Source: Streptomyces vietnamensis (GTDB taxonomy: Bacteria; Actinomycetota; Actinomycetes; Streptomycetales; Streptomycetaceae). From it: DNA of 64,000 nucleotides. Position 1 is the first letter of the stretch. Every line of letters starts with the position of its first letter. The position numbers and the translations under genes were made by a program. The notes under the pieces were generated by a model that ran no database searches, was not told the DNA's origin, and saw nothing but the letters and a program-made list of their open reading frames with translations. The stretch is taken from the NCBI RefSeq assembly GCF_000830005.1, contig NZ_CP010407.1, forward strand, positions 5,398,001 to 5,462,000. The letters are read 5' to 3'. This document shows positions 1 to 64,000 of this stretch, one piece after another.

Positions 1-196
1 CGGCGGCCTCACCGCGGGCATCGGCGGCGCCGTCGTCGCCGTGCCCCTGGTCGCCGTCCTCAACACGGTCGTCGGCTACCTGCGCGCGTACAGCACCGAA
101 CAGGCCCTCCGCAGCACCCCGGAGCCGCGCGGGGCGACGGCCTTCGCCGTGGCACCGGTCCCGGCGCCGGGCACCGTCGAGGGGGAGCGCGCGTGA
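1..196 (+). CDS. AI-2E family transporter, C-terminal fragment
   Basis: Only the last 64 codons lie in the window, read from base 2. The fragment begins with a glycine-rich, strongly hydrophobic stretch (AGIGGAVVAVPLVAVLN) followed by VVGYLR, which is the usual final membrane helix of AI-2E (PF01594) permease-like proteins. A proline-rich cytoplasmic tail of about 30 residues follows. Its TGA overlaps the GTG of the next gene (GTGA), so the two are probably translationally coupled. The family is a polytopic membrane exporter; the substrate in Streptomyces is unknown. The call rests on the last helix alone. Confidence 0.6.
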   Translation, partial: GGLTAGIGGAVVAVPLVAVLNTVVGYLRAYSTEQALRSTPEPRGATAFAVAPVPAPGTVEGERA

Positions 197-876
197 TATC
201 GGAGCCGGAGCTCGTGGGCGGCGCGGAGTTCGACGACCCCGAGGTGCTCACCGACGCCCCGCCACCGCGGCCGCCCCGGGACCGCCGCCCCTGGCTGTGG
301 GCGCTGGGCGGCGCGGTGCTCGCCTCGGCGGTGTGGGGCGGCGGGCTGTACGCGTACGGGCAGCGGAAGGACCCGGGCCCGGACCTGGGCGGGTACCGGA
401 CGCTGGCGGACGAGGGCGCGCTCTGCAAGACGGCGAAGCTGAAGGCGCTCGGCGGGATCCTCGGCAAGCGGAGCGAGGACGGCTACGGGCCCGAGATCGA
501 CGATCCGGCCGTGTACGAGGCGTCCTGCTCGATGACCTTCGGCGGTCCGGACGTCGGGTACAGCGCCGACCTCATGTACACCCTGCACAAGGTGACGGAC
601 CCGGAGTCCGAGTTCGCGGCGCGGGCGAAGAACGCCGAGATCACCACGCCGATCGGCGGTCTCGGGGAGCGGGCCTTCTTCAACGACGTGGGCGGCGAGG
701 GCGGAGAGCTCCGGGTCCTCGACGGCCAGGTCGAGATCCAGCTCCGCCTCTACCGGTACGTCAACACCGACGAGAACGGGAACCCGCTCGGGAAGGCCGA
801 GCCCACCGACCTCTCCGGGATCGACGTCCCGATGACCCAGGACGTGCTGGCGCTGATGGAGGCGCTCAAGAAGTGA
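193..876 (+). CDS. Membrane-anchored hypothetical protein
   Basis: 227 aa, not assigned to a named family. The first 40 residues are acidic and proline-rich, followed by one membrane helix (about residues 33-55, WLWALGGAVLASAVWGGGLY). The rest is a soluble, probably extracytoplasmic domain with two cysteines near residues 77 and 112. The layout resembles the many Streptomyces surface proteins with one N-terminal anchor and a small folded domain. The GTG start overlaps the upstream stop, so it belongs to the same transcript as the AI-2E-like gene. The transcript ends at the hairpin just downstream. No function can be assigned from sequence. Confidence 0.75.
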   Translation: MISEPELVGGAEFDDPEVLTDAPPPRPPRDRRPWLWALGGAVLASAVWGGGLYAYGQRKDPGPDLGGYRTLADEGALCKTAKLKALGGILGKRSEDGYGPEIDDPAVYEASCSMTFGGPDVGYSADLMYTLHKVTDPESEFAARAKNAEITTPIGGLGERAFFNDVGGEGGELRVLDGQVEIQLRLYRYVNTDENGNPLGKAEPTDLSGIDVPMTQDVLALMEALKK

Positions 877-879
877 CGG

Positions 880-912
880 AAGGGCCCCGGGGTACAGAAC
901 CCCGGGGCCCTT
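880..912. terminator. Bidirectional hairpin terminator
   Basis: Perfect 13-bp inverted repeat (aagggccccgggg / ccccggggccctt) with a 7-nt loop, placed 3 bp after the + strand stop and 16 bp before the end of ahpD on the - strand. It can serve both converging genes. There is no long U tract, as is usual in Streptomyces. Confidence 0.8.
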
Positions 913-928
913 CTCGTACAGCGATGCC

Positions 929-1462
929 CTACTCGGAGAGGACGGCCTCCGCGTCGAGCGTGACGCCGACCGCCTGGATCACCGCGGCGATCTTCACGGC
1001 CTCCTGGATCGTGGCGCGGTCGACACCGGCCTGGCGCAGGACCTGCTCGTGCGAGTCCAGGCACTGGCCGCAGCCGTTGATCGCGGAGACGGCCAGCGAC
1101 CACAGCTCGAAGTCGACCTTCTCGACGCCCGGGTTGCCGATGACGTTCATCCGCAGGCCGGCGCGCATCGTCCCGTACTCGGGGTCCGACAGCAGGTGCC
1201 GGGTCCGGTAGAAGACGTTGTTCATCGCCATGATCGCGGCGGCGGACTTGGCGGCCTGGTACGCCTCGGGCTTCAGGTTGGCCTGGGCCTCGGGCTCCAG
1301 CTCCTTGAGCACCTTCGGCGAGCGCGAGGCGATCGCGCAGGCGAGGACGGTGCCCCACAGCTGCTGCTGCGGGAGGTCGCTGTTGCCGATGACCGAACCG
1401 AGGTTCAGCTTCAGGTCCTTGGCGAAGTCCGGTATGGCGGACTTCAGTTCGTCGAGAGCCAT
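929..1462 (-). CDS. ahpD: Alkyl hydroperoxidase AhpD
   Basis: 177 aa, the usual length. AhpD is a CxxC thiol protein that reduces AhpC and has peroxidase activity of its own; in Mycobacterium it links AhpC to dihydrolipoamide-based electron donors. The catalytic motif CGQCLDSH is at residues 131-138 (C131, C134, H138), with E119 in the position of the conserved proton-relay glutamate. It starts 13 bp after the ahpC stop with a purine-rich ribosome site (ggcgga), so it is the second gene of an ahpC-ahpD operon. Expression is probably induced by peroxide through the divergent OxyR. Confidence 0.95.
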
Positions 1463-1475
1463 GTCGGATCCGCCC

Positions 1476-2030
1476 TTACTCGCCGGCGAGGAGCGCGGCC
1501 GCGTCGAGGGTGCTCTCGCCCTTGTTCCAGTTGCACGGGCACAGCTCGTCGGTCTGCAGGGCGTCGAGGACCCGCAGGACCTCCTTGGGGTTACGGCCCA
1601 CGGAACCGGCGGTCACCATCGTGAACTGGATCTCGTTGTTCGGGTCGACGATGAAGACGGCGCGCTGGGCGAAGCCGTCCTCGCCGCGGACGCCGCAGTC
1701 GCTCATGAGCTCGTGCTTCGAGTCGGCCAGCATCGGGAAGGGCAGGTCACGCAGGTCGGCGTGGTCCTTGCGCCAGGCGTGGTGGACGAACTCGGAGTCA
1801 CCGGAGACACCGAGGATCTGGGCGTCGCGGTCGGCGAACTCGTCGTTCAGCTTGCCGAACGCGGCGATCTCGGTCGGGCAGACGAAGGTGAAGTCCTTCG
1901 GCCAGAAGAACACCACGCGCCACTTGCCCTCGTAGGCCTTGTGGTCGATCTGCGCGAACTCCTTGCCGCTCTCCAGCGACACGCAGGCGGTCAGGTCGTA
2001 GGTGGGGAACTTGTCACCGACAGTGAGCAC
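1476..2030 (-). CDS. ahpC: Alkyl hydroperoxide reductase AhpC (2-Cys peroxiredoxin)
   Basis: 184 aa cytoplasmic peroxiredoxin that reduces H2O2, organic peroxides and peroxynitrite. The peroxidatic cysteine is C51 in FVCPTEI, and the resolving region near the C-terminus is LCPCNW (C164, C166). The GTG at 2030 is chosen because an aggaga ribosome site lies 5 nt upstream and the N-terminus MLTVGDKFP is the family's. A longer reading frame exists upstream but would run through the oxyR promoter. It forms an operon with ahpD and is divergent from oxyR, the classical Streptomyces arrangement. Confidence 0.95.
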
Positions 2031-2110
2031 GCGCTCTCCTTGCAGGGTGGAAGGTGCCCTTTTGGGGTCTTCCGTGAGGGGTTGGACGGCCCACAGCATG
2101 GCACGGGGTG

Positions 2111-2150
2111 CATTGATCAGTGAAATAGCTAGAGTGGGTCGTGTTGATCG
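2111..2150. promoter_or_regulatory. Likely OxyR operator in the ahpC-oxyR divergent promoter
   Basis: The 133-bp gap between the two starts holds an ATAGCT element at 2125-2130, which fits the ATAGNT half-site of OxyR consensus sites, with a short self-complementary core (tagcta). TTGATC occurs on both sides (2113-2118 and 2144-2149). OxyR binding between divergent ahpC and oxyR is established in Streptomyces; the exact footprint here is inferred. Confidence 0.5.
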
Positions 2151-2163
2151 AAGGTGGTTATCA

Positions 2164-3135
2164 GTGGCGTCCCCGTACAGCACCCCGCACGGCCCGCACC
2201 GAGGCAAGCAGCCGAGCCTTTCGCAGCTCAGGGCCTTCGTGGCGGTCGCCGAGCATCTGCACTTCCGCGACGCGGCGGCCGCCATCGGCATGAGCCAGCC
2301 CGCCCTCTCGGGCGCGGTTTCGGCCCTCGAAGAGGCACTCGGTGTCCAGCTCCTCGAGCGTACGACGAGAAAAGTGCTGCTCTCGCCCGCCGGGGAGCGG
2401 CTCGCGGTCCGGGCGCGGACCGTCCTCGACGCGGTGGCGGAGCTGATGGAGGAGGCGGAGGCCGCCCAGGCCCCCTTCACCGGGGTCCTCCGGCTCGGCG
2501 TGATCCCCACCGTGGCGCCGTACCTGCTGCCCACCGTCCTGCGGCTCGTCCACCGCCGCTACCCCGAGCTCGACCTCCAGGTCCACGAGGAACAGACCTC
2601 CTCGCTCCTGGAGGGACTCGCCGCAGGGCGGCTCGACCTGCTGCTGCTCGCCGTGCCGCTCGGCGTGCCCGGCGTCACCGAACTCCCGCTCTTCGACGAG
2701 GACTTCGTCCTGGTGACCCCTGAGGGGCACCCGCTGGCCGGGCGGGACGACATCCCGCGCGAGGCCCTCAAGGAGCTCCGGCTGCTGCTCCTCGACGAGG
2801 GGCACTGCCTGCGCGACCAGGCCCTCGACATCTGCCGGGAGGCCGGGCGCACCGAAGGCGCCGAGGTCACCACGACCGCCGCCGGGCTCGCCACGCTGGT
2901 CCAGCTCGTCGCCGGCGGCCTCGGGGTGACCCTGCTGCCGCGCACCGCCGTGACCGTCGAGACCGCCCGCAACACCGCCCTGTGGACCGGGAGGTTCGCC
3001 GAACCGGCGCCCTCGCGGCGGATCGCCCTCGCGATGCGGACGGGCGCGGCCCGGGGCGCCGAGTTCGAGGAGCTGGCGGAGGCCCTGCGCGGGGCGATGA
3101 GGGAGCTTCCCGTACGGGTGACCCCCGGCGAGTGA
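2164..3135 (+). CDS. oxyR: Peroxide sensor OxyR (LysR family)
   Basis: 323 aa LysR-type regulator. The N-terminal winged helix-turn-helix covers about residues 17-76 (LSQLRAFVAVAEHLHFRDAA). The LysR substrate domain follows and holds the redox pair C215 and C224 (GHCLRDQALDIC), with the spacing of the disulfide-forming cysteines of E. coli OxyR. The GTG at 2164 is preferred because gaagg precedes it by about 9 nt and the N-terminus matches the family; the open frame extends further upstream into the ahpC leader. It probably activates ahpCD on oxidation and regulates itself. Confidence 0.93.
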   Translation: MASPYSTPHGPHRGKQPSLSQLRAFVAVAEHLHFRDAAAAIGMSQPALSGAVSALEEALGVQLLERTTRKVLLSPAGERLAVRARTVLDAVAELMEEAEAAQAPFTGVLRLGVIPTVAPYLLPTVLRLVHRRYPELDLQVHEEQTSSLLEGLAAGRLDLLLLAVPLGVPGVTELPLFDEDFVLVTPEGHPLAGRDDIPREALKELRLLLLDEGHCLRDQALDICREAGRTEGAEVTTTAAGLATLVQLVAGGLGVTLLPRTAVTVETARNTALWTGRFAEPAPSRRIALAMRTGAARGAEFEELAEALRGAMRELPVRVTPGE

Positions 3136-3172
3136 GGGGTGCCGGGGCCCGACCCGTATCCCCGTACGAGCG

Positions 3173-3220
3173 AGGGGCGGCGGTTCCTGACACCCCCCGG
3201 TGCCAGGAACCGCCGCCCCT
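3173..3220. terminator. Long bidirectional terminator
   Basis: Near-perfect hairpin: 17-bp arms at 3173-3189 and 3204-3220 (aggggcggcggttcctg and its complement). The 14-nt loop itself contains cacc/ggtg, and the flanks gtacgag/ctcgtac extend the pairing. It separates oxyR from the converging ABC permease gene. Confidence 0.85.
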
Positions 3221-3243
3221 CCCTCGTACATGCGAACGACGGG

Positions 3244-5613
3244 TTACTCCGTGCGCAGCCCGTCCGCCCGCATCAGCCGCCACAGCACCGGCATGCTCAG
3301 CAGCGTCACCGCCAGGATCAGCCCGAGGCCGATCCCGACGACGGGCAGGAAGCCCCACCAGTCGTCGACCGGCTGGCCGCCCGTCTTCAGCAGGACGACT
3401 CCGAGGCCGAGGCCGCCGGCCACGGAGAGGCCGAGCCCGAGGAGGATCGGCACCGCCGTCTGCCAGAGCACCGACCAGCTCAGCGTCGAGCGCCGGGTGC
3501 CGAAGGCGACGAGCGAGGACAGCAGCCGCTTGCGGTCCCGCAGTTGCTCCAGGGTCGTGACCAGGAGCGAGGCCGCCACCAGGAGCATCGTCAGGGTGGA
3601 GCCGACGAGGATGCCGGTGCGGACGCTGGAGAACGCCGCGTCGCGCTCGGTGTCCTTCAGGGTGCGCACCCAGGACGTCGGATCGATGGCGTCCGCCGCG
3701 TTCCGTACGAGATCGGCGGCGTCGGGCACGGCCGGGTCGAGCCGGACCATGACCTGCGCGTCGGGCTCGTCGAGCGGGAGGGTGCCGATCGCCGACGGGG
3801 TGGCGAGGACGCCGTACTGGTACATGCCCGTCGGGTCCGGGCGGGAGTCCACGACCTTGGCCGTGGCGGGGATGCGCCACTGCGGCAGCGGCCCCTTCGG
3901 GCGCTTCGGCGCGCCCGGGTGCGGATGCGGGTCGCGCAGTGCGACCGTGGCGCCGGGCCGGGCCGCCCTGGTGACGAAGGAGTCGTCCGGGTTGCCCTGG
4001 GCGCCGTGCGCGAGGAAGACGAAGACGTCGCCGTCCGTACAGGAGGGCAGGGTGGCGAACTCCCGGAGGGAGGCGCAGTCACCGACCCGGAGCGAGACGC
4101 CCGGGGCGAACTCCTCACCCTGCTTGAGCGGTCCGGGCCGCCACGCACGCGACTCGACGATGCCGATCACCCCGCTGACGCCCTCGGTCCGCCCGACGCG
4201 GTCGATGATTCCGCGGGCCTCCCCGGCGTTCTTCGCGTCGATGCCGATCGCGATCTGGGCGCGGGAGGTGTCCTCGCCGCTGACCTGCGTGAAGTCGTTC
4301 TCCATCGCATGGAACAGCATCTGGAGCGCGATCGCCCCGGTCGCCGCGACGACGATGCCGCTGACCGCGCGGGCCGCCGTTCCGCTGCTCAACTGGAGCC
4401 TGCGGACGGCGAGCTGCCAGGCCACCGGACCGGCGTGCAGCCGCTTCACCACCGCTTCGACGAGCCACGGCAGGAGCGTGGTGAGGCCGATCAGGGCGAG
4501 CGTCGTGCCGGTCACGACGCCCACGGTGTCGATGCTGGTCTGGGACACCTGGATGTCGCCGATGAGGGGTACGAGGAAGGCCGCGCCGGCCGCGAGGATC
4601 AGCAGCCGCCACCACAGCCGGCGGCGGCGCGGGGTGGCGGTCCGGACGACGCCGAGCGGCTCGATCGCCACTCCGCGCAGCGCGAAGAGGGTGACCACGA
4701 CGGAGGCGACCGGGACGACGGCGAGGACGAGCACGGCGAGCGCGGTCATCGGTACGACGTCGGAGGGGTACGCGTTGACGTCCCAGATGGTGAAGGTCCC
4801 CGCGAACTGCCGTCCCAGGGCGAAGAGTCCGAGGCCCGCGAGCAGGCCGAGGAGCGCGCCGGCGAGGGACTCGCCGGCCGCGATCCGCCGGGTCATGGCG
4901 GTGTCCGCGCCGACGAGGCGCAGCGCCGCGAGCCGCCGGTCGCGCTGCTCGCCGCCGAACCGGACGGCGGTCGCGATGAAGACGAGCACCGGCAGGAGCA
5001 GGACGACGCAGGCGACGACGACGAGGAGGATCAGGAACGCGTTCATCGGCTCCCCGGGCACCGACCAGCCGTAGCGCGTGCCGCGCCCGTCGAGGTTGTC
5101 GGCATCGAGGAAGTCGACGTGGGCGACGTACCGCAGTTCGGCCGGGCCGATGAGTCCGGCCGGGCCGATCGTGCCGACGACCTCGTAGGGGAGCCGCTTC
5201 TTGAGGAGGGCGCCCTCGGGGGAGTCGAGCAGCTCGCCGAGCGCGGGGGAGACCAGCATCTCGCCGGTCCCGGGGAACTTCGCGGCACCCGGCGGGAGCG
5301 GGGGCGCGTCGCCCTCGGGGCGCAGCAGCAGGCCGCTGATGACGTCGTCCCGGTAGACGGTGGTCCGGCCGAGGTGGAGAAAGGAGTCGGGGCGGGGCGA
5401 GGTGACCTCTTCGCTGCCGTCGACGGCGCGGACCGCCTCCCGTACCTCCCGCTGGAAGAGCATGTTCGGGAAGGAGGCGGCGAGCAGCAGCAGGGCCACG
5501 CCGAAGCCGACGCCGGTCGCGGTCAGCAGGGTGCGGAGCAGTCCGGAGCGACCGCCGGTGACCGCGAACCGGGCGCCGAGCGTCAGGTCGCGGGCCCAGG
5601 TGCCGAGGCTCAT
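3244..5613 (-). CDS. FtsX-like ABC transporter permease
   Basis: 789 aa membrane component of a MacB/LolE-type exporter. One membrane helix lies near the N-terminus (about residues 22-42), followed by a large extracytoplasmic domain. Two groups of helices each carry an FtsX core (roughly residues 190-420 and 650-789). The ATG at 5613 overlaps the TGA of the ATPase gene (ATGA), so the pair is coupled. The product probably forms the membrane half of an exporter for an antibiotic, peptide or lipid; the substrate cannot be read from the sequence. The PadR regulator upstream in the same operon suggests induction by a small molecule. Confidence 0.85.
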   Translation of the reverse strand: MSLGTWARDLTLGARFAVTGGRSGLLRTLLTATGVGFGVALLLLAASFPNMLFQREVREAVRAVDGSEEVTSPRPDSFLHLGRTTVYRDDVISGLLLRPEGDAPPLPPGAAKFPGTGEMLVSPALGELLDSPEGALLKKRLPYEVVGTIGPAGLIGPAELRYVAHVDFLDADNLDGRGTRYGWSVPGEPMNAFLILLVVVACVVLLLPVLVFIATAVRFGGEQRDRRLAALRLVGADTAMTRRIAAGESLAGALLGLLAGLGLFALGRQFAGTFTIWDVNAYPSDVVPMTALAVLVLAVVPVASVVVTLFALRGVAIEPLGVVRTATPRRRRLWWRLLILAAGAAFLVPLIGDIQVSQTSIDTVGVVTGTTLALIGLTTLLPWLVEAVVKRLHAGPVAWQLAVRRLQLSSGTAARAVSGIVVAATGAIALQMLFHAMENDFTQVSGEDTSRAQIAIGIDAKNAGEARGIIDRVGRTEGVSGVIGIVESRAWRPGPLKQGEEFAPGVSLRVGDCASLREFATLPSCTDGDVFVFLAHGAQGNPDDSFVTRAARPGATVALRDPHPHPGAPKRPKGPLPQWRIPATAKVVDSRPDPTGMYQYGVLATPSAIGTLPLDEPDAQVMVRLDPAVPDAADLVRNAADAIDPTSWVRTLKDTERDAAFSSVRTGILVGSTLTMLLVAASLLVTTLEQLRDRKRLLSSLVAFGTRRSTLSWSVLWQTAVPILLGLGLSVAGGLGLGVVLLKTGGQPVDDWWGFLPVVGIGLGLILAVTLLSMPVLWRLMRADGLRTE

Positions 5614-6293
5614 GCGGCCCACTCCGAGTCCCGTACCGAGCCGTCCCGTACGACGACCTCGCGGTCGGACCAGGCGGCGACCCGGGCCTCGTGGGTGACG
5701 AGGACGACGGCGGCGCCGGTGTCCCGGGAGGCGTCGGTGAGGAGCCGCATGACCCGCTCGCCGTTGAGGGAGTCGAGCGCGCCGGTCGGCTCGTCGGCGA
5801 AGATCACGCGCGGGGCGGTGACGAGGGCGCGGGCGACGGCGACGCGCTGGCCCTGGCCGCCGGATATCTCGCCGGGGCGCTTGCCCGCGACGGCGTCGAC
5901 CTCCAGGCGGGCGAGCCACTCGGCGGCCCTGGCCTCGGCCGCCTTCCGCTTCTCGCCGTTGAGGCGGAGCGGGAGGGCGACGTTCTCGACGCAGGTCAGC
6001 TCGGGGACGAGCTGGCCGAACTGGAAGACGAAGCCGAAGTCGGTACGGCGCAGGGAGCTGCGATCGCCGTCGGAGAGCGCGGTGAGCTCGCGTCCGTCGT
6101 AGGTGATGGTGCCGGCGTCGGGGCGGACGATGCCGGCCAGGCAGTGGAGGAGCGTCGACTTGCCGGAGCCGGAGGGGCCCATGACGGCGACGACCTCGCC
6201 GGCCCGGAGGGAGAAGTCGGCGCCCGCGAGCGCCGGGGTCGGGCCGTAGGCCTTGTCCAGGCCGGTGGCGCGGAGCAGCGGCGTGGAGCTCAT
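5610..6293 (-). CDS. ABC transporter ATP-binding protein (MacB/LolD type)
   Basis: 227 aa single nucleotide-binding domain, normal length. Walker A is GPSGSGKST (about 39-47), the Q-loop is FGFVFQFGQL, the signature is ISGGQGQR and Walker B is VIFADEPTGALDS, followed by the H-loop LVTHE. This is the class that energises FtsX-type permeases. Its start overlaps the PadR stop and its stop overlaps the permease start, both as ATGA, giving a compact three-gene operon. Confidence 0.93.
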   Translation of the reverse strand: MSSTPLLRATGLDKAYGPTPALAGADFSLRAGEVVAVMGPSGSGKSTLLHCLAGIVRPDAGTITYDGRELTALSDGDRSSLRRTDFGFVFQFGQLVPELTCVENVALPLRLNGEKRKAAEARAAEWLARLEVDAVAGKRPGEISGGQGQRVAVARALVTAPRVIFADEPTGALDSLNGERVMRLLTDASRDTGAAVVLVTHEARVAAWSDREVVVRDGSVRDSEWAA

Positions 6294-6814
6294 CGACGGA
6301 CCTCCTCGGCGAGCGCGTCGAGGCGGGCGGCGGTCAGCTCCAGCCAGCGCAGGTCAGCCTCCAGGTGGAAGAGGGCGTGGTCGCAGATGAGCTGGTCGGC
6401 GAGGTCGCCGTCCCGCTTGCGCCGGGTGAGCTCGCGCATCAGGCGCAGGTGCTCGGCGCGCTGGACGTCGAGGAGCTCGGCGGCGCCGCGGCCGGTGAGC
6501 AGGGCCAGGACGACCTTGGTGTAGAGCGTGGACTGGAGGTACGGCTCCGGCTTCTCGGGGGTGGCGAGCCACTGGGCGACATCGGTGATGCCGGCCTCGG
6601 TGATCGCGTACCGCTTCCGCTCGGGGCCGCCGCCGGCCTCGATACCGTCGACGACGACCAGGCCGTTCTTCAGGAGCCGGGACATGGTCGAGTAGACCTG
6701 GCCGTAGTGGAGCGGCCGGTCCTGGCCGAACTTCTCGTCGAAGGCGCGCTTGAGGTCGTAGCCGTGGCGCGGTCCGGACTCCAGGAGTCCGAGGAGGGTG
6801 TGACCGATGGACAT
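6290..6814 (-). CDS. PadR family transcriptional regulator
   Basis: 174 aa. The N-terminal winged helix (residues 1-80: MSIGHTLLGLLESGPRHGYDLKRAF) carries the PadR signature GYDL and YGQVYSTMSRL. The C-terminal Vir/AqpA-like helical dimerisation domain fills the rest (RAEHLRLMREL). PadR proteins repress efflux genes and release DNA when they bind a ligand. The ATG at 6814 is chosen because a TACAGT -10 box ends 7 nt before it, which implies a leaderless mRNA, and a palindrome overlaps that box. It is first in an operon with the ABC exporter and probably autorepresses all three genes. Confidence 0.9.
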   Translation of the reverse strand: MSIGHTLLGLLESGPRHGYDLKRAFDEKFGQDRPLHYGQVYSTMSRLLKNGLVVVDGIEAGGGPERKRYAITEAGITDVAQWLATPEKPEPYLQSTLYTKVVLALLTGRGAAELLDVQRAEHLRLMRELTRRKRDGDLADQLICDHALFHLEADLRWLELTAARLDALAEEVRR

Positions 6815-6821
6815 GTCGACC

Positions 6822-6827
6822 ACTGTA
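6822..6827 (-). promoter_or_regulatory. -10 box of a leaderless padR promoter
   Basis: TACAGT on the - strand, 7 nt before the padR ATG. The transcript would start at or next to the start codon. No ribosome site is visible, in agreement. Confidence 0.55.
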
Positions 6828-6851
6828 CATCGGGTGTATACGCACGATGTA
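6826..6851. promoter_or_regulatory. Probable PadR operator palindrome
   Basis: Perfect 7-bp arms (tacatcg at 6826-6832, cgatgta at 6845-6851) around a 12-bp centre that contains gtgtatac. It overlaps the -10 box of padR, the position expected of an autorepressor site. Confidence 0.55.
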
Positions 6852-7104
6852 TAGCCGGGTGTCGCCGCGTCGGTCGCCGAAGCGCCGCCGTATCGGTCAC
6901 TAAACGGAATCGACCCTTCACGCAACCATCCGGTCCGCTCGAGCGTCGGTTCCTCTGGGCGTGGGTGCTGATTCTCACGTCCGGAAAAGACGTGATCGGT
7001 TGTCCTTTGTCCGCCTCGTCGGTGTTAGCTGTCTGAGCTGATCCGGCGCGGACGGGCTCAGCACCGAGGGCGCCGGACACACGACGAGCGGAGCGACTGG
7101 ACAC

Positions 7105-9321
7105 ATGGGCCGACCGGACAAGGGCAAGGCGAAGAAGCGCGGCATACGCCGCCTCTTCACCTGGAAGAAGCTCCTGGGCACCTTCTTCGTGTTCTGCCTG
7201 CTCGGCATGGGCGCCCTCTACGTCGTCTACCTGCTGGTCCCGGTGCCGTCGGCCAACGCCGAGGCGACGATGCAGAGCAACATCTACAAGTACTCCGACG
7301 GCAAGATCCTCGCCCGCACCGGCAAGATAAACCGCGAGATCGTCGGCCTGGAGAAGATCCCGCTCCCGGTCCAGAAGGCGTTCGTCGCCGCCGAGAACAA
7401 GACCTTCTACAAGGACAACGGCGTCGACATCAAGGGCACCACCCGCGCCGCCTGGAACACCGTCACCGGCAAGGGCAAGCAGGGCGGCTCGACCATCACC
7501 CAGCAGTACGTCAAGAACTTCTACCTGAGCCAGGACCAGACGGCCACGCGCAAGCTCAAGGAAATGGTCATCGCCATCAAGGTGGACCAGAGGATGAGCA
7601 AGAGCGACATCCTCGCCGGGTACATCAACACCAGCTACTACGGGCGCAGCGCCTACGGCATCCAGGCCGCCGCCCGCTCGTACTACGGCGTCGACGCCAC
7701 CAAGCTCACCACCGCCCAGGGCGCCTACCTCGCCTCGCTGCTCCAGGCGCCCAACCAGTACGACTGGACCTCCGCCAGCGCCACCGGCCGCAAGCTCGTC
7801 GAGGACCGCTGGAACTACGTCCTCGACAACATGGTCGGCGAGGGCTGGCTCAGCGCCTCCGAGCGCGCCGGCATGAAGTTCCCCGTCCCGCAGAAGCCCA
7901 AGCCCCTCCCCGGCATGGAGGGCCAGACCGGCTACATCGTCGAGGCCGCCAACCAGGAGCTGATGCGCCAGGGCGTCAGCGAGGAGGACATCAAGGCCGG
8001 CGGCTGGACGATCACCCTCAACATCGACGAGAAGAAGCAGAAGGACCTCGTCAAGGCGGTCGACAAGCAGCTGGAGGCCAAGCTCGACCGCAAGGGCGAC
8101 AAGAAGCAGGCCACCGTCCAGGCCGGCGCCACCTCCGTCGATCCGAAGACCGGCGCGGTCGTCGCGATGTACGGCGGCGTCGGCGCCACCGAGCACTGGA
8201 TGTCCAACGCCACCCGCCGCGACTACCAGCCCGCCTCCACCTTCAAGCCGATCGTCCTCGCCTCCGCCGTGGACAACCACGCGGTCACCCAGGACGGCCG
8301 GCAGATCGGCCTCGGCACGATCTACGACGGCACCAGCCAGCGGCCGGTCGTCGGCAGCCCCATCGCGTTCGCGCCGGAGAACGAGGACGACGAGAGCTAC
8401 GGCCCCGTCACCGTCCAGAAGGCCACCAACAGCTCGATCAACTCGGTCTTCGCCCAGATGATCGTCGACGTCACCCCGGCCAAGGCCAAGAAGACCGCAC
8501 TCGCCCTCGGCATGAAGGACGGCGCGGGTTTCCCCGAGACCCCCGCCATCTCCCTCGGCACCATGGGCGCCTCGACCATGGACATGGCCGGCGCCTACGC
8601 CACGCTCGACAACCACGGCAAGAAGGTCACCCCGACCCTGGTGAAGACCGCCGAGCACAAGGACCGCACCGTCAAGGGCGCCCAGCCGATCGGCGAGCAG
8701 GTCATCAGCCGCGAGGCCGCCGACACCGCCACCCAGGCCATGACGGGCGTCGTGCAGAGCGGCTCCGGCTTCCGCGCCGCCGGTGACTACGAGGCCGCCG
8801 GCAAGACCGGCACCTCCGAGAACAACCGCTCCGCCTGGTTCGTGGGCTACACCCCCGAACTCGTCACCGCCGTCGCCCTCTTCGGCGAGGACGCCCAGGG
8901 CAACCAGGTCACCCTCACCGACACCATCAACCCCGGCCGCGCCAACGGTGGACGCACGCCCGCCCAGATCTGGGGCGACTACACCGAACGCGCCCTGAAC
9001 GGCGGCTCGGACGCCTCCTTCGACCTGGAGACCGACGGCGCCGCCCCGGACGGCACGCTCCCGGAGCCCACCAGGACCACCGAGGCCCCGGCGACCGAGG
9101 AGCCGACCGAGGAGCCGACCACGGCCACCACGGCCCCGACGGCCCCGGCGACCTCGACGACCACCACGCCGCCGCAGCCGACGAGAGACCCCGTCACCAC
9201 GCCGCCGGAGCCCACCCAGGAGCCGACGGCGACCCAGGAGCCGACGGCCCCGCCGACGTCGATCCAGCCGCCGGACGCCGGCGACCCCGTGGCGAACAGC
9301 ACCACCCGCCCGCCGCGCTGA
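7105..9321 (+). CDS. Class A penicillin-binding protein (transglycosylase-transpeptidase)
   Basis: 738 aa bifunctional peptidoglycan synthase. A basic cytoplasmic N-terminus is followed by one membrane anchor (about residues 23-46). The GT51 domain carries the catalytic glutamate E97 in AAENKTFY and the GGSTITQQ motif at 127-134. The transpeptidase domain has S378TFK381 (active serine), S444IN446 and K567TG569. The last 85 residues are a Pro/Thr/Glu-rich tail, common in Streptomyces PBPs and perhaps wall-spanning. The ATG at 7105 is the first good start. It is transcribed alone and ends in a hairpin. Active at the outer face of the membrane in wall growth. Confidence 0.93.
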   Translation: MGRPDKGKAKKRGIRRLFTWKKLLGTFFVFCLLGMGALYVVYLLVPVPSANAEATMQSNIYKYSDGKILARTGKINREIVGLEKIPLPVQKAFVAAENKTFYKDNGVDIKGTTRAAWNTVTGKGKQGGSTITQQYVKNFYLSQDQTATRKLKEMVIAIKVDQRMSKSDILAGYINTSYYGRSAYGIQAAARSYYGVDATKLTTAQGAYLASLLQAPNQYDWTSASATGRKLVEDRWNYVLDNMVGEGWLSASERAGMKFPVPQKPKPLPGMEGQTGYIVEAANQELMRQGVSEEDIKAGGWTITLNIDEKKQKDLVKAVDKQLEAKLDRKGDKKQATVQAGATSVDPKTGAVVAMYGGVGATEHWMSNATRRDYQPASTFKPIVLASAVDNHAVTQDGRQIGLGTIYDGTSQRPVVGSPIAFAPENEDDESYGPVTVQKATNSSINSVFAQMIVDVTPAKAKKTALALGMKDGAGFPETPAISLGTMGASTMDMAGAYATLDNHGKKVTPTLVKTAEHKDRTVKGAQPIGEQVISREAADTATQAMTGVVQSGSGFRAAGDYEAAGKTGTSENNRSAWFVGYTPELVTAVALFGEDAQGNQVTLTDTINPGRANGGRTPAQIWGDYTERALNGGSDASFDLETDGAAPDGTLPEPTRTTEAPATEEPTEEPTTATTAPTAPATSTTTTPPQPTRDPVTTPPEPTQEPTATQEPTAPPTSIQPPDAGDPVANSTTRPPR

Positions 9322-9331
9322 CGACATGAGT

Positions 9332-9362
9332 GAAGGCCGGACCCGCACGGGGTCCGGCCTTC
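9332..9362. terminator. Terminator after the PBP gene
   Basis: Perfect 13-bp arms (gaaggccggaccc and complement) with a 5-nt loop, 10 bp after the stop codon. It can also act on the converging SpoIIE-type gene. Confidence 0.8.
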
Positions 9363-9365
9363 GCC

Positions 9366-9407
9366 GTTCTCACAGGTGTACGGGCTGTTCTCACAGGTGT
9401 ACGGGCT
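9366..9407. repeat. 21-bp perfect tandem duplication on a stop codon
   Basis: Two identical copies (9366-9386 and 9387-9407) of a unit containing ctcacaggtgtacgggct. The second copy ends on the first base of the TGA (read on - strand) of the neighbouring phosphatase gene. Confidence 0.85.
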
Positions 9408-11581
9408 CAGGTGCGGGTCGCCAGCTCGAACCAGACCACCTTGCCGCCCGAGAGCCGGGTCGCCCCCCACCGCCGGGCAAGACGGTTCACCAGGAACAGT
9501 CCGCGCCCGCCCTCGTCCGTGTCGCGCGCCCGCCGCTGCCGGGGCAGCTGCGGGGAGTCGTCGCCGACCTCGCAGCGCAGCACGTCCGTACGGAGCAGCC
9601 GCAGGGTCACCGGCCGCTCCGCGTACCGCACGGCGTTCGTCACGACCTCGCTGATCAACAGCTCCACCGAGTCCGTCAGCTCCTCCAGGTCCCAGCGGGC
9701 GAGCGCCCGCCGGGCGAGCCGCCGGGCCCGCCCCGGGGCCGCGTCCTCCGGCTCCAGGAACCAGTACGCCACGTCGCTCGGCGCGATCCCGTCGAACCGG
9801 GCCGCGAGCAGCGCGATGTCGTCGTCCCGGTCGCCCGGGCCCAGCATGTCCAGGACGTCGTCGCAGAGCGCCTCCAGGGGCGGCGAGTGGTCCGGGCCCG
9901 TCAGCTGCGCGGTCGCCGCCAGGCGCTCCCGCAGCTGCTCGATCCCCGTCCACACGTCCCGCAGCCGGGACTCGACGAGACCGTCCGTGTAGAGCAGCAG
10001 CGTGGCGCCGGCCGGGGCGTCCAGCTCGACCGCCTCGAAGTCCACCCCGCCGACCCCGATCGGGGCGCCGGGCGGCACCCGCAGCACCTCGGCGCGGCCG
10101 CCCAGGTGGAGCAGTATCGGCGGCGGATGGCCCGCGTTGGCCACGGTGATCCGGTGCGAGACCGGGTCGTACACCGCGTACATGCACGTCGCCATCCGGT
10201 CCTGGCCGAGCCGCTGCGCCTGCTCGTCCAGGTGGTGCAGGACCTCCTGCGGGGGCAGGTCGAGACCGGCCAGGGTCTGCGCCGTGGTGCGCAGCTGGCC
10301 CATGATCGCCGCCGAGGTCATGGAGTGGCCCATGACGTCGCCGACGACCAGGGCGACCCTGCTGCCGGGCAGCGGGATCGCGTCGTACCAGTCACCGCCC
10401 ACGCGGGCCGTCTCGGCCGCCGGCAGATAGCGCGAGGCCAGCTTGACGCCGGTCGGCTGCGGCAGCGAGTCCGGCAGCATCGTCCGCTGGAGCTCGTCCG
10501 CGATGTACGCCTCGCGGCCGTACAGGACGGCCTTGTCGATGCCGAGCGCGGTGTGCGTCGCCAACTGGGCCGCGACGAGCAGGTCGTTCGGCTCGAAGCC
10601 GGCCCGCTCGGGGCGGCGCAGGAACACGGCCGCGCCGATCACCCGGCGCCGGCCGCGCAGCGGAGCCAGTATCGCGCGCAGCCCGCCGGGCAGCGGGTGT
10701 TCGGGGCCGAGCAGCTCGGTCAGGGCCGTCTTGGCGGCCGCGGAGTCGCCGAAGACCGGCCGCACCCCGCGCAGCACCTCGGCGAGCGCCCCGCCGTTCC
10801 GCACCTCGCAGAGTTCGGCTGCGGGGGTCGGGTCCGGATCGGGTACGAGGACGAGCTCCTCGCCCTCCAGATCGCTTAACCGCAGCCGGTCCGTGCGGCG
10901 CAGGCGCAGCACGAACGGCGCCACCGGGCGCTCGTCTCCCACCGGGAGCGGGTCGCGGAGGTAGACCAGGATCTCGTCGGAGAAGGTCGGCACGGTGGCC
11001 CGGCACAGGCCGAGGACGATCTCGTCCAGGTCGATGCCGCGCGCGATGCGCCGGGTCGCGGCCCCGACGAACCGCAGCCGCTCGCCCTCCCGCCGCGCGA
11101 CGCCGTCCCCGCCGCGGGCCCCGCCGCCGGGACGCTGCGGGGACACGGCGACGGCCACGGCACCGGGGGCGCCGGGGTGTCCCGTACCGCCCGTCGTGTC
11201 GGGGGAGCCGGGGTGTCCCGTACCGCCGGGAGCGCCTGGGTGTCCGGTGTCGTCGGCGGGGCTCGGACGGCCCGTACCGGCCGTCGTGTCGGGGTGGTCG
11301 ATGCCGGCGGGGGAGCCGGGGTGTGCCGTACCGCCGGAGGCGTCGGGGTGTTCCGCACCGGCCGGGGTGCTCGGGTGGTCCGTGCCGGCCGGCGGGGTCG
11401 GGCCCGTCGGCTGCGCGGGCAGTTCCGGGCCCGGGGCCGCGGGGGCCACCGGGCCGCCCGGCTGAGCGGGCAGGTCGGAGGGCAGGCCGGCGGCCGCCGC
11501 CTCCTGGCGAGGGCGCGCGCGTTCCTGCGGCCGGGCAGCCAGGGGCTGCCGGCCTTCGTGGGAGGTGGGATGCTCCGTCAC
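9407..11581 (-). CDS. GAF-SpoIIE-HATPase protein (RsbU/RsbW-like regulator)
   Basis: About 724 aa. The first 200 residues are a low-complexity Pro/Gly/Thr/His spacer built from repeats like GTGHPGAPGG. A GAF sensor domain follows (about 220-390). Next is a PP2C/SpoIIE phosphatase domain with VGGDWYDAIPL and LVVGDVMGHS metal-binding motifs. Last is a HATPase_c kinase domain (ISEVVTNAVRYAE ... DEGGRGLFLVNRLA). Such proteins dephosphorylate and phosphorylate anti-anti-sigma factors in stress and developmental sigma-factor cascades. The start is uncertain: GTG at 11581 gives VTEHPTSHEG, with only a weak ribosome site; the frame is open a further 150 bp upstream. Confidence 0.85.
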   Translation of the reverse strand: MTEHPTSHEGRQPLAARPQERARPRQEAAAAGLPSDLPAQPGGPVAPAAPGPELPAQPTGPTPPAGTDHPSTPAGAEHPDASGGTAHPGSPAGIDHPDTTAGTGRPSPADDTGHPGAPGGTGHPGSPDTTGGTGHPGAPGAVAVAVSPQRPGGGARGGDGVARREGERLRFVGAATRRIARGIDLDEIVLGLCRATVPTFSDEILVYLRDPLPVGDERPVAPFVLRLRRTDRLRLSDLEGEELVLVPDPDPTPAAELCEVRNGGALAEVLRGVRPVFGDSAAAKTALTELLGPEHPLPGGLRAILAPLRGRRRVIGAAVFLRRPERAGFEPNDLLVAAQLATHTALGIDKAVLYGREAYIADELQRTMLPDSLPQPTGVKLASRYLPAAETARVGGDWYDAIPLPGSRVALVVGDVMGHSMTSAAIMGQLRTTAQTLAGLDLPPQEVLHHLDEQAQRLGQDRMATCMYAVYDPVSHRITVANAGHPPPILLHLGGRAEVLRVPPGAPIGVGGVDFEAVELDAPAGATLLLYTDGLVESRLRDVWTGIEQLRERLAATAQLTGPDHSPPLEALCDDVLDMLGPGDRDDDIALLAARFDGIAPSDVAYWFLEPEDAAPGRARRLARRALARWDLEELTDSVELLISEVVTNAVRYAERPVTLRLLRTDVLRCEVGDDSPQLPRQRRARDTDEGGRGLFLVNRLARRWGATRLSGGKVVWFELATRT
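11185..11410. repeat. Degenerate repeats encoding a HPGAPGGTG-type spacer
   Basis: Variants of a 24-48 bp unit built on ccgtaccgcc and gggtgtcc recur about eight times and encode the flexible N-terminal region of the phosphatase. This is a likely site of length variation between strains. Confidence 0.65.
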
Positions 11582-11892
11582 GCGTGGGATTCCGTCCGTC
11601 CGGGCCGGTGGTGCGATGCACTCGCTCTTCTCGCCGATGCCGCGCCTTCGGCGGGGGTAAACCCCTCGTATGCAGCGGATCTGGACGTTCCGCGAGCTGC
11701 GGCAACGGCAGGGGTCGGAACACCCGGGCACACGTCCGGCACTGCTCTCCCCCTCGTGGATGACTTCTGGTCAGGTCCTGCGCTGTGCTGAGTCGTTGAC
11801 GTGCTGTTCGGTCGGTCTGACGTGGTGTCGGATCGGTCTCTGCCGTGCGGAGGACGATCCTACGTTTGAACCCCTGGGGCGCATCAAGGGTC
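11582..11892. other. Gene-free region upstream of the SpoIIE-type gene
   Basis: 311 bp between the start of the phosphatase gene and the stop of the DUF402 gene, both on the - strand. It must hold the phosphatase promoter. I see short inverted repeats (gttccg/cggaac near 11690-11720) but no clear -35/-10 pair and no credible small gene. Confidence 0.5.
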
Positions 11893-12558
11893 TCACGGCG
11901 CCGTGTGCGCCGGAGTGCGATCCCAGTCCGCCGGCAGTTCCGGAACCCGCCATCCCGGATCGGGCCGCCAGTCCTCCCAGCCGTCCGCGAACGGCGTCCC
12001 CCACGACTTGATCCGCTCCACCGCCCGCTCCCCGGCCGCCCGCACCCGGGCGGCCTGCTCCGGGCCCATGAGGCCGGACCGCTGGGCCTGCGCGAACTCG
12101 TCCTCGTCCCGCCACAGCCAGCTGCGGTCGGGGTAGACGGAGATGTCGAGGAAGTGGTCCTCGGAGTCGAGACCGCCGGACCACCGGACCCGGGGCTCCT
12201 CCAGATTCACGTACCAGCTGCGGAAGCGCCAGCCGCGCTCCCAGAACAGCCAGACCGACCACGGCTCCCCGGGCCGCGCCAGCTTCAGCACCCCGCTGCC
12301 GGACCAGCGCGCGCGCTCGGTGGTGCGCGGGGCGGTGTAGCGGGTGGCGAGCGGCTCGTCGTGGACGGGCGTGCCGTCGGCGAGCACGGGCCGGACGCAC
12401 TCGGTGTCGGGCGCCATCCAGACCGCGAGCAGCTCGGGCGTGTCCTGCACGACCGTCACCGGCCGGCAGATGTGCACCGCGCCGGTGCCGTTGCCGCGGT
12501 AGCGCCAGAGGATGTGATCCCCCGGCGCCCAGTGCTGAGAGCCGCCCGATCCTGTCAT
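11893..12558 (-). CDS. DUF402 domain protein (FomD-like)
   Basis: 221 aa. The C-terminal half has the DUF402 landmarks WYVNLEEPRVRW and DHFLDISVYPD followed by WLWRDEDEF, the acidic residues that bind metal in FomD, a nucleotidyl-phosphonate hydrolase of fosfomycin biosynthesis. Related proteins hydrolyse nucleoside diphosphates or nucleotidyl phosphonates, so a housekeeping nucleotide hydrolase is possible; no phosphonate genes are nearby. The ATG at 12558 has no ribosome site but a TAAGAT box ends 6 nt before it, so it is probably leaderless. Substrate unknown. Confidence 0.8.
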   Translation of the reverse strand: MTGSGGSQHWAPGDHILWRYRGNGTGAVHICRPVTVVQDTPELLAVWMAPDTECVRPVLADGTPVHDEPLATRYTAPRTTERARWSGSGVLKLARPGEPWSVWLFWERGWRFRSWYVNLEEPRVRWSGGLDSEDHFLDISVYPDRSWLWRDEDEFAQAQRSGLMGPEQAARVRAAGERAVERIKSWGTPFADGWEDWRPDPGWRVPELPADWDRTPAHTAP

Positions 12559-12564
12559 GCGCAG

Positions 12565-12570
12565 ATCTTA
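12565..12570 (-). promoter_or_regulatory. -10 box of a leaderless DUF402 gene promoter
   Basis: TAAGAT on the - strand, 6 nt before the ATG, with no ribosome site. Confidence 0.55.
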
Positions 12571-12616
12571 GGGGCGCGCTCCCACGACCGCTGCGGCACA
12601 GATCACGAAGGAGTCT

Positions 12617-12666
12617 GCTACCGGTCACGTACGAATCGGCTACCGGCCGGTCGCTACCGGCCGGTC
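12617..12666. repeat. Repeated GCTACCGG motifs
   Basis: GCTACCGG occurs at 12617, 12639 and 12653; the last two are identical 14-bp direct repeats (gctaccggccggtc). The stretch lies between the fumC stop and the DUF402 start. A related palindrome, gctaccg-gt-cggtagc, is at 17096-17111. Confidence 0.7.
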
Positions 12667-12684
12667 ACCTGCGGGGCACCTCCG

Positions 12685-14085
12685 CTACGGGTGCGTCATC
12701 CGCAGCACGTCCAGCGCCTCGTCCAGCTGCTCGACCGTGAGGTCGCCCCGCTCGACGTAGCCGGATTCGAGGACCACCTCGCGGATGGTCTTCCGCTCGG
12801 CGAGGGACTTCTTGGCGACCTTCGCGGCCTCCTCGTAGCCGATGTACTTGTTCAGCGGGGTGACCACGGACGGCGAGGACTCGGCGTACTCGCGGGCGCG
12901 GTCCACGTTCGCCGTGATCCCGTCGACCGTGCGGTCGGCGAGCAGCCGGGAGGCGTTGGCGAGCAGCCGTACGGACTCCAGGAGGTTCTTCGCCATCACC
13001 GGCAGCATCACGTTGAGCTCGAAGTTCCCGGCCGCGCCCGCCACCGCCACCGTGGTGTCGTTTCCGGTCACTTGTGCGGCGACCATGAGGACCGCCTCGG
13101 GGATCACCGGGTTGACCTTGCCCGGCATGATCGAGGAGCCGGGCTGGAGGTCGGGGAGGTTGATCTCGGCGAGGCCGGTGCGCGGGCCGCTGGCCATCCA
13201 GCGCAGATCGTTGGCGATCTTGGTGAGGGAGACGGCGATGGTCCTGAGCTGCCCGGACGTCTCCACCAGGGCGTCGCGGGCGCCCTGGGCCTCGAAGTGG
13301 TCGCGGGCCTCGGTCAGCGGCAGTCCGGTGGCGCGGGCGACCTCGGCGATGACGGCCGCGGAGAAGCCGGCCGGGGTGTTGATCCCGGTGCCCACCGCCG
13401 TACCGCCGAGGGGGAGTTCGGCGAGGCGGGGGAGTGCGGCGCGGAGCCGTTCGGCGCCGTACCGGACCTGTGCCGCGTAGCCGCCGAACTCCTGGCCCAG
13501 GGTGACCGGGGTGGCATCCATCAGATGCGTACGGCCGGACTTCACCACCGTCGCGAATTCGGCTGATTTTCGCTCCAGGGAGGCGGCCAGGTGGTCGAGC
13601 GCGGGGATCAGGTCGCGGGTGACGGCGGCGGTGGCCGCGATGTGGATGGAGGAGGGGAAGACGTCGTTCGAGGACTGCGAGGCGTTGACGTGGTCGTTGG
13701 GGTGGACCTCGCGGCCCTCGGGGAGCCGCTCGGTGGCGAGGGTGGCGATCACCTCGTTGGTGTTCATGTTGGACGAGGTGCCCGAGCCGGTCTGGAAGAC
13801 GTCCACGGGGAAGTGCTCGTCCCAGCGCCCCTCGGCGACCTCCCCGGCCGCCGAGACGATGGCCTCCGCGCGGTCCTTCTCGATCACCCCGAGCTCGGCG
13901 TTGACCTCGGCGGCGGCGGCCTTGATCCGGGCCAGGGCCTCGATGTGGGCGCGCTCCAGGCGCTGACCGGAGATCGGGAAGTTCTCCACGGCCCGCTGGG
14001 TCTGGGCCCGCCACTTGGCGTGCGCGGGGACCCGCACCTCGCCCATGGAGTCGTGCTCGATGCGGTAGCCGTCGTCATTGCTCAT
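12685..14085 (-). CDS. fumC: Fumarate hydratase class II
   Basis: 466 aa, the normal length of the iron-independent tetrameric fumarase of the TCA cycle. Residues 101-112 ([12 protein letters not shown]), 187-192 (HLMDAT) and the superfamily signature [11 protein letters not shown] at 316-326, which carries the catalytic serine, are all intact. A strong aggaggt ribosome site precedes the ATG. Aspartase is a close relative, but the motif context fits fumarase better. It is transcribed alone, divergent from the GDSL gene. A class I fumarase is encoded 3 kb away. Confidence 0.92.
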
Positions 14086-14192
14086 GGTGAGTCAACCTCC
14101 TGAAAAAGATGAGCACTTCTCTTGTTCGATGTATTCCCAAGGGGCGTACCGGCCAGTAAAAACCGTGGGTAACCCCACTTCCAGGAGGCGCA

Positions 14193-15722
14193 ATGAAGCG
14201 CACCAGGTACAGACTCCGCTGGCCCGTCGCGGCCGTCGCCGCAGCCGCGGCGGCCCTCGGCAGCATGACCGCCGCCGCCCCCGCCGGCGCGGCCGACACG
14301 AGCACCGCGGCCGGAATCACCTCCGTACCGCTCTCCCCCGAGCTGGAGGCGATCCGGGCGGCCGAGGCCACCAAGATCTACGGCAGCCCCGAGGAGCGCC
14401 CGCTCGCCCAGCGCAAGACCGGCCTGATCTCGCTGGGCGACAGCGAGATCTCCGGCGAGGGCGTCGGCACGTACGAGTCCCCCACCAACGGGCCCACCAA
14501 CTGGTGCCACCGCTCCCCGGACGCCGCCATCCACCGCACCGGGATCCCCGCGGACCTCACCTTCAACGTCGCCTGCTCCGGTGCGTACACCGGCAACATC
14601 AGGATCGGCGGCTCCAAGCAGTACGCCGACGAGCTCGTCCAGAGCGACAACCTCGCGGTCAAGGCCCGCAACACCCGCATCAAGATGGTCCTGCTCGTCG
14701 CCGGCGCCAACGACGACCTGCAGTTCGGGCCCGTCATGACCGACTGCGTCCAGCGGTTCGTGCTCAGCCAGGGCACCTGCGAGCCCAAGTACGCCCCCGG
14801 CTGGCAGGCCCGCGTCGACGGGCTCGTCCCCAAGGTCGAGCAGACGGTCCGCGACCTCAAGACCGTCATGCGGGACGCCGGATACGCCGACGGCGACTAC
14901 AAGCTCGTCGTCATGGGCTACCCCAGCCCGATCGGCCCCGACTTCTACGACAACCCGAACTTCCCCGGCAAGCTCGCCTGCGGCGGCATGGGCTACGACT
15001 CCGACACCAAGTGGGGCCGCAACAGCGCCGTTCCCGCCTTCGAGCGCGGCATGCGCAAGGTCGCGGCCGACACCGGGGCCACCTACCTCGACAACTCGCG
15101 CCTCTTCAACGGCCACGAGGTCTGCATGGAGGACACCTGGGCCCGGGGCCTCTACATCGACCTCTCCAAGCCCGGCGGCCTCGACGAGAACTCCGTACGC
15201 CAGTCCTTCCACCCCAACAGGAGCGGCCACGGCGCCTTCGCGTCCTGCCTCACCCAGATCTACAACTCGGGCCTGCGCGAGGCGAGCTGCGCCGACGTCA
15301 ACTCCTCCGGCACCCCGACGCTCTTCCCGCTCGCCTGGGACGACGCGTACCAGCCGCTGAAGAACCAGGCGACCGGCAACTGCCTCGACGTCAACGCCTC
15401 CGAGTCGGCCAACGGCACCGCCGTCCTCGGCTGGGACTGCCACGGCGGCCGCAACCAGAACTGGTGGTACGACTCCGCCCGGCAGACCGTCCACACCCAG
15501 CTCACCCAGGACCGCTGCCTGGACGTCCCGGGCGCCGTCTACCAGACCGGCAAGGCGCTCATCATCTGGAACTGCAGCGGCGCCGCCAACCAGAAGTTCG
15601 TCCGTGACGGCGCCACCGTCCGGCCCGCCGCCGCGACCGGACTCTGCCTCACCCAGGGCGCGGCGAAGGAGCCGATCCGGCTCCAGAACTGCGACGGCTC
15701 CGCGAACCAGAAGTTCGTGTAA
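14193..15722 (+). CDS. Secreted SGNH/GDSL esterase with ricin-B lectin domain
   Basis: 509 aa. A signal peptide with a long alanine-rich core ends near AGA-AD (about residue 34). The SGNH hydrolase domain has the nucleophile S84 in SLGDSEISGEG, the block II glycine near SGAYTGN (129-135), N173 in VAGANDD and H340 in SFHPNRSGHG, so the catalytic residues are complete. A ricin B-type beta-trefoil (about 385-509) with three QxW-like repeats (NQNWW, NQKF, NQKF) should bind carbohydrate. An aggaggc ribosome site lies 5 nt before the ATG. Likely a secreted carbohydrate- or lipid-ester hydrolase directed to polysaccharide. Confidence 0.88.
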   Translation: MKRTRYRLRWPVAAVAAAAAALGSMTAAAPAGAADTSTAAGITSVPLSPELEAIRAAEATKIYGSPEERPLAQRKTGLISLGDSEISGEGVGTYESPTNGPTNWCHRSPDAAIHRTGIPADLTFNVACSGAYTGNIRIGGSKQYADELVQSDNLAVKARNTRIKMVLLVAGANDDLQFGPVMTDCVQRFVLSQGTCEPKYAPGWQARVDGLVPKVEQTVRDLKTVMRDAGYADGDYKLVVMGYPSPIGPDFYDNPNFPGKLACGGMGYDSDTKWGRNSAVPAFERGMRKVAADTGATYLDNSRLFNGHEVCMEDTWARGLYIDLSKPGGLDENSVRQSFHPNRSGHGAFASCLTQIYNSGLREASCADVNSSGTPTLFPLAWDDAYQPLKNQATGNCLDVNASESANGTAVLGWDCHGGRNQNWWYDSARQTVHTQLTQDRCLDVPGAVYQTGKALIIWNCSGAANQKFVRDGATVRPAAATGLCLTQGAAKEPIRLQNCDGSANQKFV

Positions 15723-15881
15723 GGGGCAACCCCAGGAACGCCGTGGCCTCCGTCCGGTGCGGGACGGGGGCCACGGCCATGCCCGGAGCGGCCGGGCCTC
15801 ACCCGAACGGGCGAAGTCGCGCCGAGCACCGGACAATGTGAAGCGTGCCGAGGGGGACCCCCATCCCACGGGAGGCAGGAC

Positions 15882-16391
15882 ATGATCCGCAGCTTGAGGA
15901 CCGGTACGCTCGGCGTCTGTACGGCGGCGGCCATCGCGGCCGTCGCCTTCGCCGCCGCCCCCTTCTCCGCCTTCGCCGACGACGGAGAAGGCTTCGAGTT
16001 CACGCTCTACGCCAAGCAGGTCCCGCCCCCCGGGACGAACGAGAGCAGTCCGCCGCCCAAGGTCGGGGACCACCCCGTCTTCGCCGACGACCTCTACAAG
16101 ACCAAGGGCGGCGACACGGTCGGCCGCGACGGCGTGGCCTGCGCCGTGGTGCGCGTCTCCGGCGACCAGGTCGACATGAACTGCGTCGGCACCATCCTCC
16201 TCAACGGCGGACCCGGCGGACAGATCGCCGCCCAGGCCCTCACCACGTTCGACACCTCGAACGACACGCCGTCCGCCTTCGACCTCGCCGTCACCGGCGG
16301 CACGGGCGACTTCAAGAGCGCGCGCGGCTACATCCGTGTGACCCCCGACGGGGACTACGACCGGATGGACTTCCACATCACCAAGCGGTGA
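15882..16391 (+). CDS. Secreted allene oxide cyclase-like barrel protein
   Basis: 169 aa with a clear signal peptide (cleavage near AFADD, about residue 32). The mature part has the strand pattern of the AOC/dirigent eight-stranded barrel, ending in FDLAVTGGTGDFKSARGYIRV, the block that defines this fold in bacterial secreted proteins. Two cysteines (CAVV, NCVG) could form a disulfide. A gggaggcaggac ribosome site precedes the ATG. The function of bacterial members is not known; a small extracellular binding role is an inference from the fold. It ends 5 bp from the stop of the converging phosphatase gene. Confidence 0.7.
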   Translation: MIRSLRTGTLGVCTAAAIAAVAFAAAPFSAFADDGEGFEFTLYAKQVPPPGTNESSPPPKVGDHPVFADDLYKTKGGDTVGRDGVACAVVRVSGDQVDMNCVGTILLNGGPGGQIAAQALTTFDTSNDTPSAFDLAVTGGTGDFKSARGYIRVTPDGDYDRMDFHITKR

Positions 16392-16396
16392 GCCCG

Positions 16397-17017
16397 TTAC
16401 GACAGCTTGCCGCCGTAGTCCGGGAGCTTGAAGGCGCGTTCGGCGTGGCCGCCGACGAGATCGGTCGTGTTGTTGCCGATGTTCGCGATGATCGTGTAGC
16501 CCTTGGCCTCGATCTCGGCGCGCTTCTCGGTCTTGTACGCGCTGACCTCGGCGAACAGGTCGGGCAGCGAGCGCACGTAAAGACCGTCGACCGGGTATCC
16601 GGCCTTCTTCAGGTTCCAGTCCGTCAGGGAGTAGATGATCCCGGGCCGGGCGGTGACGAAGAAGACGGCCACCCCGCGCGCGTGGGCGTCGCGGACGAGC
16701 GCCCGCACGTCCGCGATGGCGGGGGTCGGCAGCTCCCAGAACGGGTGGAAGTCCGTCTCCAGGGAGCTGTTGTCGATGTCGAGGACGATGGCCTGCTTCT
16801 CGCGGCCGGCGTTCTCGGCGCGCGCCTCGATGTACGGGCGGGCCTCGGCGACGACGGCCGCCACGTCGTGGCGCCAGGTGTCGTAGTCCACGCCGGCGAG
16901 GGCGGCGGTCGACGCGACGTGGGTGTCCGGGTCGGCGGCGGAGGCGGCGGGCGCGGCGCCGACGACGAGGACGGCGGTGAGGCCGAGGGCCGCGGCGGTG
17001 GTCTTGGCGGAGGGCAT
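16397..17017 (-). CDS. Secreted HAD-family acid phosphatase (class B-like)
   Basis: 206 aa. The ATG at 17017 has a gggag site 6 nt upstream and gives a signal peptide ending at ASA-AD (about residue 28). HAD motif I is VLDIDNSSLET with nucleophile D80 and acid D82. Motif II is FFVTARPG, and motif III/IV lie near YKTEKRAEI and IANIGNNTTDL. The PF03767 acid phosphatases hydrolyse phosphomonoesters outside the cell and respond to phosphate supply in related species; no PHO box was recognised here. A longer frame reaches 17059 but would put a charged extension before the signal peptide. Confidence 0.85.
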   Translation of the reverse strand: MPSAKTTAAALGLTAVLVVGAAPAASAADPDTHVASTAALAGVDYDTWRHDVAAVVAEARPYIEARAENAGREKQAIVLDIDNSSLETDFHPFWELPTPAIADVRALVRDAHARGVAVFFVTARPGIIYSLTDWNLKKAGYPVDGLYVRSLPDLFAEVSAYKTEKRAEIEAKGYTIIANIGNNTTDLVGGHAERAFKLPDYGGKLS

Positions 17018-17071
17018 GGGGGGCTCCCGAGTGGGTCGAACCGGCTCAGTGATTGACATGCTCGCGACCCA

Positions 17072-17111
17072 TACTGGCCAGTAGGTGACGAGAGGGCTAC
17101 CGGTCGGTAGC
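17072..17111. promoter_or_regulatory. Two palindromes upstream of the acid phosphatase gene
   Basis: A perfect 12-bp palindrome, tactggccagta, is at 17072-17083. A second, gctaccg-gt-cggtagc, is at 17096-17111. A one-mismatch copy of the first lies upstream of the GDSL gene near 14145-14156. They look like operators; no regulator can be named. Confidence 0.4.
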
Positions 17112-17131
17112 GACTTTCTGAGCGAAGATCG

Positions 17132-17167
17132 ACGACGCCCCCGGCCCTTCCGGGCCGGGGGCGTCGT
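17132..17167. terminator. Terminator of the class I fumarase gene
   Basis: Perfect 16-bp arms (acgacgcccccggccc at 17132-17147 and its complement at 17152-17167) with a 4-nt loop, 40 bp beyond the fumarase stop on the - strand. Confidence 0.85.
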
Positions 17168-17207
17168 GAGAGCTCTGGTCGTGAGAGCTCTAGGGGGCCC
17201 TACGGGA

Positions 17208-18890
<1,683 letters not shown>

Positions 18891-19132
18891 TCCTCACTCG
18901 GCAGACAGCAGCGCGCCGCCTCCGTTGGCGGGCGCGCCCTCCAGCGTATGACGAGGGCGCGATCCCGATCCTGTGAGGTAAGGCTCACTGGGGACCGGGA
19001 CCGCGCCTCTGTGGAGTGTTTCGCCACGAGACCGTGGCGGTCGGGCGGGCGGTACGGGTCGGCTACGCGACCGTGGCCGTCGGGCGGTACGGGTCGGCCC
19101 ACGGCGGGGGCACCCCCTGCGCATCCCCTACG

Positions 19133-19148
19133 TGTCCCCTAGGGGACA
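19133..19148. promoter_or_regulatory. 16-bp perfect palindrome, candidate operator
   Basis: tgtcccctaggggaca, centred about 50 bp upstream of the inferred DUF1707 transcription start, the usual place for an activator or repressor site. Confidence 0.45.
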
Positions 19149-19190
19149 GGACCGGGGATCTCCCCCTGGTCGCGATCTATCGCGTTTCGC

Positions 19191-19196
19191 TAGGCT
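19191..19196 (+). promoter_or_regulatory. -10 box of a leaderless DUF1707 gene promoter
   Basis: TAGGCT, 6 nt before the GTG start; no good ribosome site is present. Confidence 0.6.
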
Positions 19197-19202
19197 GAGT
19201 CC

Positions 19203-19922
19203 GTGGACCTCGAAAAGCAGCCCGAACCCGAGAAGCAGCCGCGGCCGCAGCGTCCGGTCGCCCCCGCCGAGCCCGCTCTCGCCGGGCCCGCCTTCGCCGA
19301 TCCGCAGGGCTCGCTGCGGGCCTCGGACGCGGACCGGGACCGGATCGCGGACATCCTCAGGGACGCCCTGGCCGAGGGACGGCTCGACGCCGAGGAGCAC
19401 TCGGACCGGATCGACGCGGTCTACCGGGCCAAGACCGTCGGGGAGTTGGAGCCGATCGTCCGCGACCTGCCGGGCGCCCGGACCGCCCGAGCGCCCGAAC
19501 CGGCCTTCGCCTGGGGCTCCGACGACCCCGAGGGGCCCGCGGACAACCTCGTCGCGATCTTCTCCAGCACGACCCGCAAGGGCCGCTGGCGGGTGAGCCG
19601 CCGGACGAACGCCTTCGCGCTCTTCGGGAACGTCGAGATCGACCTGACCGAGGCGATCTTCGCCCAGCGGCTGACCACGATCAACGCCACCTCCATCTTC
19701 GGGAACGTCGAGGTGCGCGTCCCGGAGAACATCAGCCTGCGCGGCAGCGGCAGCGGCGTCTTCGGGAACTTCGAGGTCGTGACCCTGGAAGGGGTCGACC
19801 CGCAGGCCCCGGTCGTCGTCGTCAACGGCTACTCGGTCTTCGGGAACGTCGAGGCCAAGCCCAAGCGCGGCAAGTGGATCACCGACCTCCAGGGCAAGCT
19901 GAAGAAGAACCCCGGCCACTGA
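19203..19922 (+). CDS. DUF1707 protein with LiaF-like C-terminal domain
   Basis: 239 aa. Residues about 38-90 are a DUF1707 (SHOCT-like) domain: LRASDADRDRIADILRDALAEGRLDAEE then SDRIDAVYRAKTVGELEPIV. The C-terminal half has repeated FGNVEI / FGNVEV / FGNFEV strands, the beta-helix seen in LiaF/cell-wall-active antibiotic response proteins. In Firmicutes LiaF inhibits an envelope-stress two-component system; here the domain has no membrane helix. The role is unknown, but a link to envelope stress is a fair inference. Probably leaderless. Confidence 0.85.
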   Translation: MDLEKQPEPEKQPRPQRPVAPAEPALAGPAFADPQGSLRASDADRDRIADILRDALAEGRLDAEEHSDRIDAVYRAKTVGELEPIVRDLPGARTARAPEPAFAWGSDDPEGPADNLVAIFSSTTRKGRWRVSRRTNAFALFGNVEIDLTEAIFAQRLTTINATSIFGNVEVRVPENISLRGSGSGVFGNFEVVTLEGVDPQAPVVVVNGYSVFGNVEAKPKRGKWITDLQGKLKKNPGH

Positions 19923-20144
19923 CGCCGCTCCGGGGGGCGACCGTCCGGAGGTGACGGCCCCGGGTGACCGCCCGGGACGGCCGCCCCGGGCGGCCGTTCA
20001 ACGGTGGCCGTTCGGCGGTGACCGGAATTCGCCGTCGGGTATCCGCAGTGCGGAACGGCAGGGCACGCAGTGCATAGGCGCGCGCACAGCGGGTAGGGCT
20101 GGTGCATCGCCGCTCGCTCGCGAAGCCGTCGTCAGGAGTAGACC

Positions 20145-20516
20145 GTGCTGCAACTGCCGCATCAGCCCCTCCAGGTCGCCGCCGTACCCTCTCAGCGCGC
20201 CCCTGCCCGGGAGGACGAGGCCGGTCCTTGGCACGCGGAGGCGGTGTGCCGCCGGGACGAAGCCGGGCTCTTCTTCGCTCCCTCCAAGGAGCCGACCGCC
20301 GCGCGACTCGCCCGCGAGGAGGCGGCGAAGCGGGTCTGCGCACGCTGTCCGGTGATGGTCGAGTGCCGGGAGCACGCGCTGCTCCAGCCCGAGCCGTACG
20401 GGGTGTGGGGCGGGCTCACGGCGGCCGAGCGCCGCGTCGTCCTCGCCCGGCGCCGGCGGCGTGAGGTGGAGCTGCGGAAGGCGGCCGCGACCGAGCGGAT
20501 CGCCCAGGCGGGCTGA
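20145..20516 (+). CDS. WhiB-family iron-sulfur transcription regulator
   Basis: 123 aa. Four cluster cysteines are C35, C65, C68 and C74 (AVCRRDE ... RVCARCPVMVEC), the WhiB pattern that binds [4Fe-4S]. GVWGG at 86-90 is the turn that contacts the principal sigma factor, and the basic tail (LARRRRREVELRK) binds DNA. The GTG at 20145 follows aggag by 6 nt. WhiB-like proteins sense redox or NO and control development or antibiotic response in Streptomyces. From its position next to glpX it resembles the gene called wblI in S. coelicolor, but I do not claim the name. Confidence 0.92.
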   Translation: MLQLPHQPLQVAAVPSQRAPAREDEAGPWHAEAVCRRDEAGLFFAPSKEPTAARLAREEAAKRVCARCPVMVECREHALLQPEPYGVWGGLTAAERRVVLARRRRREVELRKAAATERIAQAG

Positions 20517-20552
20517 CGGGACCGCGGAGAGCTTCCCGCCGCCCGTACGAGA

Positions 20553-20585
20553 AGGGGCGCCCCCACCGCACATGGGGGCGCCCCT
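20553..20585. terminator. Bidirectional terminator between whiB-like and glpX
   Basis: Perfect 13-bp arms (aggggcgccccca / tgggggcgcccct) with a 7-nt loop, between two converging genes. Confidence 0.85.
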
Positions 20586-20608
20586 CTTCGTACCGTCGTG
20601 CTGAAGCG

Positions 20609-21643
20609 TTACTTCGCGCGGTCGAAGTCGATCTGGCTGTACGCGCGCAGCTTCGAGAGCCGGTGCGTCGAGTCGATCTGGCGGATCGTGCCGGACTTCG
20701 AGCGCATGACCAGCGACTGCGTGGTCGCCGTCTCGGCGCGGTAGCGCACCCCGCGCAGCAGCTCGCCGTCGGTGATGCCGGTCGCGACGAAGAACACGTT
20801 GTCGCCGCTGACCAGGTCGTTCGTGGAGAGAACGCGGTCCAGGTCGTGGCCCGCGTCCAGCGCCTTCTGGCGCTCGGCGTCGTCCTTCGGCCACAGCTTG
20901 CCCTGGATCACGCCGCCGAGGCACTTGATGGCGCAGGCGGAGATGATGCCCTCGGGCGTGCCGCCGATGCCCATGAGCATGTCGACGCCGGTGCCCTCGC
21001 GGACGGCCATGATCGAACCGGCGACGTCGCCGTCCGAGATGAACTTGATGCGGGCGCCGGTCTCGCGGATCTCCTTGACGATGCCCTCGTGACGGGGGCG
21101 GTCCAGGATGACGACCGTGATGTCCTCGGGCGAGGAGTTCTTGGCCTTGGCGACCCGGCGGATGTTGACCGAGACGGGGGCGTTGATGTCGACGAAGTCG
21201 GCGGCCTCGGGGCCGGTGACCAGCTTGTCCATGTAGAAGACCGCGGACGGGTCGAACATGGTGCCACGGTCGGCGGCGGCCAGGACGGCGATCGCGTTCG
21301 GCATGCCCTTGGCGTTGAGCGTGGTGCCGTCGATCGGGTCGACGGCGATGTCGACCTCGGCGCCGGTGCCGTCGCCGACCCGCTCGCCGTTGAAGAGCAT
21401 CGGGGCTTCGTCCTTCTCGCCCTCACCGATGACGACGACGCCGTTCATCGAGACGGTGGAGATCAGGGTCCGCATGGCGTTGACCGCCGCCCCGTCCGCG
21501 CCGATCTTGTCGCCTCGGCCGACCCAGCGGCCGGCGGCCATGGCTGCGGCCTCGGTGACGCGGACCAGCTCCAGGGCGAGGTTGCGGTCGGGGGCCTCGG
21601 GAGAAACGACAAGCTCGGGCGGAAGGTGGTGGTGCTCGGTCAT
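20609..21643 (-). CDS. glpX: Fructose-1,6-bisphosphatase class II
   Basis: 344 aa, normal length for GlpX. It hydrolyses fructose 1,6-bisphosphate to fructose 6-phosphate in gluconeogenesis. The metal-binding motifs [11 protein letters not shown] (73-83) and DPIDGTT (102-108) are intact, as is the later GGTPEG loop. The ATG at 21643 has aaaggtg upstream and gives the usual N-terminus [11 protein letters not shown]; the frame is open further upstream without homology. Most actinobacteria lack class I FBPase, so this is probably the essential enzyme. Confidence 0.95.
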
Positions 21644-21760
21644 CGGAACGCACCTTTCTGTACGGCGACGGCCGGAAAAAAGAGGGTGGTGCGACTCTAT
21701 CGGTACGTCGACAAAATGAGCAGAGGGGCCCACGTATGAGCACAGCACCATGATGCGACC

Positions 21761-22294
21761 ATGGTGGGCGTGGCAGGTATGCGAGGCAGGCAGACGGTAC
21801 GCGGGATGTTCCAGTCCCTCGGGGTGATCATGATCGCCGCGGGCGTGATGTATCTCTTCATCCCGCACGACGAGGACGCGGCTCCGATCCAGGCGAAGGA
21901 CTACCGGGTCGAGCTCCTCACGGCCCAGCGGGTGGCGCCGTATCCGGTGCTGGCCCCCGAGGGCCTCGGCGAGGGCTGGAAGGCGACGGTGGTCTCGTAC
22001 AAGCGGGAGAAGGCCGACGCCTGGCAGCTCGGTTTCCTCTCCCCGGACACCCAGTACGTGGCCGTGAACCAGTCGACGGCCGAGCCGGGGAAGTTCGTGC
22101 CCGAGGTGACCCACAAGGCGAAGAACACCGGGAAGACCGAGACCGTGGCCGGCCGGGTCTGGCAGCGCTGGGAGGGCCCGAAGTACGACGCGCTCGTCCG
22201 TACGGAGAACGGCGCGACGACCGTGGTGGCCGGCACGGCCTCCTTCGAGCGGCTGGCGGAGATGGCCGGCTCGCTCCAGGCGAAGAAGGCCTGA
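21761..22294 (+). CDS. DUF4245 membrane-anchored protein
   Basis: 177 aa. One N-terminal membrane helix (about residues 16-35, [20 protein letters not shown]) is followed by an extracytoplasmic domain with the DUF4245 pattern ([34 protein letters not shown]). The family is confined to actinobacteria and is almost always divergent from glpX, as here. Function unknown. The start is ATG 21761 or GTG 21770 (VAGMRGRQ); the latter fits homologous N-termini. Confidence 0.85.
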
Positions 22295-22316
22295 GCCGGG
22301 TTTCCAGGCATACGGG

Positions 22317-22349
22317 AAGGGCCCCGCACTCGTGGAGTGCGGGGCCCTT
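22317..22349. terminator. Bidirectional terminator
   Basis: Perfect 15-bp arms (aagggccccgcactc and complement) with a 3-nt loop, between the converging DUF4245 and nitroreductase-family genes. Confidence 0.85.
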
Positions 22350-22367
22350 TCGCGTGTGCCGTCAGGC

Positions 22368-22958
22368 TCAGACGGTGGTGACGACCTCGTCGAAGGAGAG
22401 GCGCGGGGAGCGCGGGAACCAGGCGTCCTCGCCCGGCTTGCCGATGTTGACGACCATCAGCGGGGTGTGGTCGTCGTCCAGGAACTCCTTCTGGACGCCG
22501 GCGAAGTCCAGGCCGGTCATCGGGCCGGCGGCCAGGCCGGCGGCGCGGACGCCCACGATGAAGTACGCGGCCTGGAGGGCGGCGTTCAGCAGCGCGGAGC
22601 CCTCGCGGACCGGGCGCTCCGAGAAGAACATGTCCTTGGCCTGCGGGAAGTGCGGGAGCAGGGCCGGGAGCTCCTCGTGGAACTCGTTGTCGGCGGAGAG
22701 GATCGCGACCAGCGGGGCGGCGGCGGTCTTGGCCTGGTTGCCCTCGGCCATGTGCTTCACCAGGCGCTCGCGGGCCTCGGGGGAGCGGACCAGGGTGACG
22801 CGCAGCGGGGACTGGTTGAAGGCGGTCGGGCCGAACTTCACCAGGTCGTAGATCGCCTGGATCTGCTCGTCGGTCACCGGCTCGTCGGTGAACGTGTTGG
22901 CGGTGCGGGCCTCACGGAAGAGGAGGTCCTGGGCGACGGCGTCAAGGGCGAGAGACAT
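22368..22958 (-). CDS. Nitroreductase-family enzyme (malonic semialdehyde reductase-like)
   Basis: 196 aa, the size of the RutE/HadB-like branch of FMN nitroreductases. [12 protein letters not shown] starts the fold, and [11 protein letters not shown] and the C-terminal [17 protein letters not shown] fit this branch. RutE reduces malonic semialdehyde from uracil breakdown; no other rut genes are present, so a general detoxifying reductase of aldehydes or nitro compounds is equally likely. A ggaagg site precedes the ATG by 8 nt. Single gene. Confidence 0.83.
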
Positions 22959-23305
22959 GCTGCGTACCTTCCGGACTGCAAAGGGGGGTCGCTCGTACGG
23001 GGTTCAAGCGATGTCTCGACAGTACGCCCAGGATTGGTGAAATTTCAACTAATCCATCCGGATAGTGATCCGCTTCACTCGGAGTCTACATGCCGGGGCG
23101 TGGCCGGGGCGGGGATCCGTCCAGGGGGTGCTGCCCGTGCGGGGCGCGGTCCAGGCGGGGGCCGTCCATGCGGGGCGCGGTCCAGGCGGGGGCCGCCCGT
23201 GCCGGGCTCCATCCGTGCCCGGATCCGCCCGCGCCGGGCTCCATCCGTGCCCGGATCCGCCCGCGCCGGGTGCCGCTCATGCCGGGGTCCGCCCGCGCCG
23301 GAGCG
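22959..23305. other. Gene-free region with tandem repeats downstream of xseB
   Basis: 347 bp with no credible gene. The half next to the nitroreductase start must hold its promoter and is relatively A/T-rich (around 23030-23060). The half next to the xseB stop is filled by two families of direct repeats. Confidence 0.6.
23138..23296. repeat. 31-bp and 32-bp tandem repeats at the xseB 3' end
   Basis: A 27-bp identical segment (tgcggggcgcggtccagg...) is repeated at 23138 and 23169 with a 31-bp period. A 32-bp unit (gccgggctccatccgtgc...) is perfect at 23201-23232 and 23233-23264 and degenerate at 23265-23296. The array stops 9 bp from the xseB stop codon. Confidence 0.85.
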
Positions 23306-23566
23306 CTACTCGTCCTCGTCCTCCGCCTCGGCCGTGCGCTCCGCCGCCAGTGAGGCGTCGAGCCGGGCCCGCGCGCCCTCCAGGCGGAGGCGGCACACCT
23401 TTGCCAGCTCCTCGCCGCGCTCCCAGAGCGCGAGGGACTCCTCCAGGGAGGTCCCGCCCGCTTCGAGGCGCCGGACGACCTCGATCAGCTCGTCCCGCGC
23501 CTGCTCGTACCCGAGGGCCGCCTCTTCCGCGCCCGTGTCCGTACCCGCTGCCATCTCCCGCTCCAT
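23306..23566 (-). CDS. xseB: Exodeoxyribonuclease VII small subunit
   Basis: 86 aa. The XseB core [20 protein letters not shown] is followed by [22 protein letters not shown], the paired helices that bind the large subunit. The acidic tail is typical of actinobacterial members. It lies 30 bp after xseA on the same strand, so the two are co-transcribed. Together they degrade single-stranded DNA from both ends to short oligonucleotides. Confidence 0.93.
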
Positions 23567-23596
23567 CCTTCGTACGTATCGGTCTCTGCTGAACGC

Positions 23597-24814
23597 TCAG
23601 GCCGGGTCGGCCACGCGCCGCACCGTGAACTCGCCCTCGGCCACCCTGGCCCGCAGCTCCTCGCCCTCCGCGACCTCCTCGGGGGAGCGGACCACCGCCC
23701 CGTCCGGCCGCTGGAGCACCGCGTACCCCCGCTCCAGCGTCGCGGCGGGCGACAGCGCCCGGACACGCGCCCGCGTGTGCGAGAGCTCCGAGTCCGCCCG
23801 GTCCAGAAGGTGCCCGAGGACCCGCCGGCTCCGCGCGAGGAGCGCCGCGAGCTCGTCCTCGCGGACCTCGATCATGCGGTGCGGATGCTCCATGACGGGC
23901 CGCGCGAGCGCGTGCGCAAGGCCGCGCTCCTCCCGCTCCAGGAGGCCGCGCACGGTCCGCAGTGCCCGGTCCCGCAGCCCGCGCACCCGGTCCAGCTCCT
24001 CGCCGACGTCCGGGACGACCTTCTTGGCCGCGTCCGTCGGCGTCGAGGCGCGCAGATCGGCCACCAGGTCGAGCAGCGGCGAGTCCGGCTCGTGCCCGAT
24101 CGCGGACACCACGGGCGTACGGCACTCGGCCACCGCCCGGACCAGCTGCTCGTCCGAGAACGGCAGCAGGTCCTCGACGCTGCCGCCGCCCCGGGCCACG
24201 ATGATCACGTCCACGTCCTCGTGCGCGTCCAGCTCCTTGACCGCCTGGACGACCTGCGGGACCGCCTTCACGCCCTGCACCGCGACGTTCCGCACCTCGA
24301 AGCGGACGGCGGGCCAGCGACGGCGCGCGTTCTCCAGGACGTCCCGCTCGGCCGCCGAGGCGCGGCCGCAGACCAGGCCGACGAGGCGCGGCAGGAACGG
24401 CAGCGGCTTCTTCCGGTCGAGCGCGAAAAGCCCCTCGGAGGCCAGGCTCCGCTTCAGCTGTTCGAGCCGGGCGAGCAGCTCGCCGATCCCGACCGGCTTG
24501 ATCTCCGCCGCCCGCAGCGACAGCTGCCCGCGCGGCGCGTACCACTCGGGCTTGGCGTGCACGACGACCCGGGCGCCCTCGGAGACGACGTCCGCGACCG
24601 CGTCGAAGACCTGGCGGTAGCAGGTGACGCTGATGGAGATGTCGTACGAGGGATCCCGCAGCGTCAGGAAGACGACCCCGGCGCCGGGGCGCCGCGACAG
24701 CTGCGTGATCTGCCCCTCGACCCAGATCGCCCCGAGCCGGTCGATCCACCCCCCGATCATCCGGGAGACCTCACCGACGGGAAGCGGTGCTTCTGCGGAC
24801 GTAGTCAGACCCAT
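23597..24814 (-). CDS. xseA: Exodeoxyribonuclease VII large subunit
   Basis: 405 aa. The N-terminal OB-fold (about 10-110: [24 protein letters not shown]) binds DNA. The catalytic domain holds the conserved [19 protein letters not shown] and [24 protein letters not shown] stretches, followed by coiled coil and a C-terminal segment [15 protein letters not shown]. The ATG at 24814 has no ribosome site, but TACGCT lies 6 nt before it, so translation is probably leaderless. Confidence 0.93.
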
Positions 24815-24820
24815 GGACCG

Positions 24821-24826
24821 AGCGTA
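24821..24826 (-). promoter_or_regulatory. -10 box of a leaderless xseA promoter
   Basis: TACGCT on the - strand, 6 nt before the xseA ATG. Confidence 0.55.
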
Positions 24827-24903
24827 ACCGCGCGGTACGACAACGTCAGGGGCGCGCGGACGGTGCGCGGCGGCCCGGGACGTACGGCGCCGGGCCCGCG
24901 CGT

Positions 24904-25050
24904 CGACCCGTACCGCGCCGTGCGCCGGCCGGTACCGCGCCGTGCATCGGCCCGTACCGCGCCGTGCATCGACCCCGTACCGCGCGCCGTGCGGCGACCG
25001 GTACCGCGCCCGCCGCGTGGCGTCACGCGCGCGTGGAGGCCCGTACCGCG
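24904..25050. repeat. 22-24-bp tandem repeats at the 3' end of the APC permease gene
   Basis: GTACCGCG recurs at 24910, 24932, 24954, 24977, 25001 and 25043 within a unit close to cgacccgtaccgcgccgtgc. The array reaches the permease stop codon at 25052. Confidence 0.8.
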
Positions 25051-25051
25051 C

Positions 25052-26431
25052 TCACGCGCGCGGGGACGGCGGCGACGTCCGCGCCGCGCCCTGGACCGCG
25101 AGGACGACGAGGCCCACCCCCAGCCACACCACGCCCACCACCTGCGCGGCGGCCGAGGCCTCGACGATCACCGCGATCAGGATCGCCGCGCCGACCACCG
25201 GCAGGACGACGTGCTTCAGCCAGTGCGGCGGCCCCTCCGCCCGCCGTACGGCGAACCAGCCCACCACGCTCGCGTGCAGCAGGACGAAGGCGGTGAGCGC
25301 GCCGACGTCGACCACCGAGACCAGGTGGTCGAGGCCGTCGTCCCGGCGCGCCGCCCACAGGGCGGCGATCATCGTCACGGTCGCCGCCACGAGCAGCGCC
25401 ACCCGCGGGACGCCGCCGTCGGTGCGGGCGAGCAGGTGCGGCAGGCGCCGGTCGCGGCCCATCGCGAACAGCAGCCTGCCGCCCGCCGCCTGCCCGGCGA
25501 GCGCCGCGAAGGCCGCGCCGATCGCCTTCGAGACGGCCACCAGGTCGTGCAGCCAGGTGCCGACCGACGCCTCCACGGCGTCGTAGAAGGCCGAGCCCTG
25601 CTTGGCCGGGTCGGCGGCGAGCTCGGCCGAGGAGACCGGTTGGAGGAGGGCCACCAGCCAGGTCTGGGCCACGAACAGGACGCCCGCGAGCGCCAGGCAG
25701 AACAGCACCGCCCGCGCCACCTTCCGCGAGCCGCCCGTCACTTCCTCCGCGAAGGAGGCGATCGCGTCGAAGCCCAGGTACGACAGGACGGCCACCGACA
25801 CGGCCCCCACCACCGCGCCGAGCGAGAACGAGACGTCGCCGGCGAGCGGCGACCACCAGTCGCGCTGCGCCCCGTCCCGTACGAGCACGACCACCGCCGA
25901 GCCGACGAAGACCAGCAGGACGACGATCTCCATCGCGAGCACCGCGAAGCCGACCCGGGCCGCCGCCCGTACGCCCCACAGGTTCAGCAGGGTGGTGACC
26001 ACCACGGCGATCCCGGTCCACACCCACCGGTCCACCTCGGGGACCAGCGCCTCCATCGCGATGCCCGCGAAGAGGTAGGCGACGGCCGGGATCAGCAGGT
26101 AGTCGAGCATCGCCATCCACCCGGCGATGAAACCGGGCCCTTCGCCGAGGCCCTTGCGCGCGTACGTGAAGACGGAACCGGCCTGCGGCGCGACCCGCAC
26201 CATCTGGGCGTAGCTGAACGCCGTGAACGCCATGGCGACGGTGGCCACGACGTACACCAGTGCGACGGCCCCGTGCGACTTCGCGTCGAGCGTGCCGAAG
26301 ACGCCGACCGGCGCCATGGGGGCGATGAACAGCAGTCCGTACACGACAAGGTCGCGGAATCCGAGATTCCGACGCAGTCCCTCGTGCTCCGCCACCTGCG
26401 TCTGCTCAGCCATGGCGCCAGTTTCGGCCAC
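25052..26431 (-). CDS. APC-family amino acid permease
   Basis: About 459 aa with 12 or more hydrophobic segments. The family start [20 protein letters not shown] is followed by the proline-rich helix 1 signature and, later, the glycine-rich [15 protein letters not shown] block, a motif of the APC superfamily close to putrescine/amino-acid importers. GTG 26431 is chosen because ggag lies 7 nt upstream; ATG 26413 (MAEQTQ) is an alternative. Substrate unknown. Divergent from ispH by 45 bp. Confidence 0.85.
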
Positions 26432-26463
26432 GGCGCCGCTCCAACCGCTCACCGACGCGGCCT

Positions 26464-26469
26464 TACGAT
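26464..26469 (+). promoter_or_regulatory. -10 box of a leaderless ispH promoter
   Basis: TACGAT, 7 nt before ATG 26477. It overlaps the alternative upstream ATG at 26468, which would then not be transcribed. Confidence 0.6.
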
Positions 26470-26476
26470 GGGACGC

Positions 26477-27499
26477 ATGACTGCAACGCCCGCGCCGACG
26501 CCCGATTCCGCCTCCGCGACGAACCGCCCGAAGCGTGTCCTGCTCGCCGCCCCCCGCGGATACTGCGCGGGCGTGGACCGTGCCGTGATCGCCGTGGAGA
26601 AGGCCCTGGAGCAGTACGGGGCCCCGATCTACGTCCGGCACGAGATCGTCCACAACAAGTACGTGGTCCAGACGCTGGAGCGGAAGGGCGCGATCTTCGT
26701 CGACCAGGCGACCGAGGTGCCGCCGGGCAACATCGTGATGTTCTCCGCGCACGGCGTCGCCCCGACCGTCCACGAGGAGGCCCGCGTGGGCCGGCTCGCG
26801 ACCATCGACGCCACCTGCCCGCTGGTCACCAAGGTCCACAAGGAAGCCGTCCGCTTCGCCAAGGACGACTTCGACATCCTCCTCATCGGCCACGAGGGCC
26901 ACGAGGAGGTCATCGGCACCTCCGGCGAGGCCCCCGACCACATCCAGCTGGTCGACGGCCCGGAGGACGTGGCCAAGGTCGAGGTCCGCGACCCCTCCCG
27001 GGTCGTCTGGCTCTCCCAGACCACGCTCTCGGTCGACGAGACGATGGAGACGGTCGACGCGCTCAAGGAGAAGTTCCCGCAGCTGATCTCCCCGCCGTCC
27101 GACGACATCTGCTACGCCACGCAGAACCGCCAGACCGCCATCAAGGAGCTCGCCGGCCAGGCCGAGCTGGTGATCGTCGTCGGCTCGAAGAACTCCTCCA
27201 ACTCGATCCGCATGGTCGAGGTCGCCAAGCAGGCCGGCGTCCCCGCCGCGTACCTGGTCGACTTCGCCAGCGAGATCGACGAGGCCTGGCTGGAGGGCGT
27301 CACCAGCGTCGGCCTCTCCTCCGGCGCCTCCGTCCCGGACGTCCTGGTGCAGGAGGTCCTGGAGTGGCTCGCCGAGCGCGGCTACGCGGACGTGGAGATC
27401 GTCAAGACGGCGGACGAGTCCCTGACCTTCTCGCTGCCCAAGGAGCTCCGCAACAAGGACCTGCGGGCCGAGGCGGCGGCCCTGCTCGAAAACGAGTGA
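26477..27499 (+). CDS. ispH: 4-hydroxy-3-methylbut-2-enyl diphosphate reductase
   Basis: 340 aa. It catalyses the last step of the MEP pathway, giving IPP and DMAPP. The [4Fe-4S] ligands are C30 (APRGYCAGV), C114 (DATCPLV) and C212 ([10 protein letters not shown]), with the family spacing. SAHGVAP and the catalytic TxE/H residues of [12 protein letters not shown] are also present. Start ATG 26477 gives a leaderless mRNA. A second ispH elsewhere would not be surprising in Streptomyces. Confidence 0.95.
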
Positions 27500-27516
27500 C
27501 GCAGCGCCCCGGCCCG

Positions 27517-27522
27517 TAACGT
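27517..27522 (+). promoter_or_regulatory. -10 box of a leaderless ppgK promoter
   Basis: TAACGT, 7 nt before the ppgK ATG, in the 30-bp gap after ispH; ppgK therefore seems to have its own promoter. Confidence 0.6.
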
Positions 27523-27529
27523 TGGGTCC

Positions 27530-28273
27530 ATGAACGTCTTCGGAGTGGACATCGGCGGCTCGGGCATCAAGGGCGCCCCCGTGGACCTGGAGCGCGGCAC
27601 GCTCGCCGAGGAGCGCCACAAGGTACTGACCCCGCAGCCCGCCACACCCGACGGTGTGGCGGGCCGCGTCGCGGAGGTCGTGGAGCACTTCGGCTGGACG
27701 GGACCGGTGGGGGTCACCTTCCCGGGCGTCGTGACCGGCTCCACCATTCGTACGGCCGCCAACGTCGACAAGTCCTGGATCGGCGTCGACGCCGGCACCC
27801 TGCTGAGCGACCGCCTCGGCGGGCTCCCGGTGACCGTCCTGAACGACGCGGACGCGGCCGGGGTAGCGGAGGTGACCTTCGGCGCGGGCCGGGGCCGCAA
27901 GGGCACGGTGATCCTGCTGACCCTCGGCACGGGCATCGGCTCGGCCCTCTTCGTCGACGGCCGGCTCGTCCCCAACACCGAGCTGGGCCACCTGGAGCTC
28001 AAGGGCCACGACGCGGAGACCCGCGCCTCGACGAAGGCCAAGGAGGACGAGGACCTCACCTGGGAGCACTGGGCGACCCGGCGGCTGCGCAAGTACCTCG
28101 CGCACGTGGAGATGCTCTTCTCGCCGCAGCTGTTCATCATCGGCGGCGGCGTGAGCCGCAAGGCGGACAAGTTCCTGCCGCTGATCGAGGGCATCCGCGC
28201 GGAGATCGTCCCGGCGGAACTCCAGAACAACGCGGGGATCGTGGGGGCGGGGATGGCGGCGGCGACGGCCTGA
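27530..28273 (+). CDS. ppgK: Polyphosphate glucokinase
   Basis: 247 aa ROK-family sugar kinase of the actinobacterial PPGK type. Phosphate 1 motif is VDIGGSGIKGAPVD, followed by PGVV and the catalytic NDADAAG. LLTLGTGIGSALF, GHLELKG and IIGGGVSRKADKF complete the fold. These enzymes phosphorylate glucose with polyphosphate or ATP. The gene is probably leaderless and ends 9 bp from the converging DUF6542 gene. Confidence 0.93.
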   Translation: MNVFGVDIGGSGIKGAPVDLERGTLAEERHKVLTPQPATPDGVAGRVAEVVEHFGWTGPVGVTFPGVVTGSTIRTAANVDKSWIGVDAGTLLSDRLGGLPVTVLNDADAAGVAEVTFGAGRGRKGTVILLTLGTGIGSALFVDGRLVPNTELGHLELKGHDAETRASTKAKEDEDLTWEHWATRRLRKYLAHVEMLFSPQLFIIGGGVSRKADKFLPLIEGIRAEIVPAELQNNAGIVGAGMAAATA

Positions 28274-28282
28274 GGATCCGGC

Positions 28283-28990
28283 TTACACGACGGGCCGGCG
28301 TCCTGCGGCGGGCGCCCGCCCGCCCGAGCCCTCGCCCGCCCCCGGACGGGGCGCGGTGCGCTGATGCCGGCGCCCCATGTCCCGCACCTTGCGGACGCTC
28401 GCGATGAGGCCGGCGACGAGGGTTCCGCCGTACAGCCACCCGGCGTGCACGGCGAGGGCGGTCACGACGGCCATGGCCTGGCCGCCGAAGCCGCCCGTGC
28501 CGCCCGCGACGGGGACGACGCCGACGGCGAAGGCGATGGGGACGCCGATCGGGGCGGTGACGAGGTCGGCGGTGCGGACCCAGAGCGCGGTCAGGGCGCT
28601 GACCGGCAGGAACAGCAGACCGTAGACGACGGGGGAGCCGTCGAGGAGCAGCTGGTCGAGCAGGCCGAGGGCGAGCATGACGGCGGAGGCGAAGAGCCCG
28701 GCGCCGAGCCCGGTGAGGCGGGGCGAGGGGAGCCGGCGCAGGGCGAGGACGACGGGCGGCACGGGCCGGCGCCCGGCGGGCCGCCCGGACGGGCGACCGG
28801 CCGGGGCTCCGGGGGCGGCCGCCGCCCCGGCCCGCTCCACGCGGGCGCGACCGGGGGCGCGCCCGGACCGGCCGGTCACGCGGTAGACGGCCGCGCCCTC
28901 CACGAGCGCGCCGGGCGGTGCGACCGGCGGCGTGGCGGGGGTCTGCGGCCTTCGGCGGCCTTGCGGCTGACTTGTCCTGTGCTGCTCCAC
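28283..28990 (-). CDS. DUF6542 membrane protein
   Basis: 235 aa. A long basic, Pro/Ala/Arg-rich N-terminal region (about 90 residues) precedes four hydrophobic helices ([37 protein letters not shown] and two more) and a basic tail with GRRHQR. DUF6542 proteins are actinobacterial and of unknown function. GTG 28990 is chosen because TACGTT ends 6 nt before it and no ribosome site is visible. Divergent from ychF. Confidence 0.75.
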   Translation of the reverse strand: MEQHRTSQPQGRRRPQTPATPPVAPPGALVEGAAVYRVTGRSGRAPGRARVERAGAAAAPGAPAGRPSGRPAGRRPVPPVVLALRRLPSPRLTGLGAGLFASAVMLALGLLDQLLLDGSPVVYGLLFLPVSALTALWVRTADLVTAPIGVPIAFAVGVVPVAGGTGGFGGQAMAVVTALAVHAGWLYGGTLVAGLIASVRKVRDMGRRHQRTAPRPGAGEGSGGRAPAAGRRPVV

Positions 28991-28996
28991 CCGACC

Positions 28997-29002
28997 AACG
29001 TA
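28997..29002 (-). promoter_or_regulatory. -10 box of a leaderless DUF6542 gene promoter
   Basis: TACGTT on the - strand, 6 nt before the GTG start. Confidence 0.5.
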
Positions 29003-29104
29003 GGTCGGAAGAGGGCGGGAACCGGGTCCGGGACACGCCCTTTGGGTGACCTTGCCCCCGAGATCGACCGAAGGTCGGCGTCGCTGGCCGGTTCGGCCCG
29101 CCCG

Positions 29105-29110
29105 TAAACT
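29105..29110 (+). promoter_or_regulatory. -10 box of ychF
   Basis: TAAACT, about 43 nt before the ychF GTG, leaving a short leader with an aggaa ribosome site. Confidence 0.45.
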
Positions 29111-29152
29111 GGGGGATCGGCCCACCATCCACACCTTCAGGAAGTCGCCACC

Positions 29153-30241
29153 GTGTCGCTCACGATCGGAATCGTCGGTCTGCCGAATGTCGGCAAGTCG
29201 ACCCTGTTCAACGCCCTGACCAAGAACGACGTGCTGGCGGCCAACTACCCGTTCGCCACGATCGAGCCCAACGTCGGCGTCGTCGGTGTCCCCGACCCCC
29301 GCCTGACCAAGCTCGCGGAGATCTTCGGCTCCCAGCGCATCCTCCCGGCGACGGTCGACTTCGTCGACATCGCGGGCATCGTGCGCGGCGCGAGCGAGGG
29401 CGAGGGCCTGGGCAACAAGTTCCTCGCGAACATCCGCGAGTCGGACGCGATCTGCCAGGTCATCCGTGCCTTCAAGGACGAGAACGTCGTCCACGTCGAC
29501 GGCAAGGTCTCGCCGAAGGACGACATCGAGACGATCAACACGGAGCTGATCCTCGCGGACCTCCAGACGATCGAGAAGGTCCTGCCGCGCCTCCAGAAGG
29601 AGATGCGGATCAAGAAGGACACGGCGCCCAAGGTCGCCGCCGTCGAGGCCGCCCAGGCGATCCTGGAGAAGGGCGACACCCTCTTCTCGCAGGGCATCGT
29701 CCAGGGCTCGGAGAAGGCGGAGCTCCTGCACGACCTCCACCTCCTCACCACGAAGCCGTTCCTGTACGTCTTCAACGTGGACGAGGACGAGCTGACGGAC
29801 GAGGCCTTCAAGGCCGAGCAGAGCGCCCTGGTCGCCCCGGCCGAGGCGATCTTCCTCAACGCCAAGCTGGAGGCGGACCTCGCCGAGCTCGACGAGGAGG
29901 ACGCCATGGAGCTCCTCCAGTCCGTCGGCGCCGAGGAGCCCGGCCTCGCCACCCTCGCCCGCGTCGGCTTCGCCACCCTCGGCCTCCAGACCTACCTGAC
30001 GGCCGGCCCGAAGGAATCCCGCGCCTGGACGATCAAGCAGGGCGCGACGGCCCCCGAGGCGGCCGGTGTCATCCACACCGACTTCCAGAAGGGCTTCATC
30101 AAGGCCGAGGTCATCTCCTTCGCCGACCTCGTCGAAACGGGCTCGGTCGCCGACGCCCGCGCCGCCGGCAAGGCCCGCATGGAGGGCAAGGAGTACGTCA
30201 TGCAGGACGGCGACGTCGTGGAGTTCCGCTTCAACGTCTGA
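29153..30241 (+). CDS. ychF: Redox-regulated ATPase YchF (Obg family)
   Basis: 362 aa, full length. G1 is GLPNVGKSTLFNALT, then NYPFATIEPNVG, G3 DIAGIV, and a helical insertion, followed by the C-terminal TGS domain (about 278-361). YchF binds ribosomes and prefers ATP. The GTG at 29153 follows aggaa. The last 17 bases of the sense sequence (30223-30239, encoding FRFNV) are the left attachment repeat of an integrated island. The gene stays intact because the repeat restores its 3' end. Confidence 0.95.
   Translation: MSLTIGIVGLPNVGKSTLFNALTKNDVLAANYPFATIEPNVGVVGVPDPRLTKLAEIFGSQRILPATVDFVDIAGIVRGASEGEGLGNKFLANIRESDAICQVIRAFKDENVVHVDGKVSPKDDIETINTELILADLQTIEKVLPRLQKEMRIKKDTAPKVAAVEAAQAILEKGDTLFSQGIVQGSEKAELLHDLHLLTTKPFLYVFNVDEDELTDEAFKAEQSALVAPAEAIFLNAKLEADLAELDEEDAMELLQSVGAEEPGLATLARVGFATLGLQTYLTAGPKESRAWTIKQGATAPEAAGVIHTDFQKGFIKAEVISFADLVETGSVADARAAGKARMEGKEYVMQDGDVVEFRFNV
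30223..30239. repeat. Left attachment site (attL core)
   Basis: gttccgcttcaacgtct, identical to 43976-43992. It forms the last codons of ychF. The bases on either side differ between copies, so the core is 17 bp. Confidence 0.8.
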
Positions 30242-30273
30242 ACTCCACCACGTCGGTTATGTGGTGGAGTTCA
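30239..30273. terminator. Island-borne ychF terminator, hairpin 1
   Basis: Perfect 13-bp arms (tgaactccaccac / gtggtggagttca) with a 9-nt loop, beginning on the ychF stop codon. It starts right after the att core, so it came with the island and replaces the terminator left at 44007. Confidence 0.75.
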
Positions 30274-30291
30274 GTTCAAAGGTACAAGTGG

Positions 30292-30329
30292 CTGACGGGG
30301 CTGGGACGAATGTTCCTTAGCCCCGTCAG
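30292..30329. terminator. Island-borne terminator, hairpin 2
   Basis: Perfect 11-bp arms (ctgacggggct / agccccgtcag) followed by tcttt. It overlaps the stop of a possible small - strand gene and may serve both strands. Confidence 0.65.
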
Positions 30330-30544
30330 TCTTTCAACCCGCCCTCAGAGGTGCCTGGCAGCAGCTCGGGGCCTGAGTAGCTTATGGAGTGGACCAGACT
30401 CATCACGTTGGGGACCTGACCGACAGCGTCGCTCACCGAGGACAAGGCGTTGTAGGTCCGCAGGAACGGCGGGGGCATCCGCAGCACTGTCGTCGGCCGT
30501 GGCGTCGTGGGCACCGCCTGTGAAGTGGTCACGCAGTTGGCCAT
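30326..30544 (-). CDS. Possible small island protein
   Basis: 72 aa, unrecognised. Codon third positions are only moderately G/C-biased. The frame stays open upstream to 30685 (119 aa) and there includes a VCRRCPEVES motif with a CxxC pair. No strong ribosome site is present (agaag about 9 nt before ATG 30544). The stop lies inside a terminator hairpin. It may be a real small gene or a relic. Confidence 0.3.
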   Translation of the reverse strand: MANCVTTSQAVPTTPRPTTVLRMPPPFLRTYNALSSVSDAVGQVPNVMSLVHSISYSGPELLPGTSEGGLKD

Positions 30545-30851
30545 AGATTCGACTTCTGGACAGCGGCGACATACCGCAGCTGGCCACATGTGCGGCTCTG
30601 AACTGCGGATTTGTTCGACGGTGCGAGCCGAAGGGGGGCAGTGACGGACATGTGCGGCTTGACCGCCTGGCGTCACTACGAGCATACGTAGGTGTCAGTC
30701 CTCAACGTACCCACGTCCGTCTCCAGACCCCGGAAAGTCCGCGCTTCGGTACACGCAAAAACCGATCCGACTTCGAACATCCCAAAGTAGGGTCGTACGG
30801 CGATCAAGTCGCGCGACGCGGCTCACCCGCCCCAGAAAGTGGTGACACAGT

Positions 30852-33800
30852 ATGAGTGCGGTCGGCTCGCCCGGCACCCAGGACGCCAAACTGGCCAGGC
30901 TGGCCCAGCAGTCGCGGAACTTCGGTTTTCTGCTGCCGCATACTCCCCTGCTCGTGGCCTACGGGGCAGCAGCCGAGAGTTACGTCTTCAGCGACCCCAA
31001 TACTTCCTTGATCAAGTCGAGGCAGTTCGGTGAGACGCTCGCGGCGGACCTGGTCCGCAGGGCGCGGATCAGGAACGCGGGCACCACACAGTTCGAGCGG
31101 CTGAAGGCCCTCGACACGGAGGGGTACCTGCACGGAAACGTCGGGGCCGCCTTCCACGAGGTCCGCGCCTTCGGCAACGACGCCAACCATGGTGACCACG
31201 ACAACTCCGACGACGCATTCCGGGCCCTGCGATCCTGCTTCAGGCTCGGAGTCTGGTACCACCGCCTGCTGACTGGCTCGCGCGAGCAGATCGCATTCGT
31301 ACCCCCGGACCCGGCCCGTACGCCGGCCGCACGCAACCAACGTCTGCGCGATGAGGTGGCCCAGGCCCGCAAGGCCCTCGAAGAGGCCCGACTCACTTAC
31401 CAGGACCAGGCGTCCAAGGCGGAGGCCGAACAGGCGGCTCGGGCCGCCGCCGAACGTGAGCTCTCCGCGGCTCGCGCCGAACAAGAGGGTCTCGCCCGTT
31501 CGATCGCTGCGCTCCAGGAGCAGCTGAAGCACGTCGAAGCGGCCCAGGAGGCCGACTACGCACGGCAGCGCCGGGCCGAAGCCACCGACAGCTCGGCGGC
31601 CTCCGCCGCCGTCGCGGAGCGCGCCCGCCTCCTCGACAACGCCGAAGCGGCCGCCCGCGAGCCCCTCACCGAGGTACAGGTTCGCGCCCGCCTCGACCAG
31701 ATGCTCACCGAGGCGGGCTGGCAGGTCCAGGACATCGCGGAGCAGAACCTTTGGCATCAGGGCGACCACCGGGGCAACGGCGTCGCCGTCCGCGAGACCA
31801 CGACAGCACGCGGCCGGGCCGACTACGCGCTGTACGTGGACCGCAAGCTGGTCGGTGTCATCGAGGCCAAGCGCGAAGGAGCCGACCTGTCCGCTGCCGA
31901 GGCTCAGGCCGACCGGTACGCCGACCACCCCACCGACGCCCAGCAGCGCATGCTCGCTTGGAGGCGAGAGGAACCCCTGCCGTTCCGTTACGTGAGCGAC
32001 GGCGGTGAGACCCGCTTCCGCAGCACCCTCGACCCCGACTCCCGTACCCGCCGGCTCTTCTCCTTCCACCAGCCACGCACCCTGGCCCGCTGGATCCGCC
32101 AGGCCGACGAAGACCCACAGGCCCCGAGCTACCGCGCCCGTCTCCGCTGGCGCATGCCCGAACTGGACGAGCGCCCGCTGCGCCCTGCGCAGATCTCCGC
32201 TGTCCGCGGGGTCGAGGACTCGGTAGCCCTCGGCCGGGGCCAGCAGGGCATGGGTCAATCCCGTTCTCTGGTGCAGATGGCCACCGGCGCTGGCAAGACC
32301 TTCACTGCGGTGACCTTCTCGTACCGGATGCTGAAGCATGCGCGCGCCGAGCGAGTCCTCTTCCTCGTCGACCGCAACAACCTGGGCGACCAGGCAGTCG
32401 CCGAGTTCGAGAACTTCATCACCCCCGACGGTGCCCGCAAGTTCGCCGACCTCTACCACGTCCAGCGGCTCGGCGCCGAAGGCATGAAGCCGTCGTCCAA
32501 GGTGGTCGTGTCCACCGTCCAACGCCTGTACATGGAACTGACCGGCGAACGCCCGACGGGCGCCCTCGTGGAAGACGCCGAGGGAGAACGGGCCTACGAT
32601 ATTCCCGGCCCGGTCGAGGTTGGCTACAACCCGGACATCCCGCCGGAGTCCTTCGACCTGATCGTGGTCGACGAGTGCCACCGCTCCATCTACGGCAAGT
32701 GGCGCTCGGTCCTGGAGTACTTCGACGCGCCTATCGTGGGCCTCACCGCCACTCCGGTCGCGCAGACCTTCGGCTATTTCAACGGCAACCTGGTCAGCGA
32801 GTACACCTACCAGGAGGCCGTCGCCGACGGTGTCAACGTCGACTTCTCCGTGTACGAGATCGGCACCCGTATAACGGCCGAGGGCGGTGTCATCGCCCAG
32901 GGCACCATCCCGGTCCGAGACCGGCGCACCCGACGCCAGCGCTACGAGGACCTCGACGAGGACGTCGAGTACGGCGCGAACCAAGTCGGTGTGGGCGTCA
33001 TCAGCAAGGACCAGCTGCGCACCGTGATCCGCACCTTCCGAGAGCGGCTCTTCACCGAGATCTTCCCCGAGCGCGGCAAGCGCGACGGTTCCAATGGTGA
33101 GCTGCTGTGGGACGAGATGTACGTCCCCAAGACCCTGATCTTCGCGAAGAACGACAACCATGCCGAAGAGATCGTCGAAGTCGTCCGTGACGTCTTCGGC
33201 AAGGGCAACGACTTCTGCGCCAAGATCACCCACGCGGCGAAGAAGGCTGATGAGCGCCTGGCGGACTTCCGTAACCTGCCTCAGCTGCGGATCGCCGTCA
33301 CCGTCGACATGATCGCCACCGGTACCGACGTCAAGCCCTTGGAATGCCTGCTCTTCCTGCGTGACGTGAAGAGCTGGGCATACTTCGAGCAGATGAAGGG
33401 CCGCGGCGCCCGCACCCTCTCCCTCACCGAGTTCGAGAAGGTGACGCCCGGCGTCGGCCCAAAGACCCGCTTCGTCATCGTCGACGCGGTGGGCGTCACG
33501 CAGAAGAAGAAGGTCGACGCGGCCCCTCTGGAGCGCCACACCGAGAAGCAGGTCAGTTTGGAGAAGCTGCTGCGGAAGGCCGGGGCCGGCACCATCGAGG
33601 AGGAAGAGGTCTCCACCCTCGCCGCCCGCCTTGCCAAGCTCGACATCCAGATGACCCCTGAGGAGCGCGGCGAGATCGAGCAGCTTACCGGCGGCCGCCC
33701 CCTCAAGGGGATCATTCACGGCATGGTCCGCGCGGTCTCGGCCGACGACCAGCAGAAGGTACGGGACGCCGCCCACCTGACCGGCCGCGACCCCGAGCGG

Positions 33801-34535
33801 GAGGTGCGGGCGCTCATCGACCACGCCGTCCAGCCCCTCGCTGCTGCCCCGAAGCTGCGTGCCCGGCTACTCGAGATGCGTCGCGCAAAGGACATCCTCT
33901 ACGACGAGACCAGCCGAGACGAGCTGGTCACCGCAGGTGCGGTGGTGGAGAACGAGGCGGCCTCCCGGGATGTCGTCACCAGCTGGCGGCAGTACATCGA
34001 TGCCAACCGCGACGAAATCGCCGCCCTCGCCATCGCCTTCAACGCCGGCTCCGACACCCCACCGGCTGACGCCCTGCGACACTTGCAGAACGTGGCCCGT
34101 GCCATCGCCCGTCCCCCACGCGCCTGGACCCCGGACCGCCTGTGGACCGCCTACGAGCAGGTCGGCGAGGCCGCACTACGTGGTGCTCAGACGCGCCGGA
34201 CCGCGGCCGACCTCCTCGCTCTGCTCCGCTACGAACTCGCCGGCGGAGCCGAACGCGGCGCCCCCCAACCGATTCCGCACGAGGAACGCGTCCGCGAACG
34301 CTACGCGGCCTGGCTCACCCGCCAACATCAGGCAGGCGTCCGTTTCAGCGACCGTCAGCGCTGGTGGCTCGACCACATCGCAGCCGCCACGATCGAACGT
34401 GTACGCTTCGACACCGCCGACCTCGACTATGCCCCGTTTGCCGCCCGTAACGGTACGGACGGCTTCCTCGCCGAATTCGGCGAACGGCAGGCAGAACACA
34501 TCATCGACGAACTCGACAGGGAGCTGAGCGCGTGA
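30852..34535 (+). CDS. hsdR: Type I restriction enzyme R subunit
   Basis: 1227 aa. An N-terminal DUF4145-like helical domain (about 1-145, AFHEVRAFGNDANHGD) is followed by a long charged coiled coil (about 165-270). The nuclease domain has D324 in GRADYAL and E338-A-K340 in GVIEAKREG. Superfamily 2 translocase motifs are ATGAGKT (477-483), DECH (607-610) and TATP (632-635), and the C-terminal EcoEI-like domain binds the methylase core. The subunit cuts unmodified DNA after ATP-driven translocation. The ribosome site is weak. The stop overlaps the hsdS GTG (GTGA). First gene of an hsdR-hsdS-hsdM transcript. Confidence 0.95.
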   Translation: MSAVGSPGTQDAKLARLAQQSRNFGFLLPHTPLLVAYGAAAESYVFSDPNTSLIKSRQFGETLAADLVRRARIRNAGTTQFERLKALDTEGYLHGNVGAAFHEVRAFGNDANHGDHDNSDDAFRALRSCFRLGVWYHRLLTGSREQIAFVPPDPARTPAARNQRLRDEVAQARKALEEARLTYQDQASKAEAEQAARAAAERELSAARAEQEGLARSIAALQEQLKHVEAAQEADYARQRRAEATDSSAASAAVAERARLLDNAEAAAREPLTEVQVRARLDQMLTEAGWQVQDIAEQNLWHQGDHRGNGVAVRETTTARGRADYALYVDRKLVGVIEAKREGADLSAAEAQADRYADHPTDAQQRMLAWRREEPLPFRYVSDGGETRFRSTLDPDSRTRRLFSFHQPRTLARWIRQADEDPQAPSYRARLRWRMPELDERPLRPAQISAVRGVEDSVALGRGQQGMGQSRSLVQMATGAGKTFTAVTFSYRMLKHARAERVLFLVDRNNLGDQAVAEFENFITPDGARKFADLYHVQRLGAEGMKPSSKVVVSTVQRLYMELTGERPTGALVEDAEGERAYDIPGPVEVGYNPDIPPESFDLIVVDECHRSIYGKWRSVLEYFDAPIVGLTATPVAQTFGYFNGNLVSEYTYQEAVADGVNVDFSVYEIGTRITAEGGVIAQGTIPVRDRRTRRQRYEDLDEDVEYGANQVGVGVISKDQLRTVIRTFRERLFTEIFPERGKRDGSNGELLWDEMYVPKTLIFAKNDNHAEEIVEVVRDVFGKGNDFCAKITHAAKKADERLADFRNLPQLRIAVTVDMIATGTDVKPLECLLFLRDVKSWAYFEQMKGRGARTLSLTEFEKVTPGVGPKTRFVIVDAVGVTQKKKVDAAPLERHTEKQVSLEKLLRKAGAGTIEEEEVSTLAARLAKLDIQMTPEERGEIEQLTGGRPLKGIIHGMVRAVSADDQQKVRDAAHLTGRDPEREVRALIDHAVQPLAAAPKLRARLLEMRRAKDILYDETSRDELVTAGAVVENEAASRDVVTSWRQYIDANRDEIAALAIAFNAGSDTPPADALRHLQNVARAIARPPRAWTPDRLWTAYEQVGEAALRGAQTRRTAADLLALLRYELAGGAERGAPQPIPHEERVRERYAAWLTRQHQAGVRFSDRQRWWLDHIAAATIERVRFDTADLDYAPFAARNGTDGFLAEFGERQAEHIIDELDRELSA

Positions 34536-36073
34536 CGGGGACCGCCGTGGACGTCGCGGAAATTAGGGAAATCGGGGGCGTGGCCTCCGGCGGCGGGAAT
34601 TCCGGAATGGTGGGCGGCGGAGGCGAGTCGGACCTTCCTAATGGTTGGGCTCGCGCGACGCTCGGTGAACTTGGCGAATGGTTCGGCGGAAGCACTCCGT
34701 CGAAGCGGAACCCGCACTACTGGTCAGATGGGACGATCCCCTGGCTATCCCCCAAGGACATGGGGGAGGCAGTCCTCTCCGGCACGCAAGATTTTATTCA
34801 CGAATCAGCCATCAAAGAAACCAACCTCAAGCTAATCCCGGCCGGTTCGGTTACCTTCGTCGTCCGTTCTGGAATTCTCGAACGCAAAGTCCCAGTCGCT
34901 TACGTCCCCTTCGAAGTGACCCTCAACCAGGACATGAAGGCGATCGCGCCACACGATGGAATCGACGCACGTTGGCTGGCGGCAGCGATCAAGGCGAGCG
35001 AGCATCGAATTCTCACCCAGTGCCGAAAGCAGGGAACAACCGTCGCTTCCCTCGAAGTTCCGTGGCTGCAAGCGTTCGAAATCCTTGTTCCGCCGCTCGC
35101 CGAGCAGCGCCGCATCGTCGCAAAACTGGACGAGCAGCTGACTCGCGTCAAGGCCGGTGAGCGCTCCGTTCAGGCAGCCCTAAGTAAGTGCGACCTCTTC
35201 ATGGAACAGATCCTCGCCCTGGGAACCAGCGGTGGCCTGAGTCACACTGATCGATTCCCTACCGATATTTCACCTGCAGACTCAGACGACGGCGAACTCC
35301 CTGATCTTCCTGTCGGATGGACTTGGAGGCGACTTGGTGAGATCGCAGCCGTCGTCGGTGGAATCACCAAGGACAGCAAGAAACAGGGCGATCCGGACTA
35401 CGTCGAAGTCCCCTATCTTCGCGTAGCTAATGTGCAACGCGGTCGGCTCATACTGGACAGAGTAGAAACTATCCGGGTACCCCCTGCTAAGGCCGAATCT
35501 CTCCGGCTGGTCCCGGGAGACGTACTCCTCAACGAGGGAGGAGACCGTGACAAGCTCGGCCGGGGATGGATCTGGGAGGCGCAAATCGATGACTGCATTC
35601 ACCAGAATCATGTCTTCCGAGCCCGTGTAATTGGTGATGTTCTTTCACCTCTACTCCTCGCATGGCATGCGAACAGTTTCGGGAAGTCCTGGTGCGACCG
35701 CAATGGCAAGCAGACAGTGAACCTCGCGTCGATCAGCCTTCGCAAGATAAAGCTGCTCCCTGTCCCTGTTCCTCCACGTGATGAGCAAGACGATCTGGTC
35801 CAGCTCATCGAGAACTACGTGGAACAAGCCGAAGTCTTTCGGCAGACAGCGAAGGCGTCCCTTGCACAGGTTGCCGACCTAAGAGCCGCTCTCCTGCACG
35901 CCGCCTTCACTGGCACCCTTGTCCCCCAGGACCCCACCGACGAGCCCGCTTCCGTACTGCTCGACCGCATCCGCGCTCAGCGCTCCGCCGCCAGCACGAG
36001 GAGCACGCGCCGCCGCGCCCCGCGCACCAGCAAGTCGACCGGCAATCCCGGTCAGGGAGAACTACCCCTGTGA
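34532..36073 (+). CDS. hsdS: Type I restriction specificity subunit S
   Basis: 513 aa with two target-recognition domains. Each opens with the family phrase: LPNGWARATLGEL (about residue 35) and LPVGWTWRRLGEI (about residue 260), and each ends in the conserved helix preceded by VPPLAEQRRIVAKLDE and VPPRDEQDDLVQLIEN. The subunit chooses the bipartite DNA site for both methylation and cutting. A 34-residue Gly-rich leader is unusual; an internal ATG at residue 26 could be the true start. GC drops visibly in both recognition domains, as in exchanged hsdS alleles. GTGA overlaps join it to hsdR and hsdM. Confidence 0.93.
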   Translation: MTGTAVDVAEIREIGGVASGGGNSGMVGGGGESDLPNGWARATLGELGEWFGGSTPSKRNPHYWSDGTIPWLSPKDMGEAVLSGTQDFIHESAIKETNLKLIPAGSVTFVVRSGILERKVPVAYVPFEVTLNQDMKAIAPHDGIDARWLAAAIKASEHRILTQCRKQGTTVASLEVPWLQAFEILVPPLAEQRRIVAKLDEQLTRVKAGERSVQAALSKCDLFMEQILALGTSGGLSHTDRFPTDISPADSDDGELPDLPVGWTWRRLGEIAAVVGGITKDSKKQGDPDYVEVPYLRVANVQRGRLILDRVETIRVPPAKAESLRLVPGDVLLNEGGDRDKLGRGWIWEAQIDDCIHQNHVFRARVIGDVLSPLLLAWHANSFGKSWCDRNGKQTVNLASISLRKIKLLPVPVPPRDEQDDLVQLIENYVEQAEVFRQTAKASLAQVADLRAALLHAAFTGTLVPQDPTDEPASVLLDRIRAQRSAASTRSTRRRAPRTSKSTGNPGQGELPL

Positions 36074-37725
36074 GCACCATGAGCACCGACAAGCCCGTCA
36101 CCACCTCGGCACAGGAGTCGCCCCAGGGAACCGTTCCCCTGGGGCCTCAGACCACGTCCAGGGCGACCGCGGTCGAGTCGACCAGCACTCTTGTCAACCG
36201 ACTCTGGTCGTACTGCGAGCTCCTGCGCCACTCCGGGGTCTCCACTCTCGATTACGTCGAGCAGCTCACGTACCTCCTCTTCCTGAAGATGGCGGACGAG
36301 CGGGCCAACCGCCCGGCCAAGTTCTGCCGCAACTTGCCGGAGGAGCCTCTCGTTCCTCCGGGCTGGGACTGGGCAAGCCTGACCACGCGCTCAGGTGACG
36401 CGTTGCTCGATCACTACGAGTTCGTCCTCAAGGACCTCGGTTCGCGCGGCGGCACCATGCTCGGCGAAGTCTTCGCGAAGTCAAGCAACAAGATCCACGA
36501 ACCGGCCGTCCTGGAGCGGCTGATCAAGGATCTGATCAACCCGTACCGCTGGACCACCGAGGACCAGGACCTGAAGGGCGACGCGTACGAGGGCCTGCTG
36601 CAGCGCGGCGCCGAGGACCGCAAGACCGGCGCCGGCCAGTACTTCACTCCCCGCCCTGTCATCGACGCCATGGTCGACTGTGTCCGGCCCCAGGTCGGCG
36701 AGACCATCACCGACCCAGCCTGCGGAACGGGCGGCTTTCTCATCGCCGCCCATGCCCACCTCAATCAGCACTACCAGGAACAGCTCTACGGTGATGAGGG
36801 CCGCAAGCTGCAAACCGGCGCGATCACTGGCTACGAGCTGGTCCGGGAGACCGCCCGTCTGGCGCTGATGAACATGCTGCTGCACAACATCGGCACATCC
36901 GAGGCCAAGCCACTGATCACCGTGCAGGACTCCCTGGCGAAGTCTCCCTCGCGGTTCTACGACATCGTCTTCGCCAACCCGCCCTTCGGCGTTGGCTCAG
37001 TGACGGGGGAGGCGTACACCGCCCGCAAGGACTTCTGGACCCAGACCACCAACAAACAGCTCAACTTCGTCCAGCACATCTACAACTTGCTGAAGACCAA
37101 CGGCCGGGCAGCCGTCGTCCTCCCCGACAACGTGCTCTTCGAGTCAGGTGCCGGCGAGACGATCCGCCGCAACCTGCTGAACCTGTGCGATGTGCACACG
37201 CTGCTGCGCCTGCCCACCGGCATCTTCTACGCCAACGGTGTCAAGGCCAATGTCCTGTTCTTCGACAAGACCGGCCAGCGCACCGGAGGCCGCCCCGGCA
37301 CCAGGCAGCTGTGGGTCTACGACTTCCGCACCGACCAGCGGTTCACCCTCAAGCAGCGGCAGCTGCGCCGCGAGCACCTGGACGACTTCGTCGCCGCCTT
37401 CCACTCGGGCGGCACCGATTTCTCCGCTCGCAAGCCCACTGATCGCTTCCAGGCTTACGATTACGAAGAACTGATCACTCGTGACAAGGTGAATCTCGAC
37501 CTGACCGTCCTCCGAGCGGGAACGGACTCCACACATACGGCCCTCGCGTCGCCTGACGTGATCGCCCAGGAGATCGTGGGTGAACTGGAGGCCGCTTTGG
37601 CCGAGTTCACCCTCGTTGCCCAGGCCCTGAAGAAGGAGGCAGCCCCGGAGAGGGGCACGGGAACGGGAGCGACCAGCACCACCGACGACGACAGCGATGA
37701 AGCAGGGGAAGCCCGCGCGGGGTAG
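36070..37725 (+). CDS. hsdM: Type I DNA methyltransferase M subunit
   Basis: 551 aa N6-adenine methyltransferase. The HsdM N-terminal helical domain (LWSYCELLRHSGVSTLDYVEQ, LLFLKMADERANRP) precedes the SAM-binding motif I at about residue 214 (TDPACGTGGFLIAA). The catalytic motif is N303-P-P-F306. LRLPTGIFYANGVKANVLFF follows as in the family. Acts with HsdS as a methylase, and with HsdR added as a restriction enzyme. The GTG overlaps the hsdS stop. A strong hairpin follows, ending this transcript. Confidence 0.95.
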   Translation: MSTMSTDKPVTTSAQESPQGTVPLGPQTTSRATAVESTSTLVNRLWSYCELLRHSGVSTLDYVEQLTYLLFLKMADERANRPAKFCRNLPEEPLVPPGWDWASLTTRSGDALLDHYEFVLKDLGSRGGTMLGEVFAKSSNKIHEPAVLERLIKDLINPYRWTTEDQDLKGDAYEGLLQRGAEDRKTGAGQYFTPRPVIDAMVDCVRPQVGETITDPACGTGGFLIAAHAHLNQHYQEQLYGDEGRKLQTGAITGYELVRETARLALMNMLLHNIGTSEAKPLITVQDSLAKSPSRFYDIVFANPPFGVGSVTGEAYTARKDFWTQTTNKQLNFVQHIYNLLKTNGRAAVVLPDNVLFESGAGETIRRNLLNLCDVHTLLRLPTGIFYANGVKANVLFFDKTGQRTGGRPGTRQLWVYDFRTDQRFTLKQRQLRREHLDDFVAAFHSGGTDFSARKPTDRFQAYDYEELITRDKVNLDLTVLRAGTDSTHTALASPDVIAQEIVGELEAALAEFTLVAQALKKEAAPERGTGTGATSTTDDDSDEAGEARAG

Positions 37726-37740
37726 GCCCGTCCTTCCGCC

Positions 37741-37787
37741 ACCCGAGTTCGGGCCGGGAGGCAACCGGCCGTGGCCCGAACTCGGGT
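37741..37787. terminator. Hairpin between hsdM and the second hsdM gene
   Basis: Perfect 15-bp arms (acccgagttcgggcc / ggcccgaactcgggt) with a 17-nt loop, 16 bp after hsdM. It divides the cassette into hsdR-hsdS-hsdM and hsdM2-AIPR units. Confidence 0.75.
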
Positions 37788-37811
37788 GACAGCGGAGGGA
37801 AGCAGAACGGT

Positions 37812-39368
37812 ATGGGTACGGGGCGGGGCAGTACTGGGTCCGGAAGCATGAGTGGGATGTCGGGGATTCCGCCGCAGAGTGGGCAGCTTGAGAGGCACTG
37901 GACCGCCGAATCGATCGTCCGCCGCTGGTGGGCGTTCTACAACGACAAGACCAGCACCCGGGCCCTGACAAAGATCGAGTTCGCTGAGCACATCGCCTAC
38001 CTGCTCTTCCTCAAGCTCGACCACGAACGCGCAAACCGGCCCGGCAAGTTCGCCTCCCGTCCGGTCGCGCCATCGATCGACACCTGGCCGCACCTGGTCG
38101 AACGCGGCGGCGAAGACCTCCACAGCTACCTGGCCCGCACCATGCGCACGCTCGGCACGCCAACCCCGGACAACCAGCGTCGCACCACCGCCAGTGTCCT
38201 CTTCCATGACGCACAGCCGTGGAACATCGACCGGATGAGCGAGCTGCGGCAGCTCATCACCGAGGAGATCAACCCGTACCGTTGGGCCCAGGTCCCCGAC
38301 GGCGAGCTCGGACGGGCCTTCGCCCAACTTCTCTCCGACTGCTACGACGACATGCTCAAGAAGCGCGAGACTGGGCAGTTCCTGACCCCACCGCCGCTCC
38401 TCGCCGTGGTCGCCAAGGCCCTCGCCCTCACCCCGGACGACCGGATCATCGACCCGGCCTGCGGCATTGGCAGCACGCTGATCGCCGCCCATCGGGAAAT
38501 GGAGGGCCACGGCACCAAGGTGGACGACTCCGCCATCGCGGGAGCCGACATCGATCCCCAGATGTGCCGTCTCGCCACCATGAATGTGCTCCTCAACACC
38601 CGCCGGCTGTTCGCGGGGATTCCCCCGATACAGCGTTCGGACTCCCTCTCCCGCAGGGCAAGGGCCATTCAGCGGCAGGATCGGGATGTCGCCGCGACCG
38701 TGGCTCTGTGCAACCCACCCTTCAAGAGCACCGACGCGGCTGTTGACACCACCCACCGCGACGACTTCTGGGCGCCCAAGGCGGACCTTCCCACCAACTT
38801 CCTCCAGCACATCGCCATCACCTTGCCGCAAGGTGCGCGAGCCGCCGTCTTCGCCCCCGACAGCGTGCTATTCGGTAAGGGCGCCGCGGCCACCGTACGC
38901 CGCAATCTGCTCCTCAACTGCGACGTGCACACTCTGCTGCGTCTGCCCACCGGCATCTTCCGGGGCACCAACTCCAAGGCGAACATCCTCTTTTTCACCA
39001 AGTCCGCCCCTCGCCCCAGCGGCGAGCCCGCCACGCGCGCCCTGTGGGTCTACGACGCCCGCACCGGCAACCACCGCACGGACACCGGCAACCCGCTCAC
39101 CGAGGACGACCTGTCCGACTTCCTCGCCGCCTACCGCCCGGACGACCCCGACCACAGCAGCCGTATCCCGTCACGCCAGTTCAAGCAGTACCCCGTAGCC
39201 GATCTTCTGGCCCGCCCCAGCACCAGCCTGGAGCTCTGGGCCAACCTCACCGAAGACCAGCAGGACCTTGGTTCCCCACGCGACATCGCGGCCTCCATCG
39301 TCGCCGAACTGAACAACGCGAGCAGCAGCTTCCAGGCCGTCGTGGACTCACTCGCCCCCGGCCAGTGA
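37812..39368 (+). CDS. Second HsdM-like N6-adenine DNA methyltransferase
   Basis: 518 aa, a full-length paralogue of the upstream HsdM. N-terminal domain: SIVRRWWAFYNDKTSTRALTK then FAEHIAYLLFLKLDHERANRPGKF. Motif I starts at the same residue (214) but reads DPACGIGSTLIAA; the catalytic motif is N301-P-P-F304. LRLPTGIFRGTNSKANILFF is shared with the first HsdM. No hsdS follows, so it either shares the one HsdS or works with the next gene. Start may be 37812 or ATG 37849. It is 58 bp from the AIPR gene on the same strand, likely one transcript. Confidence 0.88.
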   Translation: MGTGRGSTGSGSMSGMSGIPPQSGQLERHWTAESIVRRWWAFYNDKTSTRALTKIEFAEHIAYLLFLKLDHERANRPGKFASRPVAPSIDTWPHLVERGGEDLHSYLARTMRTLGTPTPDNQRRTTASVLFHDAQPWNIDRMSELRQLITEEINPYRWAQVPDGELGRAFAQLLSDCYDDMLKKRETGQFLTPPPLLAVVAKALALTPDDRIIDPACGIGSTLIAAHREMEGHGTKVDDSAIAGADIDPQMCRLATMNVLLNTRRLFAGIPPIQRSDSLSRRARAIQRQDRDVAATVALCNPPFKSTDAAVDTTHRDDFWAPKADLPTNFLQHIAITLPQGARAAVFAPDSVLFGKGAAATVRRNLLLNCDVHTLLRLPTGIFRGTNSKANILFFTKSAPRPSGEPATRALWVYDARTGNHRTDTGNPLTEDDLSDFLAAYRPDDPDHSSRIPSRQFKQYPVADLLARPSTSLELWANLTEDQQDLGSPRDIAASIVAELNNASSSFQAVVDSLAPGQ

Positions 39369-39426
39369 CACGCACCCTCCGAGTTCCCCACGCCCCATAC
39401 TCTTGACAGCCCCGCACGGGAGAACC

Positions 39427-41577
39427 ATGAGCACCCCTCCGCGCCGCCCCGAGGTTCCCACCCAGGTCCGCCAAGTCGCTAACTTCCTCGACGCGACGTA
39501 CGGCGGCCTCCTCGACATGAGCGACTTCGGCAACCGCAGGCCGGACGACCTCGTCATCGCGCGGCGATCCCGTGCCCTCGCCGCGCATGCCGTGCGCATG
39601 GTGACCGACTGGACGCCCGCCGAGGCGGCGGCCTGCGTCATCGACGGCGGCAACGACCAAGGAATCGACGCGATCGCCGTTGACCAGGACGCCGCGCACA
39701 TCTACCTAGTCCAGTCCAAGTGGAGCGAGACCGGCACTGCCAAAGCCGATGAAACCGCAGTCCTCAAACTGTTCTCGGGACTGACCCTGATTGACGCGGG
39801 GGAATCCCGCCAGTTCAATCCGCGCGGCCGCGTCCTGGCCGAGCAGGCCAAGTCGCTGCTGGGCTCGGACCTGACCAAGGTGACCCAGGTGATCGTCCTC
39901 ATGGGCACGAAGGAACTCGCCCCAGGGGTACGCCAGGCCATCGAGAACGGGGAGAAGGACTTCAACCATGACGGAACTCACATCTTCCACCGTGTGATCC
40001 ACTCGCCGGAGATCTACGCGCGAGCCCGTGACGATCAGAGGCCTGAGCCGATCACCCTCGAAGTGACGATGTCTCCATGGTTCGCATGCTCGCCCTCCGA
40101 CCAACAGGCCTACCAAGGCGTGGTGCAGGCCGAGCAGATCGTGGAATGGGCGGAGTACGGCAACCGACTCTTCGACCACAACATCCGCAACCCGCTCGGA
40201 CTGACACCCATCAACAGCGAGCTGGTGGAGACGCTCATCGAAGAGCCCGCCAACTTCTGGTACTTCAATAACGGCATCACCATTCTGTGCGACTCCTTGG
40301 AGATCGAGAAGGGATCCAAGAAGCAGCCGGAACGTCTCCCGCTCCGCCTCACCGCGCACGGTGCGAGCGTGGTGAACGGGGCGCAGACCGTACGGGCCGT
40401 CATAGACGCGGCGAAAGAGGAGGAGCAGGCGGAGTCGGCCGAGGTCGGGGTCCGCATCATCGTCACGGGCGGGGACACCGACTTCGCCCAGCGCACCACC
40501 CAGGCCACCAACCGGCAGAACCACATCACCGACCGCGACCGCATCGCCCTGGACCCCGTGCAGGCCGTCCTGATCGAGGAGTTCCGGGCCGAACTGGACC
40601 TGGTGTACAGCGTCCGTCGAGGCGAACTGGAGCCCCAGGGGGACGAGGGTTGCTCCGTCGTCGAGGCCGCGTGTGCTCTGGCCTGCGCACACTTCGCCAG
40701 CCGCTTCACGGCCCGGCTGGTGGCGGCCGACTCCACCGACGTGATATGGCAGCGAGGCAGCGGATCCATCTACGACCCGCTGTTCCGTTCCGTACCTGGA
40801 GTCTTCGAGGTCTGGAACGCCGTACGCGTCCTCCGCGAGACCCGCAAAGCCCTACGTATCGTGCGCGACGAGTACGAGAAGAGGGGAGCCGCCATCATCG
40901 ACGACGGAGCTTTCCTCCTCACCCACCTCGTCTTCCGCCAACTGCTCGCAGAAGACGCGGGCATGGGCGAGCCTGACCCCGCAGACCCCACCGCCACCTG
41001 GTTCGTCAAGGCAAGCGACCGGATCCCCGAACTGTTGGAGCGCACCGTACCCGTGATGCTCGGCGTACTGGACTCCCGGCACGGAACCCGCTCGGACCTC
41101 AAGCGAGTGTGCATCGACGACGCGGAGTGCGCAGCGCTCGTGAGCGATGTCCTGGACGTGCTGTCCGCAGGAGGCCAGACACAGGACGTGTCCCCGTACC
41201 TCCGCAAGGAAGAGCGGCCCCGCAAGCCGCGCCGCCCCAACTCGGTCCACGTCATCGTGAACCAAGGGGCACTCCCGGAAGGCGCACCCCTTCGCCTAAA
41301 CCTCTACGTACCAGCCGAGCAAGAAGCACTGGACACTTGGCTCGCAGCAGATGAGAGCCGCTCGCGTGCCTCGTGGACAGGGGAGACCGGCAAGGCCCTC
41401 ATCTGGGAGTACGACCGCCAGCGCTACTCGCCCAGCGGCCTGGTTTCCCGCATGTGGGAACTAGCCGGCTGGGAGGGACGACCGGTTTCCAACCAGGGCA
41501 CCGCCCGCTGGATGACCCAGGATGGCGAAACCCTTGCCGAACTCGCCGAACGCCTCCTGACAAACCTTGAGGTGTAG
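39427..41577 (+). CDS. AIPR-family protein with PD-(D/E)XK-like N-terminus
   Basis: 716 aa. AIPR (abortive infection phage resistance) signatures are LFDHNIRNPLG (about 248-258), FWYFNNGIT (277-285) and VNGAQTV (316-322). The N-terminal part has GIDAIAV with D81 and YLVQSKW with Q96-x-K98, the pattern of Mrr-like PD-(D/E)XK nucleases. A C-terminal segment (about 655-716, WEYDRQRYSPSGLVSRMWELAGW) is weakly like domains that accompany restriction genes. A gggag site lies 4-5 nt before the ATG; upstream GTG-type starts are less likely. Family members act in phage defence, probably by cleaving DNA. Context with hsdM2 supports that. Confidence 0.87.
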   Translation: MSTPPRRPEVPTQVRQVANFLDATYGGLLDMSDFGNRRPDDLVIARRSRALAAHAVRMVTDWTPAEAAACVIDGGNDQGIDAIAVDQDAAHIYLVQSKWSETGTAKADETAVLKLFSGLTLIDAGESRQFNPRGRVLAEQAKSLLGSDLTKVTQVIVLMGTKELAPGVRQAIENGEKDFNHDGTHIFHRVIHSPEIYARARDDQRPEPITLEVTMSPWFACSPSDQQAYQGVVQAEQIVEWAEYGNRLFDHNIRNPLGLTPINSELVETLIEEPANFWYFNNGITILCDSLEIEKGSKKQPERLPLRLTAHGASVVNGAQTVRAVIDAAKEEEQAESAEVGVRIIVTGGDTDFAQRTTQATNRQNHITDRDRIALDPVQAVLIEEFRAELDLVYSVRRGELEPQGDEGCSVVEAACALACAHFASRFTARLVAADSTDVIWQRGSGSIYDPLFRSVPGVFEVWNAVRVLRETRKALRIVRDEYEKRGAAIIDDGAFLLTHLVFRQLLAEDAGMGEPDPADPTATWFVKASDRIPELLERTVPVMLGVLDSRHGTRSDLKRVCIDDAECAALVSDVLDVLSAGGQTQDVSPYLRKEERPRKPRRPNSVHVIVNQGALPEGAPLRLNLYVPAEQEALDTWLAADESRSRASWTGETGKALIWEYDRQRYSPSGLVSRMWELAGWEGRPVSNQGTARWMTQDGETLAELAERLLTNLEV

Positions 41578-41635
41578 GGGCTGGTTGGCACCGACTAATG
41601 CCGGATTCCTGAGCTGACCCCGGTTTCGTGGAGTT

Positions 41636-41672
41636 TGATGTGCCCCGACTCCATCGGACCCGGGGCACATCA
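41636..41672. terminator. Bidirectional terminator between AIPR and vapC
   Basis: Perfect 12-bp arms (tgatgtgccccg / cggggcacatca) with a 13-nt loop, between converging genes. Confidence 0.8.
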
Positions 41673-41676
41673 GTTG

Positions 41677-42069
41677 CTAGACGGTGCGGATGACAGGGGC
41701 GGGTTTGATGTCTTGGGCGTCGATGAGGGTGCGGATGTCGTTTGGGTCCGAGGTCCAGATGATGGCGCCGAGGCTGGCTGCCATGGTCGCGACGGTGGCG
41801 TCGACGATGTCGGAGGTGCCGGCCTTGCCGCAGAGGATGCCTGCGGCTTTGGCGGTTTCGATGCCGACGGGTACGACGTGGCACCCGGCGAGGAACTTGC
41901 CGAGTCTGACCTGGCGGCGGGAGTCCCGCCATGCCTGGCTGACGACGACGGACGGGACGTGGATGTCCCGGCCGTCGTCGAGGGCCAGGCTGTGGCGGGC
42001 CCACATGCGTCGGTCGTCGTTGTCGATGGCGATGAGCGCCCCGGCGTCGTACAGGTAGGGGATGTTCAC
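41677..42069 (-). CDS. vapC: PIN-domain toxin (VapC-like)
   Basis: 130 aa. Acidic PIN residues are D8 (YDAGALIAID), D87 and D90 (GTSDIVDATV) and D108 (TSDPNDI). The usual middle glutamate is replaced by glutamine in VVSQAWRD, as I recall for other actinobacterial members of this branch. VapC proteins are RNases that block translation by cutting tRNA or rRNA. The GTG start overlaps the antitoxin stop (GTGA), the standard toxin-antitoxin coupling. Confidence 0.85.
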   Translation of the reverse strand: MNIPYLYDAGALIAIDNDDRRMWARHSLALDDGRDIHVPSVVVSQAWRDSRRQVRLGKFLAGCHVVPVGIETAKAAGILCGKAGTSDIVDATVATMAASLGAIIWTSDPNDIRTLIDAQDIKPAPVIRTV

Positions 42070-42332
42070 GCGGCCGAGGCTCCCGGGCCGCTGACGTATT
42101 CGGCGTCGGCGGCGGCGAGGTCCGCGCGGGCGGCGGCGAGTTCTTCCGGGGTGAAGGCACCGTGTTCTGCCTGCCACTCCTGGATGACGGCCCGGCCGGC
42201 CCGCAGGCGCAGCTCGCGTTCGGCTGCTCCGGCGACGAGGCGGGAAAGTGGGATGCCTTCTTCCTTGGCTGCTCCGGCCAGGGCTTCGACCAGGGCTTCG
42301 TCGAGAGTGATAGTCACCTTCTTGGTAGCCAT
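42066..42332 (-). CDS. vapB: Ribbon-helix-helix antitoxin (VapB-like)
   Basis: 88 aa. N-terminal ribbon-helix-helix DNA-binding domain (KKVTITLDEALVEALAGAAK, then PLSRLVAGAAERELRL). The acidic C-terminal part (EELAAARADLAAADAEYV) should bind and neutralise the toxin. The ATG has TATGGT 6 nt upstream and no ribosome site, so the mRNA is probably leaderless. A 7-bp inverted repeat spans the start codon and -10 box and is the likely autoregulatory operator. Confidence 0.85.
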   Translation of the reverse strand: MATKKVTITLDEALVEALAGAAKEEGIPLSRLVAGAAERELRLRAGRAVIQEWQAEHGAFTPEELAAARADLAAADAEYVSGPGASAA

Positions 42333-42356
42333 ACATCAACCATAGCGCGGTATGGC
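42328..42356. promoter_or_regulatory. vapBC operator-promoter
   Basis: Perfect arms gccatac (42328-42334) and gtatggc (42350-42356) surround a 15-bp centre that contains the - strand -10 box TATGGT (42339-42344). The left arm includes the vapB start codon. Binding of the VapBC complex here would block transcription. Confidence 0.65.
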
Positions 42357-42575
42357 CTTCGGTGCTGGTGCACAGATCACGTGCCGACAAGCGTGGAGGG
42401 CGTGAGCGCATCCAGCGAGGAGGGTCTCGCCGACCCGATGGCTCGCGGGACCGTGAGGAGCTTGGGCCGCATTCGGCGGAAAGAGGGGTTTGCCGGTGAA
42501 GCCCTTGCCCGTCTCCGGGAGGTGTCGGTGCACGGTTTCGAACACGGGTCGGGCGGAGGAACGCGGGGGCTTGAG

Positions 42576-43821
42576 GTGGCGAGCGTCTTTCAGAAGTGCA
42601 AGAAGGACGTCCAGGACCGGAACTTTCCCTGTGATCGTCCGCGGTGTCGGCATGGGTGGACGGTGCGGTACCGGGAGCCGGGCGGTAGGTGCGGGCGTCA
42701 GCGGGAGAGGTCGTTTCCCCGTCGTGTGGGCGCGGATGGAGCGGACGCTTTCGCCGACAAGGTGAGAACGACAAGAAGGCCGGCATTCGCTTTGATCCCG
42801 GGCAAGGGCTTGTGGCGTTGCGAGCCTGGGCTCAGCAGTGGCTGGAGCGACAGGTCGTAGGCGAGTCCACGCGCCGCAACTACGAAGGGTTCATCCGTAA
42901 CCATCTCGGGCCGCGCCTGGGACGGAAGACGCTGGCCGGGCTGGCGCGACGCGACTTCGAGGAGTTCGCCAAGGACCTGCATGCCTCCGGTGAGGGGTTG
43001 GCGGTCTCCACGGTCAATGGCCGGATGGTCATGGTGGCCGCCCTCATGGAGGCGGCCGTCGTCGACAAGCGAATCACGGAGAACCTTGCCCGAGGCATCC
43101 GGATATCCCGTAGGGATGCTGTGGCGGTGGACGAGGACGCAGTGCCGACACCAGCCGAGGTGGATCTGATCGCTGCGCACATCGCGCCACAGTTTCGCCT
43201 TGCCGTCTACCTTCAGTCCGGTACAGGTCAGCGGCCAAGCGAGGCCCTGGCTTTCTCCACCGAGTGCGGGCGGTCTGGCTTCGTAAGAGTCCGATGGCAG
43301 GTGAGTGCCAAGGCGCATCACGAGGACTGCCCGGCACTCTTTGTCCCCCTGAAACATCGGCTGGAGAAGGAGTACCGAGACATCCCCACCGCCCTGTTCG
43401 TCGAGCAGGAGATCGCTGCTCATCTCCGCAGGTGGAAGCCGGTGCCCGTGGTTTTGCCGGGCAAAAGGGCAAGCGGGTTCGACTCGAGACCTTCTTTGCG
43501 CCGCGTCAGCCTGGCGCCGGGGTTATGCCGTCCATCGCGTCCTACGGTTACCAATTCAAGAAGGCGTGCCTTCTGGCCGGCCTGGTCGATCTGGACGGCA
43601 AGGTCAAGTACACGCCTCGCAGCCTGCGGCACTTCTTCGCCTCCACCGCCCTGGCCAACGGTGTGCCGATCCACGAGGTGTCACGCTGGCTCGGCCACCG
43701 TTCGGTCAAGACGACGGTCGATATCTACGGTCATCTGCTGCCCAGTGCGTGGGAGCGCTGCCGGGAGATCTTGCAGCGCTCCATGCGGCCACTGCCCCCG
43801 GATGTGACGTCCCTGCCGTGA
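42576..43821 (+). pseudogene. Tyrosine integrase broken by two single-base deletions
   Basis: When frames are joined this is a normal-length Streptomyces site-specific integrase (about 414 aa). Frame 1 (from GTG 42576) reads VASVFQKCKKD to FADKV. After one missing base near 42764 the frame shifts to ENDKKAGIRFDP ... STRRNYEGFIRNHLGPRLGRK, the SAM-like core-binding domain and the start of the catalytic domain (RPSEALAF). A second missing base in the T run at 43452-43455 shifts to KGKRVRLETFF and the catalytic RSLRHFFASTAL / SRWLGHRS / VDIYGHL with the active tyrosine. Could also be assembly error. Confidence 0.82.
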
Positions 43822-43975
43822 GAGGAGGCGAGCTCGAGCCTCGGCAACCAAGCTGTGTAGGCGCACCAGGGCTGGCTGGTCTGCGTGGTGCTGGGGTAGA
43901 ACGCCCGTGCTGGGATGGTGCTGGGATGCCCACTGCTAGAACCGTGTTTTCGCAGGTGGGAGCTCTGCACTACAG

Positions 43976-43992
43976 GTTCCGCTTCAACGTCT
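43976..43992. repeat. Right attachment site (attR core)
   Basis: Identical 17 bp to the ychF 3' end. In phase it encodes FRFNV followed by TAG, a leftover of the original ychF end. Confidence 0.8.
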
Positions 43993-44006
43993 AGTCGTAA
44001 CAGGTC

Positions 44007-44042
44007 GGAAGGGGCCGGACTCGGAAGAGTCCGGCCCCTTCC
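44007..44042. terminator. Original chromosomal ychF terminator
   Basis: Perfect 16-bp arms (ggaaggggccggactc and complement) with a ggaa loop, 14 bp after the attR core. Before integration this would have followed ychF directly; it now serves the converging ABM-fold gene. Confidence 0.8.
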
Positions 44043-44072
44043 GCGTTCCCGTGTCGGTGCGGAGCCGCGGGG

Positions 44073-44696
44073 TCAGGCGTGGGGGACCGCCGTGGCGAGG
44101 ACCACGTCGAATTCCTCGAGGCTGCGGGTGGTCGCGCGGGCCTTCGTCGTGGATTCTCCGCGGACCGCCGCGATGGGGCCGCGGGAGGCCGCGAGGGCGG
44201 CGCGGTCGGTGTAGAGGGCGCCGACGGCGGCTCTGCCGTGGTCGCGGTCGACGAGGAGGGAGATGCCGGACAGCCCGGGGATCTGCTGGATCCTGGGCAG
44301 TGCGCTGTCGCGGAACGTGTTCACCAGCAGGTCGACGTCGGACGGCTCGACGTCCATCCGGAGCAGGCGGAACGCCGCGCCGGGCCCGAGGTCCTCCGCG
44401 CGCCGGGCGACCGCCGCCTCCCAGTTGTCGATCGCCGCCGTCTGCGCGAACGGCGACAGCAGCTCGTCCCGCCGCTTGCTCAGCTTCTCGAAGCTGGCCT
44501 CCCGGGAGGCCTCGTCCTCCCACCACGAACCCACCAGGAGCTTGCCGAGCTCGCGGTCGACGAACAGCCCCATCCCGCGGTAGCCCGGCTGCGCCGACAG
44601 CAGCTCGCGCCCCTCGGTCCGGAGCGCCTCGGCGACCCCGTCGAGCGCGGCCGGATCACCCGTTGCGTAGATGCTGCGAACGTACATAGCGCCCAT
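44073..44696 (-). CDS. Duplicated ABM-fold (dimeric alpha-beta barrel) protein
   Basis: 207 aa made of two ferredoxin-like halves. The first has GMGLFVDRELGKLLVGSWWE, the second GISLLVDRDHGRAAVGALY, clearly an internal duplication of the antibiotic-biosynthesis-monooxygenase (ABM) fold. Such proteins include small cofactor-free oxygenases and haem-degrading enzymes; single-chain tandem forms have unknown substrates. ATG 44696 has ggaagg upstream; ATG 44687 is also possible. Divergent from the SARP regulator gene. Confidence 0.7.
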   Translation of the reverse strand: MGAMYVRSIYATGDPAALDGVAEALRTEGRELLSAQPGYRGMGLFVDRELGKLLVGSWWEDEASREASFEKLSKRRDELLSPFAQTAAIDNWEAAVARRAEDLGPGAAFRLLRMDVEPSDVDLLVNTFRDSALPRIQQIPGLSGISLLVDRDHGRAAVGALYTDRAALAASRGPIAAVRGESTTKARATTRSLEEFDVVLATAVPHA

Positions 44697-44940
44697 TCCT
44701 GCCTTCCGGTGGCCTCGTGCGGGCTTGTGTTCCCCCGCTCCATCCGATGGCCGGGGCGGACGACCGGCAACGTGGGCGGGGCAGTCAGGTGACACGGAGG
44801 GGGCGGAGGCGTCCGCCGGAGTTGGCTCGATCGCGTCCGCTCCCGGGGGCGGACGGACCGCCTCCGCGCAGGTGGGCCCCCCGTTCCACGTATCCTCGAC
44901 TGCTGGGGAAACGGGGGAGAGGGATCGCGGAGGTATACAG

Positions 44941-47586
44941 GTGGAGTTCCGGCTGCTCGGCTCCGTCGCGCTGGTGACGGAGGACGGAGACGTAGCCCTG
45001 GGGCCCGCCAAGCGGTCCAGTCTGCTCGCCATGCTTCTGCTGCGCCCCAACAGTGCGGTGAACGTGGGGCAGTTGATCGACGCCCTGTGGGAGGAGGAGC
45101 CGCCCACCCACGCCAAGACCGTCCTCCAGGGGCACGTCTCGCGGCTGCGGGCGCTGCTCGCCGAGCACGGCGCCGAGGCGTACGGGGTCGAGCTCGCCAC
45201 GCAGGGGTCCGCCTATGTGCTGCGGATGCCCGAGTCGTTGGTGGACGCCCATCGGTTCGAGGAGCTCGTCGGGCTCGCCGGGGTGCAGCGCCGGCCCGCC
45301 GACGCGGTACGGATGCTGCGGGAGGCGCTGTCGTACTGGCAGGGGCCCGCGCTCACCGGGACCGTGCACAGTCGGCCGCTGGAGGCCGCCGCCGGGGGCC
45401 TGGAGGAGATGCGCCTCGCGTCGGTGGAAGCCCTTGCGGAGGCGTACGGGCAGCTCGGCGAGCACGGCAGGGCCGCCGCCGTGCTGCGTACCGAGGCCGT
45501 CGCGCATCCGCTGCGCGAGTCCCTGGCCGCCGCGCTGATGCTGGCCCTCGCCCGCTCCGGCCGCCAGTCCGACGCCATCGACTGGTACCACCGGACCCGG
45601 CGGCTGCTCGCCGAGGAGCTGGGCGTCGACCCCGGCGAGACGCTGAGCGAGGCGTACGCGACGCTGCTCCGTTCCGCCGAGCCCGTCTCCGTGCCCCGCC
45701 CCGCCGCCGAGGTCAAGGCCCCCGCGCCCGAGGGCCTGCCGCGCGCCCCGCGCGGCTTCACCGGGCGCGGCGCCGAACTCGCCGCGCTCGATCGGGCGGT
45801 CCGCGCCGGGGACGGCCCCGTCTGCCTCGTCACCGGGCCCGCCGGCGTCGGCAAGACCGCCTTCGCCGTGCACTGGGCCTACGAGCGCCGCGCCGACTTC
45901 CCCGACGGGCGGCTCTTCGCCGACCTGCGCGGCTTCAGCGACACCCCCGCGCCCGAGACGGCCGCCGTCCTGCGGGAGTTCCTGCTCGCCCTCGGCGTCC
46001 CGCCGCTGAAGGTCCCCGAGACCGTCGACGCGCGCGGGGCGCTGTTCCGCTCCCTCACCGGCGGACGCCGGCTGCTCGTCGTCCTCGACAACGCCCGCTC
46101 CTCCGAACAGGTCCGGCCCCTGCTGCCCGGCGGCGACCACTGCGCCACCCTCGTCACCAGTCGCGACCGGCTCGGCGGCCTCGTCGCCTCCGACGCCGCC
46201 CGCCCCGTACCGCTCGGACACCTGCAGCCCGCCGCCTCGACCGCCCTGCTCACCACCGTGCTCGGCGAGGAACGGGTCGCCGCCGAACCCGCCGCCGCCA
46301 CCCGGCTCGCCCGGCTCTGCGACGGCCTGCCGCTCGCCCTCCGCGTGACGGCGGCCCGCCTGGCCGAGCGGCCGCAGTGGACCCTCGACGCGATGGTCGG
46401 CGAACTCGCCGACGAACAGGGGCGGTTGGCGCTCCTCGACGTGGAGGACCGGGGCGTCTCCGCCGCCCTCCGGCTGACCGTGCAGCAGCTGCCCGAGTCC
46501 GCCGCCCGGATGTTCCGCGCGATCGGCCTGCACACGGGATCCGATCTGGACCGGTTCGCGGCGGGCGCGCTCGCCGGGACGACCCCCGGGCAGGCCTCCG
46601 CCGACCTGGACCGGCTCACCGCCGCGCACCTGCTCACCGAGGCCGTCCCCGGCCGCTGGACGCCGCACGACCTGGTGCGCCTCTACGCCCGCCATCTCGC
46701 CCCGCAGGCCGACCCCGAGGGCCTGCCCCGGCTCCTCGACCACTACCTGTACACGGGCCTCGCCGCCGACGCCGCCGCCGAGCCGGGCTCGCAGCCCTGC
46801 TACACGCTGCCCGCCGACGCCCGACGGCCCGCCGCCACGAGGGAGTTCGAGGACCGTACGGCGGCGCTCGACTGGTACGCGGCCGAGCGCCCCGCCCTGG
46901 AGGGCGCGGTCGCCGCCGCGGCCGCCCTCGGGATGCACGACCGGGCCTGGCGGCTCGCGCTCATGCCGTGGCCGCTGATGCTCCGGCGGATCGGGGACGG
47001 CTGGACCCCGCTCCTGGAGACCGGGCTCGCCTCGGCCGAGGCGATCGGCGACCTCGACGCACAGTCACGCGCGCGTGCCCTGCTCGGCTGGATCCTGCAC
47101 GAGGAGGGCCGGAGCACCGAGGCCCTGGTCCACCTGGAGAAGGCGCCCGGCCTGGCCGCCCGGGTCGGCGACCCGATCAGCGAGGCCATCGCGTACGTCA
47201 ACTACGCCGCCGTCCTCGACGCGACCGGCGAGCACGAGCGGGCCGGTCTGCTCATGCTGCACGCCGTCGACCTCGCCGACCGCACCGGCCACCCCTCCAC
47301 CCAGGTGCTGACCCTCCAGCACCTGGCCGGCCACTGCCTGAAGGCGGAGGAGTACGAGGCGGCGCTCGCGCACACCCTTCGCGCCGGGGAACTGGTCGCG
47401 CCCGACGCGGTGGTCGTCCGGGCCTCGCTGCAGATCACCCGGGGCGAGGCACTGGCCGGTATCGGCCGTCTCGAAGAGGCCGCTGACCAGCTGGAACGGG
47501 CGATCGTCGCGGCCGACGCGGCCGGTTTCACGGAGGGTTCGGCGCGGGCGGCGGCGCACCTTTCGCGGCTGTCAGCGGATCGTTAG
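44941..47586 (+). CDS. AfsR/SARP-family regulator with NB-ARC and TPR domains
   Basis: 881 aa. An OmpR-type winged helix (about 1-95, VEFRLLGSVALVTEDG) and a BTAD domain (about 100-250) form the SARP half. The NB-ARC ATPase has Walker A GPAGVGKT (299-306), LLVVLDNARS and CDGLPLALRV. TPR-like helices fill about 640-881. AfsR-type proteins integrate kinase or metabolite signals and switch on secondary metabolism. The GTG follows ggagg by 7 nt. No biosynthetic cluster is in view, so this is probably a global rather than cluster-specific regulator. Confidence 0.9.
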   Translation: MEFRLLGSVALVTEDGDVALGPAKRSSLLAMLLLRPNSAVNVGQLIDALWEEEPPTHAKTVLQGHVSRLRALLAEHGAEAYGVELATQGSAYVLRMPESLVDAHRFEELVGLAGVQRRPADAVRMLREALSYWQGPALTGTVHSRPLEAAAGGLEEMRLASVEALAEAYGQLGEHGRAAAVLRTEAVAHPLRESLAAALMLALARSGRQSDAIDWYHRTRRLLAEELGVDPGETLSEAYATLLRSAEPVSVPRPAAEVKAPAPEGLPRAPRGFTGRGAELAALDRAVRAGDGPVCLVTGPAGVGKTAFAVHWAYERRADFPDGRLFADLRGFSDTPAPETAAVLREFLLALGVPPLKVPETVDARGALFRSLTGGRRLLVVLDNARSSEQVRPLLPGGDHCATLVTSRDRLGGLVASDAARPVPLGHLQPAASTALLTTVLGEERVAAEPAAATRLARLCDGLPLALRVTAARLAERPQWTLDAMVGELADEQGRLALLDVEDRGVSAALRLTVQQLPESAARMFRAIGLHTGSDLDRFAAGALAGTTPGQASADLDRLTAAHLLTEAVPGRWTPHDLVRLYARHLAPQADPEGLPRLLDHYLYTGLAADAAAEPGSQPCYTLPADARRPAATREFEDRTAALDWYAAERPALEGAVAAAAALGMHDRAWRLALMPWPLMLRRIGDGWTPLLETGLASAEAIGDLDAQSRARALLGWILHEEGRSTEALVHLEKAPGLAARVGDPISEAIAYVNYAAVLDATGEHERAGLLMLHAVDLADRTGHPSTQVLTLQHLAGHCLKAEEYEAALAHTLRAGELVAPDAVVVRASLQITRGEALAGIGRLEEAADQLERAIVAADAAGFTEGSARAAAHLSRLSADR

Positions 47587-47703
47587 CGGTACGCAAGCGG
47601 GACGGCAGCGCGGGCCGGGAAGCTGGATACAGCACCGAGTGAGGTGCAGCGGCGCACGTGGACCACGCGCGCCGACCGACCGCGTCAACGGGGGAGAACC
47701 ACC

Positions 47704-48456
47704 ATGCGCAACCACCGCAAGCACACCGTCCTGGCCGCCGCCGCCATCGCCGCCCTCTCGCTGGGCCTGACCGCCTGCGGCGGCGGGGACGCCGCGGGCG
47801 CCAAGGACGCGGGCAGCGCGAGCGCCGCCACCCAGTCCGCCACCGGTGCGGGCGACAACGGCACGACCGGCGGCGGCACGGCGGACCAGACCGCCACGAA
47901 GAGCGGCTCGACCACCGGTGGCTCGACGACCACGGGCGGCTCCAAGGCCGGTTCCACGGGCTCGACCGGCTCGACCGGCTCGACCGGCTCCACCGGCTCC
48001 ACCGGCGGCAAGAGCTCCGCCAAGGCCCCCGCCTGCGCCTACGGCGACATCAAGGTCACGGCGGCGAAGGCGGACGAGGTCCCGACCGAGCACATCACCC
48101 TCACCGCCACCAACACCTCCGGCCGCTCGTGCACCCTGCTCGAGTACCCGCTCATCGCCTTCGGCCCGATCCAGACCGCCAAGGACATCCCGGCCGTCGC
48201 GAAGAGCAAGCCGGCCGCACCGATCGTCCTGAAGGCCGGCCAGCCCGCCTACGCCAACGTGCGGATCGCGCTCGGCGGCGTCCACGAGGACAACAAGGTC
48301 GTGAAGGAGTTCAACGTGAACCTCTTCGCCCCCGAGGGCCCGGCCGAGGGCAGCATCGTCGTCAAGGCCCCCGCCGGCGGCCTCGCCGTCGACGAGGCCG
48401 CCGCGAAGACGGGCTACTGGACGTACGAGCTCCGCAACGGCGCCGACGAGTTCTAG
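47704..48456 (+). CDS. DUF4232 lipoprotein
   Basis: 250 aa. Lipobox LTAC with C25 marks a lipoprotein signal. A Ser/Thr/Gly linker follows, including an (STG)n tract coded by a 9-bp DNA repeat. The folded domain (about 110-250) has the DUF4232 pattern: CAYGDIKVTA, ITLTATNTSGRSCTL, NVRIALGG. The ATG has gggggag upstream. Function unknown; similar domains occur on secreted actinobacterial proteins. A good candidate for strain-to-strain linker-length change. Confidence 0.85.
   Translation: MRNHRKHTVLAAAAIAALSLGLTACGGGDAAGAKDAGSASAATQSATGAGDNGTTGGGTADQTATKSGSTTGGSTTTGGSKAGSTGSTGSTGSTGSTGSTGGKSSAKAPACAYGDIKVTAAKADEVPTEHITLTATNTSGRSCTLLEYPLIAFGPIQTAKDIPAVAKSKPAAPIVLKAGQPAYANVRIALGGVHEDNKVVKEFNVNLFAPEGPAEGSIVVKAPAGGLAVDEAAAKTGYWTYELRNGADEF
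47950..48003. repeat. 9-bp microsatellite encoding an STG linker
   Basis: Six copies of ggctcgacc or close variants, three of them identical, in frame within the lipoprotein gene. Confidence 0.85.
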
Positions 48457-48536
48457 TCCGTACGGGCTCCGGTCCGTACGAGCTCCGACCCGTGCGGGGC
48501 TCAGGCGGCCGGAGCTCCGAGCCGTACGCGGTTCAG
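48457..48536. repeat. 16-bp repeats after the lipoprotein stop codon
   Basis: Three clear and two degenerate 16-bp units (tccgtacgggctccgg, tccgtacgagctccga, ...) start on the base after the TAG and reach the stop of the next gene. The unit resembles the gene's own last codons. Confidence 0.7.
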
Positions 48537-49681
48537 GTCACCAGCCCCGTCTTCGCGCCCGCGCCGCACAGCGGCACCACCGTGAGGCCGGGGCGGGGCG
48601 GGGCCGCGTTCACCGCCGCCCAGCAGGCCACGCCGGTCGCCTCCACGAAGAGGCCCCGGCGGGCCAGGTCCCGCTGGGCGGTGCGGATCTGGTCCTCCGT
48701 CACCGTCAGGAACGTGCCGCCCGTCGCGCGGACCGCCCGCAGGATCTGGCGGGCGCGGGGCGGGGCCGGGATGGCGATGCCCTCGGCGAGGGTGGGGCGC
48801 GCGACGGCCGGTTCCGTCAGGTCCTCCGCGCCCGCGTGGAAGGCGGCGGCCAGCGGGGACACGGCCTCCGCCTGGACGGCGACGAGCGCGGGCCGGTGCT
48901 CGACGAGCCCGTGGCCGTACAGCTCCTCGACGGCGAGGGCGGCGCCCAGGAGCAGGGTGCCGTTGCCGACGGGGACGACGATCGTGTCCGGGAGGCGCCC
49001 GCCGAGCTCCTCCCACAGCTCGTACACGTAGGTCTTGGTGCCGTGCAGGAAGTACGGGTTGTAGACGTGCGAGGCGTAGAAGACGCCCGGCTCGTCGGCG
49101 GCCTCGCGCGCCGCCCGGGCGGTCGCCTCGCGGTCGCCGGGCACCTCGACGATCCGGGCCCCGTGCGCCCGGATCTGCTCCAGCTTCTTGGGGGACGTGC
49201 CCTCGGGCACGTACACGACGCAGTCGAGCCCGGCCCGCGCGCCGTACGCGGCGATCGCCGTGCCCGCGTTGCCGCTGCTGTCGGCGAGGACCGTACGGGG
49301 CCGGAGGCGGCGGGCGTGCGCGGCGAGCATCACGGCGCCGCGGTCCTTGAAGGACAGGGTCGGCATGAGGAAGTCGAGTTTGGCCGAAACGGAGCCGGTG
49401 GCCGAGCCGGTGGCCGAGTCGGTGGCCGATTCGGCTCCCGTTTCGGTGAGGCGGACCAGCGGCGTGCGGCCCTCGCCGAGGCTCACCTCGGGCCCGTACG
49501 GGAGCGGAGGGAGCGCCTCCTCGTAACGCCACAATGAATTCACACGTGACGCGAGTGACGGGAGGGAGACCGGCGCGCTCGCGAAGACGAGGTCCCAGGG
49601 GCCGCGGCACTCCGGACAACACCAGGTGAGGGCGGAGACGGGGGACTGGATCCGGCAGCGGGGGCACTCGTAGGCGGTCAT
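48533..49681 (-). CDS. Threonine synthase-like PLP-dependent enzyme
   Basis: 382 aa fold-type II PLP enzyme. An N-terminal zinc ribbon has C6-x2-C9 and C22-x2-C25. The PLP lysine is K112 in LSFKDRGA, and the phosphate loop is SSGNAGTA. This is the short threonine-synthase type that makes threonine from O-phosphohomoserine, but other beta-replacing enzymes share the fold. Residues 84-99 carry an unusual SATDSATGSATGS duplication. Start is ATG 49681 or 49693; neither has a good ribosome site. Confidence 0.8.
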   Translation of the reverse strand: MTAYECPRCRIQSPVSALTWCCPECRGPWDLVFASAPVSLPSLASRVNSLWRYEEALPPLPYGPEVSLGEGRTPLVRLTETGAESATDSATGSATGSVSAKLDFLMPTLSFKDRGAVMLAAHARRLRPRTVLADSSGNAGTAIAAYGARAGLDCVVYVPEGTSPKKLEQIRAHGARIVEVPGDREATARAAREAADEPGVFYASHVYNPYFLHGTKTYVYELWEELGGRLPDTIVVPVGNGTLLLGAALAVEELYGHGLVEHRPALVAVQAEAVSPLAAAFHAGAEDLTEPAVARPTLAEGIAIPAPPRARQILRAVRATGGTFLTVTEDQIRTAQRDLARRGLFVEATGVACWAAVNAAPPRPGLTVVPLCGAGAKTGLVT

Positions 49682-49873
49682 GAACGCCAGCATGTCAGCG
49701 GTGTGGCACGGGTGTTGCGGAGTTGCGCGGGCCCTTGTGGGATTCCTATGGATCAGCCAACCTTTCGCTCGGCAGCCGGACGTTCGAGACGGCGCGGGCC
49801 TCCCGTGTCGTGTTGACATGTTCACGCCATAACAATCGTGCTCCTGCCTTACCCCACGAGGAGGACCCCCCAC

Positions 49874-51448
49874 ATGTCAGTGATGCGTGCACCGCGTCGC
49901 CGGACAGCCACCGCCGCGGCCATCGCCGTCGCCGCGCTCGCTCTCGGCTCCCTCTCCGCCCTCCCGGCGGCCGCCGCGCAGGCCGCCCCCACGGGCGTCA
50001 TCGAGAACGCCGGGGCCGAGGGCACCGTCCCGGGCAGCTACATCGTCACCCTCGACGAGTCCGCGCAGGCGGAGACCGCCAAGGGCCGGGCCGTCGCCGC
50101 CAAGTTCGGCGCGAAGATCAAGCGGACGTACACCTCGGCGATCAACGGCTACTCCGTCGAGCTCTCCGAGGCGCAGGCGCGGAAGCTCGCGGCCGACCCG
50201 GCCGTGAAGTCCGTCGTCCAGAACCGCGTCTTCCACATCGACGGCACCCAGCCCTCCCCGCCCTCCTGGGGCCTGGACCGGATCGACCAGAAGGCCCTTC
50301 CGCTGAACCAGAGCTACACCTACCCGGACTCCGCGGGCCAGGGCGTCACCGCGTACATCATCGACACCGGCGTACGCATCACCCACACCGACTTCGGCGG
50401 CCGCGCCTCCTACGGCTACGACGCCATCGACAACGACAACACCGCCCAGGACGGCCACGGCCACGGCACCCACGTCGCCGGCACCGTCGCGGGCTCCACG
50501 TACGGCGTCGCCAAGAAGGCGAAGATCGTCGGCGTCCGCGTGCTCGACAACTCCGGCTCCGGCACGACCGAGCAGGTCGTGGCGGGCATCGACTGGGTGA
50601 CGCGCAACGCCGTCAAGCCGGCCGTCGCCAACATGAGCCTCGGCGGCGGCGTCGACTCCGTCCTCGACGACGCCGTCCGCAACTCGATCGCCTCCGGCGT
50701 CACCTACGCGGTCGCCGCCGGCAACGAGACCGACAACGCCGCCAACCACTCACCCGCGCGCGTGGCCGAGGCCATCACCGTCGGCGCCACCACGTCGAGC
50801 GACGCCAAGGCGAGCTACTCCAACTACGGCAGCGGCCTCGACCTCTTCGCCCCGGGCTCCTCCATCACCTCGTCCTGGGGCACCGGCGACACCGCCACCA
50901 ACACCATCTCCGGTACGTCGATGGCGACCCCGCACGTCGCCGGCGCCGCCGCCCTCTACCTGGCGGACAACCCGACGGCGACCCCGGCGCAGGTCTCCAC
51001 GGCCCTCGTGAACGCCGCGACCCCGAACGTCGTCACCAGCCCCGGCACCGGCTCCCCGAACAAGCTGCTGTACGTCGGCGGCGGCACCACCCCGCCGCCC
51101 ACCGGCCCGAAGTTCGAGAACACCACGGACTACGCGATCAACGACAACGCGACCGTCGAGTCCCCGGTCACCGTCAGCGGCGTCACGGGCAACGCCCCGG
51201 CCGCGCTCCAGGTGCCCGTGAACATCGTTCACACCTACATCGGTGACCTCCAGGTCCAGCTGATCGCCCCCGACGGCTCGGCGTACACGCTGAAGGCCTT
51301 CGGTACCGGCGGCAGCGCGGACAACATCAACACCACGTACACCGTGAACGCCTCCTCGGAGGTCGCCAACGGCACGTGGAAGCTGCGGGTCACCGACAAC
51401 GCGGCCTTGGACACCGGGAAGATCGACTCCTGGGCCCTGCAGTTCTGA
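49874..51448 (+). CDS. Secreted subtilisin-like protease (S8) with P domain
   Basis: 524 aa. A signal peptide (about 1-38, cleavage near AQAAP) is followed by an I9 inhibitor propeptide (about 52-123, YIVTLDESA). The S8 domain has D164 (YIIDTG), H197 (GHGTHVAG), oxyanion N284 and S349 ([11 protein letters not shown]), all intact. A C-terminal P/proprotein convertase domain (about 415-524) ends the chain. A gaggaggac ribosome site precedes the ATG. The protein is probably a secreted, self-processing endoprotease of nutrient release. 11-bp repeats start on its stop codon. Confidence 0.93.
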
Positions 51449-51522
51449 TCCGCGCCTGATCCACGTCTGATCCGTGTCTGATCCGCTCCTGATCCGCTCC
51501 TTGATCCACGTCTGATCCACGT
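51445..51522. repeat. 11-bp tandem repeats on the protease stop codon
   Basis: Seven units of ctgatcc plus a variable cgcgc/acgt/gctc end; six are 11 bp and one is 12 bp. The TGA stop is inside the first unit. Confidence 0.85.
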
Positions 51523-51629
51523 CTGCGCCTGAAAGCGGGGGGCGGTCGCCTGCGGGCGGCCGCCCCTTACGTACGATGCGCGACCGATCGTTTGTTCGCG
51601 TCGACCGCCGCAACAGGAGCCCCGCACCC

Positions 51630-52805
51630 GTGGATCCGATCCAGCCGAGCCAGCCGACCCCGCCGCCCGCAAGCGGCCCGCAGCCCGGAGGATGGCCCGC
51701 CCCGGGCCCGTACACCTCCCCGGGGATGCCGTACACCCCGTACGGTCAGCCCGGCGTGCCCGGCGCCGCCCCGTACGGGCAGCCGCCGCGGCGCACCACC
51801 AACGGCCTCGCCATCGGCTCCCTGGTCTCCGGCATCGTCTGCTGCCTCCCGCCCCTCGGACTGGTCCTCGGCCTCGTCGCCCTCCCGCAGATCAAGAAGA
51901 AGGACCAGAACGGCAAGGGACTCGCGATCGCAGGCATCGTGCTCTCCGCCCTCAGCTCCCTTCTGCTCGTCATCGGGCTCGCGACCGGCGGCATCGGCTC
52001 GGCGTGGCACGACTTCAAGAAGGGCATGGACGAGGCCGCCCGCTCGCAGTCGGCGTTCTCGCTGCGCAAGGGACAGTGCTTCACCGACAGCAGCAAGGGG
52101 ACGGAGTACGCGACGGACATCAGGGTCGTCGACTGCGCCCGCCCGCACAGCGGCGAGGTCAGCGGCGGCTTCCAGCTCACCGGCTTCGACAAGTGGCCCG
52201 GCGAGGACGCGATCGACGAACTCGCGGAGGAGCGCTGCGAGACGATCAACGCGGCGTACGCGATGGACACCTGGGCGATCCCGCGGGACGTCTGGATCGC
52301 CTACTACCCGCCCAGCAGCCAGAGCTGGCGGCTCGGCGACCGGGCCGTGACCTGCGCGTTCTCCGGTCAGAAGAAGACGACGAGGTTCTCGGGCTCGGTG
52401 CGCTCCGACAGCACCACCCTGAACGGGGACCAGAGCCACTTCCTGACCACCGTGAACCCGATCGAGAGGATCACCTACCAGGAGCCGGAGGACGACCCGG
52501 ACGAGGACTTCACCGCCAACAAGGTCTGGGCCGGGGAGCTCCTGGCGGCGATCGACGCGGCCCGCGAGGGCCTGGGGCGGCACTACTGGCCGGGCGAGTC
52601 CACGGCCCCGGTCGAGGCGCTCCGCAAGGAGCTCGCCACCGCCTCGAAGCGCTGGGGCGAGCTGGCCGAGGCGCCCGACGCGGACGCGTACTGGGAGGCG
52701 TACGACGCCGCCTGGGACGCCCTCCCCGAGGACCTGGGCGCGGACGCGCGGACCGCGCTCGGCCTGACGGACACGCTGCCGGAGGGGGAGGGCACCTCGG
52801 TCTGA
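51630..52805 (+). CDS. DUF4190/septum-formation family membrane protein
   Basis: 391 aa. A Pro/Gly/Tyr-rich N-terminus (about 1-60) leads into two membrane helices of a DUF4190 domain (about 62-125, NGLAIGSLVSGIVCCLPPLGLVLGLVAL and LAIAGIVLSALSSLLLVIGLA). An extracytoplasmic domain of the septum-formation type follows, with GQCFTDSS and VDCARPHSGEV and four cysteines. GTG 51630 lies 10 nt after caggag. Role unknown; members are common near actinobacterial cell-envelope genes. Confidence 0.8.
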   Translation: MDPIQPSQPTPPPASGPQPGGWPAPGPYTSPGMPYTPYGQPGVPGAAPYGQPPRRTTNGLAIGSLVSGIVCCLPPLGLVLGLVALPQIKKKDQNGKGLAIAGIVLSALSSLLLVIGLATGGIGSAWHDFKKGMDEAARSQSAFSLRKGQCFTDSSKGTEYATDIRVVDCARPHSGEVSGGFQLTGFDKWPGEDAIDELAEERCETINAAYAMDTWAIPRDVWIAYYPPSSQSWRLGDRAVTCAFSGQKKTTRFSGSVRSDSTTLNGDQSHFLTTVNPIERITYQEPEDDPDEDFTANKVWAGELLAAIDAAREGLGRHYWPGESTAPVEALRKELATASKRWGELAEAPDADAYWEAYDAAWDALPEDLGADARTALGLTDTLPEGEGTSV

Positions 52806-52967
52806 GGGGGGTCTGAGGGGCTGAGCCGGTCCGAGCCGGTCACCTCGCGAGGTGACCGTGGGTAACCGGCGCGTTCATCACTTCGAGTGAAACTTTGGCC
52901 CATGCTTGCGGATCGCGACCGTCGGTTGTCAGGCTGTAGCTGTAAGTCAACCTGAGGGGAGTGTCCA

Positions 52968-53720
52968 GTGACGTTCGGTGAGCAGCCCGCCTACCTGCGC
53001 GTGGCGAGCGATCTGCGGGAGAAGATCGCCAACGGCTCGCTTCCGCCGCATACCCGCCTCCCCTCGCAGGCACGCATCCGCGAGGAGTACGGGGTGTCGG
53101 ACACCGTCGCGCTGGAGGCCCGCAAGGTGCTCATGGCCGAGGGGCTCGTGGAGGGGCGCTCGGGTTCGGGGACCTATGTGCGCGAGCGCCCCGTGCCGCG
53201 GCGGATCGCCCGCTCCGGCTACCGTCCCGCGTCCGGCGCCAGCCCCTTCCGGCAGGAGCAGGCCGCCGAAGGGGCCCGCGGCACCTGGGAGTCGCGCAGC
53301 GAGCAGGAGCCGGCGAGCGCCGAAGTGGCCGAGCGGCTCGGCATCGAGCCGGGGGAGCGGGTGATGCGCACGCGGTACGTGTACCGGGACGGGGGCGAGC
53401 CCATGATGGTCTCCACCTCCTGGGAGCCCCTCGCCGTCACCGGCAGGACGCCGGTCATGCTGCCCGAGGAGGGCCCGCTGGGCGGTTGCGGCGTCGTCGA
53501 GCGCATGGCGGCCATCGACGTGGTCGTGGACAACGTGGTGGAGGAGGTGGGGGCCCGGCCCGGCCTCGCCGAGGAACTCCTGGCCCTCGGCGGGGTGCCG
53601 GGGCACGTGGTCATGGTCGTGGAGCGGACGTACTACGCCTCGGGCCGCGCCGTGGAGACGGCCGACGTCGTCGTCCCGGCGGACCGTTACCGCATTGCGT
53701 ACCACCTGCCGGTGCGGTGA
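52968..53720 (+). CDS. GntR/HutC-family regulator
   Basis: 250 aa. The N-terminal winged helix (about 6-76: YLRVASDLREKIANGSLPP, RLPSQARIREEYGVS) is a GntR domain. The UTRA ligand domain (about 90-250) has ERVMRTRYVY and VERTYYASGRAVETADVVV. The GTG has ggggag 6 nt upstream. HutC-type regulators repress transport or catabolic genes until a small ligand binds; the NCS1 permease gene downstream is a possible target but lies 316 bp away. Confidence 0.88.
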   Translation: MTFGEQPAYLRVASDLREKIANGSLPPHTRLPSQARIREEYGVSDTVALEARKVLMAEGLVEGRSGSGTYVRERPVPRRIARSGYRPASGASPFRQEQAAEGARGTWESRSEQEPASAEVAERLGIEPGERVMRTRYVYRDGGEPMMVSTSWEPLAVTGRTPVMLPEEGPLGGCGVVERMAAIDVVVDNVVEEVGARPGLAEELLALGGVPGHVVMVVERTYYASGRAVETADVVVPADRYRIAYHLPVR

Positions 53721-53774
53721 GCCTCCGGCAGTGATGAGGCCTCCGGCGGTGAGGGGAACCTCCGGCGGCGAGGG
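53721..53774. repeat. 18-bp tandem repeats after the GntR stop codon
   Basis: Three 18-bp units (gcctccggcagtgatgag, gcctccggcggtgagggg, then a variant) begin on the base after TGA. Confidence 0.75.
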
Positions 53775-53821
53775 CGAGGGGCGGCCGGGGCGTCGCCGAG
53801 GAGGCCCGAGCGGGACGCTGG

Positions 53822-53860
53822 TGCCGGGGTGCCGGGGTGCCGGGGTGCCGGGGTGCCGGG
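53822..53860. repeat. 8-bp tandem repeat tgccgggg
   Basis: Four perfect copies and one partial in a non-coding stretch. Confidence 0.85.
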
Positions 53861-54036
53861 TGGCGCGCGGCGTCCGGTGACCGTTCAGCGGGATCGGGCG
53901 TCCGGGAGGTGTGACCAGAAGTTAACGGGTCGTCAATCCGCGTAACGGCCCGGCAACCGCGCGCCGTTCGTCGCCGTCACGCGCGGCTCCTACCTTCCGT
54001 CCGTACCCGCGACCCGGTCGGACGACAGGAACCCCC

Positions 54037-55764
54037 ATGACGGACACGGTCACCCCACCCACCCCGGACCAGGGCGCGGCCCCGCCGCCGCCCGCCGGAC
54101 CCCGCCGCAGCTACGCCAAGTTGGCCGCGGACGAGAGCCGCGAGGACTACTCCCTGCGGTACGCCCCGCACTCCTTCCGGCGCTGGTCGCCCGGGACCGT
54201 CGCCGGCACCGCGCTCGGCGGCATCGCCTACCTCGCCGACTTCGCGATCGGCGCCTCGATCGTCTTCACCTACGGCTTCGGCAGCGGCCTCGCCTCGATC
54301 CTCACCGCCGCCGTGCTCATCTTCCTCACCGGCATCCCCATCGCCCGGGCCTGCGCGAAGTACGGCCTGGACATGGACCTCATCACCCGCGGCGCCGGCT
54401 TCGGCTACTTCGGCTCCACGCTGACCTCGCTCATCTACGCCTCCTTCACCTTCATCTTCTTCGCCCTCGAAGGCTCGATCATGGCCCAGGCCATGCACCA
54501 GGCCGTCGGTCTGCCGGTGGAGGTCGGCTACCTCGTCACGACCCTGATCGTCATCCCGATCGTCTTCCGCGGCATGGGCGCCCTCGCCAAGGTGCAGGCC
54601 TGGACCCAGCCGATCTGGCTCGTCGGCCTGGTGCTGCCCTTCGTGGTGCTCGCCTTCGAAGCCCCCGACGCCTGGGGTGCCTTCGCGGACTTCGGCGGTA
54701 CGGAGGGCGCCGGCGCGGGCTTCTCGTGGATCGGCTTCGGTCTCGGCACGGGCGTCGCGCTCTCCCTGATCGCCCAGATCGGCGAGCAGGCCGACTACCT
54801 GCGCTTCATGCCGGCGAAGACCGAGGCGAACAAGCGCCGGTGGAACCTCGCCGTGCTCGCCGCGGGCCCCGGCTGGGTGGTCATCGGCGCGGCCAAGCAG
54901 CTCGGCGGCGCCTTCCTCGCCTTCGTCGCCCTGGAGGCCGTCGGCAAGACCCACGCCCTGGAGCCGATTGCCCCGCAGATCGAGGCGCTCAGGCCCTGGC
55001 TCGGCTCGTTCGCGCTGCCCGCCGCCGCGCTGTTCGTGATCGTCTCCCAGATCAAGATCAACGTCACCAACGCCTACAGCGGCTCGCTGTCCTGGTCGAA
55101 CTTCTTCTCCCGCGTCACTCACCGCCACCCCGGGCGCGTCTGGTACATCTTCCTCAACCTCGCCATCGCGCTGACGCTGATGGAGATGAACATGTTCGCC
55201 GCCCTGAACAAGCTGCTCGGGTTCTACTCCAACGTCGGCATCGCCTGGATCGCGGCCGTCGCCGCCGACCTCGTCATCAACAAGCGGGCCGGCTGGAGCC
55301 CCCCGTACATCGAGTTCAAGCGCGCCTACCTGTACGCCGTGAACCCGGCCGGCTTCGGGGCCATGGTCATCGCCTCCGTCGTCTCGATCCTCGCCTTCTT
55401 CGGTCTCTTCGGCAGCTACGCCGAGGCGTTCTCCACCTTCATCGCCGCCGGTCTCGCCGTCGTCCTCTGCCCGCTCATCGCCTGGGCGACCAAGGGCCGC
55501 TACTACCTCGCCCGCCCCAACACGGTGAACGGCCCCGGCGCCGAGGTCGCCGACGAGCGGGCGACCCACCTCTGCGCGGAGTGCGAGACGGCCTACGAGC
55601 TGCCGGACATCGCCGACTGCCCGGTGCGGTCCGGCCCCGTCTGCTCCCTCTGCTGCTCGCTCGACGCCACGTGCGGGGACGTCTGCCGCAAGGACCCCGG
55701 GGCCGCGGGCGGCCCCGTCCTGATGCCGGTGCCGACCGTCCCCGCGGCGGTGCCCGGGGCGTGA
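54037..55764 (+). CDS. NCS1-family transporter with cysteine-rich C-terminal domain
   Basis: 575 aa. Twelve hydrophobic segments (about 60-480) with NCS1 features: the W/Y-rich start SLRYAPHSFRRWSPG, and FGSTLTSLIY in helix 3. The family takes up purines, pyrimidines, hydantoins or thiamine. The last 65 residues are soluble and carry eight cysteines (C513, C516, C528, C536, C539, C540, C546, C550), like a zinc or metal-binding module known to me from transporter-like sensor kinases. Here no kinase follows. A caggaa ribosome site precedes the ATG. Substrate unknown. Confidence 0.82.
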   Translation: MTDTVTPPTPDQGAAPPPPAGPRRSYAKLAADESREDYSLRYAPHSFRRWSPGTVAGTALGGIAYLADFAIGASIVFTYGFGSGLASILTAAVLIFLTGIPIARACAKYGLDMDLITRGAGFGYFGSTLTSLIYASFTFIFFALEGSIMAQAMHQAVGLPVEVGYLVTTLIVIPIVFRGMGALAKVQAWTQPIWLVGLVLPFVVLAFEAPDAWGAFADFGGTEGAGAGFSWIGFGLGTGVALSLIAQIGEQADYLRFMPAKTEANKRRWNLAVLAAGPGWVVIGAAKQLGGAFLAFVALEAVGKTHALEPIAPQIEALRPWLGSFALPAAALFVIVSQIKINVTNAYSGSLSWSNFFSRVTHRHPGRVWYIFLNLAIALTLMEMNMFAALNKLLGFYSNVGIAWIAAVAADLVINKRAGWSPPYIEFKRAYLYAVNPAGFGAMVIASVVSILAFFGLFGSYAEAFSTFIAAGLAVVLCPLIAWATKGRYYLARPNTVNGPGAEVADERATHLCAECETAYELPDIADCPVRSGPVCSLCCSLDATCGDVCRKDPGAAGGPVLMPVPTVPAAVPGA

Positions 55765-55919
55765 CCTTCGGCCTCCCTCCGTCGGTTCCCGGCCGATCCG
55801 TGCCTCTTTGTGAAAACCCGTATCCGCTGTGTGAAGGTCAGGCGTAAGCTCCGGCATATGCGGATTGCGGTTTCCCGGAGGTCCTCAAAGGCGCCCGGAC
55901 CGGCGGAGGGAGAAGTCTG

Positions 55920-56099
55920 ATGGCCGACAGCAGCCCCGTCCTTTCCTGGCTCGTCATACGGCAGGACGACAACGGCAACCGCTACCGGGTGGGGCGGTAC
56001 GCGACCAAGGACGAAGCCCAGAAGATCGCGGACAGCCTCGACGACCGCGGCCACAAGCAGCTCTACTGGGTCGAGCGCGTCGGCAGCCCCGCCCTCTGA
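55920..56099 (+). CDS. Small SPOR-like protein
   Basis: 59 aa. ATG 55920 has ggagggag 7 nt upstream. The sequence VLSWLVIRQDDNGNRYRVG, then RYATKDEAQKIADSLDD and QLYWVERVG, matches small Streptomyces proteins annotated as SPOR domain. The predicted fold is one ferredoxin-like SPOR unit. SPOR domains bind denuded peptidoglycan, but with no signal peptide this one would be cytoplasmic. Function unknown. Confidence 0.75.
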   Translation: MADSSPVLSWLVIRQDDNGNRYRVGRYATKDEAQKIADSLDDRGHKQLYWVERVGSPAL

Positions 56100-56178
56100 C
56101 CCCGGCGGGGCGGCCCGCCCCCGGCCCTGGCGGGGCGGTCCCGCCCCCTGACCCCGGCGGGTGCGGACCGGGCCGGGC

Positions 56179-56184
56179 TACGCT
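56179..56184 (+). promoter_or_regulatory. -10 box of a leaderless Nudix gene promoter
   Basis: TACGCT, 7 nt before the Nudix ATG; no ribosome site. Confidence 0.55.
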
Positions 56185-56191
56185 CGCGCCC

Positions 56192-56671
56192 ATGACGGAA
56201 CGCACCACCGATCCCGCCGCGCCCCACGAGTCCCACCGTGACGCCGGTCCCGATCAGGGACCCGGCGTCGTGGTCGTCGTCGCGGGCGCCCTGTACGACC
56301 GGGGGCGACTGCTCGCCGCGCGCCGCAGCGCCCCCGTCGAGCTCGCCGGCCGCTGGGAGCTGCCCGGCGGCAAGCTCGAACCGGGCGAGGGCCCGGAAGA
56401 GACCCTGGTCCGTGAGCTCCGGGAGGAGCTCGGCGTGGAGGTCGAGCCGGGCGAGCGCATCCCCGGCGAGTGGCCGCTGAAGCCCGGGTACGTCCTGCGG
56501 GTGTGGACCGCCCGGTTGCTCTCCGGCGAACCGCGCCCCCTGGAGGACCACGACGAGCTCCGCTGGCTCGCCCGGCACGAGCTGGACTCGGTCGACTGGC
56601 TCGACCAGGACCGCCCCGCCGTCGCCGAGGCCGCGCTGAGACTGCCGGTCGCCCCGCCGTCGCCGCACTGA
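56192..56671 (+). CDS. Nudix hydrolase (MutT-like)
   Basis: 159 aa. The Nudix box GX5EX7REUXEEXGU is complete in GGKLEPGEGPEETLVRELRE followed by ELGV. VVVVAGALYDRGRLLAARRS and the ELRWL segment near the end fit MutT/8-oxo-dGTP diphosphatases, which clean the nucleotide pool of oxidised GTP. The upstream frame to 55865 belongs to other genes. The C-terminus PVAPPSPH is followed after the stop by a second, out-of-frame copy of the same region. Confidence 0.88.
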   Translation: MTERTTDPAAPHESHRDAGPDQGPGVVVVVAGALYDRGRLLAARRSAPVELAGRWELPGGKLEPGEGPEETLVRELREELGVEVEPGERIPGEWPLKPGYVLRVWTARLLSGEPRPLEDHDELRWLARHELDSVDWLDQDRPAVAEAALRLPVAPPSPH

Positions 56672-56727
56672 GGCTCTCGACCGCCCCCGTCGTCGCCGAG
56701 GCCGCGCGCAAACTGCCGGTCGCCCCG
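56621..56727. repeat. 71-bp partial tandem duplication at the Nudix 3' end
   Basis: 36-bp near-identical segments (gtcgccgaggccgcgc...ctgccggtcgccccg) at 56621-56656 and 56692-56727, offset 71 bp. The second copy is beyond the stop and reads VVAEAARKLPVAP in another frame. Confidence 0.75.
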
Positions 56728-56891
56728 GTCGACGGAGCGCGCGGCTGACTTCCTACGCCGTTCGTGCCACCGTGCGCCTGCTGACGCTCCCGGCGGGATA
56801 CCCCGTCCTCAATATGGGGTATGTCCAGAATGTCCCCTCGGGAGAGGGCTTGGACCTTCCTGCTGACGCACGGCTGGGGAAGTGATCGGGT

Positions 56892-57314
56892 GTGAGCGAC
56901 GCCGACGGCGACCGCGCGGAGTGGAACTTCCCGGCAGAGGCGAACGCCGTGCGCACGGCCCGCCACGCGGTGCGCGAGACCCTGCGCGCCTGGGAGCTCG
57001 ACCGAGCCGTCGGGGACGTGACCGTCCTGCTGGTCAGCGAGCTGGTGACCAACTCCCTGCGGTACGCCTCCGGCCCCATCGGGGTCCGGCTCGTCCGTCC
57101 CCGCCCCGTCGGCGCCGACCCGGCGCATCCGCCGGCGCTCCTGGTGGAGGTTTCCGATCCGCTTCCGGATCCACCCACCGAGCGGGCCCCGGGACCCGAG
57201 GACGAAGGGGGCCGCGGCCTCGGTCTGGTGGCCTGTACTGCTCGCCGCTGGGGAACCCGTAGAGGAAGGACCGGCAAAACCGTATGGTTCGAGCTGGCTC
57301 TCCCTGGTGAGTAA
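56892..57314 (+). CDS. RsbW-like ATP-binding protein
   Basis: 140 aa, a single HATPase_c domain. N-box LLVSELVTNSLRYA, G1 box VEVSDPLPD and G2 EDEGGRGLGLVACTARRWG are intact. These proteins act as anti-sigma factors or kinases of anti-anti-sigma factors. The GTG has ggggaa upstream. It sits 144 bp before a PAS-GAF-SpoIIE-HATPase gene on the same strand; they may act in one partner-switching circuit. Confidence 0.87.
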   Translation: MSDADGDRAEWNFPAEANAVRTARHAVRETLRAWELDRAVGDVTVLLVSELVTNSLRYASGPIGVRLVRPRPVGADPAHPPALLVEVSDPLPDPPTERAPGPEDEGGRGLGLVACTARRWGTRRGRTGKTVWFELALPGE

Positions 57315-57375
57315 ACAGGGTGGGACAACGATCACCGGTACTCGGTCAGGGACGAACGAGACCACCCTGTGATCG
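57315..57375. promoter_or_regulatory. Paired inverted repeats upstream of the SpoIIE-type gene
   Basis: acagggtgg (57315-57323) pairs with ccaccctgt (57362-57370) and cgatcac (57330) with gtgatcg (57369). They lie between two partner-switching genes and could be a terminator or operator. Confidence 0.45.
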
Positions 57376-57458
57376 TGAACGTCGTGCCGTCGGGGCCTGC
57401 CGTATTGAATACTGCGGGCATGGCCGGTCCGGTGCGGTGAGCTGGAGGGGACGGTCGC

Positions 57459-60029
57459 GTGAGCGAGATACCTGAGACGGCGAGCGGCGGCGTCGTGTGG
57501 CAGAGCAGCCCGCCCGGCTCCATCTATGACTACATCCGGGTGGCGTCCTTCTCGATCGGGCCCGACGGCCTCGTCGAGCAGTGGAGCCGACGGGCCGTGG
57601 ACCTCTTCGGGGTCACCGCCGAGGAGGCCAGGGGCAAGGACCCCGTCGAGGCCTTCATGCCCGCCGACCTGCGCGAGCGCGGCCACCGACGGGTCAAGGA
57701 GATCCTCGACGGCAAGGAGTGGACGGGCCTCGTCCCGTTCCGCATGCCCGGCGAGGACCGGCCCCGGGGCATCGCCGAGATGTACGTCATGCCGAGCGAG
57801 ACCCAGACCGGGGAACGGGCCGCGCTGTGCATCGTCGTCGACGTGCGCGCCCTGCGCCGCATCGAGACCGACCTCGCCGCCTCCCAGGCGATATTCGGCC
57901 AATCCCCCTTCGGGTTCCTCCTCTTCGGGACCGACCTCACCGTGAAGCGGGCCAACCGGCGCTTCGCCACCGTCTTCGGCGGCTCGGCCGACGACCACCG
58001 GGGCCGTACCGTCCACGACTACCTCAATCACGCCGAGGCCGACCGGATGACCACCGCCCTCCGGCGGGTCCTGGAGACCGGCGAGGCCGTCACCGACTTC
58101 GAGATCGTCGGCGCCGCACCCGGCGCCAGGGACCGCCGCCACTGGTCCATCAACCTCTACCGCGTGCACAGCGGCTCCGGCCGCCCGATCGGCGTCGCCG
58201 GACTCGGCATCGACGTCACCCGCCGCCACAACGCCGCCAGGGAAGCCGCCAGCGCCCGCCGCAACCTCGCCCTCCTCAACGAGGCCGGCGCCCGCATCGG
58301 CAACTCCCTCGACCTGGAGGCCACCGCCCGCGAGCTCCTCGACGTCGCCGTCCCCGGCTTCTGCGACCTCGCCTCCGTCGACCTCTACCAGGGGCTCCTC
58401 ACCGGCGACGAGGCACCGCCGGGCCGCTGGGGGAACTCCCACGACGTCGGCTACGGGGCGGGCAGCGCCGAACTCCGCAGGGTCGCCTTCGCCAGCGCGG
58501 TCTCCGACACCCCCCTCAGAACCGACGAGGGCCACGGCCCGGGCAGCGGCTGTTGCGGACCCGTGCCCATCGAGGTCGGCGCCGTCCACCGCTACCCCTT
58601 CAACTCGCCCTGCGCCGGAGCCCTGCGCACCGGACGCATCCGGACGGTCCCCGGCTCCGACGGAGACCTCGTCCAGTCCACCCTGGTCGTCCCGATGGTC
58701 GCCCACGACACCGTCGTCGGCCTCGTCCAGTTCTCCCGTACGAAGGGCAGCGAGCCCTTCGGGGAGCGCGACCGGGCCCTCGCCGTCGAGCTCGCCGCCC
58801 GCGCCGCCGTCTGCATCGACAACGCGCGCCTCTACCGCCGCGAGCACGAGCGGGCCCTGATCCTCCAGCGCAGCCTGCTCCCGCCCGGCGACCCCGAGGC
58901 CGCCGGACTCGACATCGCCTGCCGCTACCTCCCCGGCACCGCCGCCACCGAGGTCGGCGGCGACTGGTTCGACGTCATCGAACTCCCCGGCCACCGCACC
59001 GCCCTCGTCATCGGCGACGTCATGGGCCGCGGCCTGCGCGCCGCCGTCGCCATGGGCGAACTCCGCACCGCCGTCCGCACCCTCGCCCAGCTCGACCTGG
59101 AGCCCGCCGAAGTCCTCTCCCACCTCGACGAGATCGCCCGCGGCCTGGGCGCCCCCATCGGCGCCCAGCAGTCCCGCAACCACAAGAACCGGGGCCCCGA
59201 ACTCTCCGAGGTCTACCTCGCCACCTGCGTCTACGCCGTCTACGACCCGGTCACCCGCCGCTGCACCTTCGCCAACGCCGGGCACCTCCCGCCGGTGCTC
59301 GTCGAACCCGGCGAAGAGGCCCTGCTCCTCGACGTACCCCCCGGAATGCCGCTCGGCGTCGGCGGGGAACCCTTCGAGGAGGTCGAGGTCGAACTGCCCG
59401 AGGGCGCCCTCCTCGCCCTCTACACCGACGGGCTCGTCGAATCCCGCGACCACCCGCTCGACGAGGGCCTCCAGGCCTTCCGGCGCGCCCTCACCGACCC
59501 GGCCCGCCCCCTGGAGGACGTCTGCGACCGGGTCCTGAACAGCCTGAACACCGGGCACGGCGAGGACGACATCGCCCTCCTCATGGCCAGGATCCAGGGG
59601 CTGCCCAGCGAGGCCGTCGGCGACTGGCGGCTGCCCAGGGAACCCCGCTCCGTCGGCCGGGCCCGCGAACTCGCCCGCGCCCAGCTCGCGGCCTGGGACC
59701 TCGAACCGCTCGTCGACACCGTCGAACTCCTCGTCAGCGAACTCGTCACCAACGCCCTGCGCTACGGCGAGGGGGAGATCCGGCTGCGCCTGCTCCGCGA
59801 CCGCACCCTCGTCTGCGAGGTCTGGGACGCCGGCCTGGTCCAGCCACGGCGCCGCAGGGCCCGGGACACCGACGAGGGCGGCCGCGGCCTCCAGCTCGTC
59901 GGGCTGCTCTCCTCCTCCTGGGGCTCGCGCCGCACCCCGCGCGGCAAGACCGTCTGGTTCGAACTGGCCCTGCCGGACGGGGAGGGGACGGCGGAGCCCA
60001 CGGTGGAGCAGCTCCTCAGCATGTTCTGA
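57459..60029 (+). CDS. PAS-PAS-GAF-SpoIIE-HATPase signalling protein
   Basis: 856 aa. Two PAS domains (about 20-130 and 145-265), a GAF domain (about 275-465), a PP2C/SpoIIE phosphatase with VGGDWFDVIELPG and LVIGDVMGRGLRAAVAMG (about 480-700), and a HATPase domain with VSELVTNALRYGE and EGGRGLQLVGLL (about 715-840). It should sense ligands or redox state and set the phosphorylation of an anti-anti-sigma factor. GTG 57459 follows ggagggg by 8 nt. The stop codon lies in the first of a series of 12-bp repeats that would otherwise extend the frame. Confidence 0.9.
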   Translation: MSEIPETASGGVVWQSSPPGSIYDYIRVASFSIGPDGLVEQWSRRAVDLFGVTAEEARGKDPVEAFMPADLRERGHRRVKEILDGKEWTGLVPFRMPGEDRPRGIAEMYVMPSETQTGERAALCIVVDVRALRRIETDLAASQAIFGQSPFGFLLFGTDLTVKRANRRFATVFGGSADDHRGRTVHDYLNHAEADRMTTALRRVLETGEAVTDFEIVGAAPGARDRRHWSINLYRVHSGSGRPIGVAGLGIDVTRRHNAAREAASARRNLALLNEAGARIGNSLDLEATARELLDVAVPGFCDLASVDLYQGLLTGDEAPPGRWGNSHDVGYGAGSAELRRVAFASAVSDTPLRTDEGHGPGSGCCGPVPIEVGAVHRYPFNSPCAGALRTGRIRTVPGSDGDLVQSTLVVPMVAHDTVVGLVQFSRTKGSEPFGERDRALAVELAARAAVCIDNARLYRREHERALILQRSLLPPGDPEAAGLDIACRYLPGTAATEVGGDWFDVIELPGHRTALVIGDVMGRGLRAAVAMGELRTAVRTLAQLDLEPAEVLSHLDEIARGLGAPIGAQQSRNHKNRGPELSEVYLATCVYAVYDPVTRRCTFANAGHLPPVLVEPGEEALLLDVPPGMPLGVGGEPFEEVEVELPEGALLALYTDGLVESRDHPLDEGLQAFRRALTDPARPLEDVCDRVLNSLNTGHGEDDIALLMARIQGLPSEAVGDWRLPREPRSVGRARELARAQLAAWDLEPLVDTVELLVSELVTNALRYGEGEIRLRLLRDRTLVCEVWDAGLVQPRRRRARDTDEGGRGLQLVGLLSSSWGSRRTPRGKTVWFELALPDGEGTAEPTVEQLLSMF

Positions 60030-60092
60030 GGCATGTTCCGAGGCGTGTTCCGAGGCGTGTTCCGAGGCGTGTTCCGAGGCGTGTTCCGAGGC
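60021..60092. repeat. 12-bp tandem repeats on the phosphatase stop codon
   Basis: Six units of (g/a)tgttccgaggc in frame with the upstream gene. In the first unit ccg is ctg, which creates the TGA stop; the remaining units would encode repeated (M/V)FRG. Confidence 0.9.
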
Positions 60093-60106
60093 GTTCGCGT
60101 ACGAGA

Positions 60107-60817
60107 TCAGGCCTTGAGCGCGGCCAGCCGGGCCTCGATCTCGGCGCTGTCGCCGAGCGCGTCCAACTGCTCGAACTGGGCGTCGAGCGAGGAGGCGGCG
60201 AGCTCCTGCTTGCCCAGGGCCTTCGCCTCCTCCCGGCGCACCTTGTCCTCGAAGCGGCTCAGCTCGCTCGTCGGATCGAGCACGTCGATGTTCTTCACCG
60301 CGTCCATCATGGTGTTCTGCGCCTGCGCGGACTTGACCCGGGCGACCAGCTCGTCGCGCTTGGCCCGCAGCTCGCCGAGCTTGGCCTTCATCTGGTCGAG
60401 GCCGGTCTTGAGCTTCTGTACGACCTCGGTCTGGGCGGCGATCGTCGGTTCGGCGGTCTTCGCCTCCTTCTCCGACTGCAGCTGGCGGCCGAGCGCCACC
60501 TTCGCCAGGTTGTCGAAGCGGTCCGCCTCCACCGTCTGCCCGCCGGCCCGCAGCTCGTCCGCCTTCCGGCTCGCGGCGAGCGCCTTGCCGCCCCACTCCT
60601 TCGCCGCGTCCACGTCCTCCTGGTGGTCCTGCTCCATCAGCCGCAGGTTCCCGATGGTCGCCGCCACCGCCTCCTCCGCCTCCGCGATGTTGTTCGCGTA
60701 GTCGCGGATCAGCTGGTCCAGCATCTTCTGCGGATCCTCCGCCTGGTCGAGGAGGGCGTTGATGTTCGCCTTCGCCAGCTGGGTGACCCGGCCGAGAATC
60801 GTCTGCTTGCTGCTCAT
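60107..60817 (-). CDS. pspA: PspA/IM30-family protein
   Basis: 236 aa, almost wholly alpha-helical coiled coil. The N-terminal amphipathic helix (MSSKQTILGRVTQLAKANINA) should bind stressed membranes. DPQKMLDQLIRDY and the regular heptads are typical of PspA/Vipp1/IM30, an ESCRT-III-like family. The ATG has aggag upstream. It is 29 bp downstream of the TPM gene, so the two form an operon in envelope stress. No PspF is near. Confidence 0.9.
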   Translation of the reverse strand: MSSKQTILGRVTQLAKANINALLDQAEDPQKMLDQLIRDYANNIAEAEEAVAATIGNLRLMEQDHQEDVDAAKEWGGKALAASRKADELRAGGQTVEADRFDNLAKVALGRQLQSEKEAKTAEPTIAAQTEVVQKLKTGLDQMKAKLGELRAKRDELVARVKSAQAQNTMMDAVKNIDVLDPTSELSRFEDKVRREEAKALGKQELAASSLDAQFEQLDALGDSAEIEARLAALKA

Positions 60818-60846
60818 CGCACTGCTCCTTGGGGATCCGGTGGAAC

Positions 60847-62940
60847 TCAGAAACGGCCTCCGCCGCCCAGCCGGCCGCGCGTGCCGCTGCCGCCGAAGCT
60901 GCCGGGCCCGCCGCCGAAGCCTCCGCCCCCGAAACCGCCCCCGCGTCCGCCCCCTCCTCCGCCGGAGCCCCCGCCGAACAGTCCGCCGAGGATGATGCCG
61001 CCGAGCACCGCACCGCCGAGCCCGCCGCCACCGCTTCCGCCCACCCCCGTCACACCGCCCAGGCCGTTGGGGTTCCCGTACGTGCGGACGTCCTGCTCGG
61101 CGAGGTCCTGGGCGCGCCGGGCCAGCGCGTCCGCCTGCTGCGCCTCCACCAGGGCCGTCTGCGGGTCGCCGTCGGCGGCCAGCGACCGGGCCTTCTCCCA
61201 GCGGCGCTGGGCCTCGGCCAGGCGCGTACGGGCCTCGCTGCCCACCGCGCCCCGGTGCGTGGTGACGTAGTCGGAGGCCGCCCCGATCGCCGAACGGGCC
61301 GTCAGCATCACCTGGTCGAGGAGCGCGCGGGCGCGCCGCACACCCGACTCGCGCTCCCGCGCGCCCTCCAGCGTCTCGTCGAGCACCGCGTCGGCCTCCT
61401 CGACCCGGCGCAGGGCGTCGATCGGGTCGTACCGCCCGGCGTCCACCCCGCGCCGGACCTCGGCGATCACCGACTCGGCGCGGGCGATCCGGCCCTGGAG
61501 GTCGGCCGTGGACACCCCCTCGGCGGTCCCCTTCAGAAGACCGCGGGCCTCCGCCAGGTCCGCGTCCGTCTCCGCGAGGGCGCCCGTCAGCTTCCCCACG
61601 GCCTCGTCCAGCTCCTGCGCCCGCCGGTCCACCGCCTCGATCAGCCGGGCCGCCTGGTCCACGGCGCCCTCGGCGGCGCGGATGTGGACGGCGGCCCCGC
61701 CGCTGTCACCCGAGTCGATCTGCTGGCGGGCCTGGTTGACGTGGGTCGTCGCGAAGACGAGCCGGTCCTTCGCCTGCTCGACGTCGCCGGCGACGGGCGC
61801 GGCCGCCGACTCGGCGTACCGCTCGCGCATCGCGGTCAGCGCCGCCTCGGCCGTCCCGATCCGACCGGTCTGCTCCCGGAAGGCCGCCTCCACCGCGGCG
61901 AGCGCCTCCGGGGCCGTGCGCTCCAGGGCCCGGAGCCGGTCGAAGTCCTCCGTCTCGGCGTCGAGACGCGCGTTCGCCTCGGCGCAGCGGCGGAGGATCT
62001 CGTCCAGCATGCTCCGGCGGGTCGGGTCGTCCTCGGGGAAGGAGTCGTCGAGCTTCTGCCGCAGCCGGAACGAGGCCGTCAGCTGCTCCTTCGCGAAGTC
62101 GACCGCCTCGGTGAAGGGGCGCACCGCCTCCTCGCCGAACTGGGCGGACGCGAAGCCGAGTTCCTCCTGGCTGGTGCGGACGGCGTCGTCGGTGGCGACC
62201 AGCGTCCGGCGGGCCTCCCCGTCGAGCTCGTCGAGGGACGGCGGGGCGGTCTCCTTCGGCGGGCCCCAGCCCTGCCCGCCCCGGGGCGTGGTGCGGGTCT
62301 CGGTCCGGCGCCGCCGTTTGGTGTACGCGTAGGCCGCCACGGCCCCCGCGCCGCCGACGAGCACCAGGGGCAGGATCAGGTCGGACGCCGAGGTGCCGTC
62401 GGGCGGGGCGCCGGGGTCGGCGGGCCCGGGGGTGAGCGTCGGGGTGGGGACGGGCCGGCCGGCGAGGACGGCGTCGTAGCCGTTCGCCGCGCCGATGGCG
62501 GCGCCGGCCCAGTCGTTCTGCCGCAGGGCCGGTTCGATCGCGGTCCGGGCGACCTCGTCGAGCTGGGCCTGGGTGAAGCGGGAGCCGGGGTCGGCCGAGT
62601 AGCCGTACCGCCGGTCGTGGGTGGCGACGGCGAGCAGGACGTCGTCGAGGCCGAGCGCGTTGCGTTCCGCGGTGGCGTCGGCCCAGTCCTGGCCCGAGCG
62701 CCCGGAGAAGTCCCGTACGTAGACGACGAAGAGCTGGACGCGCCGGTCGTCGTAGAGCCGGTCGAGGGCCTGGACCACGGAGGCGCGGCGGTCGCCGAGG
62801 GCGCCCACCCGGTCGGTGATCTGCCCGTCCCGGGACAGGACGACGGGGCCGTCGGCGTGGGCACCGTGTACGGCGGGCACGAGGAGCCACCACGCCGCCA
62901 CCAGCACCGCGAGAAGGGCTCGGGTGGCTATTCGCGTCAC
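60847..62940 (-). CDS. TPM-domain membrane protein
   Basis: 697 aa. A signal peptide (about 1-32), then the TPM domain (about 35-170, VQLFVVYVRDFSGRSGQDWADATA), one membrane helix near residue 205, a long coiled coil of degenerate helices (about 250-620) and a Gly-rich tail with GGFGGGGFGGG. TPM proteins assist membrane-protein or photosystem repair and often pair with PspA, as here. GTG 62940 has TAACCT 7 nt upstream and is probably leaderless. Phosphatase activity claimed for some members is not evident. Confidence 0.83.
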   Translation of the reverse strand: MTRIATRALLAVLVAAWWLLVPAVHGAHADGPVVLSRDGQITDRVGALGDRRASVVQALDRLYDDRRVQLFVVYVRDFSGRSGQDWADATAERNALGLDDVLLAVATHDRRYGYSADPGSRFTQAQLDEVARTAIEPALRQNDWAGAAIGAANGYDAVLAGRPVPTPTLTPGPADPGAPPDGTSASDLILPLVLVGGAGAVAAYAYTKRRRRTETRTTPRGGQGWGPPKETAPPSLDELDGEARRTLVATDDAVRTSQEELGFASAQFGEEAVRPFTEAVDFAKEQLTASFRLRQKLDDSFPEDDPTRRSMLDEILRRCAEANARLDAETEDFDRLRALERTAPEALAAVEAAFREQTGRIGTAEAALTAMRERYAESAAAPVAGDVEQAKDRLVFATTHVNQARQQIDSGDSGGAAVHIRAAEGAVDQAARLIEAVDRRAQELDEAVGKLTGALAETDADLAEARGLLKGTAEGVSTADLQGRIARAESVIAEVRRGVDAGRYDPIDALRRVEEADAVLDETLEGARERESGVRRARALLDQVMLTARSAIGAASDYVTTHRGAVGSEARTRLAEAQRRWEKARSLAADGDPQTALVEAQQADALARRAQDLAEQDVRTYGNPNGLGGVTGVGGSGGGGLGGAVLGGIILGGLFGGGSGGGGGGRGGGFGGGGFGGGPGSFGGSGTRGRLGGGGRF

Positions 62941-62947
62941 AAGGGGG

Positions 62948-62953
62948 AGGTTA
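62948..62953 (-). promoter_or_regulatory. -10 box of a leaderless TPM gene promoter
   Basis: TAACCT on the - strand, 7 nt before the GTG. Confidence 0.5.
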
Positions 62954-63079
62954 TGTCCGCGTATGCCCGCTCGCGACCGGGCCTGTGCAGCCTGAAACCG
63001 TTCCCCTCGCCCGAGCGTCACTGTCAGTAGCCGCCGCTACGGTGGTCTCCAGTGACGCGACGGCTCTTGGGGGGCTCGG

Positions 63080-64000
63080 GTGGACGGACGGCTGAGGCGT
63101 GTGTGGAGGCGGGGACGCTGGTGGGTCCTCGGCCTCGTCCTCCTCCTCGTCGTGCCCCCGCTCTTCGGCGCCCTGGCCCTGCGCGTCAGTTACACGGGCG
63201 ACCTGACGGACGACGCGAGGACCCGCGGCAAGGACGCCTTCTGGATCGGGCACGCCTGGGTCGACGGACGGAAGAAGGACGCCGACCTCAAGGCCCTCGC
63301 CGGGCGCCTCAAGGGCAGCGGGATACGCGATCTGTACGTGCACGCGGGGCCCCTGGAGCACGACGGCACCCTGTCGGCGGCGAAGTACCCCCGCGCCCGG
63401 TGGCTGATCGACGGGGTGCACCGCACGATGCCGGGGATACGGGTCCAGGCCTGGCTGGGCGACGTCCTGGCCACGGAGGGGCCCGTGGGGCTGCGCCTGG
63501 AGGACGCCGGATCCCGCCGGGCCGTGGTGGGTTCGGCCCGCCGGATCCTCGACGCCGGCTTCGACGGGGTCCACTTCGACCTGGAGCCGCTGCACTCCGA
63601 CGACCGGGACTACCTCTCCCTCCTCGATGATTTTGGGAAGCTGACCCGGGCCCGCAAGGTCCCGCTCTCGGTGGCCGCCCACCAGATCGACCCGCTGCCG
63701 GGCGCGCACTCGGTGCTGGGCGCGGTCAGTTCGAACGGCAGCGAGAAGTGGTGGTCGCAGGAGTTCTTCGGCGAGGTCGCCCGGCGCGTCGACCAGATCG
63801 CCGTCATGTCGTACGACACCTGGATGCCGCTGGAGAGCCTGTACGGCGGGTACGTCGCCCAGCAGACGGCCCTCGCCCTCGAAGCGACCCCCGAGACCAC
63901 CGACCTGCTCATCGGCCTCCCCTTCTTCCACGAGGACGACCTCGGTCACCACGAGGACGCGGAGACGGTCGCCGCGGCCGTCAAGGGCGCGAGACTCGGG
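63080..64000 (+). CDS. GH18-like membrane-anchored hydrolase, N-terminal part
   Basis: 307 codons, cut by the window end. An N-terminal membrane helix (about 12-35, WWVLGLVLLLVVPPLFGALAL) leads to a TIM-barrel-like domain with GFDGVHFDLEPL, which fits the DxxDxDxE catalytic strand of glycoside hydrolase family 18 and its spore-peptidoglycan relatives. The next strands VPLSVAAHQ and IAVMSYDTW also match. GTG 63080 has gggggg upstream. Probably a wall- or chitin-related hydrolase; the catalytic glutamate is present (E in DLEP). Confidence 0.72.
   Translation, partial: MDGRLRRVWRRGRWWVLGLVLLLVVPPLFGALALRVSYTGDLTDDARTRGKDAFWIGHAWVDGRKKDADLKALAGRLKGSGIRDLYVHAGPLEHDGTLSAAKYPRARWLIDGVHRTMPGIRVQAWLGDVLATEGPVGLRLEDAGSRRAVVGSARRILDAGFDGVHFDLEPLHSDDRDYLSLLDDFGKLTRARKVPLSVAAHQIDPLPGAHSVLGAVSSNGSEKWWSQEFFGEVARRVDQIAVMSYDTWMPLESLYGGYVAQQTALALEATPETTDLLIGLPFFHEDDLGHHEDAETVAAAVKGARLG

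Follow-up and report, generated by a model that had tools for sequence, protein, structure and literature searches.

We found that five consecutive genes of Streptomyces vietnamensis form a recurring variant of a known defence type, a type I restriction-modification system with two different M subunits and an AIPR protein. They lie in a 64,000-nucleotide stretch of DNA, called here the window. The explanation that we consider probable, with some reserve, is a single type I enzyme with an M1-M2-S core and with AIPR as a recruited second effector under the control of the complex. It has long been proposed from gene neighbourhoods that restriction is coupled to a nuclease for suicide or backup, and PrrC is the worked example.

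Gene content and genomic setting

The set of hsdR, hsdS, hsdM (M1), M2, and AIPR was confirmed as real (Table 1). The open reading frames of hsdR, hsdS, and hsdM and their GTGA overlaps, reported in a preliminary description of this DNA, agree with our coordinates and junctions (the overlap is present at both R/S and S/M1). The second hsdM and the AIPR with a PD-(D/E)XK motif, also reported there, were borne out by Pfam matches and invariant residues. The gap between M1 and M2 is 86 bp, and that between M2 and AIPR is 34 bp if AIPR begins at the TTG and 58 bp if it begins at the ATG. For AIPR, the ATG at 39427, eight codons past the TTG, agrees with the start of the nearest relative, P0121 (716 aa); the M2 relative P0001 begins about 15 codons later than M2. 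The promoter scan gave 0 promoter-like sites versus 1.0 in shuffled sequences, and terminators were fewer than in the shuffles.

Table 1. Positions in the window of the five genes and of the element that carries them
Feature	Coordinates	Strand	Remarks
17-bp direct repeat, left copy, candidate attL	30223..30239	+	ychF 3' end
hsdR	30852..34535	+	1227 aa; DUF4145, HSDR_N nuclease, SF2 helicase, EcoEI_R_C
hsdS, specificity subunit	34532..36073	+	513 aa; Methylase_S; variable gene of the set
hsdM1	36070..37725	+	551 aa; HsdM_N + N6_Mtase; GQYFTP / DPACGTGGFL / NPPF
hsdM2	37812..39368	+	518 aa; N6_Mtase; GQFLTP / DPACGIGSTL / NPPF; C-terminal tail helix retained
AIPR protein	39403..41577	+	724 aa from TTG; 716 from ATG 39427
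RHH antitoxin-like (42066-42332) and overlapping PIN toxin-like frame (41677 upwards)	41677..42332	-	element passenger
Tyrosine integrase	42689..43821	+	N- and C-terminal domains in two different frames; looks broken
17-bp direct repeat, right copy, candidate attR	43976..43992	+	

HsdR is of type I, with HSDR_N, ResIII, SWI2_SNF2, and EcoEI_R_C above their Pfam cut-offs, as are HsdS (Methylase_S, 82 bits in Pfam; Specificity_I, 275 bits in PADLOC) and M1, in which HsdM_N, the SAM motif, and NPPF are all present. The nuclease, SF2 helicase, and EcoEI_R_C domains of HsdR, the two-domain length of S, and an M1 with HsdM_N, N6_Mtase, and all motifs are as in classical type I enzymes (EcoKI/EcoE-like, R2M2S). 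Unlike these, every related locus that was read has a divergent second M, and an AIPR gene is added. The Pfam match of M2 is N6_Mtase alone; M2 is 38% identical to M1 and, judged from this divergence, is a genuine but distant paralogue and no recent copy. The fifth protein belongs to the AIPR family (PF10592, 112.4 bits vs. a cut-off of 25).

The five genes are carried on a 13.8-kb integrative element at the ychF 3' end. In two genomes (G004 and G012), the DNA that here lies to the right of the attR candidate sits about 40 bp past the ychF stop. The matches of the element passenger to RHH_5 (25.7 bits) and PIN (22.4 bits) are each slightly below the Pfam cut-off.

Recurrence and divergence of the set

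R, S, M1, M2, and AIPR occurred together in 16 of the 16 other loci where a near relative of M2 is complete (in one of them, L041, hsdR falls beyond the contig end). This contradicts the possibility, raised in the preliminary description, that hsdM2 and AIPR never co-occur elsewhere. One further locus was a decayed copy of the set. L055 retained AIPR beside an M2 fragment only, with RSM absent. The five-gene arrangement, unnamed in the preliminary description, had no name in PADLOC, NCBIfam, or the open-licence PMC literature searched. A two-M type I system with an AIPR was not found in that literature either, and may be in print elsewhere.

Identity to relatives was 75-96% for hsdR in 14 of the 15 loci scanned (L041, the 15th, is cut off there) and 77-95% for M1 in all 15; hsdS was only 27-68% identical between loci. 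The distances of R, M1, M2, and AIPR were in step (correlations of 0.90-0.99), which is equally expected from simple co-inheritance, and those of S correlated with the other four genes at 0.06-0.22. We infer that S alone changes by recombination and that the set would therefore re-target by S exchange. Both M2 and AIPR are under purifying selection. Left out of trees and counts were L077 and L079 (duplicates of L037 and L038), L063_AIPR and L114_M1 (wrongly called starts), and the partial AIPRs L093 and L094; L159 is the same locus as L043.

The protein P0073, with which the class was probed for distant M2s, matched at 31 places (29 of 394 genomes), mostly ordinary HsdM. Two were the window's own M1 and M2; of the remaining 29, the 20 that were read all had ordinary HsdM motifs. 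An XRE-DUF5753 regulator, with or without a HATPase gene, was considered as a sixth gene and dropped because it is comparably frequent near ordinary RSM loci (8 of 15, against 9 of 16 system loci; XRE rows only were tallied). The window has no XRE-DUF5753 gene.

The second M subunit and the AIPR protein

The preliminary description held that one M suffices for a type I system, which is incomplete, because non-canonical enzymes use M1 and M2. One such enzyme is PacII, a non-canonical m6A/m4C type I enzyme of M1M2S composition (PMC9613975). Like PacII, the set joins two distinct M genes to a single S and a single R. The predicted single-chain fold of M2 and its C-terminal tail, which would pack on S, appear to be kept as in PacII and would be compatible with an M1-M2-S heterotrimer. 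By this analogy, M2 most likely serves a single type I enzyme as a second modification subunit. It is not the private methylase of AIPR, because R-S-M1-M2 is also found in two Actinomadura-type genomes that lack AIPR altogether. NPPF is present in 68 of 68 members of the M2 clade, as it is in 18 of 18 that are more distant. M2 also retains the G-x-G of motif I. An aromatic pocket residue, present in the window's M2, is absent in 43 of 68 relatives, a loss that, on comparison of these proteins, speaks against M2 as a normal second catalytic subunit. To our knowledge, m4C is what the second M makes in every type I system with two Ms that has been described.

In AIPR, a PD-(D/E)XK nuclease domain (about residues 18-213), a ParB-like domain (about 226-375; the likeness is weak), and a helical C-terminal part are predicted. 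The PD-(D/E)XK-like residues D81, D85, D89, Q104, and K106 are invariant in 41 AIPRs (alignment A2), and also in the 16 AIPRs of the system, from both lineages. A Foldseek search of the AIPR model against the PDB gave no match at E <= 0.001. The M2-linked AIPRs form two separate clades amid AIPRs without M2, so that, by their phylogeny, AIPR joined this type I lineage twice. In lineage A it adjoins M2 on one strand; in lineage B it is encoded on the other strand at a distance of up to 2.9 kb, and is thus not co-transcribed with M2. At one locus (L140), a 216-aa gene with a weak HEPN (RNase) match is found at the place of AIPR. From its PD-(D/E)XK nuclease and ParB-like domains, AIPR seems to be a second effector that was recruited to the system.

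Its AIPR domain (PF10592) is common to the AbiU/AIPR proteins (PADLOC AbiU, 98.6 bits) and is shared with MzaE (27 bits), a protein of the MZA system; against the NCBIfam MzaE model it scored 33.3 bits, far from the cut-off of 1050. A mad2-like methylase and a mad5-like S of the methylation-associated defence system (MADS) scored above background. The NCBIfam MAD2 scores (114.9 for M1 and 44.8 for M2 vs. 720) and the MAD5 score (18.9 vs. 400) do not place the set in MADS, and ordinary PADLOC HsdM and HsdS models outscored the MADS models. The Lactococcus AbiR/LlaKR2I locus is a further candidate for comparison.

Explanations of the set and their meaning

In the explanation that we favour, hsdR, hsdS, M1, and M2 would make one enzyme with a methylase core that is an M1-M2-S heterotrimer, not M1-M1-S. 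M1 would be the standard N6-adenine subunit, and M2 an old, faster-evolving paralogue that occupies the second position on S. M2 would bind SAM and, in the lineage of the window, probably still methylates adenine; because the pocket is altered in most of its family, the role that has been kept is probably asymmetry or state sensing within the complex. AIPR, with a ParB-like domain that is possibly NTP-driven, would be held or licensed by the type I complex and would attack nucleic acid once restriction is overwhelmed or inhibited, like PrrC beside EcoprrI. The set would re-target by S swap and move on the integrative element.

EcoprrI is an hsdMSR cluster with a latent anticodon nuclease, PrrC, thought to be active when restriction fails, according to PMC3506569 and PMC3710099. 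The five genes are likewise a type I cluster bearing an additional nuclease, and by this analogy AIPR is plausibly a backup nuclease, which would fit the abortive-infection backup suggested in the preliminary description. Unlike PrrC (ABC-ATPase and HEPN), the fifth protein is a predicted PD-(D/E)XK and ParB-like protein; its Pfam match is AIPR only, which does not make it a PrrC homologue.

Unlikely, though to be weighed seriously, is a type I system whose second M is redundant and which lies beside an unrelated AIPR abortive-infection gene of a defence island. AIPR-RM neighbourhoods are described as common in PMC3506569 and PMC2292703, and AIPR itself is often met in Streptomyces (52 of 295 genomes). 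Because defence genes cluster, the linkage may be partly passive; however, AIPR was near 0 of 15 ordinary Streptomyces RSM loci vs. 16 of 16 with M2. The two recruitments, each followed by divergence in step, and the purifying selection on M2 and AIPR also argue against a linkage that is only passive.

More speculative is a third type I core, in which M1-M2 is obligate, M2 retains SAM binding and NPPF but, having lost the aromatic pocket residue in most of its family, is a non-methylating sensor of the site or SAM state, and the asymmetric complex gates an exchangeable nuclease effector. The effectors exchanged would be AIPR of lineage A, AIPR of lineage B, and perhaps an Actinomadura HEPN protein. 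We give little credence to AIPR as a second restriction arm without suicide, where the type I complex would mark or load foreign DNA for AIPR to degrade and the host would be unharmed. A nuclease that is predicted to be of the DNase type and, like SspE, to have a ParB-like domain, and a strict link of AIPR to one type I lineage would suit this arm, but DNA cleavage by AIPR is a prediction and the weak HEPN match in L140 better fits interchangeable toxic effectors.

It is highly improbable that the set is of the PacII kind, with m6A by M1 on one half-site, m4C by M2 on the other, and AIPR as an extra. Beyond the shared gene content, both M subunits of PacII are among the M2 relatives with a known structure, but the profile of M2 is nearer to 2okc and EcoKI HsdM than to either of them. 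In PMC9613975, the m4C M2 is defined by NPPY and AAEF; the M2 of the window has NPPF, and its clade has TGQ(F/I/T)L (here TGQFL) where AAEF is expected, and m4C membership was rejected. Least credible is the methylase-guarded M2-AIPR nuclease of the preliminary description, in which M2 marks host DNA, AIPR cuts what is unmarked, and hsdRSM is a mere neighbour: the adjacency of lineage A, the nuclease residues of AIPR, and the NPPF and G-x-G of M2 would allow it, but M2 itself lacks a specificity domain, goes with R-S-M1 in the AIPR-free genomes, and never occurred as an intact gene apart from R-S-M1 across the 16 loci read, and AIPR is on the other strand in lineage B and has neither M2 nor this RSM nearby in 37 of 40 fetched Streptomyces loci.

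The same type I lineage has acquired AIPR twice, and ordinary RSM loci and the two M1-M2 loci stand without it, which makes a natural design. The coupling is therefore testable by addition or removal of one gene. A second testable question is why a type I enzyme retains a second M with an altered pocket. If M2 is indeed a sensor, the alarm output of this type I enzyme would be exchangeable, just as its S is.

Gene content and relation to known systems

The set consists of hsdR (R), hsdS (S), hsdM (M1), a second hsdM-like gene (M2) and an AIPR-family (PF10592) gene (table below). The order R-S-M, second M and AIPR with GTGA overlaps, given in the preliminary description, was borne out, the overlaps joining R to S and S to M1. 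M1 and M2 are 86 bp apart, and M2 and AIPR 34 bp, or 58 bp counted from the likely AIPR ATG. M2 had been called an hsdM paralogue, and its product indeed has an N6_Mtase domain and is about 38% identical to M1; it shows no significant HsdM_N match. The window's HsdR starts with a DUF4145 (HEPN-clan) domain, whose fusion to type I R subunits was described earlier (passages in PMC3506569 and PMC3710099).

Coordinates of the features, in the window unless a locus or genome is named
Feature	Coordinates	Strand
hsdR, hsdS, M1, M2, AIPR	30852-41577	+ (all five)
Likely AIPR ATG	39427	
DUF4145 domain of HsdR	30852-31400	
17-bp direct repeat, copy at ychF 3' end	30223-30239	
17-bp direct repeat, second copy	43976-43992	
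216-aa gene overlapped by M2	L140, 8616-9266	
Decayed copy (M2 fragment and AIPR)	L055, 8665-11045	
XRE-DUF5753 + HATPase pair	L033, 1035-2582	
Locus adjoining ychF	L038, 12392-16104	
AIPR gene near both chromosome ends	G254:C1:13958-15991 and 11524845-11526878	opposite orientation

All component genes belong to known families. The five-gene arrangement had been described as not being a named system; neither PADLOC nor NCBIfam has a model of it, and searches of the open-licence literature listed no description. According to PMC9613975, type I systems with two M genes are known only as m6A/m4C enzymes, and the present set differs from these in failing their m4C motif.

Recurrence of the set

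The search of 5.8 billion proteins (best 120 matches listed) revealed an M2 clade at about 52-95% identity, followed by a fall to 46-34%. Fifteen loci of the clade emerged from a pattern-based scan across 84,980 species genomes. M2 and AIPR, whose co-occurrence elsewhere had been proposed as a check, were present with S and M1 in all 15 and on a plasmid of Streptomyces sp. BHT-5-2, which carries a sixteenth complete set. R was present in 14 of the 15; the contig of the other, L041, stops there. Identities to the window were 75-96% for R, 77-95% for M1, 52-96% for M2 and 27-68% for S. At a further locus (L055), an intact-looking AIPR (62% identical) follows an M2 fragment of about 54 residues, with no R, S or M1; we read it as a decayed copy of the set. 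There is also an indirect sign of linkage for another 16 M2 proteins: in each case one of the AIPRs in the 120 best matches has a longest contig of exactly equal length.

The set occurs in two forms. In form A (the window, L033, L034, L035, L044, L046 and BHT-5-2) AIPR lies downstream on the same strand. In form B (the other ten loci) AIPR is encoded on the other strand at a distance of 0.2-2.9 kb, and its identity to the AIPR of the window is only 36-37%. Pairs of XRE-DUF5753 and HATPase genes stand near many of the set loci; they were rejected as part of the set because they are just as near to ordinary hsdR-hsdS-hsdM loci.

The M2 clade is rare, with 3 of 295 sampled Streptomyces genomes (the window's included) and 5 of 323 in a second, overlapping sample. 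When the hsdM relatives of these 295 genomes were compared, M1-type proteins at or above 77% identity were confined to the three M2-bearing genomes, the next best being 62%. Neither M2 nor AIPR was found at 15 ordinary hsdR-hsdS-hsdM loci taken from these matches (M1 42-62% identical; 16-20 kb read each). AIPR was present in 52 of the 295 genomes. Apart from the window's, there were 55 AIPR places, of which we fetched 40 in stretches of 6.7-20 kb: two were M2 systems, one was the decayed copy, and the remaining 37 had neither M2 nor this hsdR-hsdS-hsdM within the stretch read. One Streptomyces (G254) has the same AIPR gene near both chromosome ends, probably in terminal repeats.

A mobile element at ychF

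The set lies in a 13.8-kb integrative element bounded by a 17-bp exact direct repeat; the longest exact match among 384 random same-size pairs of window segments was 14 bp. Besides the five genes, the repeats enclose an RHH/PIN pair, whose two matches fall slightly below the Pfam cut-offs, and a tyrosine integrase that looks broken, with its two domains in different frames. The ychF locus was read in 11 relatives. In two (G004, locus L143; G012, locus L151), DNA like the window's right flank lies about 40 bp past the ychF stop, as expected of an empty site. The 1.5 kb available for each of the other nine held no match to the right flank; just past ychF, one of these (G002) has an hsdR piece and another (G008) about 160 bp resembling the element's left end. 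In S. rimosus, too, the system adjoins ychF. The S. rimosus system, the G002 piece and the G008 stretch (L038, L148, L152) raise the possibility that the 3' end of ychF is a hotspot for defence islands.

Divergence of the genes and the place of M2

R, M1, M2 and AIPR diverged together: the pairwise distances between their proteins gave correlations of 0.90-0.99, whether computed for form A alone, for form B alone or for the 16 loci jointly. S was correlated with none of these four (0.06-0.22). The dN/dS values (NG86; five pairs per gene, four for R) were 0.08-0.17 for R, 0.10-0.16 for M1, 0.11-0.28 for M2, 0.08-0.16 for AIPR and 0.24-0.46 for S.

The form-B AIPRs, ten in number, grouped as one clade (100/100) in a tree of 51 AIPR rows, beside the M2-less AIPRs L070, L071 and L068; the six form-A AIPRs with L055 made up a separate clade (100/100) beside seven M2-less AIPRs. 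A second tree also took in the plasmid copy and the 16 AIPRs matched by contig. It gave a single A clade (100/98) with 23 labelled rows and five unlabelled ones inside, and a B clade again separate from it. These two M2-linked clades beside M2-less relatives indicate that AIPR joined the M1-M2 type I system twice, or that one AIPR replaced another; in either case, more than one event formed or preserved the pairing. The M-protein tree, of 87 rows, was built by a quick method with SH-aLRT support alone and gave long-branch warnings. It placed M2 and its distant relatives on one side (100) and M1 and its own partners on another (98), with an ordinary HsdM (L103) inside the M1 side; the A/B split was visible in both.

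Nine distant M2 proteins (34-42% identical) have a longest contig of exactly the size of that of an M1-type protein (64-74%), which suggests that their genes adjoin. Two such loci, L140 (Actinomadura sp. 7K507) and L141, were read; both have R-S-M1-M2, AIPR was not found at either, and PF10592 had no match anywhere in the two genomes. Hence M2 most likely goes with the type I enzyme and AIPR is the later partner, which speaks against the earlier idea that M2 and AIPR form their own methylase-guarded nuclease. The 216-aa gene overlapped by M2 in L140, whose match to HEPN_RiboL-PSP is weak (20.7 bits, below the cut-off of 28.4), is possibly a different effector in AIPR's slot.

The data show the gene content, its recurrence, the joint divergence of four of the genes, the double recruitment of AIPR and the mobile element. 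We infer that R, S, M1 and M2 would assemble into a single type I enzyme in which M1 and M2 sit as a pair on S, presumably methylating a target that swaps of S would alter. AIPR would be a recruited second nuclease, one that may kill the infected cell or only cut phage DNA, acting under the control of the type I enzyme or backing it up.
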